A stretch of DNA of 47,322 nucleotides. It comes from Actinomycetota bacterium (lineage in GTDB: Bacteria; Actinomycetota; Actinomycetes; S36-B12). This document shows positions 1 to 47,322 of this stretch, piece after piece. Numbering within the stretch: position 1 is the first letter of the stretch; the number at the start of each line of letters is the position of its first letter. The notes below the pieces were generated by a model. The model had not been told where the DNA came from and did not search any database. It was given only the letters and a program-made list of their open reading frames with translations. The stretch spans positions 1 through 47,322 of the forward strand of contig JAQCEO010000010.1 of assembly GCA_027729805.1 (NCBI GenBank), in the 5' to 3' direction. Both the position numbers and the translations under genes were made by a program.

Positions 1-1
1 G

Positions 2-109
2 GGTGACGGCAAGTTGGCAAAACAGGGGCGTTATGACCTCATCGCTAGAAATGGTGACGTCAAGAGCGATAAGGCCAAGTTCTCACTTACCAAGGAAAAG
101 AAGTCGTGA
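2..109 (+). CDS. C-terminal fragment of an unidentified protein (5' end outside window)
   Basis: Open frame from the window edge: ...GDGKLAKQGRYDLIARNGDVKSDKAKFSLTKEKKS* ending at TGA 107-109. No start visible; family not recognised. Confidence 0.4.
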   Translation, partial: GDGKLAKQGRYDLIARNGDVKSDKAKFSLTKEKKS

Positions 110-175
110 CGGTGGATATGCGGCCTCGGTGCTTTCGGGGGCGTCGAAATTCGCAATTATGAAGTGGCGTTCGGG

Positions 176-1558
176 CTAACTTCGCTGCGCATTAACAAGA
201 GTGCGGGCCACCGCGAGCGCCTCATTAAGTGAGGTAACCTCGTGCACCCGGATGTCAGTTACATTCGAATCACCCTTTGAGCCGCGCGGGATGATCGCAT
301 CGGTGAATCCAAGCCGCGCAGCTTCCGCGAGACGGCGGGTGAGGGCCGTAACTTTGCGGACATCACCGGAGAGCCCAACTTCGCCGATGGCAATAAGCCC
401 ACTCGGTAGGGCCACATCGTTGACACTGCTCGAGATTGCCAGCGCAATAGCTAGGTCAGTTGCGGGTTCAACCAGGCGCACCCCGCCAACCGTCGCCACA
501 AAACAGTCGGAGGTGGCGAGCTTTAGGCCAACTCGGCGCTCGAGCACCCCGAGCATCATGGCGATGCGCGAGGAGTCCAGGCCACTTGTTACCCGACGAG
601 GCTGCGGAGCGCTTGAGGGGGCGATCAGCGCCTGCACTTCGGTGACCAGCGGGCGCCGACCTTCAACGGTGACGCTCACGCAAGTGCCAGGGGCCGGCTC
701 ATGGCGATCACCGAGGAATAACCCACTTGGATCGGCGAGCCCGATGATTCCGTCATCGACAAGCTCAAAGCAACCGATTTCATCCGCGGGACCGAACCGA
801 TTTTTCACGGCCCGCACCAAACGCAAGGTGCTATGCCGATCGCCCTCGAAGTAGAGAACCACGTCCACCAGGTGTTCAAGGGCCCGGGGCCCGGCGACAC
901 TGCCGTCCTTTGTCACATGCCCAACGATGATCGCGGTCATGCCGCGGGATTTAGCGCGAGCGATCACCGAGGCGGCGACCTCGCGTATCTGGGTTACCCC
1001 CCCTGCCGCGCCGTCGATCTCGGCGCTAGCGATGGTCTGTACCGAGTCCAAGATCAGCAGGCTGGGCTCGAGCGTCTCGATGTGTCCCAGTACCCCCCCT
1101 AAATCGGTCTCGGCAGCCAGATAAAGGCCATCGGTGAGGGCGCCAATGCGTTCGGCACGCATTCGTACCTGAGCGGTGGATTCTTCTCCGGTGACATACA
1201 AGGTGAGCTGCCCGGCATCAGCCCAGCGGGCGGCCACGTCAAGGAGCAGGGTGGATTTGCCGACCCCGGGTTCACCGGCTAATAAGATCACCGCTCCCGG
1301 CACTAGACCGCCACCAAGCACTCGGTCGAATTCGCTGATGCCCGTTTGCGTTGCGGCAGCCGCCGTGAGATCCACCGAGCCAATGGGTAGTGCTGGGGTG
1401 CCGGATTTTGCCGCCGTGGTGCCGCGAGTTCGAGTGGCACCTATTTCATCAACGGTGCCCCACGCTTGGCACTCCCCACAGCGTCCAACCCATTTAACGC
1501 TGGTCCAGCCGCAATCACTGCAGCGGTAGGCCGGGGCTTTTGGGGCGGTGCGGGCCAT
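176..1558 (-). CDS. radA: DNA repair protein RadA
   Basis: 460 aa; N-terminal zinc finger YRCSDCGWTSVKWVGRCGEC, Walker A GEPGVGKST, RadA-specific KNRFG motif, C-terminal Lon-like domain. Confidence 0.97.
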   Translation of the reverse strand: MARTAPKAPAYRCSDCGWTSVKWVGRCGECQAWGTVDEIGATRTRGTTAAKSGTPALPIGSVDLTAAAATQTGISEFDRVLGGGLVPGAVILLAGEPGVGKSTLLLDVAARWADAGQLTLYVTGEESTAQVRMRAERIGALTDGLYLAAETDLGGVLGHIETLEPSLLILDSVQTIASAEIDGAAGGVTQIREVAASVIARAKSRGMTAIIVGHVTKDGSVAGPRALEHLVDVVLYFEGDRHSTLRLVRAVKNRFGPADEIGCFELVDDGIIGLADPSGLFLGDRHEPAPGTCVSVTVEGRRPLVTEVQALIAPSSAPQPRRVTSGLDSSRIAMMLGVLERRVGLKLATSDCFVATVGGVRLVEPATDLAIALAISSSVNDVALPSGLIAIGEVGLSGDVRKVTALTRRLAEAARLGFTDAIIPRGSKGDSNVTDIRVHEVTSLNEALAVARTLVNAQRS

Positions 1559-1579
1559 CTGGGTTTTCGAAGAGTCGGT

Positions 1580-2347
1580 CTAGGAGGTGATGGGGGGGTC
1601 GGCCGGGTGTGGAGTCAGGCCGGTGGTGTCGGTCACGGTCAATAACAACTTTTCGCGGGCCGTGCACAGGCGCGCCAATTCTTCGTAGGCCGGTAAGCCG
1701 ATGAGGGCCACGATCTCATCCCGTGATGACAGGTAAACCGGCTCGGTGCCGATATGTGCCTCGGTATTGCTGCTGCAATACCAATCCAGATCATGGCCGC
1801 CGGCACCCCAAGTTCGGCGGTCATATTCACCGAGTACGACCACAAGGCGCTCGACTTCGTCCTCGTACTTCTTGTTCTCGTAGGTTCGGCTAAGGGGTAG
1901 CTGCCAGCACACCTCGGGCTTGGTCTCGACGAAGGAGATGCCCTCACGGTTGGCCAGGTGGTGCAGTGCGCAGCCGTAGCCGCCGGCGAAGTCCTTTTGA
2001 TTGTGGAAGATGCAGGCACCGTTATGTACCGCGGTCTTGCGGGCGCCGTCCTCCTTTTCGATCCAGCCCTTTTTCTTGCCGATTTTGATGTTCTGCCACA
2101 TGTCGCCATCGAGTTTTTCGACCCAGCGGGTGACCCGCTTTTCATCTTTTTTCTCGGAGAAGTGTGCGCCAAGAGTGCAGCAGCCGGCGTCCGGGGCGTC
2201 CGCGTAGATGCCTTTGCAGCCCCGGCCGAAAATACAGGTCCAGCGAGAGGTCAACCAGGTTAGGTCAGCTCGGATTATCTGGTTTTCGTCAGCGGGATCG
2301 ATGAACTCGACCCACTGGCGTGGAAAATCTAAGGCGACCTCAGGCAT
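1580..2347 (-). CDS. Cys-rich protein, YkgJ/DUF3109-like putative metal-binding
   Basis: Long ORF with CIFGRGCKG...CCTLGAHF and later Cys residues; start at ATG 2347 (MPEVALDF) preferred because a -10-like TAGAGT lies 7 nt upstream. Family call is from the Cys pattern only. Confidence 0.6.
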   Translation of the reverse strand: MPEVALDFPRQWVEFIDPADENQIIRADLTWLTSRWTCIFGRGCKGIYADAPDAGCCTLGAHFSEKKDEKRVTRWVEKLDGDMWQNIKIGKKKGWIEKEDGARKTAVHNGACIFHNQKDFAGGYGCALHHLANREGISFVETKPEVCWQLPLSRTYENKKYEDEVERLVVVLGEYDRRTWGAGGHDLDWYCSSNTEAHIGTEPVYLSSRDEIVALIGLPAYEELARLCTAREKLLLTVTDTTGLTPHPADPPITS

Positions 2348-2432
2348 GGAGCACACTCTATTGGGCACTATTAACTAAGACGCGCCCGCGCCCAAGCGGG
2401 CACCGGGAGGTGCTTGCAGGTACCTTCTGACT

Positions 2433-3362
2433 ATGCGGCTGGGCGTCCTTGATATCGGGTCAAATACGGTACATCTTTTGCTCGTTGACGCGCACTACGG
2501 AGCAGCTCCGATCCCGGCCTCGAAATTGAAGATGCCACTTAGGCTGGCCGAGCACTTGACCCCTGATGGGCGCATTGACGCGGCGGCGGTTGACGAACTA
2601 ATCGGATTCATCCGACAAGGCCAGCAGCTTTCTGAAGATAAGGGCGCCACCGAGGTGATGGTGTTTGCCACGTCTGCCATCCGCGAGGCCGGCAACGGTG
2701 AAGAAGTGTTGAGTCGAGTTCGTGATGAGACCGGCGTCTTTATTGATGTGCTTTCGGGTGAAGCCGAGGCCCGCATGACATTTCTCGCGGTGCGCCGGTG
2801 GTTTGGTTGGTCGACGGGTCGACTGCTAGTTGTCGATATCGGGGGCGGCTCGCTAGAACTCGCGTCGGGGGTGGACGAGGAACCCGATGTGGCCGTCTCA
2901 TTGCCCCTGGGGGCCGGCCGCGTAACTCGATCGCATCTAATCGGTGACCCCCCGACGCCCGATTCCCTTCGTGAGCTACGTCGATTTGTTCGTGCTGAAA
3001 TCGCAGCGGTTACCGGGCGCCTGCTGCGCGTCGGTGAGCCGAGTATGGCTGCGGCTACCTCTAAGACATTTCGGCAACTGGCTCGGATCGCGGGGGCGGC
3101 GCCGTCGACCGAGGGCATGTACGTCAGGCGCTCAATGAGTATTACCGACCTGACCTCACTGGTAAATAAATTGGCTGGAATGACAGCCGCGGAACGCACC
3201 AAGTTACCGGGGGTCTCATCGGCGCGCGCCGGTCAGTTGCTCGCCGGTGCGGTGGTTGCCGAATCCGTCATGGATTTACTTGATATCAAGGAGTTCGTGA
3301 TCTGCCCGTGGGCCTTACGCGAGGGCATGATTCTTCATCGCATGGATCGCCTGACTGAGTGA
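2433..3362 (+). CDS. Ppx/GppA phosphatase family protein
   Basis: 309 aa; [20 protein letters not shown] and [17 protein letters not shown]-fold phosphate-binding motifs. Confidence 0.93.
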
Positions 3363-5677
3363 TGGAGGTCGTTCATGGCTTGACGGCGGCTGAGGTTGCT
3401 GAGCGGGTAGCTGCGGGTCAGATAAACGATTTACCCAACGTAAACAGTCGCAGCATCAGTGACATCATCAAGGCGAACACCCTAACTTGGTTCAACGGTC
3501 TTATCGGGGCGATGTGGATCGTGATGCTACTGATTGCTCCGATACAGGATTCCCTTTTTGGTTTCGTCATAGTGGCGAATACCGCAATCGGCATCATTCA
3601 GGAGTTTCGCGCAGCTAGGGCGCTTGCGAAGCTCGCCGTTATCGGCGAAGCCAAGCCGGTGGTGCGACGCGATGGCACCGATGTCCCGGTCAGTGCAAAT
3701 GAGGTCGTGCTCGATGACGTGATCGTGCTGACCACGGGGGACCAACTGGTAGTTGATGGTGAGGTGCTAGTCGCTGACGGTCTAGAAATTGATGAGAGTC
3801 TGCTCACCGGCGAAGCCGACCCCGTTGATATGAAAATCGGCGATCAAGTGATGTCGGGCTCATTCGTGGTTGCGGGTTCTGGACTGTATCGAGCCACCCG
3901 GGTCGGTCGAGATTCATTTGCCGCCGGACTAACCGAGCAGGCCAAGAAGTTTCATCAGACCAACTCCGAACTTCGCGATTCGATTAACAGATTCATTAGA
4001 CTCCTGTCGTATTTACTGCTGCCTGTTGGCCTTCTGCTGTTCTTCTCGCAATGGCTGCGCGCTGATCTACCGATTAATGAGGTATTGCGGGGCACGATCG
4101 CCGGTATGGTCACCATGGTGCCTGAGGGCCTAGTGCTACTTACCAGCATCGCGATGGCCGTGGCAGTGATTCGACTTGCCGCCAAGAAGGTTCTAGTTCA
4201 AGACCTGCCGGCGGTTGAAGTCCTTGCTCGCGTTGACACTATCTGTGTCGATAAGACTGGCACCCTTACCGAGCCGGGTATGCAGGTGCGCGATGTGGTG
4301 AGTTTGGTGGATGAAGCGGCTACTTCGGCTGCCCTTGGTGCGCTGGCGGCGGTTGAGTCCAGCCCGAATCTGACTTTGCAGGCGGTCGGGGCGCGATACC
4401 CGAACCCGGCTTGGTTGGTGCAACAAAGTGTGCCCTTCTCCAGTGCGCGCAAATGGTCGGCAGCAACTTTTGCCGGCCACGGGACTTGGGTCATCGGGGC
4501 TCCGGAAATGCTGCTTGCCGATGGCGACCCGGTTCGGGCCCGGGCCGACACCATTGCGGGTGACGGTGCCCGCGTTCTACTCCTTGCTAAGGGCGCGGAT
4601 GCTCCCGATGCGGAGAGCGGCCCCGGTCAGGTAACGCCGGTGGCCCTAGTAGTGATTGACCAAACTCTGCGCCCTGATGCTGCGGAAACTGTTGCTTATT
4701 TCCTCGAGCAAGACGTTCGAGTTAAAGTTATTTCGGGTGATAATGCGGCGACCGTTGGTGCGATCGCGGCGCAAGCTGGTGTGCCCGGCGCTGAAAACCC
4801 CATTGATGCTCGAACCTTGCCACAGGACACCGTCGAGGTTGCCAAGGTGCTTGAGACTGCTTCAGTCTTCGGCCGGGTGACCCCGTTGCAAAAGCAATCA
4901 ATGGTCGACGCACTGCATCTTCAAGGCTGCACAGTTGCGATGACCGGCGATGGTGTCAACGATGTGCTGGCGCTGAAGAATGCTGATCTAGGTATCGCGA
5001 TGGGTTCAGGGTCGGGGGCTACCCGCGCTGTTGCCCAACTAGTTCTGCTTGACGATAAGTGGGCGGTTATGCCTAGTGTGGTTGCCGAAGGCCGGCGAGT
5101 TCTTGGCAATATAGAGCGCGTCGCCGATGTCTTCTTAACTAAATCCTTTTACGCGATTTTCATCTCCATCGCCACGGGCGTCTTCGCGGTTGCCTTCCCG
5201 TTTCTGCCCCGCCACATTTCACTTATCGGGGCACTAACTATTGGCATCCCTGGATTCTTCCTGGCGCTGATGCCAAATACCGAGCGATTTCGTCCAGGCT
5301 TTTTCAAGCGGGTGTTAATTTTCACGGCGCCGGCCGGGGCCGTCGCGGCCTTGGCTGCTTTCACCAGTTACGGCATCGCATTGAACGTTGGTGAGACCTT
5401 GGGCGATGCGCAATCCGCGGCAACCGTCACCTTGTTCATCGTCACCACTGCGGTATTGATTCAAAGTGCCCGTCCACTTAGCCTGCTTAGATTGGGCATC
5501 GTCGCCCTCATGATTGTGTTGTTCCTAGGGGTGTTGTTCATCCCATTCTTCTCTAACTTCTTTGCGCTGTCCCTCGACCCTGAACGCTACAGTCTCGTGG
5601 CTATCGCGGTGGGTTTGGTAGGGGCATGTGGAGTTTGGGTTATTGCGGCTTCGACTGATCGGTGGCGGCGGGCGTGA
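3359..5677 (+). CDS. Cation-translocating P-type ATPase, CtpE-like
   Basis: 772 aa; DKTGTLT phosphorylation motif, [30 protein letters not shown] hinge; N-terminus resembles mycobacterial CtpE. Confidence 0.92.
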
Positions 5678-6453
5678 GCCCACTCATTGGCTTATCAAGT
5701 TCATCGGTTTACCCAGAGAACACCGCTGCCGCCTTTGAGATCGCCGCAGCACTTGGCTACGACGGCGTAGAGGTGATGGTCGGTACTGATTCAGTAAGTC
5801 AGGATGTTGATGCGCTTGCAGCATTGGTCGACCACTATCAGGTGCCGGTTATCTCGATCCACGCCCCATGCCTGCTCATTACCCAGCGGGTGTGGGGCAC
5901 TGATTCCTGGGCGAAACTGCGCAAGGCGCAAGAAGTAGCTGAAATGCTCGGTGCTTCAACGGTAGTGGTGCACCCGCCCTTCAGGTGGCAGCGTGACTAC
6001 GCGCGTACCTTTGTTAGCGGCCTGAAGGCTATGGGCAATGAGACTGCTGTGCAATTTTCAGTAGAGAACATGTTCCCGTGGCGCGCAGTCGCGCAACGCT
6101 TACCTGCCTATTCACCTGGTTGGGATATCCGAGACGAGGATTACCCGCACACTACTTTGGACCTCTCCCACACCGCGGTCTCCGGCAGTGATGCCCTGCA
6201 GTTCGCGAGGGATCTTGGTGAACGCCTGACCCACCTGCATTTAGCTGACGGCAGCGGTTCGGCGGTCGATGAGCACTTACTGCCCGGACGAGGCACCCAG
6301 CCGGTTGGTGATGTCCTAGAACTTCTGGTCGCCAGCGGCTTCTGCGGAGCAGTAATTGTCGAAGTCAGCACCCGGGGTGCGAACTCACGTGAGCAACGGT
6401 TGGCCGATCTAGTCGAGGCCCTTACTTTCGCTCGCCATCACCTGTCACCTTGA
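5674..6453 (+). CDS. Sugar phosphate isomerase/epimerase (xylose isomerase-like TIM barrel)
   Basis: [49 protein letters not shown] start overlaps the preceding TGA (GTGA). Confidence 0.85.
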
Positions 6454-6505
6454 GTTAATTCGGTGGCCACGCATTAACTAGCCGCCGCCCGGTACGGTGC
6501 TGGGT

Positions 6506-7108
6506 GTGGCCGAAGCCGATCTGACTTCTTCGATCTTGGGTGCGGCGCGCTCAGTGCTCGGTGCCCGCGGATATGCAAACACCACGATCAAAACAGTGGC
6601 TGCGGCCGCCGGCGTTGCCCCTGGCGTAGTCCGGTCCCTTTACTCCAATAAAGAGCAATTACTTGCCACCGCATTAAGGGTGCCGTTCGACCCGGCGGGC
6701 AGTATTCCGAAGTTAATCGCACCTGGCTTGGACGGCATGGGCGAGCGGCTAGTGCGCCTGACCTTGCAACTTAGTGGAGATGAACAGGTGCGTAAGGACG
6801 CCACCAACTTGATGCAGTCCGCTCGCGCATCTGCGGGGGTTGATCAACTGCGCGGTCTGACCGACTTCCTGCAGGCGACTTTGCTTGATCGGGTAGTGGA
6901 AGCCATTGGTGTTCCTGATGCCCGGATGCGCGGCGCCTTGATCACCGCGTACTTAGCCGGGGTGGTCGCAACCCGCTGCATATTGAATATCGAACCACTG
7001 GCGTCCGCGACAGATGAGGTGATCGTGGCTCTGGTGGCACCGACTATTCAGCGACTCCTCGACCCAACACAGCCACTGCCTACCAAGGATGCGACCGGGA
7101 AGTCATAA
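6506..7108 (+). CDS. TetR-family transcriptional regulator
   Basis: N-terminal HTH: ILGAARSVLGARGYANTTIKTVAAAAGVAPGVVRSLYSNKEQLL. GTG 6506 chosen over 6497 because of a TACGGT hexamer 7 nt upstream. Confidence 0.85.
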   Translation: MAEADLTSSILGAARSVLGARGYANTTIKTVAAAAGVAPGVVRSLYSNKEQLLATALRVPFDPAGSIPKLIAPGLDGMGERLVRLTLQLSGDEQVRKDATNLMQSARASAGVDQLRGLTDFLQATLLDRVVEAIGVPDARMRGALITAYLAGVVATRCILNIEPLASATDEVIVALVAPTIQRLLDPTQPLPTKDATGKS

Positions 7109-7117
7109 GGTCATCTG

Positions 7118-8026
7118 GTGTCATCAGTTCGCAATGTCTTTGAGCAGATCGCCAAAAACAAGGCCATCGGCTCCTTTATCGCCGGTACGCCAATCGGGCG
7201 CGAGTTCGTGCACCGGGTTGCGGGAGGCGAGCAGGTAGAAGATGTGATCGAAGCAGCACAACTCTTGGCCGACGCGGGGAGGCTAATAAGTCTTGAACGC
7301 GCGGTGAGCGGGGAACTATCCGAGTCCGAAAGCGCCGTGGTTTTCGCTGACTACGCAGTGGCGGTCAGCGCCTTGGCTTCGGCAGCACTGGCGCGCATCT
7401 CCGAGGTGGTGATTCTCCCCGAGGTCGTCCTTCGTGGGAGTTTGAGAAGTGCGCCGTTAAGGGACTTGTGCGCGCAGGCGCAGATCAGCCAAGTAAGTGT
7501 CATGATCGGGATGGGCCCGGACGATTTAGTCGATGCCACCCTTGAGTTGGTAAGTGGCCTACGTGCCGAAGGTTTCGATGTCGGGGTGACTTTGCAATCG
7601 GTTCTCCGGCGAACCGAAGACGATTGCGAAACCATCGGGGGTCGAGTGTGCTTGGTTAAGGGGGCGACCAGTTATGTAGCACTGGATCGCTTCGGCCAAG
7701 CAATCGAGGTGGATAAGTCCTATATCCGCTGCGCAAAAGCTTTACTGCGAGCGGCTGCTGAACCAGTTTTTGCCACCCAAGACCCGCGCCTGATCGAGAT
7801 TATCCAGACGCTCACCGCCCGGCTGCACCGTGAAAAGGGCAGTTATGAGTTCGCTATGTATTACGGGCAAAGCACGGGGTTACAGCAGCGCTTGACCGAA
7901 GCTGGTGAGGCGGTCCGGGTGTATATCCCGTTCGGGCCGGGGTGGTTTGGCCGCCTCGTGGGAGGCTTGGCGGAAAGACCGACCGGTTTAGTCCCGGCGA
8001 TCAGGTCACTGCTCCCAGGTGCCTGA
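7118..8026 (+). CDS. Proline dehydrogenase-family protein, catalytic residues apparently lost
   Basis: GVTLQSVLRRTEDD, LVKGA, EFAMYYGQ, VRVYIPFGPGWFGRLVGGLAERP align to PRODH motifs, but the canonical RRLAERP reads GGLAERP. Confidence 0.75.
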   Translation: MSSVRNVFEQIAKNKAIGSFIAGTPIGREFVHRVAGGEQVEDVIEAAQLLADAGRLISLERAVSGELSESESAVVFADYAVAVSALASAALARISEVVILPEVVLRGSLRSAPLRDLCAQAQISQVSVMIGMGPDDLVDATLELVSGLRAEGFDVGVTLQSVLRRTEDDCETIGGRVCLVKGATSYVALDRFGQAIEVDKSYIRCAKALLRAAAEPVFATQDPRLIEIIQTLTARLHREKGSYEFAMYYGQSTGLQQRLTEAGEAVRVYIPFGPGWFGRLVGGLAERPTGLVPAIRSLLPGA

Positions 8027-8051
8027 TCACGGATAAGCGAGAGGAAATAGC

Positions 8052-8849
8052 GTGACACGCATCGCGGTACTAGGCGGCGGAGTGATGGGCGAGGCGCTAA
8101 TCGTCGGCCTGAAACGCCGGTTGACTCCAGCTCCAACCATCGTGGTCGCGGAAAAGCGGGTGGAGCGCGCGGCTGAATTGGCCGACCGGTTTGGGGTCCA
8201 GGTCGCGGCTCCGGCTGCTGCCGTAGTGGGCGCCGATGTCGTGATCATCGCGGTCAAGCCGCAAGATATTCGATCGTTAGTTCAAGAGATCGCGTCGGAT
8301 GTGGCCGATGGCGCCTTGGTCATTTCAATTGCGGCCGGCATCACCACTTTGTCAATCGAAGAAGTTCTTCCGCGGGCCAATGTGGTCCGGGCGATGCCAA
8401 ATTATCCGGCGCGGCTGGAACTCAGTGTCACGGGCATCAGCGCCGGCGCCAATTGCGATGGGGCAGCATTGGCTCACGCTGAGCAATTGCTGGCATCGGT
8501 GGGCACGGTGATTTCGGTGCCAGAGACCCTGCAGGACGCAATAACGGCGGTCTCTGGAAGTGGACCGGCGTATGTCTTCTTACTCGCCGAGGCGATGATG
8601 GCTGGTGCGCAGGCCGTTGGACTAAGTGCGGCCGATGCGCGCAACGCGGTGGTGCACACCCTGTTGGGTGCGGCCCACCTGCTTGATGTCAGTGGTGAGG
8701 AACCAGCGGTATTGCGCGCCATGGTGACTTCTCCGGGAGGCACCACCGCCGCGGCGATCGCGGTCTTACAGGAAAATGAAATCCTTGATTCATTCATAGC
8801 TGCCATCGTGGCAGCACGGGATCGAAGCCGAGAGCTATCTGCATCGTGA
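8052..8849 (+). CDS. proC: Pyrroline-5-carboxylate reductase
   Basis: 265 aa; N-terminal Rossmann motif GGGVMGEAL and AVSGSGPAYVFLLAEAM...SPGGTTAAAI. Confidence 0.96.
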   Translation: MTRIAVLGGGVMGEALIVGLKRRLTPAPTIVVAEKRVERAAELADRFGVQVAAPAAAVVGADVVIIAVKPQDIRSLVQEIASDVADGALVISIAAGITTLSIEEVLPRANVVRAMPNYPARLELSVTGISAGANCDGAALAHAEQLLASVGTVISVPETLQDAITAVSGSGPAYVFLLAEAMMAGAQAVGLSAADARNAVVHTLLGAAHLLDVSGEEPAVLRAMVTSPGGTTAAAIAVLQENEILDSFIAAIVAARDRSRELSAS

Positions 8850-10051
8850 GCAAACGAGTCGGCGTGGTTTGGGATGAACGGTTGCCCGAGTACGACTTCG
8901 GTGCCGGTCACCCACTGACCCCGATCCGAGTGCAATTGGCGATGCGACTTGCCGCGGACTTCGACTTATTAATCCAGCCGAACGTGCAATTGCTGACCCC
9001 GGTCGAGCCGATTTCGATGGACATCTTGTTACGGGTGCACGATGCGGATTATGTCAACGCGGTGCTGCGGGCATCCGATATTGGTTTTGGCATGGGGGCA
9101 AGTGATAGCTCGTGGGGTTTTGGTACCGCAGATGTTCCGATTTTCCCCGGTATGCATCAGGCCAGTGCTCGGGTCGCGGGGGCCACCTTGGCCGCAACAC
9201 GGGCGGTCCATGGCGGTGCCGTAGAACATGCGGTGAATCTGGCGGGCGGCTTGCACCACGCAATGCCAGCTGCGGCATCAGGTTTTTGTGTCTATAACGA
9301 TGTGGCAGTGTCGATCGCCTGGTTACTGGACCAAGGGGTTGAGCGCATCGCATATGTCGACCTTGACGTCCATCACGGTGATGGTGTGCAGGCCATGTTC
9401 TGGGACGACCCCAGGGTACTAACCATCTCAATTCACGAGAGCCCGGCGAGTTTATTCCCGGGCACCGGATGGCCCAGTGAAATTGGTGGTCCAACTGCCC
9501 GAGGCACCGCGGTCAATATCGCGCTGCCAGCCGGCACCGGCGACCAAGGCTGGTTGCGGGCCTTTCATGCGCTCGTACCTCAGTTACTCAAAGCCTTTGA
9601 CCCACAATTTGTGATCAGCCAGCATGGAGTTGATACGCATGCTGATGACCCATTGGCGAATCTGAACCTGTCATTAGATGGCCAGCGCATGAGTTATGAG
9701 GCGATGCACCTATGGGCACACCATTATGCGGCCGGCCGGTGGGTCGTTGTCGGCGGCGGCGGCTATGAGTGGCTTGAGGTGGTGCCGCGGGCCTGGACCC
9801 ACCTCATTGCTGAGGTCGGTGGCCACCCGGTGGACCCGGGTGCGGAACTTCCAGAGGTCTTTTTGGCCCACGTCAAAGCGACTCACGGCAGGTCGGCACC
9901 GATCCGGATGACCGATGGACGTACCCCGTTGCCGAAGTCGTTCGAGGAAGGCGATGACCCAAATGATGAGGTGGATCAAGCGATAAGCCTTACTAGGGCA
10001 CTGATTTTCCCCATTTGGGGGCTGGCGCCGCGGTCCGACGGCTGGCTATGA
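8846..10051 (+). CDS. acuC: Acetoin utilization protein AcuC / class I-like histone deacetylase superfamily
   Basis: YVDLDVHHGDGVQAMFWDDPRVLTISIHE, QHGVDTHADDPLANLNL. Confidence 0.9.
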   Translation: MSKRVGVVWDERLPEYDFGAGHPLTPIRVQLAMRLAADFDLLIQPNVQLLTPVEPISMDILLRVHDADYVNAVLRASDIGFGMGASDSSWGFGTADVPIFPGMHQASARVAGATLAATRAVHGGAVEHAVNLAGGLHHAMPAAASGFCVYNDVAVSIAWLLDQGVERIAYVDLDVHHGDGVQAMFWDDPRVLTISIHESPASLFPGTGWPSEIGGPTARGTAVNIALPAGTGDQGWLRAFHALVPQLLKAFDPQFVISQHGVDTHADDPLANLNLSLDGQRMSYEAMHLWAHHYAAGRWVVVGGGGYEWLEVVPRAWTHLIAEVGGHPVDPGAELPEVFLAHVKATHGRSAPIRMTDGRTPLPKSFEEGDDPNDEVDQAISLTRALIFPIWGLAPRSDGWL

Positions 10052-10185
10052 CCACGGGTGATGTATTTTTTGCCAATATTGCAAACCAACTTTCCCAGCG
10101 TACCCTGGTGCCACTAGTGTTCGCCTTCTGATCACGCATCGGCAGGGTAGCCGGAGCGGACTGCCTGCAGAAAGTTCGGTGCCTA

Positions 10186-10392
10186 ATGACCAACAATCCT
10201 GAGCGCGGCTTTGCCGAGGTCCGCTTCCTAACCGTTGCTGAGGTTGCCTCGGTAATGCGGGTTTCGAAGATGACGGTTTACCGATTGGTCCATGGCGGTG
10301 CGCTCCCCGCGGTGCGCGTTGGCCGCTCCTTTAGAGTCCCAGAGCAGGCAGTCCACGACTACCTTCGAGACTCCTTCGTCGAGACCGCCTGA
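10186..10392 (+). CDS. Short excisionase/MerR-type HTH DNA-binding protein
   Basis: FLTVAEVASVMRVSKMTVYRLVHGGALPAVRVGRSFRVPEQAVHDYL; matches the actinobacterial proC-adjacent family (e.g. mycobacterial Rv0500A type). Confidence 0.9.
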   Translation: MTNNPERGFAEVRFLTVAEVASVMRVSKMTVYRLVHGGALPAVRVGRSFRVPEQAVHDYLRDSFVETA

Positions 10393-10477
10393 GCCGGCAG
10401 GTAGGCTACCTCTTAGTAGTTGGCGTTCGTGGGATTCCTGAACGCATCTTTCGAACGACGAACGCGAGGATGTCTTT

Positions 10478-10576
10478 ATGGGCTCAGTGGTAAAGAAGCG
10501 CCGCAAGCGGATGGCGAAGAAGAAGCACCGCAAGTTGTTGCGCCGTACCCGAGTTCAGCGCCGCAATAAGGGCTAG
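10478..10576 (+). CDS. Small ribosomal subunit protein bS22 (AURKAIP1/COX24 domain)
   Basis: 32 aa read directly: [36 protein letters not shown] upstream of ATG; conserved position after the HTH gene. Not in the supplied ORF track. Confidence 0.95.
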
Positions 10577-10642
10577 TGCGGCCCCCGGTGAGCATAGGCT
10601 CAGTGTGCAGTTGACTGGGTTCAGCAAGGTAGGGAGTCGGGC

Positions 10643-11602
10643 ATGCCACGCGTGGTCCTAGTCACCGGTGTCTCGCGCTATCTAGGTGGGCAACTGGCTA
10701 AGATCCTCTGCGAAGACCCAGCAATCGATCAGGTCATCGGTGTTGACGTAGTGCCCCCGACGGTCAAGTTGCCGGGGATGCAGTTCGTTCGCGCAGATAT
10801 CCGGAACCCGGTTATTGCCAAAGTCCTTGGTGCGGCCGGAGTTGATACCGTGGTTCATATGGGGGTGATCGCTACCCCGCGGCAGGCTGGTGGGCGCGCT
10901 ACCATGAAAGAGATCAACGTAATCGGCACGATGCAGTTACTTGCGGCCTGCCAGCGCACCCCGAGTGTCGAGGCCTTGGTGGTTAAGTCGACAGCGTCGG
11001 TGTATGGCAGCGGGCCTAAGGACCCGGCGATGTTCACCGAGGAAATGCAACCCCGGCACGCACCTCGATCGGGGTGGGCAAAAGACTCAAGTGAGGTCGA
11101 GGGGTATGTGCGCGGATTTTCTCGGCGACGCCCGGATGTGGCAGTGACTACTTTGCGCTTCGCCAATTTCATTGGTCCCGGCATCGATACGGCGATGACA
11201 ACCTATTTCTCGCTGCCGGTGATACCGACGGTTCTGGGGTTCGATGCGAGACTGCAATTCATCCATGAGGATGACGGTCTTGAGTTCGTAAAACGTGCGG
11301 TGTTAAACAGTTATCCGGGCACCTTCAACATTGCCGGTAGCGGCATCTTGATGCTGTCGCAGGCGATCCGCCGGACCGGCCACCAGCGCCTCACAATGCC
11401 GGAGTTTCTCTTCATGCCATTTGGTCGCAGCATTAGCCGAGCCGGATTGATTGACTTCACCACCGAGCAAGTGCGTTTCTTGACCTATGGTCGAGTACTT
11501 GATACCTCCCTTGCTGCGAATACCTTTGGGCATGAGCCGATGTATTCAACGCCGCAGGCATTCGCAAGTTTTCTAGCGCGACGCGAGGTGTCAGTTGCCT
11601 AA
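10643..11602 (+). CDS. NAD-dependent epimerase/dehydratase (extended SDR)
   Basis: VVLVTGVSRYLGGQLAKIL Rossmann motif, VVKSTASVYG, SDR fold pattern. Confidence 0.88.
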   Translation: MPRVVLVTGVSRYLGGQLAKILCEDPAIDQVIGVDVVPPTVKLPGMQFVRADIRNPVIAKVLGAAGVDTVVHMGVIATPRQAGGRATMKEINVIGTMQLLAACQRTPSVEALVVKSTASVYGSGPKDPAMFTEEMQPRHAPRSGWAKDSSEVEGYVRGFSRRRPDVAVTTLRFANFIGPGIDTAMTTYFSLPVIPTVLGFDARLQFIHEDDGLEFVKRAVLNSYPGTFNIAGSGILMLSQAIRRTGHQRLTMPEFLFMPFGRSISRAGLIDFTTEQVRFLTYGRVLDTSLAANTFGHEPMYSTPQAFASFLARREVSVA

Positions 11603-12506
11603 CGCGAAGGTGATTCCGATCCGCGGCGAAGAGCCGATCAGGCCGCGCCTTGTGGAAGATCTTGAGCCCGATTTGCTGACCCGGCTAATGGAGTTCTGGG
11701 CATTCGTGCAGCGTCGATTGGCCGGGGACTATGCAGTTGACGATCTCGGTTTTGATCCGGAGTTCAACGACAATGTGTTGATGGCCATGGTGCGCCCACT
11801 TTATAGATCATGGTTTCGAGTCGAGACATCCGGTTTAGAAAATATTCCTGATGTAACCGGCGCATTGGTCGTGGCGAATCATTCTGGAGTTATCGCCCTG
11901 GATGCCGTGATGACACAAGTTGCGTTATTAGACGAACATCCATTCCATCGCCATCTACGTATGCTCGGATCCGACCTGCTATTCCAGAGTCCGTTCCTTG
12001 GTGAGATCGCCCGCAAGGCGGGGCACACTTTGGCCTGCCATCCCGATGCTGAGCGCCTCTTAAGTGACGGAGAAATCGTTGGTGTGTGGCCAGAGGGCTA
12101 CAAGGGCATCGGCAAGCCGTTCGCCGAACGGTACAAATTGCAGCGCTTCGGCCGCGGTGGTTTCGTGGCGGCGGCACTGCGCACGAAGACCCCGATTATC
12201 CCGACGGCCATCGTGGGAGCCGAGGAAACCTACCCGATGATTGCCAATGTGACCGTGGTTGCTCGACTACTTGGCTTGCCGTACTTTCCGATTACCCCAA
12301 CTTTCCCGTTACTCGGGCCACTGGGTTTGATCCCACTGCCCAGCAAGTGGTTCATTCACTTTGGGGAGCCGATTCCCACCGACCACTATCCGGAGAATGC
12401 TGCGGATGATCCGATGCTGATTTTCGACTTGACCGATCAGGTTCGTGAGCGGATCCAGCAGACCCTTTATCGGTTACTGATGCAGCGGCCTTCGGTATTT
12501 GGTTAG
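11595..12506 (+). CDS. Lysophospholipid acyltransferase-family protein (PlsC/MGAT-like)
   Basis: GALVVANHSGVIALDAVM, GVWPEGYKGIGK, IIPTAIVGAEE. TTG start overlapping the previous gene. Confidence 0.88.
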   Translation: MPNAKVIPIRGEEPIRPRLVEDLEPDLLTRLMEFWAFVQRRLAGDYAVDDLGFDPEFNDNVLMAMVRPLYRSWFRVETSGLENIPDVTGALVVANHSGVIALDAVMTQVALLDEHPFHRHLRMLGSDLLFQSPFLGEIARKAGHTLACHPDAERLLSDGEIVGVWPEGYKGIGKPFAERYKLQRFGRGGFVAAALRTKTPIIPTAIVGAEETYPMIANVTVVARLLGLPYFPITPTFPLLGPLGLIPLPSKWFIHFGEPIPTDHYPENAADDPMLIFDLTDQVRERIQQTLYRLLMQRPSVFG

Positions 12507-12517
12507 TGGCAGGTGGC

Positions 12518-13414
12518 CTAGCGCTGACGACGGCCGATCGCGTAACCGATTGCCAAACCCAACGCGATGCCACCGAATGCCAAAAACCCCGGCGCCGAGT
12601 ACTCCTTGATCTGGGCACGACGTCGAAAATCTTGGATCACCCAACTGTTCTCGCGGGCATGGGCTCGAAGTGTTGAATCAGGATTAACCGCGACCGGATT
12701 TCCGACGGCGGAGAGCATTGGGATGTCATTGGATGAATCCGAATATGCCGAGCAGGCACTTAGGTCTAGGCCTTCGCGGGCCGCTAGTGCTCGGATAGCT
12801 TCAGCTTTTGCCAGGCCGTGTAGCGGTGGCCCGGTAAGTCGGCCGGTGTAGATACCGTCCTTGATTTCCGAAACCGTGCCGAGGGAGCCGGTTAGACCTA
12901 AGCGCCTTGCCACCATCGTTGCTAACTCAACCGGGGTGGCAGTTACTAGCCAAACTTGTTGCCCTGCATCAAGATGGGCTTGCGCAAGCGCGAGGGAGCC
13001 AGGTATGAGTTTATTGACCATGCTCTCGTCGAAGATGGCTTCACCGAAGACATTCAGTTCGTCGACACCTCGGCCCTGCACGAACGAAAGTGCGGCCTCG
13101 GTCACCGAAGCGATGTCCTCTAGATCCTCGGAGCCGCTGACGACGAATTTCACCTGCTTGACGGCGAATCCCGCAATTTCCGGCATGGTGAAGTACCTGC
13201 GTTTAGCGAGGCCGACGGCGAAGTGATAGACACTGGCCCCCCGGATGATCGTGTTATCAAGGTCAAAGAAGGCGGCGCTGTGGGCCTGCGCATGTGGGCT
13301 GGCTGACTCCTCGCCCGCTTTGGCGGAGGCCTGACCGGCTTGGCGATACGCCGAAAGGACGTCGAGGTTTGCGCCTGAGGCCGTTGGTGCTGCAGGCTGA
13401 TTTGTTGCCGTCAT
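12518..13414 (-). CDS. HAD-IB family hydrolase (SerB-like phosphatase)
   Basis: AAFFDLDNTIIRGAS motif I, VTATPVELA, YSDSSNDIPMLSAVGNPVAVNPD. Start MTATNQ at 13414, 6 nt downstream of TACGCT. Confidence 0.9.
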   Translation of the reverse strand: MTATNQPAAPTASGANLDVLSAYRQAGQASAKAGEESASPHAQAHSAAFFDLDNTIIRGASVYHFAVGLAKRRYFTMPEIAGFAVKQVKFVVSGSEDLEDIASVTEAALSFVQGRGVDELNVFGEAIFDESMVNKLIPGSLALAQAHLDAGQQVWLVTATPVELATMVARRLGLTGSLGTVSEIKDGIYTGRLTGPPLHGLAKAEAIRALAAREGLDLSACSAYSDSSNDIPMLSAVGNPVAVNPDSTLRAHARENSWVIQDFRRRAQIKEYSAPGFLAFGGIALGLAIGYAIGRRQR

Positions 13415-13467
13415 AGGCTGAGCGTACCTAGGAGTGCGGCTCCTGAGCAGGTCTGGAGGGAGAAGTA

Positions 13468-15012
13468 GTGCTGACCCAGAACTCCAATGTTGCTGAGTTT
13501 GTCCGAAACTCGGCCCGCAATTACCCGACCCGGGTCGCAATTATCGATTCCGATCGCACGTTGACCTGGGCCGAACTTGATGACCAGATTGACGCTTTTG
13601 CCTGCGGTCTGTTACAGCGCGGCCTGCATGCTGGTGAACGGGTAGCTGGTCTCCTAGGTAATTCTGCGGATTTCGTTCTCGCCTATTTCGGCATTTTGCG
13701 CGCTGGGCTGGTAGCCGTGCCACTTAATCCCGCTTACACGGCACCGGAGATCGCATTGCTAATGGCTGATTCAGGTGCGCGTCTTTTATTTGTTGACGAA
13801 GCGGCGGCAGCAACCGCAAATGCGGCAACGGCCTCACTTGCTGCGTGTGAAGTTATTATTCTGGGCAGTAAACCGTGGACAGAGATTTTGACAACCGGCG
13901 CGCGGCGGGTACTCGCCGAGCAAGCCACCCCGACCAATTCACTCGCGCTCTTGTTGTTTACTTCCGGCACCAGTGGGCGCCCTAAGGGGGCAATGCTCAC
14001 CCACGGTGCGCTGCGGGCAAATGTCGAGATGATCAAGTCGCTGCAGTCCCCGCCTGCGGTGCAGCACAGTGACGTAATGCTGCTGGTGCTGCCCATGTTC
14101 CATGTCTATGGGCTCAATGCGGCACTTGATCTAGCCGCATCTGCCGGTGCCACTTGCGTTGTCCTCGATCGCTTTGACCCGGTCGGCAGCCTTGAGGTCA
14201 TCACCAAACATGGTGTCACCACGGTCGCTGGGGCACCGGGTATGTATCAGGCTTGGTGCCAAGTGCCCGGAGCTCGGGCGGCCCTTGCTGGCGTGCGGCT
14301 GTTTACCAGTGGGGGCTCGCCGCTACCACTGCGAGTTTTCGAGGACTTTGCCGCGACTACGGGCAAGGAAATTTTCGAGGGTTACGGCATGACCGAGACG
14401 GCGCCGGTGGTCGCGACAACCTTGGTCTCGGGTGCACCGAAACCCGGTTCGGTGGGCAGGCCATTGCCGGGGGTGCAGGTGCGTTTGGTGCCTGATGAAG
14501 GTGGCGTCTTCGGGCCGGATGCTGAAGTCGGGCCTGATGCTGAAGAAGGTGACCCGGGTGAAATGTGGGTAAGAGGTTCGTCAGTCTTCAGCGGGTATTG
14601 GCCCGATGGGGCCGGCGGACCCGACGCGGATGGATGGTTCAGGTCAGGTGATATCGCATTCTTTGACGCTGACGGCGATCTGCATATTGTCGACCGACGC
14701 CGCGAGGTGATTTTGGTAAACGGGTTCAACGTTTATCCGCGGGAAATCGAGATTGCCATAGATGCAATGGACGAGATTGCTGAAGTTGCAGTTATCGGGG
14801 TGCCTGATGATGCCACCGGCGAGTCCGTGACCGCGCTCGTGGTACCAATGCCAGGAATGACCATTTCGGCTGCGGATGTTGCTACGCATTGCGCCGAGCG
14901 GTTGGCGCGGTTTAAGTGCCCATCTTTGATCCGGATCGTTGATGCGCTTCCGCACTCGGCAACCGGCAAGGTGGCCAAAGGGCGACTTCGTGAGGTTTAT
15001 GGCGATGAGTGA
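13468..15012 (+). CDS. AMP-dependent synthetase/long-chain acyl-CoA ligase
   Basis: LLFTSGTSGRPKGAMLTH, EGYGMTETAPV, GWFRSGDIAFFDADGDLHIVDRRREVI, ATGKVAKGRLRE. Confidence 0.95.
   Translation: MLTQNSNVAEFVRNSARNYPTRVAIIDSDRTLTWAELDDQIDAFACGLLQRGLHAGERVAGLLGNSADFVLAYFGILRAGLVAVPLNPAYTAPEIALLMADSGARLLFVDEAAAATANAATASLAACEVIILGSKPWTEILTTGARRVLAEQATPTNSLALLLFTSGTSGRPKGAMLTHGALRANVEMIKSLQSPPAVQHSDVMLLVLPMFHVYGLNAALDLAASAGATCVVLDRFDPVGSLEVITKHGVTTVAGAPGMYQAWCQVPGARAALAGVRLFTSGGSPLPLRVFEDFAATTGKEIFEGYGMTETAPVVATTLVSGAPKPGSVGRPLPGVQVRLVPDEGGVFGPDAEVGPDAEEGDPGEMWVRGSSVFSGYWPDGAGGPDADGWFRSGDIAFFDADGDLHIVDRRREVILVNGFNVYPREIEIAIDAMDEIAEVAVIGVPDDATGESVTALVVPMPGMTISAADVATHCAERLARFKCPSLIRIVDALPHSATGKVAKGRLREVYGDE
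14512..14547 (+). repeat. In-frame 2 x 18-bp tandem duplication inside the acyl-CoA ligase gene
   Basis: GGGCCGGATGCTGAAGTC / GGGCCTGATGCTGAAGAA, 15/18 identical, encoding GPDAEV/GPDAEE. Confidence 0.8.
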
Positions 15013-15033
15013 CCAGCGTCCACCTGCACCCAG

Positions 15034-15267
15034 ATGATGCTCACGCTCGTCGGTAAGCCGGGCTGTCACCTATGTGATGAGGCCCGGGTGATAGTGGCAC
15101 AGGTCTGCTCGGAGACCGGAACCCCCTGGGATGAAGTCTCGGTCCTTGATGAGGTGGCGCTCTTTGATCTTTACTGGGAGAAAATCCCGGTGGTGCTCAT
15201 CGATGGAGTAGTTCATGATTTCTGGCGGGTGGATCCCGACCGGTTACGCGCGGTTTTATCCCGATAA
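15034..15267 (+). CDS. Glutaredoxin-like (DUF836) thioredoxin-fold protein
   Basis: 77 aa; LVGKPGCHLCDEARVIV with CxxC, IPVVLIDG cis-Pro region. Confidence 0.88.
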   Translation: MMLTLVGKPGCHLCDEARVIVAQVCSETGTPWDEVSVLDEVALFDLYWEKIPVVLIDGVVHDFWRVDPDRLRAVLSR

Positions 15268-15364
15268 TCGGACGCCAGTGTCCGCTCAACTTTGTGATGT
15301 GGGGCACGAGCGCCTAAAGTTGGGTCACCTCGCCGATGGCGGTGGGGCATTCAGCAGGAGCAAC

Positions 15365-16075
15365 GTGTCAATCTCCCTCGGCAAAGGTCGGCCCCGCGAG
15401 GCCGGTCGTGCTATTCCAGATGCAACGGTAGCCCGGCTGCCGGTTTATCACCGGGTGTTGGTTTCCCTAAGTGCGGCCGGAGTGCAGACCGTTTCCTCCG
15501 AAGCCCTTGCCGCAAAATGCGGAGTAAGTTCGGCCAAATTTCGCAAAGACCTTTCGTATTTGGGGTCGTACGGCACCCGCGGTGTTGGTTACGACGTTTC
15601 CTATTTGACATATCACATCAGCCGGGAGTTGGGTTCTGCGCAACCTTGGGGTGTAGTAATCGTTGGCGTTGGTAATCTGGGCCGGGCCTTGATTTCATAC
15701 CGGGGCTTCACCTCACGAGGTTTCGCGATCGTCGGCCTAGTCGATAATCATCCGGATGTGGTGGGCAAAAGTCTGTCGGCAAGTGAACTCGAATCGGTTG
15801 CGGCCCTGAAAATCCATCCCCTCATCAAACTTGAGGCCGTCGTGGGCGACACGAAAGCTCAGATCGGCGTGATTGCCACCCCGGCGGATTGCGCGCAAGG
15901 GGTATGCGACCGACTAGTGGCCGCCGGGATTCGCAGTATTTTGAATTTCGCTCCGGTGGTCCTCGAAGTACCAGACGGGGTTGAAGTCCGCAAAGTCGAT
16001 CTGGCCGTTGAGTTGCAGATCTTGGCATTCCACGAGCAACGCCGTGGTTATGGTCAGGAGGCGATAAACGCATGA
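15365..16075 (+). CDS. rex: Redox-sensing transcriptional repressor Rex
   Basis: LPVYHRVLVSLSAAGVQTVSSEALAAKCGVSSAKFRKDLSYLGSYGTRGVGYDV winged helix; VVIVGVGNLGRAL Rossmann motif. GTG 15365 with AGGAG upstream. Confidence 0.96.
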   Translation: MSISLGKGRPREAGRAIPDATVARLPVYHRVLVSLSAAGVQTVSSEALAAKCGVSSAKFRKDLSYLGSYGTRGVGYDVSYLTYHISRELGSAQPWGVVIVGVGNLGRALISYRGFTSRGFAIVGLVDNHPDVVGKSLSASELESVAALKIHPLIKLEAVVGDTKAQIGVIATPADCAQGVCDRLVAAGIRSILNFAPVVLEVPDGVEVRKVDLAVELQILAFHEQRRGYGQEAINA

Positions 16076-17745
16076 CCAAGCCAAAGAACCCGGTAATACC
16101 AAATGAGCCAATCAGCACCAGCCCAGGAGAAAGTGTGAATACCACAACCAAGGCCCGCAAGAAGGTGAACTTGGGCTCGGTCGCGCTGGTTGCGGCAGGC
16201 CCGGGTGATCCCGACTTGCTGACACTTCGCTCGGCGGCACTACTGCGTGATGCCGAAGTCGTCATTGTTGATGCTGACGCGATTGAGATCGCGACTGCCC
16301 ATGTAAATCCAGGCGCCGAAGTGATCATCGCGGTTGACCAAGAAGGTGCTGCTCTAGACCAAGCCGAGCGGGCAAAGCTGATAGTCAACGCGGCCCGCGG
16401 CGGTAAGCGCACCGTGCGATTGATCGCTGGCGACCCGGTGGTCGATGGCACGTTGCTGCATGAGGCGGCGGCACTGCGAAAGGCGAAGGTGCCGTTTGAG
16501 GTAGCGCCAGGTGTCAGCGAAGTCACCGGGATCCCTGCTTACGCTGGATTCGGTTTAACCGGTGGCCGCACTCGGCAATTTCGAGTCGTCGATGCAAATG
16601 ATGCGGACCTTAACTGGGCTGATCTTGTTAATCCCCGCATCACTCTTGTGGTACTAAATGGCGCAGACAAGGTTGCCGAAATTGCGGCAATGCTCGTACA
16701 TGCGGGCGCTGATCCGCAAACCCATATTGCGGTCACTCGTCGTGGCACCACCGTTGATCAGCGCACCATCGCTGGCACCTTGGCCGAGATCGGAAGTATC
16801 TCAAAGCTGATGAAACTCACCGGGGTTGGCATCGTGGTCGTCGGCGATGTCGTGGCACAGCGCGAGAAATTGGATTGGTTCGAGGTCAAGTCACTGTTCG
16901 GGTGGCGGGTGTTGATCCCACGAACCCAAGACACCACGGGCTCGATCATGTCGATGCTGCGCGGGCATGGGGCGGTGCCGATGGAGGTACCAACGATTTC
17001 GGTCGAACCACCGCGTACTCCCCAACAGATTGACCGGGCAATTCACGGTCTGGTTTCTGGTCGCTATGAGTGGATTGGTTTTACCTCGCTTAATGCGGTG
17101 CGGGCCATTCGCGAAAAACTTGATGAGTACGGCCTAGATGCTCGGTCCTTCGCCGGCCTCAAGGTGGCCGCGGTTGGTGACAGCACCGTGGCCTCGCTCA
17201 TCGAATTCGGCGTGCGGCCGGATCTGGTCCCGGTGGGCGATCAGTCAACCAGTGCGTTACTTGAGGACTGGCCGATATACGACTCATTGACGGATCCAAT
17301 CAATCGGGTGTTTTTACCTCGCGCCGATATTGCAACCGACACCTTGGCCGCCGGCTTGGCTGAACTGGGCTGGGAAGTCGAAGACATCACCGCCTACCGC
17401 ACCGTCCGGGCAGCGCCACCGCCCGCTGAGGTGCGCGAAGCCATCAAGACCGGTGGTTTCGACGCGGTTTTGTTCACCTCGAGCAGCACGGTGCGCAACC
17501 TGGTTGGCATCGCGGGCAAGCCACATCACACCACCATCGTGGCGTGCATTGGTCCGCAGACCGCCAAAACGGCACAAGAGCATGGGTTACGCGTTGATGT
17601 GCTTGCCGGCACCAGCACCTTGTATGGGTTGGTGGAGGCGGTCGCGGCCCACGGCGAAGTACTGCGTGAGGCAGCTCTTGAGGCCGGCGAGGGTAGTTGG
17701 CGCCCGAGTCGTCGTCGCACCGCCGCGCGCCGCAAGGTTACGTAA
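16072..17745 (+). CDS. hemD: Fused uroporphyrinogen-III C-methyltransferase-like / uroporphyrinogen-III synthase
   Basis: 557 aa; N-terminal tetrapyrrole methylase fold (LVAAGPGDPDLLTLRSA, VAPGVSEVTGIPAYAGFGLT), C-terminal HemD (GWRVLIPRTQ, TSLNAVRA, FTSSSTVRNLVG). Confidence 0.93.
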   Translation: MTKPKNPVIPNEPISTSPGESVNTTTKARKKVNLGSVALVAAGPGDPDLLTLRSAALLRDAEVVIVDADAIEIATAHVNPGAEVIIAVDQEGAALDQAERAKLIVNAARGGKRTVRLIAGDPVVDGTLLHEAAALRKAKVPFEVAPGVSEVTGIPAYAGFGLTGGRTRQFRVVDANDADLNWADLVNPRITLVVLNGADKVAEIAAMLVHAGADPQTHIAVTRRGTTVDQRTIAGTLAEIGSISKLMKLTGVGIVVVGDVVAQREKLDWFEVKSLFGWRVLIPRTQDTTGSIMSMLRGHGAVPMEVPTISVEPPRTPQQIDRAIHGLVSGRYEWIGFTSLNAVRAIREKLDEYGLDARSFAGLKVAAVGDSTVASLIEFGVRPDLVPVGDQSTSALLEDWPIYDSLTDPINRVFLPRADIATDTLAAGLAELGWEVEDITAYRTVRAAPPPAEVREAIKTGGFDAVLFTSSSTVRNLVGIAGKPHHTTIVACIGPQTAKTAQEHGLRVDVLAGTSTLYGLVEAVAAHGEVLREAALEAGEGSWRPSRRRTAARRKVT

Positions 17746-17760
17746 CTTAGAGTGGTTCGC

Positions 17761-18408
17761 ATGGGTGCCGAAGATCGAACCGTTGTGCATCTGCTCCGCC
17801 ATGGCGAGGTCTACAACCCAGAAGGTGTGCTGTATGGGCGGCTTCCTGGCTATTTTCTCTCCGACCTTGGTCAAATGATGGCGGTGCGGGCGGCAACCAC
17901 CTTGGCCGACCATGACGTCACCTCCGTTATCTCTTCGCCAATGGAACGTGCGCAGCAAACCGCGCAGCCAATCGCCGCCAAACATGGTCTGGAGATTCAA
18001 ACCGATCCGCTGCTAATTGAGGCGGACAATATTTTTGAAGGTCAGCGAGTTAGTGTCGGCGATGGGGTGTTGATGCAGCCCAAGACATGGCGCCATCTCT
18101 GGAACCCTTTTCGCCCTTCCTGGGGTGAGCCCTATGACGAGGTTGCGGCACGAATGACCGCAGCTGTGCACGCTGCCCGTGATCAAGTCCGCGGCCACGA
18201 GGCGGTCTTGGTCAGCCACCAACTACCTATTTGGGTAGCGCGGCTGCGCGCCGAAGACCGACGACTTTGGCACGATCCGCGCAGTCGGCAGTGCACACTC
18301 GCATCACTTACCTCCCTGACCTATGACAATGACGAACTGGTTGCGATCACCTATACCGAGCCGTCCCGTGACCTCCTGGCCAAGGCCAGCAAGATCGCCG
18401 GCGCATAA
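17761..18408 (+). CDS. Histidine phosphatase (phosphoglycerate mutase-like)
   Basis: TVVHLLRHGEVYNPEGVLYGRLPGYFLSDLG RHG motif. ATG 17761 preferred over GTG 17752 because of TAGAGT 7 nt upstream. Confidence 0.93.
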   Translation: MGAEDRTVVHLLRHGEVYNPEGVLYGRLPGYFLSDLGQMMAVRAATTLADHDVTSVISSPMERAQQTAQPIAAKHGLEIQTDPLLIEADNIFEGQRVSVGDGVLMQPKTWRHLWNPFRPSWGEPYDEVAARMTAAVHAARDQVRGHEAVLVSHQLPIWVARLRAEDRRLWHDPRSRQCTLASLTSLTYDNDELVAITYTEPSRDLLAKASKIAGA

Positions 18409-18416
18409 GCACCACG

Positions 18417-19007
18417 ATGCACCGCTTCGTTCGCCCATTTATCTGTGTGCTTATCGCTGGGGGCGCAGTGCTCTCGCTGAATGCCTGCGGTGGCAGTGAA
18501 GCAGCCGAACCCGCGGGGGCTGATTCAGGCTACGTGGCCGGTGACGGCTCGATTGTGGTACTGCCCGAAGCCGGGCGACTGCCGGCCCCCAGCCTTGCCG
18601 GCACCACCCTTACCGGTGGCAGCTTTGACCTAGCCCAAGCTAAAGGCGAGGTAGTGGTACTAAATGTGTGGGCGTCTTGGTGCGCACCGTGTCGAGCGGA
18701 AGCCGCAGATCTCGAAGCCACTTGGGCCAGTTTCGCCGACGACGATGTGCAATTCGTCGGACTAAACACCAGAGATTCACCGAGGTCAGCCGAGGCTTTC
18801 GTCAAACGCTTCAAAATCACTTATCCGAGTGTGGTCGACACCGATGGGCAACTGCAATTGCTCTTTCGGGACACCCTGCCGCCGCAAGCGATTCCCTCGA
18901 CGTTGCTGGTGGACAAACAAGGACGCGTGGCGGCGCGGGCGCTGGGTATCGTTAGCGAGTCATCATTGCGCGCGTTGATTGAGCCACTATTAGCCGAGCA
19001 ACCATGA
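18417..19007 (+). CDS. resA: TlpA/ResA thiol-disulfide oxidoreductase lipoprotein
   Basis: Lipobox-like LNAC after a hydrophobic signal; VVVLNVWASWCAPCRAEAADLE. Confidence 0.93.
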   Translation: MHRFVRPFICVLIAGGAVLSLNACGGSEAAEPAGADSGYVAGDGSIVVLPEAGRLPAPSLAGTTLTGGSFDLAQAKGEVVVLNVWASWCAPCRAEAADLEATWASFADDDVQFVGLNTRDSPRSAEAFVKRFKITYPSVVDTDGQLQLLFRDTLPPQAIPSTLLVDKQGRVAARALGIVSESSLRALIEPLLAEQP

Positions 19008-19741
19008 TTGGCGAATTGATGACAAGCGGATCACTGCTTTTCGCAGTCCCGGTGGCATTCGTGGCCGGACTAATTGCCTTCTTGAGCCCATGTGTACTGC
19101 CATTGGCCCCGGGGTATGTGTCATATATGACGGGCTTGACGGGGGCGGAACTTGCTGATGGCCGGAAAAGCCGAATGTTGCTGGCCAGTGTGCTGTTCGT
19201 ACTCGGGTTCAGTGTGGTCTTTGTCTCCTTTGGGGCTTTTTTCGGCGGTTTAGGTGCGGTCCTACTGCAATATCAAGATGCCATTACCAGAGCGCTAGGT
19301 ATTCTTGTGATCATCATGGGTTTGGCCTTTATGGGTTTGATCCCAGGTCTGCAGCGAGAGTGGCGGATTCACCGAACGCCGATCGGGGGGGCGGCCGGTG
19401 CACCTCTGCTTGGCTTGCTGTTCGGCTTAGGTTGGACACCGTGTATTGGACCAACCTTGGCAGCCGTGCAGACCCTCGCATTCACCGAGGCCAGCGCACT
19501 TCGCGGCGCTGCGCTGTCCTTCGTCTACTGCCTCGGTCTTGGGCTGCCGTTTGTCTTACTTGCTGTGCTATTTAGTCGCACCGCGCATGCGCTGGCCTTT
19601 GTGAAGACTCATCACCTTATGGTCATGCGTATTGGTGGCGGGATGTTAGTTATTGTCGGGGTGCTCTTAGTAACAGGTATTTGGACTGATTTCACCATCT
19701 GGTTGCGTACGTCAATCCCAACATTTGAGACGGTCCTGTAG
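19004..19741 (+). CDS. ccdA: Cytochrome c biogenesis transmembrane protein CcdA
   Basis: LIAFLSPCVLPLAPGYVSYMTGL and GLGWTPCIGPTLAA conserved Cys-containing helices. Confidence 0.95.
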   Translation: MIGELMTSGSLLFAVPVAFVAGLIAFLSPCVLPLAPGYVSYMTGLTGAELADGRKSRMLLASVLFVLGFSVVFVSFGAFFGGLGAVLLQYQDAITRALGILVIIMGLAFMGLIPGLQREWRIHRTPIGGAAGAPLLGLLFGLGWTPCIGPTLAAVQTLAFTEASALRGAALSFVYCLGLGLPFVLLAVLFSRTAHALAFVKTHHLMVMRIGGGMLVIVGVLLVTGIWTDFTIWLRTSIPTFETVL

Positions 19742-21301
19742 ATGTCTACCGAGACACCGACACTCCCGCCAATGAATACCCTCGGGTTCCTGCGCTACAC
19801 CTGGCGACAATTGACCAGCATGAAGACCGCCTTGATCCTGCTATTCTTGCTAGCCGTCGCCAGTGTGCCCGGGTCGATATTTCCGCAGCGTGGTAATAAT
19901 CCACTGCTAGTTAATGAGTGGATTGCTCAGAGCCCAACTTTTGGCCCCATTTTCGATGCCATGGGGTTTTTTGATGTCTATTCGTCGCCGTGGTTCGCGG
20001 CGGTGTATTTGCTCCTTTTCATCTCGCTGATCGGATGCGTGTTACCGCGGACGAAGGTGCACTGGCGGGCGATGTTGGCCCCACCCCCGCCGGTGCCTCG
20101 TAATTTGTTGCGCCTCCCAGAATCAATGGAATTTGAAGTGGATGCGCCCACCGGTGCGGTATTGGCACGGGCAAATGCGCATCTATCAAGTCGACGCTGG
20201 CGCCTCGTGCTTACGGAGAAGTCAATTGCCGCGGAAAAGGGCTTCCTGCGTGAGACGGGCAACCTGGTGTTTCACTTTTCACTCATCTTGATTCTGGTGG
20301 GCGTGGCGGTTGGCGGACTATTTGGCTGGAAAGGCAATGTCATTGTGCGCGAAGGGCAGGGGTTCGCCAACACACTAACCCAGTACGACGCATGGGGTGG
20401 CGGACGATTTACCGGCGCGGCGCGGTTGTCGCCGTTTTCGTTTACCCTCGATGATTTCAATGTTGACTTCGAACGCGGTGCGGCTCAGCGGGGATCACCG
20501 AGTCTTTTCGAAGCTGATGTGACCTACCGCCGATCACCCGGAACTGTTGCTGAAAGTACTAGGATCGAGGTAAATTCGCCACTTGCGATTGACGGTGCCA
20601 AAGTTTTTCTAGTCGGGCATGGATACGCACCAAAAATTGTGGTGCGTGATGCAAGCGGTTCCATTGTTTTTGATGATTCGGTGGTGTTCTTGCCGCAGGA
20701 CGGAAACTTCACTTCAACAGGCGTTGTGAAGATTCCAGACTCGGACCCGCAATTGGGGTTTCAAGGAATATTCGTACCAACTGCAGCATCAAATAACTTA
20801 CGTGGGCCGATCTCGATTTTCCCCGGTCCAGACGACCCGGCAGTTTTCCTGTCGGCATGGCGTGGCGACATGGGGCTTGATGCTGGTGCCCCGCAAAGTG
20901 TGTACCGACTAGATACCGCGGCCATGGAGCAGCTTGGAATCGATGCCCTAAGCCCGGGTCAGACATGGGTACTCCCGGATGGCTCAGGGGCCATCGAGTT
21001 AACCGGTTTTGAGCGGTGGGCATCATTCCAGATTGCTTTCGATCCGGGTAAGGAGATTGCACTCCTCGGAGCAATTCTCGCGATGACCGGGTTGATGTTG
21101 TCTTTGTTCATCCGCAGGCGTCGGGTCTGGATAACTGTTGCAGCAACTGCAGGAGGGGGTACGGTAGTTCAAATGGCGGGGTTGGCGCGCATTGAATCGG
21201 CCGACCTGCCCGGTGAATTACAGTTAATTCGCGAGGCGGTCAGTGATTTAGCTGGCATCCCGTCGGCAACGACGGCACCTGATGTGAAGGAGTGGATGTG
21301 A
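19742..21301 (+). CDS. resB: Cytochrome c biogenesis protein ResB
   Basis: 519 aa; LTSMKTALILLFLLAVASVPGSIFPQ N-terminal ResB signature, multiple TM segments, large extracytoplasmic domain. Confidence 0.94.
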   Translation: MSTETPTLPPMNTLGFLRYTWRQLTSMKTALILLFLLAVASVPGSIFPQRGNNPLLVNEWIAQSPTFGPIFDAMGFFDVYSSPWFAAVYLLLFISLIGCVLPRTKVHWRAMLAPPPPVPRNLLRLPESMEFEVDAPTGAVLARANAHLSSRRWRLVLTEKSIAAEKGFLRETGNLVFHFSLILILVGVAVGGLFGWKGNVIVREGQGFANTLTQYDAWGGGRFTGAARLSPFSFTLDDFNVDFERGAAQRGSPSLFEADVTYRRSPGTVAESTRIEVNSPLAIDGAKVFLVGHGYAPKIVVRDASGSIVFDDSVVFLPQDGNFTSTGVVKIPDSDPQLGFQGIFVPTAASNNLRGPISIFPGPDDPAVFLSAWRGDMGLDAGAPQSVYRLDTAAMEQLGIDALSPGQTWVLPDGSGAIELTGFERWASFQIAFDPGKEIALLGAILAMTGLMLSLFIRRRRVWITVAATAGGGTVVQMAGLARIESADLPGELQLIREAVSDLAGIPSATTAPDVKEWM

Positions 21302-22248
21302 ACGCGATGCAGTTGGCGGGGGCCAGCAACGCGGCAGTGTATGCCTCGATGGTGATTTTAACTCTCGCCATGGTTTTGTTTGCTATTTCATTTGCTGCGG
21401 GTCGGCGTCGAACTGGGATTGTACAAACTCAAGTTCCCATATCAGCCTCGATCGGTAGTACCGCATTACTAACTAGACCGGCGCTTGACGCTCCAACTGA
21501 GGACGAGGCTGGTCGCAAGTCCGCCAATATCGGTATGTCATTGACCTGGTTGGGATTTGTCGTGCTGCTGGTCGGGGTGGTACTCCGCGGGGTTTGGGCG
21601 GGTCGGGTGCCGTGGGGCAATATGTATGAGTTCTCGATCAGCACTGCCGTCGGCATCCTCGGCGCATTCTTGATCGTCTCGCTGCGCCGTGATGTCCGCT
21701 GGCTCGGACTCTTCATTGTTATCCCCACCCTGTTGACACTGGGCCTAGCGGTAACAGTTCTATACACCGAGGCGGCGCAGTTGGTGCCCGCGCTTAAGTC
21801 CTATTGGCTCGTTATACATGTAGCTGCCGCCATCATCTGCGCCGGTGCCTTCACTTTAGCGGCGGCAACCGCTGGATTGTCTTTGGTGCAAGGTCGTGCC
21901 GAGCGCCGCGGCAAGGCCGCAATGGCAAAGGTGCCGTCCGCCGAAAAACTTCGGACTTTTACGTACCGGGTACTTGCTTTTGCTTTCCCATTGTGGACGT
22001 TTGCGGTAGTCGCAGGAGCCATCTGGGCCGAGAACGCGTGGGGCCGGTACTGGGGCTGGGACCCCAAGGAGACTTGGGCTTTCATCACTTGGGTTATCTA
22101 TGCCGCATACCTGCACGCGCGTTCAACTATTGGCTGGCGCGGGGATCGAGCCTCGTGGGTTGCTATCGCGGGCTGGGCTGCTTTCCTAATCAATTACTTT
22201 GGGGTAAACATCTTCGTAAACAGCTTGCACGGCTACTCCGGGGTATAG
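21292..22248 (+). CDS. ccsB: c-type cytochrome biogenesis protein CcsB (CcsA/ResC family)
   Basis: WGRYWGWDPKETWAFITWVIYAAYLHAR heme-handling WWD-type signature. Confidence 0.96.
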   Translation: MDVNAMQLAGASNAAVYASMVILTLAMVLFAISFAAGRRRTGIVQTQVPISASIGSTALLTRPALDAPTEDEAGRKSANIGMSLTWLGFVVLLVGVVLRGVWAGRVPWGNMYEFSISTAVGILGAFLIVSLRRDVRWLGLFIVIPTLLTLGLAVTVLYTEAAQLVPALKSYWLVIHVAAAIICAGAFTLAAATAGLSLVQGRAERRGKAAMAKVPSAEKLRTFTYRVLAFAFPLWTFAVVAGAIWAENAWGRYWGWDPKETWAFITWVIYAAYLHARSTIGWRGDRASWVAIAGWAAFLINYFGVNIFVNSLHGYSGV

Positions 22249-22262
22249 CCGGCCGGCACGAA

Positions 22263-22565
22263 CTAGATTTCGCCGCGGCGCTCGCGCATCCGCCTACGCC
22301 ACGCCTCTTCGTCTAGGCCCTTTAAGAACTTGGGGTCATCATCGGGTGCTACCGGCCCCCGACGACGAAACACCCCGCCGTTGGTTGGGCGCGGGCGACC
22401 TAGGAAAAACCAAAGGATCCCACCGATGATTGGGATTAGGACCACCAGGGCCAGCCAGAGCAGCTTTGGCAGCGTTCGGGCATCTTGGCGTGGGGTGCGC
22501 AAAACGTCAATGATGAATGAGATGTACAGCGCGACCAGGACCAAAATCCCTAGTACTCGCAGCAT
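22263..22565 (-). CDS. PLDc_N-domain small membrane protein
   Basis: 100 aa, two TM segments, TPRQDARTLPKLLWLALVVLIPIIGGILWFFLGRP; GGAGG SD upstream. Confidence 0.82.
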   Translation of the reverse strand: MLRVLGILVLVALYISFIIDVLRTPRQDARTLPKLLWLALVVLIPIIGGILWFFLGRPRPTNGGVFRRRGPVAPDDDPKFLKGLDEEAWRRRMRERRGEI

Positions 22566-22690
22566 GTGAACACCTCCGAGGTCGAAATAAACAAGTTTTT
22601 GTTTGGTTGCCCCGTTACAATAACCCCTGCCGGCGCCGTCAGCGAACCGCGGCTTGACCTTGGCGCCACCGGGGGTCGTACGCTGGGCGG

Positions 22691-23014
22691 GTGAAACCCT
22701 CCGGATGGGCGATCCTTCGCTTTACCGTGCTGCGGGCGCTGCTCCTTGGCTTCGTGTGGCTGCTGCTTCAATTGACAACCCCGTTGCGCGGCCTTATTGC
22801 AGCCGTTGTTGCACTACTGATCTCCGGAGTCATCAGCACCGTGGTCCTTGATAGACAGCGCGCTGCCATGGGTGCTGCATTGGCTAAATTTTTTGGGCGG
22901 ATTAATGCTCGCATAGATGCGTCCACTCGTGCAGAGGATAAGGCCGACGATTTGGAGCGCTCAGGCCAAAGCGATCAAGAGACCCAAGCCGAGGCCGTAG
23001 ATAAGAACGAGTAG
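22691..23014 (+). CDS. DUF4229-like small membrane protein
   Basis: 107 aa, two hydrophobic helices, charged C-terminus; position next to menA as in other actinobacteria; TACGCT 6 nt upstream of the GTG start. Confidence 0.72.
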   Translation: MKPSGWAILRFTVLRALLLGFVWLLLQLTTPLRGLIAAVVALLISGVISTVVLDRQRAAMGAALAKFFGRINARIDASTRAEDKADDLERSGQSDQETQAEAVDKNE

Positions 23015-23830
23015 TCCTGTTTGTTTTAAGGCGGGGATTAGCGCAGGGCCCGTCGCACCGCTAAGGATCAGGCGAAGCGGGGCAATTATGAAAGTAGCCA
23101 GTGCCAGCAGGACCAACCAAGAAATAATTACGGCGACGATGATGGTTGCTATTGCTGTGGCGAGGATGCACGCAACATAAAGCCCGCGGGTGCGATGCTC
23201 ACCAAGGCGCACCGCGAGCGTGTGCTTGCCGACTTGTTGATCACTGGGTAGGTCGCGCAAGTTATTGGTGACAAGTACCGCGCAGGCTAGTGTGCCAACC
23301 CCGACGGATGCGATAACTGCGGCGAGGGTAATAGTGCCGGACTGCACGTAGAACGTGCCGACAACGGGCACAAGCCCGAAGAAGATGAGCACGAACACTT
23401 CACCGAGCCCGTGGTACCCGTATGGCCTTGGACCTCCGGTATATAGCCAAGCCGCAGCGACACAGGCCACGCCAACAATTAGCAACCACCAAGTCTGGGT
23501 GGCAAAAACCAGCGCGAGTCCGGCAAGGCAAGCAACACCAAACGCGATGAAGGCGGCTAGGCGCACAGCGCGTGGGCGTGCTAAATCCTGGCCGACAAGT
23601 CGCACCGGGCCGACGCGCATGTTGTCAGTACCGCGGATGCCGTCGCTGTAGTCGTTCGCGAAGTTAACACCAACCTGGAGTGCTAAAGCGACCACGAGTG
23701 CTAGTCCGGCCTGGCCGGCGTGCATGGAGCCCGCGTTAATGGCCAGGCCGGTGCCGACAACAACCGGCGCTATTGCCGCCGGCAAAGTACGCGGGCGTGC
23801 GCCCACAACCCATTGTCCTAACGTTGCCAT
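22961..23830 (-). CDS. menA: 1,4-dihydroxy-2-naphthoate polyprenyltransferase
   Basis: WVVGARPRTLPAAIAPV, NFANDYSDGIRGTD, NNLRDLPSDQQVGKHTLAVRLG prenyltransferase motifs. Confidence 0.96.
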   Translation of the reverse strand: MATLGQWVVGARPRTLPAAIAPVVVGTGLAINAGSMHAGQAGLALVVALALQVGVNFANDYSDGIRGTDNMRVGPVRLVGQDLARPRAVRLAAFIAFGVACLAGLALVFATQTWWLLIVGVACVAAAWLYTGGPRPYGYHGLGEVFVLIFFGLVPVVGTFYVQSGTITLAAVIASVGVGTLACAVLVTNNLRDLPSDQQVGKHTLAVRLGEHRTRGLYVACILATAIATIIVAVIISWLVLLALATFIIAPLRLILSGATGPALIPALKQTGLLVLIYGLGLGLLIALA

Positions 23831-25026
23831 GGCAACCTTCCAGATTGGGTAGCAATTGCGATCAGTGCTTGGCGATCGACTTTGCCATTAGGCAGCAGTG
23901 GCAACTCAGCTAGGTTGAAAACGTGACAAGGTACCGCTGCGATCCCGAGTAGTTGCTGCACGGTCGCCTTGATGACCGCTTCGAGGGCCATGCCCATGCT
24001 GCTCTCGACCGCGGCCACCAACGCCGACTGATTATCGGGTCCGATAATGGTGATCACTGAAACGGTATTCACCCCGGGTATTTCGCCTATCACCTGCGCA
24101 ACGGCCGCCACGGAAACATTAACGCCATTGATGGTTGTGACGTCATCAGCGCGACCTAAAATCGTGACGATGCCGGCGTCATCGACACTGCCGTGGTCAC
24201 TTGTGATAAAGCCATTCGCGGTAAAACGTGCTCGCGATAGTTCAGGAGCGAGTCGGTAGCCCGCGGCCAACATTGGCCCGTTGATCACCAAGGTGCCGGT
24301 TGCGTCAGCAGGGCCATGCACTTGCACCCCAGGTAGCGGCTGACCGTCGAAAACGCAGCCACCTGATGTCTCCGTCATGCCGTAAGACGTGACAACTTTC
24401 ACGTGGTGCTGTTCCGCGAGCGCCTTGGTGCGGGCGGCAAGTGGCCCAGCTCCGACCAACACCAGCGTGCAGGCTTGCAATGAGGCGATGCCAAGGTCAT
24501 CGGCGAGGAGGCGGCGAAGTTGGGCAGCTACAAGGGAAACATGAATCTGCCCACTGTTGGCGCGTTCGACGGCGTCGGCAAAAACTTTCGCAGTGAATGG
24601 ACTAGCCCCGCCAAGACTCGCCACCGCGACCGGGTCGCGTCCACTTGCAAGGGCGCGAACTGCGACATTGAAGCCGCCCATTGAATGCAGTGGTAATGCC
24701 GCGATCCACTGAGCGTTGGCACCATTGACAACCTGGTCAAGTGCGGTTAGGCCGGCTGCGGTTAGCCGTACACCTTTTGGCTCCCCCATGGAACCGGACG
24801 TGGCGAGTACGACTGCGACATCCTCAGCTTCCAGAGGTCGGTTGGGGTCATCTGGGCAGGTAGCGGTGCGCAGGCGATGTACGTACTCGACTGAGATGGA
24901 CGGGCCAGCAAGCGGTAGCGGGGCGATAGCAGGGCCGGTGCCGGCAATGGCTAGGCGTAGCGGGTCCAGCAATGCCGTCAGGCCGGCGGGTCCAGGTGGC
25001 AATAAAACCGAAGTCAATGGACGCAT
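23818..25026 (-). CDS. menE: o-succinylbenzoate-CoA ligase
   Basis: [46 protein letters not shown]; start ATG 25026 (MRPLTS) preferred over 25065 because of TACGCT 7 nt upstream. Confidence 0.92.
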
Positions 25027-25063
25027 CGATCCGAGCGTAGGACGTCGCGATAGCGTTCCCGAC

Positions 25064-25996
25064 ATGGATACCCGTACCCGATACCTTTTGCCACCGGTGG
25101 TGCCCGCCGGATCACCCGCTTTAACCGACCCCTCTTACTCCTCGATAACCCCCGGTTGCCAGTGGCACCAGGTCGGGGAGTACCGCGATATTCGCCTTGA
25201 GGTTTCGACCGGCGCTGACGTGGGTATCGCCAAGCTCACCATAAATAGGCCGGAGAAGCGCAACGCATTTAGGCCGCCGACACTATTTGAACTCAGTGAC
25301 GCGCTAAATTATGCGCGCGATGACGACGCTATCGGCGTCATAATCTTGACCGGGCAAGGGGACTGGGCATTTTGCTCCGGCGGTGACCAAGTAATCCGCG
25401 GCAATGACGGCTATCTCGGTGACGATGAAGTAGCCAAACGCGGGGTGGGCCGATTGAATGTTCTTGACCTGCAGGTCCAGATTCGGCGCACGCCGAAACC
25501 GGTGGTTGCAATGGTTGCGGGGTATGCCATTGGTGGGGGTCAGGTACTGCATGTCGTATGTGATTTGACCATCGCCGCGGACAATGCGCGATTTGGCCAG
25601 ACCGGTCCCAAGGTTGGGTCCTTTGATGGTGGTTACGGTTCAGGTCTGCTAGCAGCCACCATCGGGCAAAAGCGCTCGCGTGAAGTCTGGTACGCCTGCC
25701 GCCAATACGGCGCGGAGCAGGCGTATGACTGGGGGCTAGTTAACTCGGTGGTGCCTATTGCCGATCTGGAAATTGAAACGGTGGCGTGGGCCCGGCAGAT
25801 ACTCGATATGTCGCCGCTCGCCCTGCGGATGCTGAAGGCATCTCATAATGCTGCCGATGATGGCCTTGCCGGCCTTCAGCAACTTGCCGGTGATGCGACT
25901 TTGCTGTTCTACATGACGGCGGAGGCCCAAGAGGGTCGCGATGCCTATAAGGAAAAGCGTGAGCCGGACTTCCGCCAGTTCCCTAAGCGCCCTTGA
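25064..25996 (+). CDS. menB: 1,4-dihydroxy-2-naphthoyl-CoA synthase
   Basis: [60 protein letters not shown] MenB signature. ATG 25064 preferred over upstream in-frame start at 24716. Confidence 0.96.
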
Positions 25997-26002
25997 TTTC
26001 AC

Positions 26003-27025
26003 ATGCCCGATAAGCAATTACAGGCGTTGCTTGAAACGGCGGTGGTATTCGGGTTACCCATGACCCGCGCCTTTCGTGGCATCACGATGCGCGAGGGTGT
26101 ATTGATCAAGGGGCCATCGGGGTGGGGTGAGTTCGCGCCATTTGATGACTACACCGACGTCGCTGCAGCGCGCTGGCTGGACTGTGCGATTGAATCCGCA
26201 TTCGGTGCCTGGCCGGTAAGCAACCTCGACGAGGTCGCCGTCAACGCGATCATTCCTGCGGTTAGCTCAGCCGAGGCCGCGGCATTAACTCGCTCCGCGG
26301 TCCTAGACAATGGCTGCCAATGTGTAAAAGTCAAAGTGGGCGGCACTTTGGCAGATGACGAAGCTCGGGTTGCGGCCGTCCGCGATGTCCTTGATGCCGC
26401 CTTGGGTCGCGGAGTCGGATCAATCCGCATTGATGCCAATGCCAGTTGGTCGGTGGCGGAAGCTGTCAAAGCACTGCGACGCCTCGGCGAGTATGGACTC
26501 GAATATGTCGAGCAGCCATGTGCAGATTTTGAGGACATTCGTCAAGTGCGAGGTCAGGTAAACCTGCCGATCGCCCTTGACGAAGCGATAAGGGGTACCG
26601 CCATGCCCGAAACACTCGATCTGCGTGAGGTTGCTGATTTCGCCATCATCAAAGTTGCACCACTTGGCGGGGTGGCGGCCTGCCTGCGGTTAGTCGAGCA
26701 CCTCGCCATGCCGATTGTTATTAGTGGATCACTTGATTCATCCGTTGGCCTTGGGCCTTCAACCGCGTTGGCCGGAACTCTTGGTACGACATCTCCCTGC
26801 GGCCTTGGGACCGGGACCTTGCTTGCTGCTGATGTCGTGGAGCGCTCAATAGTCCCGGTGGGCGGAATGATCAAAGTTGAACGACTTGCCCCAGAGCTGG
26901 GTGCACTGATGCAGGCAAGTGATCGGGTCTCGATGGAGCGGGGCATTTGGTGGCGGGCCCGGTTGGCGGCGGCCTGGCATGCCGGTGCCAGCAAGCGCGC
27001 GGGGTCCCTGATTGGCAGTTTTTGA
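26003..27025 (+). CDS. menC: o-succinylbenzoate synthase
   Basis: Enolase superfamily: VKVKVG, IRIDANASWSVAEAV, YVEQPC, PIALDEAIRG, AIIKVAPLGG. Confidence 0.94.
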   Translation: MPDKQLQALLETAVVFGLPMTRAFRGITMREGVLIKGPSGWGEFAPFDDYTDVAAARWLDCAIESAFGAWPVSNLDEVAVNAIIPAVSSAEAAALTRSAVLDNGCQCVKVKVGGTLADDEARVAAVRDVLDAALGRGVGSIRIDANASWSVAEAVKALRRLGEYGLEYVEQPCADFEDIRQVRGQVNLPIALDEAIRGTAMPETLDLREVADFAIIKVAPLGGVAACLRLVEHLAMPIVISGSLDSSVGLGPSTALAGTLGTTSPCGLGTGTLLAADVVERSIVPVGGMIKVERLAPELGALMQASDRVSMERGIWWRARLAAAWHAGASKRAGSLIGSF

Positions 27026-27067
27026 CCGGTGCCCGGCTCACTGCACTTGGCATGAAAGGCTGTCCCC

Positions 27068-28846
27068 GTGAATGCATCGACGGTTCAAGCACGAGTACTT
27101 GTCGATGAGTTGACTAGATGCGGTATCACTGATTTTGTGCTGGCCCCCGGTTCGCGTTCCGCGCCGCTGGCACTTGCGCTGGCAGCGGCCGAACAGCGCG
27201 GTGAAATTGTCTTGCATGTGCGCCTTGATGAACGTAGCGCTGGCTTTCTAGCGCTCGGGCTGGGCAAGGTTTCGGGGGTACCGGCGGTAGTCGTGACCAC
27301 CTCAGGAACGGCGGCGGTTAATTTGCATCCGGCCATTGTCGAGGCGGACGAGTCGAATATCCCACTCATTGCTTTAACGGCCGATAGGCCGCCGGCCTTG
27401 CGCGGGGTAGGCGCGAATCAAAGTATTGAGCAGACGCAAATCTTCGGGAGTTCGGTCCGCCTTGCGGTCGATTTGGCGGTCGCCGCTGAACCTGCACGAG
27501 ACACGCCTTACTGGCGGTCGACGGTGTCACGGGTGGTGGCTGCTGCAACTGATGCTTGGCGGCCCGGACCGGTGCACGTGAATATTCCATTTGCTGACCC
27601 GCTAGTGCCCGATGTGTTGGATGATGACGCTCCGGTGACCGCGTTAGGTGGGCGCAATGACGGGCGCGCTGATGGTCGGCCCTGGACGGCTGATGCCAGG
27701 TTCGTCGCCGGGATGAGCGCACCAATTGATGATGTCTTGGGTGTCATCTTGGATGACAACCAGGTACCAGCACGAGGAATTATCTTTGTCGGTGATCACT
27801 CCGACTCTGAATCCATCAGCTTGGTTGACGATTTAGGTGATGCGCTTGGCTGGCCGATAATTGGTGAACCGAGTGGAAATGTTTCGGACTGTGACACGTC
27901 ACTGTCACATGGTGCTTTGATAGTCGCAGACGCTGACTTCGCTGCTGCGCATGCGCCTGATGTAGTCGTGACAGTGGGACGGGTTGGCTTGAGTCGCGCT
28001 GTGCTGCGCATGATCGCGAATTCACCATTGCATATCGCCGTAGATGCGCAGTCTCAGTGGAGCGACCCAACTAGATCAGCAGACATAGTTATTGCGGGAG
28101 TGCCGTTACCACCAGAGAACGCAGTGATCGACCCGAAGTGGCTGGAGGCATGGCAGAGGGCCGACGTCCTTGTAGCCGCAGCTGTTGAAACCGTGTTGGC
28201 TGCGTCCGGTAGTCAGTTGACTGGCATGCAGGTTGCTCGAACGACTTGCAATGCCGTCCCAGCTGGCGGCATGCTGTTCCTAGGGGCATCGTCGCAGGTA
28301 CGTCATGTGTTCAATCTGGCGTCCACCTTCGTTAGCGAAGCGATAGTCATGGGTAACCGTGGCACTTCAGGTATCGACGGGGCAATCTCGTCAGCATGGG
28401 GAGCTGCATTAGCGTTGCAGCGCGGCGATGAAGTAGATGATCCGACCTGGGCAATCACATTGGTTGGCGATCAGACTTTCCTGTACGACAGCAACGCCTT
28501 GCTGGTGCCAGCGAATGAGCCACGGCCGAATTTGGTGATCGTGGTCGCTGATAACGATGGTGGGGGAATCTTCTCGCAACTTGAGCAAGGTGAACCACGA
28601 TTCGCCGACTTATTTGATCGAGTATTTGCGGTGCCCCTAGGAGCTGATGTCGGGGCCATTTCAGCGGCACTGCGAGTGCCAACACAGGTGGTGGACACCC
28701 CTGCCGATCTCCAGGGAGCTTTGACGAGTGCGATCACGGCCGCTGGAGTGCAGGTGGTCGTTGCTCGTACCTGCTCGCGAACCCATGAAGCCAACACATG
28801 GCAGGCGCTGCGTCAAGCTGTGACCGCCGCCTTGGGCACTACGTAA
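27068..28846 (+). CDS. menD: SEPHCHC synthase (ThDP-dependent)
   Basis: DFVLAPGSRSAPLALA, LDERSAGFLALGLGK, GNRGTSGIDGAISSA, NDGGGIFSQLEQ. Confidence 0.97.
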   Translation: MNASTVQARVLVDELTRCGITDFVLAPGSRSAPLALALAAAEQRGEIVLHVRLDERSAGFLALGLGKVSGVPAVVVTTSGTAAVNLHPAIVEADESNIPLIALTADRPPALRGVGANQSIEQTQIFGSSVRLAVDLAVAAEPARDTPYWRSTVSRVVAAATDAWRPGPVHVNIPFADPLVPDVLDDDAPVTALGGRNDGRADGRPWTADARFVAGMSAPIDDVLGVILDDNQVPARGIIFVGDHSDSESISLVDDLGDALGWPIIGEPSGNVSDCDTSLSHGALIVADADFAAAHAPDVVVTVGRVGLSRAVLRMIANSPLHIAVDAQSQWSDPTRSADIVIAGVPLPPENAVIDPKWLEAWQRADVLVAAAVETVLAASGSQLTGMQVARTTCNAVPAGGMLFLGASSQVRHVFNLASTFVSEAIVMGNRGTSGIDGAISSAWGAALALQRGDEVDDPTWAITLVGDQTFLYDSNALLVPANEPRPNLVIVVADNDGGGIFSQLEQGEPRFADLFDRVFAVPLGADVGAISAALRVPTQVVDTPADLQGALTSAITAAGVQVVVARTCSRTHEANTWQALRQAVTAALGTT

Positions 28847-28862
28847 CTAGGGCAGACAATTA

Positions 28863-30134
28863 TTAGAAAGCCTCTAGGGCATCCCTGATCGGCACCAATT
28901 TCGCGGCGGCTTCGGCAAGTTCAGTCTCCGGATGCGAACCGGCGACGATGCCGCAGCCGGCGAAAGCTCGCACAGTTTTATTCTCGGTGTCAACTTCAGC
29001 GCAGCGCAAGGCGATACCGAACTCACCGTCACCTTGCGCATCAAACCACCCGACCGGTCCGGCGTATCGACCACGATCCATGCCTTCAAGGTCGCGGATC
29101 ACTCCCATGGCTCGCTCCGTAGGAGTACCGCAAACGGCCGCGGTTGGATGCAGTGACGCTGCGAGAGCCAGCGCCGACGCGGCATCTGCGAGTCGGCCGG
29201 TGATGTCGGTGGCTAAGTGCTGCACGTTTGCGAGTGCTAGCACATGTGGTCGCTCAGGCACCGTTAAGTCGGTGCAGTGTGCGGCGAGGGCGCGTGCTAC
29301 CGAGTGCACGGCGTATTCATGCTCTTCAAGGTCCTTGCCGCTGCCAAGCAGGGCGGAGGCAAGGCCAGCATCGGCGGCAGCGTCCCCTTGGCGGCGGATG
29401 GTGCCGGCAAGCACGCGACTGGTGACGAGGTCGCCGATTCGACGTACTAGTAGTTCGGGAGTGGCGCCGATTAGTCCTGCGACGCTAAATGTCCAGCAGG
29501 ACGGGTATTTCTCGGCGAGGTTAAGCAGCAGGTGCCGAGGGTCAAGTGCACCATCAACTTGCGCGACCACGTCGCGCGCCAAGACCACTTTGTCGAGTTC
29601 ACCGGATTTAATGCGGCTGATGGCTTCGGCAACCGCACCTTGCCAGTCCGGTGCCGTGCGCGACCTTTCGGCCCAGCGCACCGCTGTGGGCTTCGAGGGC
29701 ACCGACACCGGACGCACGGCTTTGCGGGGATCACTGTCCGGATCCACGACTGTCACCCAAGCTTGACCGCCACGTCGGCCCATGATGACTTTCGGGACCG
29801 TGATGATCGAAGTTCCCGGGTTTGGATCAAAGGCGAAGGAGGCAAATGCCACCGGGCCGGTGCCCGGTACGTCTACGGTGTCGTCTATCTCTTTATCGGC
29901 ACACCAATTAGACCACCAACGCTGGGCTCGGCTAAACCGCTCGGGCCCGCTGACTTCCAGTTGCGCTACCACCCCCCAGCCGACCAGACCTTCACCACCG
30001 CGGACCCAGGCCACCGGGTCATCGGTTGGCAACCGTGCTAGGAGGTGCTCTGGGTCAAGGATGGGGCGGGTGCGCACGAGGATTCGTGCAGTATTTGGGG
30101 TAGGGTCCAGCCGAGCCATGGATTCGCTGGACAC
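28863..30134 (-). CDS. menF: Isochorismate synthase
   Basis: KVVLARDVVAQ, TPELLVRR, RVLAGTIRRQGD, HPTAAVCGTPTERA, RGRYAGPVGWFDAQGDGEFGIALRCAE. GTG start. Confidence 0.95.
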   Translation of the reverse strand: MSSESMARLDPTPNTARILVRTRPILDPEHLLARLPTDDPVAWVRGGEGLVGWGVVAQLEVSGPERFSRAQRWWSNWCADKEIDDTVDVPGTGPVAFASFAFDPNPGTSIITVPKVIMGRRGGQAWVTVVDPDSDPRKAVRPVSVPSKPTAVRWAERSRTAPDWQGAVAEAISRIKSGELDKVVLARDVVAQVDGALDPRHLLLNLAEKYPSCWTFSVAGLIGATPELLVRRIGDLVTSRVLAGTIRRQGDAAADAGLASALLGSGKDLEEHEYAVHSVARALAAHCTDLTVPERPHVLALANVQHLATDITGRLADAASALALAASLHPTAAVCGTPTERAMGVIRDLEGMDRGRYAGPVGWFDAQGDGEFGIALRCAEVDTENKTVRAFAGCGIVAGSHPETELAEAAAKLVPIRDALEAF

Positions 30135-30194
30135 CTAATTACCTTAGATGCTTACGGCGATCAATGCAGATCTGGTGCCTGAAAGGATGTCGGT

Positions 30195-30905
30195 GTGACG
30201 CGAGCTGATCTGACAAAGGCCCCTACCGATGTCGCCGCCATGTTTGACGGGGTTGCGAAGCGTTATGACCGAACAAATGACGTTTTGGCGCTGGGCCAAA
30301 CCCGGCGCTGGCGTAAGGCCGTGGTGGCCGCGGTGGCTCCGCTGCCAGGTGAGCTGATATTGGATCTGGCAGCTGGCACCGGAACTTCGAGTTTGCCCTT
30401 CGCCCAGGCCGGCGCGGCGGTCTTCCCAACCGATTTCTCCCTCGGCATGCTCAAGGTGGGCCGCCAGCGGCTACCGCAGTTGCCATTTGTGGCCGGCGAT
30501 GGGCTAGCCCTGCCGTATCGCGACGGCGCTTTTGCTGCGGCCACTATCTCCTTTGGGCTGCGAAATTTGGCCGACCTAAATACCGGGCTAGCCGAATTGC
30601 GGCGGGTGGTGCGCCCCGGTGGCCGGTTGGTCATCTGCGAGTTCTCGCACCCTACTTGGGCCCCATTTCGCACGGTCTATACCGAATATCTGATGAAAGC
30701 CTTACCAGGGGTGGCGAAGCGGGTCGCAAGTAACCCGGAGGCGTACGTGTATCTGGCCGAGTCCATCCGGGCGTGGCCAGATCAACAGGAGCTGGCTTCA
30801 CGGTTGCAGGCCGCCGGGTGGCGTCAGGTGCGCTGGCGCAACTTGTCTGGGGGGATCATCGCCTTGCATCGAGCAGCGAACCCGGGGCCGGATGCCACTG
30901 CATGA
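30195..30905 (+). CDS. menG: Demethylmenaquinone methyltransferase (UbiE/MenG)
   Basis: [75 protein letters not shown]. Confidence 0.97.
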
Positions 30906-30935
30906 ACCTGCTGACGAGCACTATGCTTAGGGGGG

Positions 30936-30953
30936 TCGTGAAGAAGTTCACAA
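30936..30953. promoter_or_regulatory. Putative Rex operator (ROP) upstream of nuoA
   Basis: TCGTGAA-GAAG-TTCACAA; 13/14 match to the actinobacterial ROP inverted repeat TTGTGAA-N4-TTCACAA; rex is in the same window. Confidence 0.75.
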
Positions 30954-31040
30954 GCGCGCAAAGTGGACGAGTCTCATGGGCCTGCACGGTAAACCGGAGC
31001 ACAAAACCAATCGGCACCTGCAAGGAGTGACGGAGCAGCG

Positions 31041-31400
31041 GTGAATGTCTACACGCCGATTCTGGTTCTTGGGATTCTGGCTTTCGGATTTGCCGTCTTT
31101 TCGGTCGGAATCGCGACCTTTACCGGCCCCAAGCGGTACAACAGGGCCAAGTACGACGCCTACGAATGTGGCATCGAGCCGACACCACAGCCGGTAGGCG
31201 GTGGCCGCTTCTCGGTAAAGTATTACCTCACCGCGATGTTGTTCATCGTGTTTGACATTGAAATCGTCTTTCTATATCCGTGGGCTGTCGCATTCGATCG
31301 ACTTGCGATTTTTGGCTTAATTGAAATGCTGGTGTTTATAGTTACCGTGCTCGTGGTCTACGCCTACGTCTGGCGCCGACGCGGACTTGAGTGGGACTGA
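31041..31400 (+). CDS. nuoA: NADH-quinone oxidoreductase subunit A
   Basis: [49 protein letters not shown] start with AAGGAG upstream. Confidence 0.97.
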
Positions 31401-31410
31401 CGGGAAAATC

Positions 31411-31965
31411 ATGGGACTTGAAGAAGCACTGCCATCAGGTATCTTGCTGACGACTGTTGAAAAAGTAGCCGGCTATGCCCGTAAGGGTTCGCTCTGGCCG
31501 GCGACTTTCGGTCTGGCCTGTTGCGCCATTGAGATGATGGCAAGTGGTGGGGCGCGATATGACCTAGCCCGCTTCGGTATGGAGGTGTTCCGAGCCTCAC
31601 CACGTCAAGCCGATCTAATGATCGTTGCCGGCCGCGTGAGCCAAAAGATGGCACCGGTACTTCGTCAGGTTTATGACCAAATGCCCGCCCCTAAGTGGGT
31701 GCTCGCGATGGGCGTATGCGCATCCAGCGGTGGCATGTTCAACAACTACGCAATTGTGCAAGGCGTTGACCACGTAGTGCCGGTGGACATCTACCTGCCG
31801 GGTTGTCCGCCTCGTCCAGAGATGTTGATCGACGCGATTTTGAAGTTACATGACCAAATCCAAGACACCAAGCTCGGTGCGAATCGCAAGGCCGAGATCA
31901 TTGCCCTTGAATCGGCGGCACTTGCGGCGCCATCAACTTTGGAGATGAAGGGGCTGCTTCGGTGA
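31411..31965 (+). CDS. nuoB: NADH-quinone oxidoreductase subunit B
   Basis: [56 protein letters not shown]. Start moved to ATG 31411 from 31387. Confidence 0.97.
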
Positions 31966-32666
31966 CCAGCGATCAGCTCCCGGTGGTGCCAGACGGTGTC
32001 TCACGAATAGACATCATTGACGTCCAGCATGGGGCGTTTGGGAGCCACGGCTCGGGCGATACCAGTGGGTTTGGCGGGCTGATCGACCCTCGGGTGCTGC
32101 CCGCGGCTAGCTTGCCGCCCTACGGCGGCTGGTTTGACGAGTTGTCTGAAGAACTAGAGCTATCACTTACCGCCCGCGGCATCCCGATGTCGAGTGCGGT
32201 AGAAAAAGTCGTGGTCGATCGCGGGGAAATCACCTTCTTCGTCAGTCGCGAGCAGCTGGTTCATTTTGCAACCGCTCTTCGCGATGAACCCGGACTACGC
32301 TTCGAATTCTGCAGCGGCGTCAACGGGGTGCACTATCCAAATGACCTCGGCCGAGAACTTCACGCCGTGTATCACTTTCTTTCAATCACTTACAATCGCC
32401 GGATTCGGGTTGAGGTGGCGGCGCCTGATGTCGATCCGCATATCCCATCGCTGGTGGCGTTGTATCCCACCAACGACTGGCATGAGCGGGAGACCTGGGA
32501 TTTCTTCGGGATTATCTTCGATGGGCACCCGTTCCTAACCCGCATCGAAATGCCCGATGACTGGCCGGGGCATCCCCAGCGCAAGGACTACCCACTTGGC
32601 GGTATTCCGGTGGAATACAAGGGCGCGACGATCCCGCCGCCGGATCAGCGGAGGGCATACAACTAA
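31962..32666 (+). CDS. nuoC: NADH-quinone oxidoreductase subunit C
   Basis: [48 protein letters not shown]. Confidence 0.96.
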
Positions 32667-34003
32667 TGTCAACCGAGTACTTGAGTGATCCTTATGCCAG
32701 TTCATATGAATCCGGCGATGAGACCATCTACAACGTCTCCGGCGGCGACTGGGACACCATTACGGCGGCGCCGGCTGGCGAGAAGGAGCGAATCGTCGTC
32801 AACATGGGCCCGCAGCACCCGTCGACTCACGGCGTACTTCGACTCATAGTTGAACTTGATGGTGAGACCGTAACCCAGGCCAGATGCGGTATCGGGTATC
32901 TGCACACGGGTATCGAGAAGAACATGGAGTTTCGGTCCTGGGTTCAAGGCGTCACATTCGTCACTCGAATGGATTACCTAGCTCCGTTCTTCAACGAGAC
33001 GGTTTACTGCCTTGCGGTTGAGAAGTTGCTCGGAGTCACCGATCAAATCCCGGAGCGAGCCAGTGCGATTCGGGTTCTGATGATGGAGTTGAACCGAATC
33101 TCGTCTCACCTGGTGGCGCTGGCAACGGGTGGTATGGAGCTAGGTGCGCTCACGGCAATGATCTTCGGGTTCCGCGAGCGTGAGTTGATCCTTGACGTAT
33201 TTGAGATGGTCACGGGGCTCCGCATGAACAGTGCGTATGTACGCCCCGGGGGTGTGGCCCAAGATCTGCCGGCAGATGGCGTCGCAAAGATCCGCGAGAT
33301 GCTGCCGCTATTGCGCAAGCGGCTAAAAGACACCACCGATCTCTTGGTAGACAATTCGATCTGGATGGGCCGCACATCTGGTATCGGGTACCTAGATCTG
33401 ACGGGCTGCATGGCACTTGGAGTTACCGGCCCGGTACTGCGTGCTACAGGGTTACCCCATGACTTGCGTAAGAGCCAGCCTTACTGCGGCTACGAAACCT
33501 ATGATTTCGATGTCGTCACCGAGACCACCTGCGATGCCTACGGCCGTTTCCTAATTCGCGTGGGCGAGATGCAGCAGTCCATGCGAATTGTGGAACAAGC
33601 ACTCGATCGGCTCGAGCAACCGGGTCCGGTAATGATTGCCGATAAGCGGATTGCCTGGCCGGCGCAATTGGCGATCGGTGCTGACGGCCAAGGCAACTCG
33701 ACTGACCATATTCGCGAAATTATGGCGGAGTCGATGGAAGCCCTAATTCATCATTTCAAGTTGGTCACCGAAGGGTTCAAAGTTCCAGTTGGTCAGGTGT
33801 ACACCACCATTGAGTCACCGCGTGGTGAGCTCGGTTGCCACCTTGTTAGTGCGGGTGGCACCCGGCCGTATCGGGCCCACTTTCGTGATCCGTCATTTAC
33901 CAACCTGCAGTCTGTGGCAGCGATGAGCGAGGGTGGGCAGGTGGCAGATCTAATTGCCTCCGTCGCCAGCATTGATCCTGTCATGGGCGGGGTCGACCGG
34001 TAG
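32666..34003 (+). CDS. nuoD: NADH-quinone oxidoreductase subunit D
   Basis: [71 protein letters not shown]. Confidence 0.98.
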
Positions 34004-34033
34004 CCCCATCAAAAACGAGAGCGACACAGACTA

Positions 34034-34690
34034 ATGACTATCAGTGCGGAAACTCGCGGCCAGTTGCTTGAACTAGCCGCGCGCTACCCGAAACCGCGAT
34101 CGGCATTGCTTCCGATGCTGCATCTGGTGCAAAGTGTTGATGACGAGGTCACCATCGAAGGCATCAACGTTTGCGCTGAAATCCTTGGCATTACCTCGGC
34201 TGAGGTAACCGCGGTCGTGACCTTCTACACTATGTACAAGCGCAAGCCCGTTGGCCAGCATCACATTGGAGTTTGCACCAATACCTTGTGCGGGCTACTC
34301 GGTGGTGACGCCGTTTACTCGGCGCTCAGCGAGCGCCTTCGCACCGGCCACAACGAGCCGAGTGCCGATGGTAAATTTTGGCTCGAACGCATTGAATGCC
34401 AAGCTGCGTGCACACATGCACCGGTCATGACCGTGGACTGGGAGTACATGGACGATGTCACTCCGGCTAGCGCCGTGGAAGTCGTGGACCGACTTGCTCG
34501 CGGCGAGCAGGTTGAGTCAACCCGCGGGCCGGTTATTCGGGATTTCCAAGCTACCGAGCACACTTTGGCGTTCCCGCTGGATGGCTTGGTCAACGATGGG
34601 GTAGCCGTTGATGAAAAAATGCTGGTCGGCTTGCGACTTGCCAAGGAGCTCGGCATGAGTGCGGCTTCGATACCGGCCGGGGAGGCCTGA
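34034..34690 (+). CDS. nuoE: NADH-quinone oxidoreductase subunit E
   Basis: [2Fe-2S] ligands CTNTLC...CQAACTHAPVM; VVTFYTMYKRKPVG. Confidence 0.96.
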   Translation: MTISAETRGQLLELAARYPKPRSALLPMLHLVQSVDDEVTIEGINVCAEILGITSAEVTAVVTFYTMYKRKPVGQHHIGVCTNTLCGLLGGDAVYSALSERLRTGHNEPSADGKFWLERIECQAACTHAPVMTVDWEYMDDVTPASAVEVVDRLARGEQVESTRGPVIRDFQATEHTLAFPLDGLVNDGVAVDEKMLVGLRLAKELGMSAASIPAGEA

Positions 34691-36003
34691 TGATTACTTC
34701 TGGGTTGACGCCGGTCATCACCGAGCACTGGGATAAACCAGATCTGTACACGATCGAGGGCTACCGGCGCGTTGGCGGCTACCAAGGCCTTGCTACCGCC
34801 ATCAAGATGGATCCTGATGCGATTATCGGACAGATCAAAGATTCAGGGCTGCGCGGGCGCGGAGGCGCCGGCTTCCCGACGGGGATGAAGTGGGGCTTCG
34901 TACCGCAAAACGATGGCAAGCCGCATTACTTGGTTGTTAATGCCGATGAGTCCGAGCCAGGTGCCTGTAAAGACATCCCAATCATGTTGGCGAATCCACA
35001 TGCACTTGTCGAAGGTGTAATTATTGCGTCTTATGCCATTAGGGCTAGTCATGCATTCATTTACATCCGCGGTGAGGTTCCGCATGCCATCCGCAAGGTC
35101 GCCTATGCAGTAGAGCAAGCGCGCGCGTCAGGGCTGATAGGTGAAAATATTTTGGGCAGTGGTTTTTCACTTGATGTTGTGATCCACTCGGGCGCCGGTG
35201 CATATATCTGTGGTGAGGAGACCGCCCTTTTGGATTCACTTGAGGGCTACCGTGGGCAACCGCGGCTAAAACCGCCGTTCCCAGCGGTCGCCGGACTATA
35301 CGCCTCACCGACGGTGATCAATAACGCTGAAACCATCGCCAATATCCCGTACATCGTGGATAGAGGTGTGCCATGGTTCCGCCAATTCGGTACTGAGAAA
35401 TCCCCGGGCTTCAAAGTATTCTCAATCTCGGGCCATGTGGTGCGTCCGGGCATCTACGAGGCACCGCTTGGCATAACTATGAGTGAACTCCTGGACTATG
35501 CCGGTGGCATCAGAGGCGGTGGCGAGGTCAAGTTCTGGCTGCCCGGCGGCTCTTCGGTACCAATGCTGACAGCCGAGCACCTTGATATTCCGCTGACATA
35601 CGAGGATATGGCCGCGGCGGGCACGATGCTCGGAACGGGTACTCCAATGTTGTTCGACAACACGGTCAGCGTCGTTAAGGCGGTTACGAGATGGCTTGAT
35701 TTCTACAAGCATGAGTCCTGCGGTAAATGCACTCCATGTCGTGAAGGTACTTACTGGATCACCGGAGTGCTCGAGAAATTCGAACATGGGCGCGGTTCGG
35801 CAGCTGAGGTCGACACCTTGGTGAACCTCTGTTCGCAGATCGCCGGGCGATCCTTCTGCGCCCTTGGTGATGCGGCAGCGACCCCCTACCCGGCAGCACT
35901 TAAGTACTTCCGAGCTGAGTTTGAGGCAGCCACCTCCACTTCGGCTGATGCGCAATTTGATCCAGTGGCGTCCTATGTCTTTGCGGAAGCTGCAACCCGA
36001 TGA
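34690..36003 (+). CDS. nuoF: NADH-quinone oxidoreductase subunit F
   Basis: GRGGAGFPTGMKWGF FMN/NADH motif; ESCGKCTPCREGTYWI; SFCALGDAAATP. Confidence 0.98.
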   Translation: MITSGLTPVITEHWDKPDLYTIEGYRRVGGYQGLATAIKMDPDAIIGQIKDSGLRGRGGAGFPTGMKWGFVPQNDGKPHYLVVNADESEPGACKDIPIMLANPHALVEGVIIASYAIRASHAFIYIRGEVPHAIRKVAYAVEQARASGLIGENILGSGFSLDVVIHSGAGAYICGEETALLDSLEGYRGQPRLKPPFPAVAGLYASPTVINNAETIANIPYIVDRGVPWFRQFGTEKSPGFKVFSISGHVVRPGIYEAPLGITMSELLDYAGGIRGGGEVKFWLPGGSSVPMLTAEHLDIPLTYEDMAAAGTMLGTGTPMLFDNTVSVVKAVTRWLDFYKHESCGKCTPCREGTYWITGVLEKFEHGRGSAAEVDTLVNLCSQIAGRSFCALGDAAATPYPAALKYFRAEFEAATSTSADAQFDPVASYVFAEAATR

Positions 36004-38375
36004 CCATAACGAGCAGTGCTGGATCAGATATCACCCCACAGGCCCAGCTGGTGACCATTGTCGTTGACGGCGTCGCAATCCAAATCCCAAAAGGCACACT
36101 TGTCATTCGTGCCGCGGAGTTGCTTGGGATTGAGATTCCGCGCTTTTGCGATCACCCGCTACTTGAGCCGGTAGCAGCCTGCCGCATGTGTCTTGTGGAT
36201 ATCGAGGGCGTGCCAAAACCGCAACCAGCGTGCGCGCAGGTGGTTTCTGATGGCATGCAGGTTCGAACTCAATTAACTTCACCCATTGCGCGCGACGCCC
36301 AAGAAGGTGTGATGGAGTTCCTGCTCTTGAATCACCCACTTGACTGCCCGGTTTGCGATAAAGGCGGCGAGTGCCCACTACAGAACCAAGCTATGAGCGC
36401 CGGCCGGCCGGAGTCCCGATTTGAAGGAGAGAAACGGACTTTCCCCAAGCCAATCAATGTCAGCGCGCAGATCTTGCTCGACCGGGAACGTTGTGTCTCC
36501 TGTGCTAGGTGCACCCGATTCGCAGAACAAATCGCGGGAGATCCGATGCTCGAACTACTAGAGCGTGGTGTAAGACAACAGGTTGGTACCGCGGCCGATC
36601 AGCCGTTCGATTCGTATTTCTCGGGTAACACCGTTCAAATCTGTCCCGTCGGTGCATTGACGAGTGCGGCATACCGGTTTAGGTCTCGGCCATTCGATCT
36701 GGTCTCGGTGCCAACAACCTGTGAGCATTGTGCATCGGGTTGCTCACTAAGGACCGACCATCGCCGTGGCACCGTTACGCGTCGGTTGGCATGGGACGAG
36801 CCTGCGGTGAACGAGGAATGGAACTGCGATAAGGGCCGGTTCGCATTCACCTATCAGGAGCTGGGCCGGGTAGAAACACCATTAATTCGTGAAGACGGCC
36901 AACTACGAGTCGCTTCATGGCCGGAGGCTCTTGACTTCGCGGCACGTGGGCTGGCTGCCGCGTCAAGCCACGGTGTGCTTGTTGGTGGGCGTTCAACAAT
37001 TGAAGATGCCTACGCCTATGCCCGATTCGCGCGCGTTGCCCTCAAGACGGACAATATTGATTTCCGGGTGCGCGATTCATCGGATGAAGAAGCCCAGTTC
37101 CTGCGCTCATCGGTTGCGGGCACCGCTGTTCGCACGACTTACGAAACACTTGAGAAAGCTCCGGTGGTAGTGCTAATCGCCTTCGAGCCGGAGGATGAAT
37201 CCCCAATTGTTTTCCTGCGCCTGCGCAAGGCGGCCCGCGGCGGAACCAGGATTTACTCCGTTGGCGCGGCCGCCACCCGTGGTCTGGCAAAGATGCGCGG
37301 AACCTTGATACCGGCAAAGCCTGGGGCGGAAGCCGCGGTGCTCGCTGAGTTAGCCGAGCATGTACGCGTGGATCTGAGTACACCGGGTGCGGTCATCATG
37401 GTTGGCGAACGCATCGCCGGCGTCGAAGGCGGCGCCACGGCTGTCCTTGAATTAGCTCGAGCAACCGGTGCGGCTCTTACCTGGGTTCCACGTAGGGCAG
37501 GGGAGCGCGGGGCGTTGGATGCTGGCGCACTGGCAGGACTCCTACCAGGTGGTCGGCCACTGACCGATGACAGTGCTCGGGGTGCGGTTGCGGCTGCTTG
37601 GGGAGTGGATTCGTTGCCAGCAACCGTCGGATTGGCCGGCACCGCGCTGCTTACTGCGGCTAGGGACGGTGCTATCGGCGCGCTTATCACTGCCGGTGTC
37701 GAACTTGCCGACCTGCCTGACCAAATACTTGGGCGCACCGCAATCGAAGCCGTCGGGTTCGTGGTCGCACTCGAGAACCATCACTCGGCTGTCACCGAAC
37801 TCGCCGATGTCGTCTTCCCGGTTGCAGTCGTCACCGAAAAATCTGGAACCTTTATAAATTGGGAGGGTCGACCACGACCTTTCGCGCAAGCGTTCAAGGA
37901 CGCCCTGGTGATGTCTGACGCCGTAGTACTTGGAATGTTGGCAAGTGCAATGAACATTGTCGTAGGGGCGAGTGATGTTGCGGGAATTCGTCGGGAACTT
38001 GGCGCCCTTGGGGCTTGGCCTGGTCCGCGCGCGGAGCAGCCGAGCTCACCGGCGGGCCAGGTGGTGCAGGGTGCGTACCTAGTCGCCACTTGGCGGGAGC
38101 TTATTGATAGCGGCGTAATGCAGGAGGGTGAGCCATATCTGGCAGCAACCGCGCACGCGGTCGCTGCGACGGTTTCGGTCACTACCGCCGGTGCCCTGGG
38201 TAACCCCGAACTTGTGACAGTAACGGGGCCACTTGGCTCAGTTACGGTTTCGCTGCAAATCGGCGACGTCGTTGATGGCGTGGTGTGCTTGCCCCTGAAC
38301 TCCCCAGGCTGCGCCCTCTACCGTGATCTCGGGGTGCGATCTGGCCAGGCCGTGACAATTGAAGGTGCGGTATGA
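36000..38375 (+). CDS. nuoG: NADH-quinone oxidoreductase subunit G
   Basis: [31 protein letters not shown], plus CEHCASGC-x27-C; molybdopterin-type C-terminal domain. Confidence 0.97.
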
Positions 38376-39673
38376 CCGGATCACAGTTCGGGGTTTTCGG
38401 TGTTGACCCATGGTGGTTGGTACTGCTAAAAGTGCTCGTTATTTTTGTCATGCTGGTGCTCCTCACCTTGTTCACCATTTGGTGGGAGCGGCGCGTGGTG
38501 TCTCGGATGCAGAACCGCATCGGGCCAAACCGTGTGGGCCCATTTGGCTTGCTGCAGTCGTTGATGGATGGTTTCAAACTCGCTTTGAAGGAAGAGATTA
38601 TTCCGAAAGCTGCGCACCTTGGCGTCTACTGGATCGCCCCCGTTATTTCAGCAACCGCCGCCTTCTTGGCCTTCGCTGTCATTCCATTTGGCCCGACGGT
38701 CTCGGTTTTCGGAGTAGAGACTCCACTGCAACTGACTGACTTTCCAGTTTCAGTCCTCTACGTGTTAGCCATCGCCTCAATCGGTATTTATGGGATTGTG
38801 CTGGCCGGTTGGTCATCTGGCTCCACCTACCCGCTGCTTGGCGGGTTGCGATCTAGTGCCCAGATGATCTCCTACGAAATCGCAATGGGGTTGTCATTTG
38901 TTGCGGTTTTCTTGTACGCGGGGTCGATGTCAACTTCTGAGATTATCTCCGCGCAGGAGCCGATCTGGTTTGCGGTGATCTTGCTACCGTCATTCCTGAT
39001 CTACGTAACTTCGATGGTTGGGGAAACCAACCGGGCACCCTTTGATCTCCCGGAGGCCGAAGGTGAGTTAGTCGGTGGATTCCACACCGAATACTCCTCG
39101 CTGAAGTTCGCGCTCTTCTTCTTGGCCGAGTACATAAATATGGTTACCGTTTCGGCATTGGCGACAACTTTGTTCCTGGGCGGCTGGCTAGCTCCATGGC
39201 CGCTATCGCTTTGGGAGTCGGCAAATTCCGGTTGGTGGCCGCTACTTTGGTGGCTGGTAAAGGTTCAAATCTTCATTTTCATATTTATCTGGCTTCGCGG
39301 TACGCTCCCGCGCCTTCGGTACGACCAGTTCATGAAGTTCGGCTGGAAGGTATTGATCCCGGCCTCGATTACCTGGATCATGGTCGTTGCCGCCGCTCGG
39401 GTTTTGCGCAATGACATCGCGCTCAGCAACCGTGAATTACTTATTATCGGTGCGGTGGTAATCGCGGTGCTCTTGCTCGGTTCTTGGTTCGCGCAGGTGG
39501 TGATAGACCGTCGTGAGACGGCACGCAAGCTGGCTCTGGAGGAGATCGAAAACCGTCCGTACGACCCGCTTGCCGGTGGTTTTCCAATACCACCGATGCC
39601 CGGGCAACAGGCTGTGCTCACATCACGTCGAACAGCTAGCCAAGTAGTGCAACAGGAGGCCCTCGATGGCTGA
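38372..39673 (+). CDS. nuoH: NADH-quinone oxidoreductase subunit H
   Basis: [60 protein letters not shown]. Confidence 0.98.
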
Positions 39674-40226
39674 ACTCCCGCAGGCGGTGCGTGGCTTTGG
39701 GGTCACGTTCGCCACTATGTTCAAGAAGGTAGTGACGGAGCAGTATCCAGAGCAGGCGGCGAAATTCCCACCGAAGCCGCGCTATCACGGCCGGCACCAA
39801 CTCAACCGTTGGGCTGATGGCCTCGAGAAGTGTATTGGCTGCGAACTTTGCGCGTGGGCATGTCCGGCAGATGCCATTTTCGTGCAGGGAGCAGACAATA
39901 AAGAAGGTGATCGTCATTCCCCCGGTGAGCGGTATGGCCGGGTGTACCAAATCAACTACCTGCGTTGCATCTTCTGCGGCTTGTGCATTGAGGCCTGCCC
40001 AACGCGGGCGCTGACCATGACAAATGAGTTTGAGTTGGCAGACAACAACCGAGCTGACCTGATCTACGAGAAGCAGGATCTGTTGACGCCTTTGCTGCCT
40101 GGGATGCTCGCACCTCCGCACGAGATGGTGCCTGGTACCACCGACACTGACTACTACGCGAACAAGATCACTGGTTCGGTGCCTGAGCAGGTGGTTGCCG
40201 CGGATGCCGAGCGGGTGATCCCATGA
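39666..40226 (+). CDS. nuoI: NADH-quinone oxidoreductase subunit I
   Basis: Two [4Fe-4S] motifs [12 protein letters not shown] and [12 protein letters not shown]. Confidence 0.98.
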
Positions 40227-40993
40227 CCGAGTTCAACCTTGGCGAGGAAATCGTCTTTTGGGGCAGTGGCGGGCTCGCTGTCCTTGGCGCCCTTGGCATG
40301 ATCTTGTCCAAGAAGGCTGTCCACAGCGCCCTTTGGGTAGCACTGACCATGATCAACCTTGCCATCTTGTACATCGCCAATTCGGCCCCCTTCCTAGGCA
40401 TGGTGCAGATCATCGTCTACACCGGCGCTGTGATGATGCTATTTCTTTTTGTCTTGATGGTGGTCGGTGTCGATTCATCCGACTCACTGATCGAAACCCT
40501 CAAGGGCCAGCGATTAGTGGCTATCGTCCTTGCCCTGGGCCTAACCATTTTACTGATTGCCGGTGTCGGTGCGGGTATGACCGATGTAGTACCCGTGGGC
40601 CTTGACGAAGCCAATGGGGTTGACGGCGGCAATGTCGAAGGTATTGCGCGATTGCTATTCACCGACTACCTAGTTGCTTTTGAAGTCACATCTGTGCTGC
40701 TCATTACCGCGGCACTAGGTGCGATGGTGTTGACGCACCGGGAGCGCTGGCTGCCACGTGCCAGCCAAGAGGAGCTTTCCAAAGCTAGATTCTTAGGTCC
40801 AGGGCACCCGGGGAACCTACCTAGCTCGGGTACCTACGCCCGGCACAATGCGGTCGACACCCCAGCCTTGCTGCCGGACGGCTCATCAAGTGATCTGAGC
40901 ATTCCGGGGCCACTTGTTGCTAGGGGCGATGTTCGACCAATAGACCACCACGATGTCGAAGAGATCGAAAGTCTGGGCGGAGGGTCGAAGTGA
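40223..40993 (+). CDS. nuoJ: NADH-quinone oxidoreductase subunit J
   Basis: TM protein with [26 protein letters not shown]; operon position. Confidence 0.95.
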
Positions 40994-41289
40994 ATCCGGC
41001 TAACTACGTGATCTTGTCGGCGATCCTCTTCAGTCTCGGTGCGATTGGGGTGTTGGTACGCCGAAACGCGATCATCGTCTTCATGAGTGTCGAATTAATG
41101 CTTAACGCAGCGAATCTCGCATTCGTTGCTTTCGCTCGTACGAACGGCAACCTCGATGGGCAGGTGGTGGCTTTCTTTGTCATGGTGGTGGCAGCCGCTG
41201 AAGTCGTAGTAGGGCTAGCGATCATCGTGACAATTTTTAGAAGTAGACGCTCTGCCTCAATTGACGAACCAAATTTACTCAAGTACTAG
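40990..41289 (+). CDS. nuoK: NADH-quinone oxidoreductase subunit K
   Basis: [37 protein letters not shown]. Confidence 0.97.
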
Positions 41290-41324
41290 CCACATCCGAC
41301 AAGGCCGACGAAGAGGATCTGACC

Positions 41325-43220
41325 GTGATAGAGCTCATGCCCGCATCGGGCGTGTTCTCACTGATCTGGGTGCTCATTGCCTTACCGCTTCTGGGAGCGG
41401 GCGTTTTGTTACTCGGTGGCCGCCGCACCAATTCCTGGGGCCCGTACCTCGGGGTGCTTACCGTGGTCGGATCCGCGGTGCTTGCTGTGTTCATGTTGCT
41501 TGCCATGATGGGGCAGCCCGCTAATGAGCGTTCCATCGGGCAGACTGTCTTCAGCTGGGTGTTCGCCGGCAACCTCGAAGTCGATATGGCTTTTCAGCTG
41601 GACCAGCTGTCGATGGTTTTCGTCCTGCTGATCACCATCGTCGGCTCACTTATTCATATCTACTCCATCGGATACATGTCCCACGACGCTGACAAGCGGA
41701 AATTCTTCGGCTACCTGAACTTGTTCGTTGCGGCGATGCTCTTACTGGTGCTCGCCAACAACTACCTCCTGCTGTATGTGGGCTGGGAGGGTGTCGGTCT
41801 GGCTAGTTACCTCTTGATCGGATTCTGGCAAATCAAGCCCACCGCTGCAGCAGCGGCCAAGAAGGCGTTCATCATTAACCGCGTTGGCGATGTGGGCCTC
41901 AGCCTTGCCATCATGGTCATGTTCGCCACTTTCGGCTCGGTCTCATTTAGTGATGTCTTCGGGCAGGCCAGTGCAGCCAGTGAAGGCACCTTGACGGCGA
42001 TCGGATTGCTCCTCCTCCTTGCGGCATGCGGTAAGTCCGCGCAGTTCCCGCTGCAAGCCTGGCTCCTTGACGCCATGGAAGGCCCAACCCCGGTGTCAGC
42101 GCTTATCCATGCGGCGACCATGGTCACCGCGGGGGTGTACCTGATAGTTCGCAGCAACGCAATATTCGACCGAGCGGTGTGGGCCGCAGCAGCCGTCGTG
42201 CTCGTGGGCCTGATCACCATCTTCATGGGAGCCATTATTGGTTCCGCTAAAGACGACATTAAGAAGTCACTTGCCGGATCTACGATGAGTCAAATCGGAT
42301 ACATGATTTTTGCCGCGGGACTAGGTCCTATCGGTTATGTATTTGCCATCTTCCACCTCTTGACCCACGGCGTGTTCAAAGCTGGACTGTTCCTTGGGGC
42401 AGGTTCGGTAATGCATGGCATGAAAGACAACGTGAACATGCGTCGATACGGCGCGTTGCGTGGATTAATGATCATCACGTTCGTGACTTTTATGGCCGGC
42501 TATCTGGCAATTATGGGGATTCCACCTTTTGCCGGGTTCTGGTCTAAGGACGAGATCATCCACGCCGCCTTTGAACGCAGTTGGGTGATAGGCGCCGCGG
42601 CCATCTTGGGCGCTGGCATCACCGGGTTCTATATGACCCGCATGGTCGTGATGACCTTCTTCGGCAAGGCCAGGTGGGAGGACGATGTGCACCCGCATGA
42701 GTCACCTGCTGTGATGACGATCCCTCTCGTCATCTTGGCGATCGGCTCCACTTTCTTGGGCATGGCGTTGCTATTCTGGGGAAATATCGAGACTTGGCTC
42801 GAGCCAGTTGTCGGGTTCGCAAGTGGACCCACTCCACTTTCATCTATCGCGCTGATTGCAATCACCTTGGTGGTCGTACTAATAGGCGCATTCATCGGCT
42901 GGCGTCAGTACGGTGCGAAGCCGGTTCCGATCGAAGCCCCACGCGGTAACTGGTTAACAAGGGCGGCTCGCCGCGACCTGTACGGCGACGATGTCAACGA
43001 GGTGGTAATAGTAAAACCCTCATTCGCACTCGCCCGTTGGCTCAACTGGTTTGACTCGTCTTGGATTGATGGGGTAGTCGGCGGTGTTGCGGCTTTCGTC
43101 GGCGGCGCAGCTGGCCGGTTACGCCGCACCCAATCGGGATTTGCCCGCTCCTATGCCCTTTCAATGCTGGGCGGCGCCGTTTTGATTGCCGCTGCTCTCG
43201 TACTGGTTCGGCTGTCATGA
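41325..43220 (+). CDS. nuoL: NADH-quinone oxidoreductase subunit L
   Basis: [53 protein letters not shown]. Confidence 0.98.
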
Positions 43221-44752
43221 CCCCTTGGTTGACGATCCTCGCGCTCGTGCCCCTAGTCGGCAGTGTCATCGTGGCATTGCTGCCGGGGTCGCGGCCTACT
43301 TTGGCCAAGCAATTTACTCTGGCGGTCTCATTGATCACCTTGGCCTTGACCATCTTGATGGCCCTGCAATTCAATGGCGCCTCGACCGAGCCCTTCCAAT
43401 TCGTGGAGTCCTACTCGTGGATTCCCGCATTTGGCATTTCTTATTCGGTGGGCGTTGACGGTATCGGCCTGGTGTTGATTGCCCTGGCGGCGACGTTGGT
43501 GCCGATCGTGGTGATTGCCGGGTGGCGCGATGTGGATGCCAACAGCGGTGGCTCGGTAAAGGGTTACTTCGCCTTGATCTTGGCACTGGAAACTTTGATG
43601 ATCTGGGTTTTCGCTGCCACCGACCTATTTATGTTCTACGTCTTCTTTGAGGCAATGCTCATCCCGGTCTACTTCATGATCGGACGTTACGGTGGCCCGC
43701 AACGATCCTACGCGGCCGTTAAGTTCCTGATGTACAGCCTGCTCGGTGGGCTCTTCATGCTGGCCTCGATGATTGGACTGTATGTAGTTTCCGCTCAGGT
43801 CACCGGCCAAGGCACCTTTGACTACTTGTCTTTGGTGGGCTTGGAGATGGACCCCACGGCTGAGAGGTTGCTCTTCCTCGGGTTCTTCTTCGCGTTCGCC
43901 ATTAAAGCTCCGCTTTGGCCTTTCCACACTTGGTTACCTGATGCGGCGAGTGCCGCCAAGCCCGGAACCGCCGTCCTACTTATCGGGGTGCTCGACAAAG
44001 TGGGTACTTTCGGCATGATCCGTTACTGCTTACCGATATTCCCGGCCGCCAGCGAGTTTTATGCACCCGTTGTTATTGGCATGGCGCTGGTCGGCATCTT
44101 CTACGGCGCCTATGTGGCACTCAACCAAAATGACATGAAGCGGTTGTTTGCATACTCGTCAATGTCCCATTTCGGATTTATCGCCCTGGGTATCTTTGTA
44201 TTCACCACCATCGCTCAAAGTGGTTCGATGGTTTACATGGTTGCCCATGGGCTCTCTACAGCGGCACTGTTCTTAACCGCAGGATTCTTGATGCAGCGGG
44301 CCAATGGCTCCAGCCTCATCTCGGACTTCGGGGGTGTTAATAAGGCAGCACCGGTACTTGCCGGCTTCTTCATGTTCGCAGCTTTGTCATCGCTGGCACT
44401 ACCAGGGCTGGTTTCCTTCGTTGGCGAGTTCATGGTGCTGCTCGGCACCTTCCAGCGCTACCTGATTGTCGGCGGGGTAGCGACTTTGGGGATCGTCATA
44501 ACAGCGGCATATGTACTTAGGCTTTACCAGAAATCCATGACGGGACCACTTGCCCCCAAATTGGTCGGCATGCCTGATCTCAGTGGTCGTGAGATCCTCG
44601 CCCTGATGCCGATCGTGGTGCTGACATTGGTGCTCGGCCTCTTCCCGGCTCCTATTCTAAATGTCATCAACCCGGCGGTGGACCGCGTAATGACAACGAT
44701 TGGCGCTACCGATCCCACCCCCACAGTCTCAAGTGACGGGAGCGGCCAGTGA
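43217..44752 (+). CDS. nuoM: NADH-quinone oxidoreductase subunit M
   Basis: [60 protein letters not shown]. Confidence 0.97.
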
Positions 44753-46311
44753 GTATCCTCGCCGCGGTGAACGTTGATGTTCCCTTCACACTCCCGATCG
44801 TCGACTACAACGCAATTGCGCCGCTATTGATTTTACTAGGTGCGGGGGTTATTTCGGTTCTGGTGGAGGCATTGCTGCCCCGCGGCTCCCGCCGTTTCAT
44901 CCAGTTGTTCATCGTATTCGGAGCATTGGTGGCGTCCCTCGCTTGGATTTTTACCATCACCGGGGTCCGGGTGGTAACCGCAGAGGGTGCGATTGCAATA
45001 GACGGTCCCGCACTGGTAATGCAGGCGGCAATTTTGGTACTCGCAATCTTGGGTGCCTTATTGATGGCTGAGCGCTCAGTTGATCCAAGCGGGGATGCAT
45101 TTGCCGCGCGTGCGTCGGCGCTACCTGGCTCCGAGGACGAAAAGCAATTTACGGCTCGTGGGTACCTACAGACCGAAGTTTGGCCACTGTTCTTGTTCGC
45201 GGTTTCGGGAATGGTGTTATTCGTATCCGCCAATGATCTACTGCTCATGTTCGTGGCACTCGAAGTAATGTCATTGCCTCTGTACCTATTGGCTGGCATG
45301 GCGCGCCGCCGCCGCCTCCTCTCACAGGAGGCAGCACTTAAGTACTTCCTGCTCGGTGCCTTTTCCTCCGCCTTCTTCATCTACGGGGTGGCACTGGTCT
45401 ACGGTTACGCGGCTTCAACCAAATTACCGGCAATCGCCAGTGTCTTGACGGCCAAGCCCGGTCAGACCTCATTGGCGCTGATCGGCATGGCCTTGATCTT
45501 GGTTGGTCTGCTCTTCAAAGTTGCGGCGGTGCCGTTTCACCAGTGGACCCCTGATGTTTATCAGGGCGCACCAACCGCGGTAACAGGCTTCATGGCCGCC
45601 ACCGTGAAGATCGCAGCCTTCGGTGCCCTGATGCGGGTCTTGTACGTCGCGTTTGGCGGCATGCGCTGGGACTGGGTGCCGATGCTGTGGATCATCGCGA
45701 TCTTGACCATGTTGGTCGGGTCGGTAATCGCGATCAGCCAAAGTGATATCAAGCGCATGCTCGCGTACTCATCAATTGCGCAGGCCGGGTTCATCTTGGT
45801 AGGCGTGATTGCCGCCAGCCCAGCGGGACTTGCCGGCGCCCTGTTCTACCTAATCGCCTACGGATTTACCACTATTGGCGCCTTCGCGGTGATTTCACTT
45901 GTCCGTGATGAGTCTGGTGAGGCCACCAATTTGTCGAAATGGGCCGGACTAGGTCGCAAATCCCCGCTCATGGGAGGTGTCTTCGCGTTGTTCATGCTCG
46001 GACTTGCCGGCATCCCACTAACCAGTGGGTTTATCGGTAAATTCAGTGTCTTCGTGGCTGCGGTTGCCAGCGGGGATACTTGGCTGGTCATCGTTGCTGT
46101 GGTGGCGTCACTTATCGCGGCCTTCTTCTACGTTCGAGTAATTGTGGTCATGTTCTTAACCGAGCCCGGGCCGCAGACGGCCTCGGTTGAGGTGCCGTCG
46201 GTCTTCACGACCATTGCGCTGGCCGCCGGTGCCACTGTCACCTTGGTGCTTGGCATTTTGCCGCAACCGGTCCTCGAATTGGTCAGCAATGCTGGCTTGT
46301 TCATTAAGTAG
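44749..46311 (+). CDS. nuoN: NADH-quinone oxidoreductase subunit N
   Basis: FVALEVMSLPLYLLAGMARR; VPFHQWTPDVYQGAPTAVTGFMAATVKIAAF. Confidence 0.97.
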   Translation: MSILAAVNVDVPFTLPIVDYNAIAPLLILLGAGVISVLVEALLPRGSRRFIQLFIVFGALVASLAWIFTITGVRVVTAEGAIAIDGPALVMQAAILVLAILGALLMAERSVDPSGDAFAARASALPGSEDEKQFTARGYLQTEVWPLFLFAVSGMVLFVSANDLLLMFVALEVMSLPLYLLAGMARRRRLLSQEAALKYFLLGAFSSAFFIYGVALVYGYAASTKLPAIASVLTAKPGQTSLALIGMALILVGLLFKVAAVPFHQWTPDVYQGAPTAVTGFMAATVKIAAFGALMRVLYVAFGGMRWDWVPMLWIIAILTMLVGSVIAISQSDIKRMLAYSSIAQAGFILVGVIAASPAGLAGALFYLIAYGFTTIGAFAVISLVRDESGEATNLSKWAGLGRKSPLMGGVFALFMLGLAGIPLTSGFIGKFSVFVAAVASGDTWLVIVAVVASLIAAFFYVRVIVVMFLTEPGPQTASVEVPSVFTTIALAAGATVTLVLGILPQPVLELVSNAGLFIK

Positions 46312-46323
46312 TATCTTTGCCTA

Positions 46324-47319
46324 ATGTTGCGACCCACGCTTGACCGCTTCTCACCTGACCCGGTACTCGAAAGCGAGTTGGCTCAGGGGCTGGCGCGCGT
46401 TGAAGCGGCACTGGGTCAAGCCGTGCGCAGTGAGTACCCGTTCGTCACCGCGGCATCAAGGCACCTAGTTGATGCCGGCGGCAAGAGGTTTCGCCCGCTG
46501 TTGGTACTGCTTTCGGCACACTTCGGTGACCCGAACCGGCAATCGGTGATTTCAGCAGCGGTTGCTGTCGAACTTACGCATGTGGCGACTTTGTATCACG
46601 ATGATGTGATGGATGAAGCCGCAGTTCGCCGCGGTGCTGAGACCGCTAATGCGCGATGGGGTAACTCGGTGGCGATCTTGACCGGTGACTTCCTGTTTGC
46701 TCGGTCCTCTGCGATCTTGGCTGACCTCGGCCCGGATGCGGTTCGGATTCAAGCGCAGACTTTCGAGCGCCTTTGCACCGGCCAGATTCTGGAGTCAGTT
46801 GGCCCGGCCGACGGTATGGATCCGGTTAAACACCACCTTGCGGTGCTAGCGGACAAAACCGGGTCCTTGATTGCGACCAGTTGTCGGTACGGGGCCATGA
46901 TGTCCGGGGCCAGCGCTGAGGTAACCGAGACATTGACCAAGTTCGGCGAACTTATCGGGGTGGCCTTCCAATTAGCCGACGACATCGTCGATATTACTTC
47001 TGACTCTTTGCAGTCGGGCAAGACACCAGGAACTGACCTACGTGAAGGGGTTCCGACACTTACCACCTTAATAGCGCTTGGGAATGTGGACCCGGCCGAT
47101 TATCGGCTCCGGGAACTACTTGGACGACCGCTGCCCGAGGATGCGGAGCACGCTGAGGCACTGGCCCTGTTGCGCGGCCACCAAGCCTTAGACGAAGCCC
47201 GGGCCGAGGCCAGTAGATGGGCCGACGAAGCCCGCGCCGTCTTGGCCGCGCTGCCAGCCGGTGCCCCCAAAGCAGCGTTGGCGACCCTTTGTGATTACGT
47301 GGTGACTCGGACCGGATGA
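46324..47319 (+). CDS. Polyprenyl (trans-isoprenyl) diphosphate synthase, probably for the menaquinone side chain
   Basis: GGKRFRPLLVLLSA, ATLYHDDVMDEAAVRRG (DDxxD), FQLADDIVDITSD second Asp-rich motif. Confidence 0.95.
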   Translation: MLRPTLDRFSPDPVLESELAQGLARVEAALGQAVRSEYPFVTAASRHLVDAGGKRFRPLLVLLSAHFGDPNRQSVISAAVAVELTHVATLYHDDVMDEAAVRRGAETANARWGNSVAILTGDFLFARSSAILADLGPDAVRIQAQTFERLCTGQILESVGPADGMDPVKHHLAVLADKTGSLIATSCRYGAMMSGASAEVTETLTKFGELIGVAFQLADDIVDITSDSLQSGKTPGTDLREGVPTLTTLIALGNVDPADYRLRELLGRPLPEDAEHAEALALLRGHQALDEARAEASRWADEARAVLAALPAGAPKAALATLCDYVVTRTG

Positions 47320-47322
47320 GCA

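Follow-up and report, generated by a model that had tools for sequence, protein, structure and literature searches.

The rex-hemD locus of the window (the whole stretch of 47,322 nucleotides analysed here) is likely what gene loss has left of the actinobacterial rex-hem operon in a heme auxotroph, in which a CobA-like/HemD fusion would have been kept for a second, heme-independent function older than the loss of the pathway. Genes were lost on both sides of hemD, hemA and hemC on one and hemB and hemL on the other, and the remaining pathway has apparently disappeared from the genome. The window is part of contig 23 of a metagenome-assembled genome (MAG; 2.03 Mb, 96% complete, 92 contigs) of a freshwater actinobacterium of the order Nanopelagicales with acSTL-type relatives. 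Auxotrophy in this order is already known: passages of two papers (PMC10202952, PMC12381374) report it for acI/Nanopelagicales and attribute it to Kim et al. 2021. The retained hemD, not the auxotrophy, is the interesting part of the locus, and no report of heme-independent hemD conservation was found in the searchable literature, which did not include Kim et al. 2021.

The features of the locus, in window coordinates, are as follows.

15034-15267, plus strand: glutaredoxin-like protein (DUF836), 5' of rex; PF05768, E 1.3e-16
15365-16075, plus strand: rex, NADH-sensing repressor; NCBIfam NF003992 equivalog, 330 bits against a cut-off of 226
16072-16075, plus strand: 4-nt ATGA overlap of rex and hemD, the site of hemA and hemC in prototrophic relatives (L104, L105, L108, L109); from ORF coordinates and comparison
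16072-17745, plus strand: orphan CobA-like/HemD fusion, 557 aa; PF00590 and PF02602, 94-96% amino acid identity within the genus
16174-16863, plus strand: CobA-like (TP_methylase) domain, residues 35-264; GPGDP kept, FGRGAEE and THR missing
16906-17646, plus strand: HemD (uroporphyrinogen-III synthase) domain, residues 279-525; dN/dS 0.011
17692-17742, plus strand: conserved basic C-terminal tail (WRPSRRRTAARRKVT), residues 541-557; net charge about +7 over the last 16 residues, in all groups
17746-17760, plus strand: hemD-phosphatase junction, the site of hemB and hemL in prototrophic relatives; from ORF coordinates and comparison
17761-18408, plus strand: histidine phosphatase family protein; PF00300, E 9.8e-35
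18417-19007, plus strand: resA-like thiol-disulfide oxidoreductase; NCBIfam NF002854 and PF00578
19004-19741, plus strand: ccdA-like membrane protein; weak DsbD-type match, position and synteny in relatives
19742-21301, plus strand: resB-like cytochrome c biogenesis protein; named from synteny, no NCBIfam match
21292-22248, plus strand: ccsB, heme-handling cytochrome c synthase subunit; TIGR03144, 234 bits against a cut-off of 187.6

The two tight junctions described in the first-pass annotation hold at the level of coordinates, rex ending at 16075 within the 4-nt ATGA overlap with the fusion (start 16072) and the phosphatase (17761) directly following the hemD stop at 17745; an alternative GTG start of the phosphatase lies at 17752. 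The rex start at the GTG at 15365 is supported by sister species, in which GTG and ATG alternate at this position and the upstream AGGAG ribosome-binding sequence is conserved. Neither ORFs nor profile matches revealed hemA, hemC, hemB or hemL at the rex-hemD locus of the window. Immediately 5' of rex, the search for a Rex operator gave just a two-mismatch match, which is at chance level. A Rex-operator-like palindrome at window positions 30936-30953, TCGTGAAGAAGTTCACAA, differs from TTGTGAANNNNTTCACAA at one position; it precedes nuoA (31041) by about 90 bp, which suggests that complex I may still be under Rex control.

That the four genes had been lost from both sides of hemD, as first proposed, agrees exactly with the operons of relatives. 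In L104, L105, L108 and L109, which belong to other families of the same order, rex-hemA-hemC-hemD-hemB-hemL-phosphatase-resA-ccdA-resB-ccsB is complete, and its hemA/hemC and hemB/hemL segments coincide with the two gaps in the window; because these same-order relatives carry the full operon, the four-gene loss around hemD is demonstrated. When the fusion was used as query against named genomes, 80 loci were returned. The order rex-hemA-hemC-hemD-hemB was found in ~30 named outgroup actinobacteria (Kineosporia, Thermomonospora, Actinomadura, Flexivirga, Phycicoccus and others), whereas in ~45 loci from freshwater actinobacterial MAGs (Candidatus Nanopelagicales, acSTL included) hemD lacked adjoining hemA, hemC and hemB. 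The ancestral order rex-hemA-hemC-hemD-hemB(-hemL) is thus verified by gene order in relatives. The window shares with the actinobacterial operon the same flanks and order and orthologous rex and hemD fusion genes, and differs from it in the removal of hemA, hemC, hemB and hemL. Comparison across related MAGs showed the stripped arrangement in all sampled genomes of the window's genus, which rules out misassembly of the locus. Several MAG records titled Bifidobacterium breve (L002, L007, L008, L010, L038, L039) carry hemD fusions 79-96% identical to that of the window and are apparently mislabelled. In L033, L034, L037 and L039 the fusion is kept and rex was not found at the locus; retention of hemD is therefore independent of a neighbouring rex.

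Profile searches of the window genome, in which working controls were detected, gave no match for HemA, HemB, HemC, HemE, HemH or HemQ and no HemL over its curated cut-off, the best aminotransferases reaching 315 and 295 bits against 527. Relocation of the missing genes elsewhere in the genome is ruled out by the joint absence of these six families. A sulfite/nitrite reductase was likewise not matched, and TP_methylase matched just two proteins, one being the fusion and the other an RsmI-sized protein of 302 aa, which leaves no visible siroheme or B12 branch. Heme-requiring proteins are kept: the heme-copper oxidase COX1 in the genome (G000:C3) and CcsB in the window. The suspected heme auxotrophy is thus backed by genomic evidence, and judging by gene content the organism is very likely a heme auxotroph; with the pathway gone, the cell would have to import the heme that its cytochrome oxidase and cytochrome c need. 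It is very improbable that hem genes exist elsewhere and were missed through assembly gaps or divergence. The MAG is 96% complete and in 92 contigs, and HemL-like aminotransferases are present; against this, six families are missing together from searches whose controls were detected, HemA, HemB, HemC, HemH and HemQ are absent from every sampled genome of the genus, and G089, a genome of the same family in five contigs, also lacks HemA, HemC and HemQ and falls outside the set having HemB, HemE or HemH. The auxotrophs reported among 'Ca. Nanopelagicales'/acI resemble the window organism in order, in a free-living freshwater actinobacterial lifestyle, in lost heme synthesis and in retained heme-dependent respiration. 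The present case differs in concerning an acSTL-type family with larger genomes, in demonstrating the loss at the level of gene order, in including relatives that apparently regained the pathway and in analysing the retained hemD.

The first-pass annotation regarded the lone hemD as a surviving relic in an intermediate state, a view that its distribution and conservation contradict. The order survey comprised 148 genomes, 93 without HemB, HemE and HemH and 55 with any of them; HEM4 scored over its cut-off in 84 of the former (90%), among them streamlined genomes of 1.0-1.7 Mb, and in 51 of the latter. The missing HemD in the remaining genomes is about the level expected from incomplete MAGs. 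The stripped pattern characterizes the window's family and a second family, whose genomes are small (mostly 1.0-1.8 Mb). It also occurs in a third family, in two genera whose sister genera have the operon complete. One of these third-family genera is the sister of a prototrophic genus in the fusion tree (support 0.994), which suggests that losses may have been independent and spared the same gene each time, the deep branches of this tree being weakly supported. The stripped locus is an old, stable state in at least three lineages of the order.

Selection on the fusion was estimated by dN/dS between the window's gene set and nine sister species of the genus. The HemD domain gave a mean dN of 0.009 and a dS of 0.80, and its dN/dS of 0.011 is the lowest at the locus, compared with 0.054 for the CobA-like domain and 0.036-0.140 for whole genes. 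High dS with dN near zero rules out selection on the DNA instead of the protein. The strong purifying selection shows that the fusion has a function, not which one. A neutral relic not yet lost, to which the survival of a single gene of the set would point, is hence extremely unlikely: such constraint over a dS of ~0.8, retention in most pathway-less genomes of the order and persistence where a second HemD was gained all speak against it.

The last of these points comes from genomes that apparently regained heme synthesis. HemB was found in 16 genomes of the window's own family. In those examined, a compact hemL-hemB-hemH-hemQ-hemY-hemE cluster divergent from hemA-hemC-hemD, or a rearranged version of it, lies away from the stripped locus; it was seen in L096, L097 (hemY not matched), L098, L099, L111 and L115, all from other genera of the family. 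At least two HEM4 copies are present in 14 of the 16 genomes, the top-scoring copy of each of the 16 has a fusion-like score, and wherever the stripped loci of these genomes were compared the fusion was in place. In gene trees the second-cluster HemA, HemC, HemB and HemL stand apart from most or all ancestral operon copies and outgroups and are not their sisters; these trees, from which the donor lineage is missing, rule out a relocated ancestral operon and fit a putative horizontal gain. A cell with a dedicated second HemD should not need the old fusion for heme. The order provides a clear example in which heme synthesis was lost ancestrally and later apparently regained through a foreign cluster. 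A different arrangement occurs in a small, low-GC genome (L114:779-10340, G073:C30), where a sulfite reductase-PAPS reductase-cysG-CbiX-hemA-hemC-hemD-hemB-hemL run was found; HemE and HemH had no match in that genome (G073), which apparently makes uroporphyrinogen III for siroheme only, to judge from its gene complement. One actinobacterial MAG has a short contig (L191, G136:C210) on which a stand-alone hemD precedes hemX; this looks like contamination.

In the window fusion, TP_methylase matches residues 37-240 and HEM4 residues 296-522, the latter with 197.4 bits against a gathering cut-off of 27.5, and the active-site motifs of HemD are for the most part preserved. The N-terminal domain has the same fold as CysG, NirE and CobA (SUMT) and the same GPGDP motif but scores below the curated SUMT cut-off (TIGR01469, 146.8 against 185 bits), and its FGRGAEE and THR motifs are replaced by GDPVVDGTLLHEAA and AGFGLTGGRT; it is CobA-like only and best not named CobA. 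GPGDP is mostly kept across the fusions, while FGRGAEE and THR, as in NirE, are missing from all those examined, heme makers included. The basic tail (WRPSRRRxxARRKxT type, ~+7 over 16 residues) is present in all fusions, from heme makers and auxotrophs alike, and absent from two stand-alone HemDs inspected. An AlphaFold model of the fusion (pLDDT 81, pTM 0.58) returned, among the matches listed, only the expected SUMT-type fold. Two streamlined genomes (L154, L155; f6 g32) have lost GPGDP, now ALPDCD, and mostly kept the HemD motifs. Long Lys/Ala/Pro-rich (PAKKA-like) N-terminal extensions with a net charge of +13 to +21 occur in L013, L014, L015 and L029, where start codons are uncertain.

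Residue conservation was compared between 56 prototroph fusions and 68 orphan-locus fusions. Among the 132 HemD-domain columns at least 95% identical in prototrophs, 74 are 100% fixed in orphans. Prototrophs show no variation at Q288, S392, G395 and Y442 and 2% variation at A373, yet all five positions changed repeatedly in orphans, with 7-16 parsimony changes each; Y442 became F in 22 of the 68 orphan-locus fusions and is retained in the window's own protein. This residue aligns with a tyrosine of solved uroporphyrinogen-III synthase (U3S) structures. According to a review, mutagenesis points to one possible active-site tyrosine in the otherwise poorly conserved U3S family (PMC7242693), and from the alignment Y442 is presumably that residue. 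The pattern reads as a putative release of catalytic constraint in orphans with another constraint retained.

The second function is probably non-catalytic. With HemC, HemB and HemA absent and no siroheme or B12 users, no source of HemD substrate and no siroheme or B12 use of its product is visible, and in the window genome the HemC that would supply the substrate in the same cell is lacking. Some catalysis on an imported or other bilane may persist, since most of the HemD motifs survive and the window's protein still carries Y442. A salvage enzyme that actively converts imported hydroxymethylbilane or uroporphyrinogen to uroporphyrinogen III or precorrin-2 for downstream use would accord with these same features, Y442 being retained throughout the window's genus, yet we regard it as unlikely: the product would meet no HemE, HemH, HemQ, siroheme synthase, further B12 methyltransferase or sulfite reductase, the CobA-like domain lacks true SUMT motifs even in prototrophs, and prototroph-invariant positions, Y442 included, drift in other orphans. 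The main alternative form of the fusion's role is a tetrapyrrole-binding sensor or carrier. As one specific form of a heme-independent role, the fusion could bind imported heme or porphyrin, passing it to the neighbouring ResB/CcsB or reporting heme status. The HemD fold binds tetrapyrroles, resA-ccdA-resB-ccsB is linked to nearly all examined stripped loci that reach far enough, and NnaR has been proposed to sense heme (PMC6277429); but the linkage exists in heme makers too and is thus inherited, and some positions that are invariant in prototrophs and may lie in the cleft have lost this constraint in orphans, so that we hold this form to be possible but rather doubtful.

The heme-independent second function would most likely be that of a regulator or binding protein that uses the HemD cleft, the basic tail or both, by analogy with the actinobacterial regulator NnaR, in which the HemD domain has no HemD activity (PMC6277429). 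We give about even chances to a dual-role protein with a conserved, possibly essential role other than heme synthesis; auxotrophs would keep this role alone, in a protein that, without catalysis, senses tetrapyrroles, binds nucleic acid or serves as a scaffold by way of its HemD fold and basic tail. The hemD-keeping auxotrophs amount to a natural separation-of-function experiment, in which substrate supply and product users were removed, apparently several times, and the protein is still extremely constrained. If the second role is real, the annotation of actinobacterial HemD is incomplete, and a hidden function positionally linked to Rex redox control and cytochrome c maturation becomes testable. 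The orphan fusion and NnaR are both HemD-fold proteins of actinobacteria, and NnaR, which combines a HemD domain with an OmpR-type DNA-binding domain (PRK07239), works without HemD activity (PMC6277429). The orphan fusion differs in having a CobA-like domain and a basic tail; PF02602 and PF00590 were its only domain matches, with no DNA-binding Trans_reg_C domain. An NnaR homologue is encoded in the same order (L190:1971-3233).
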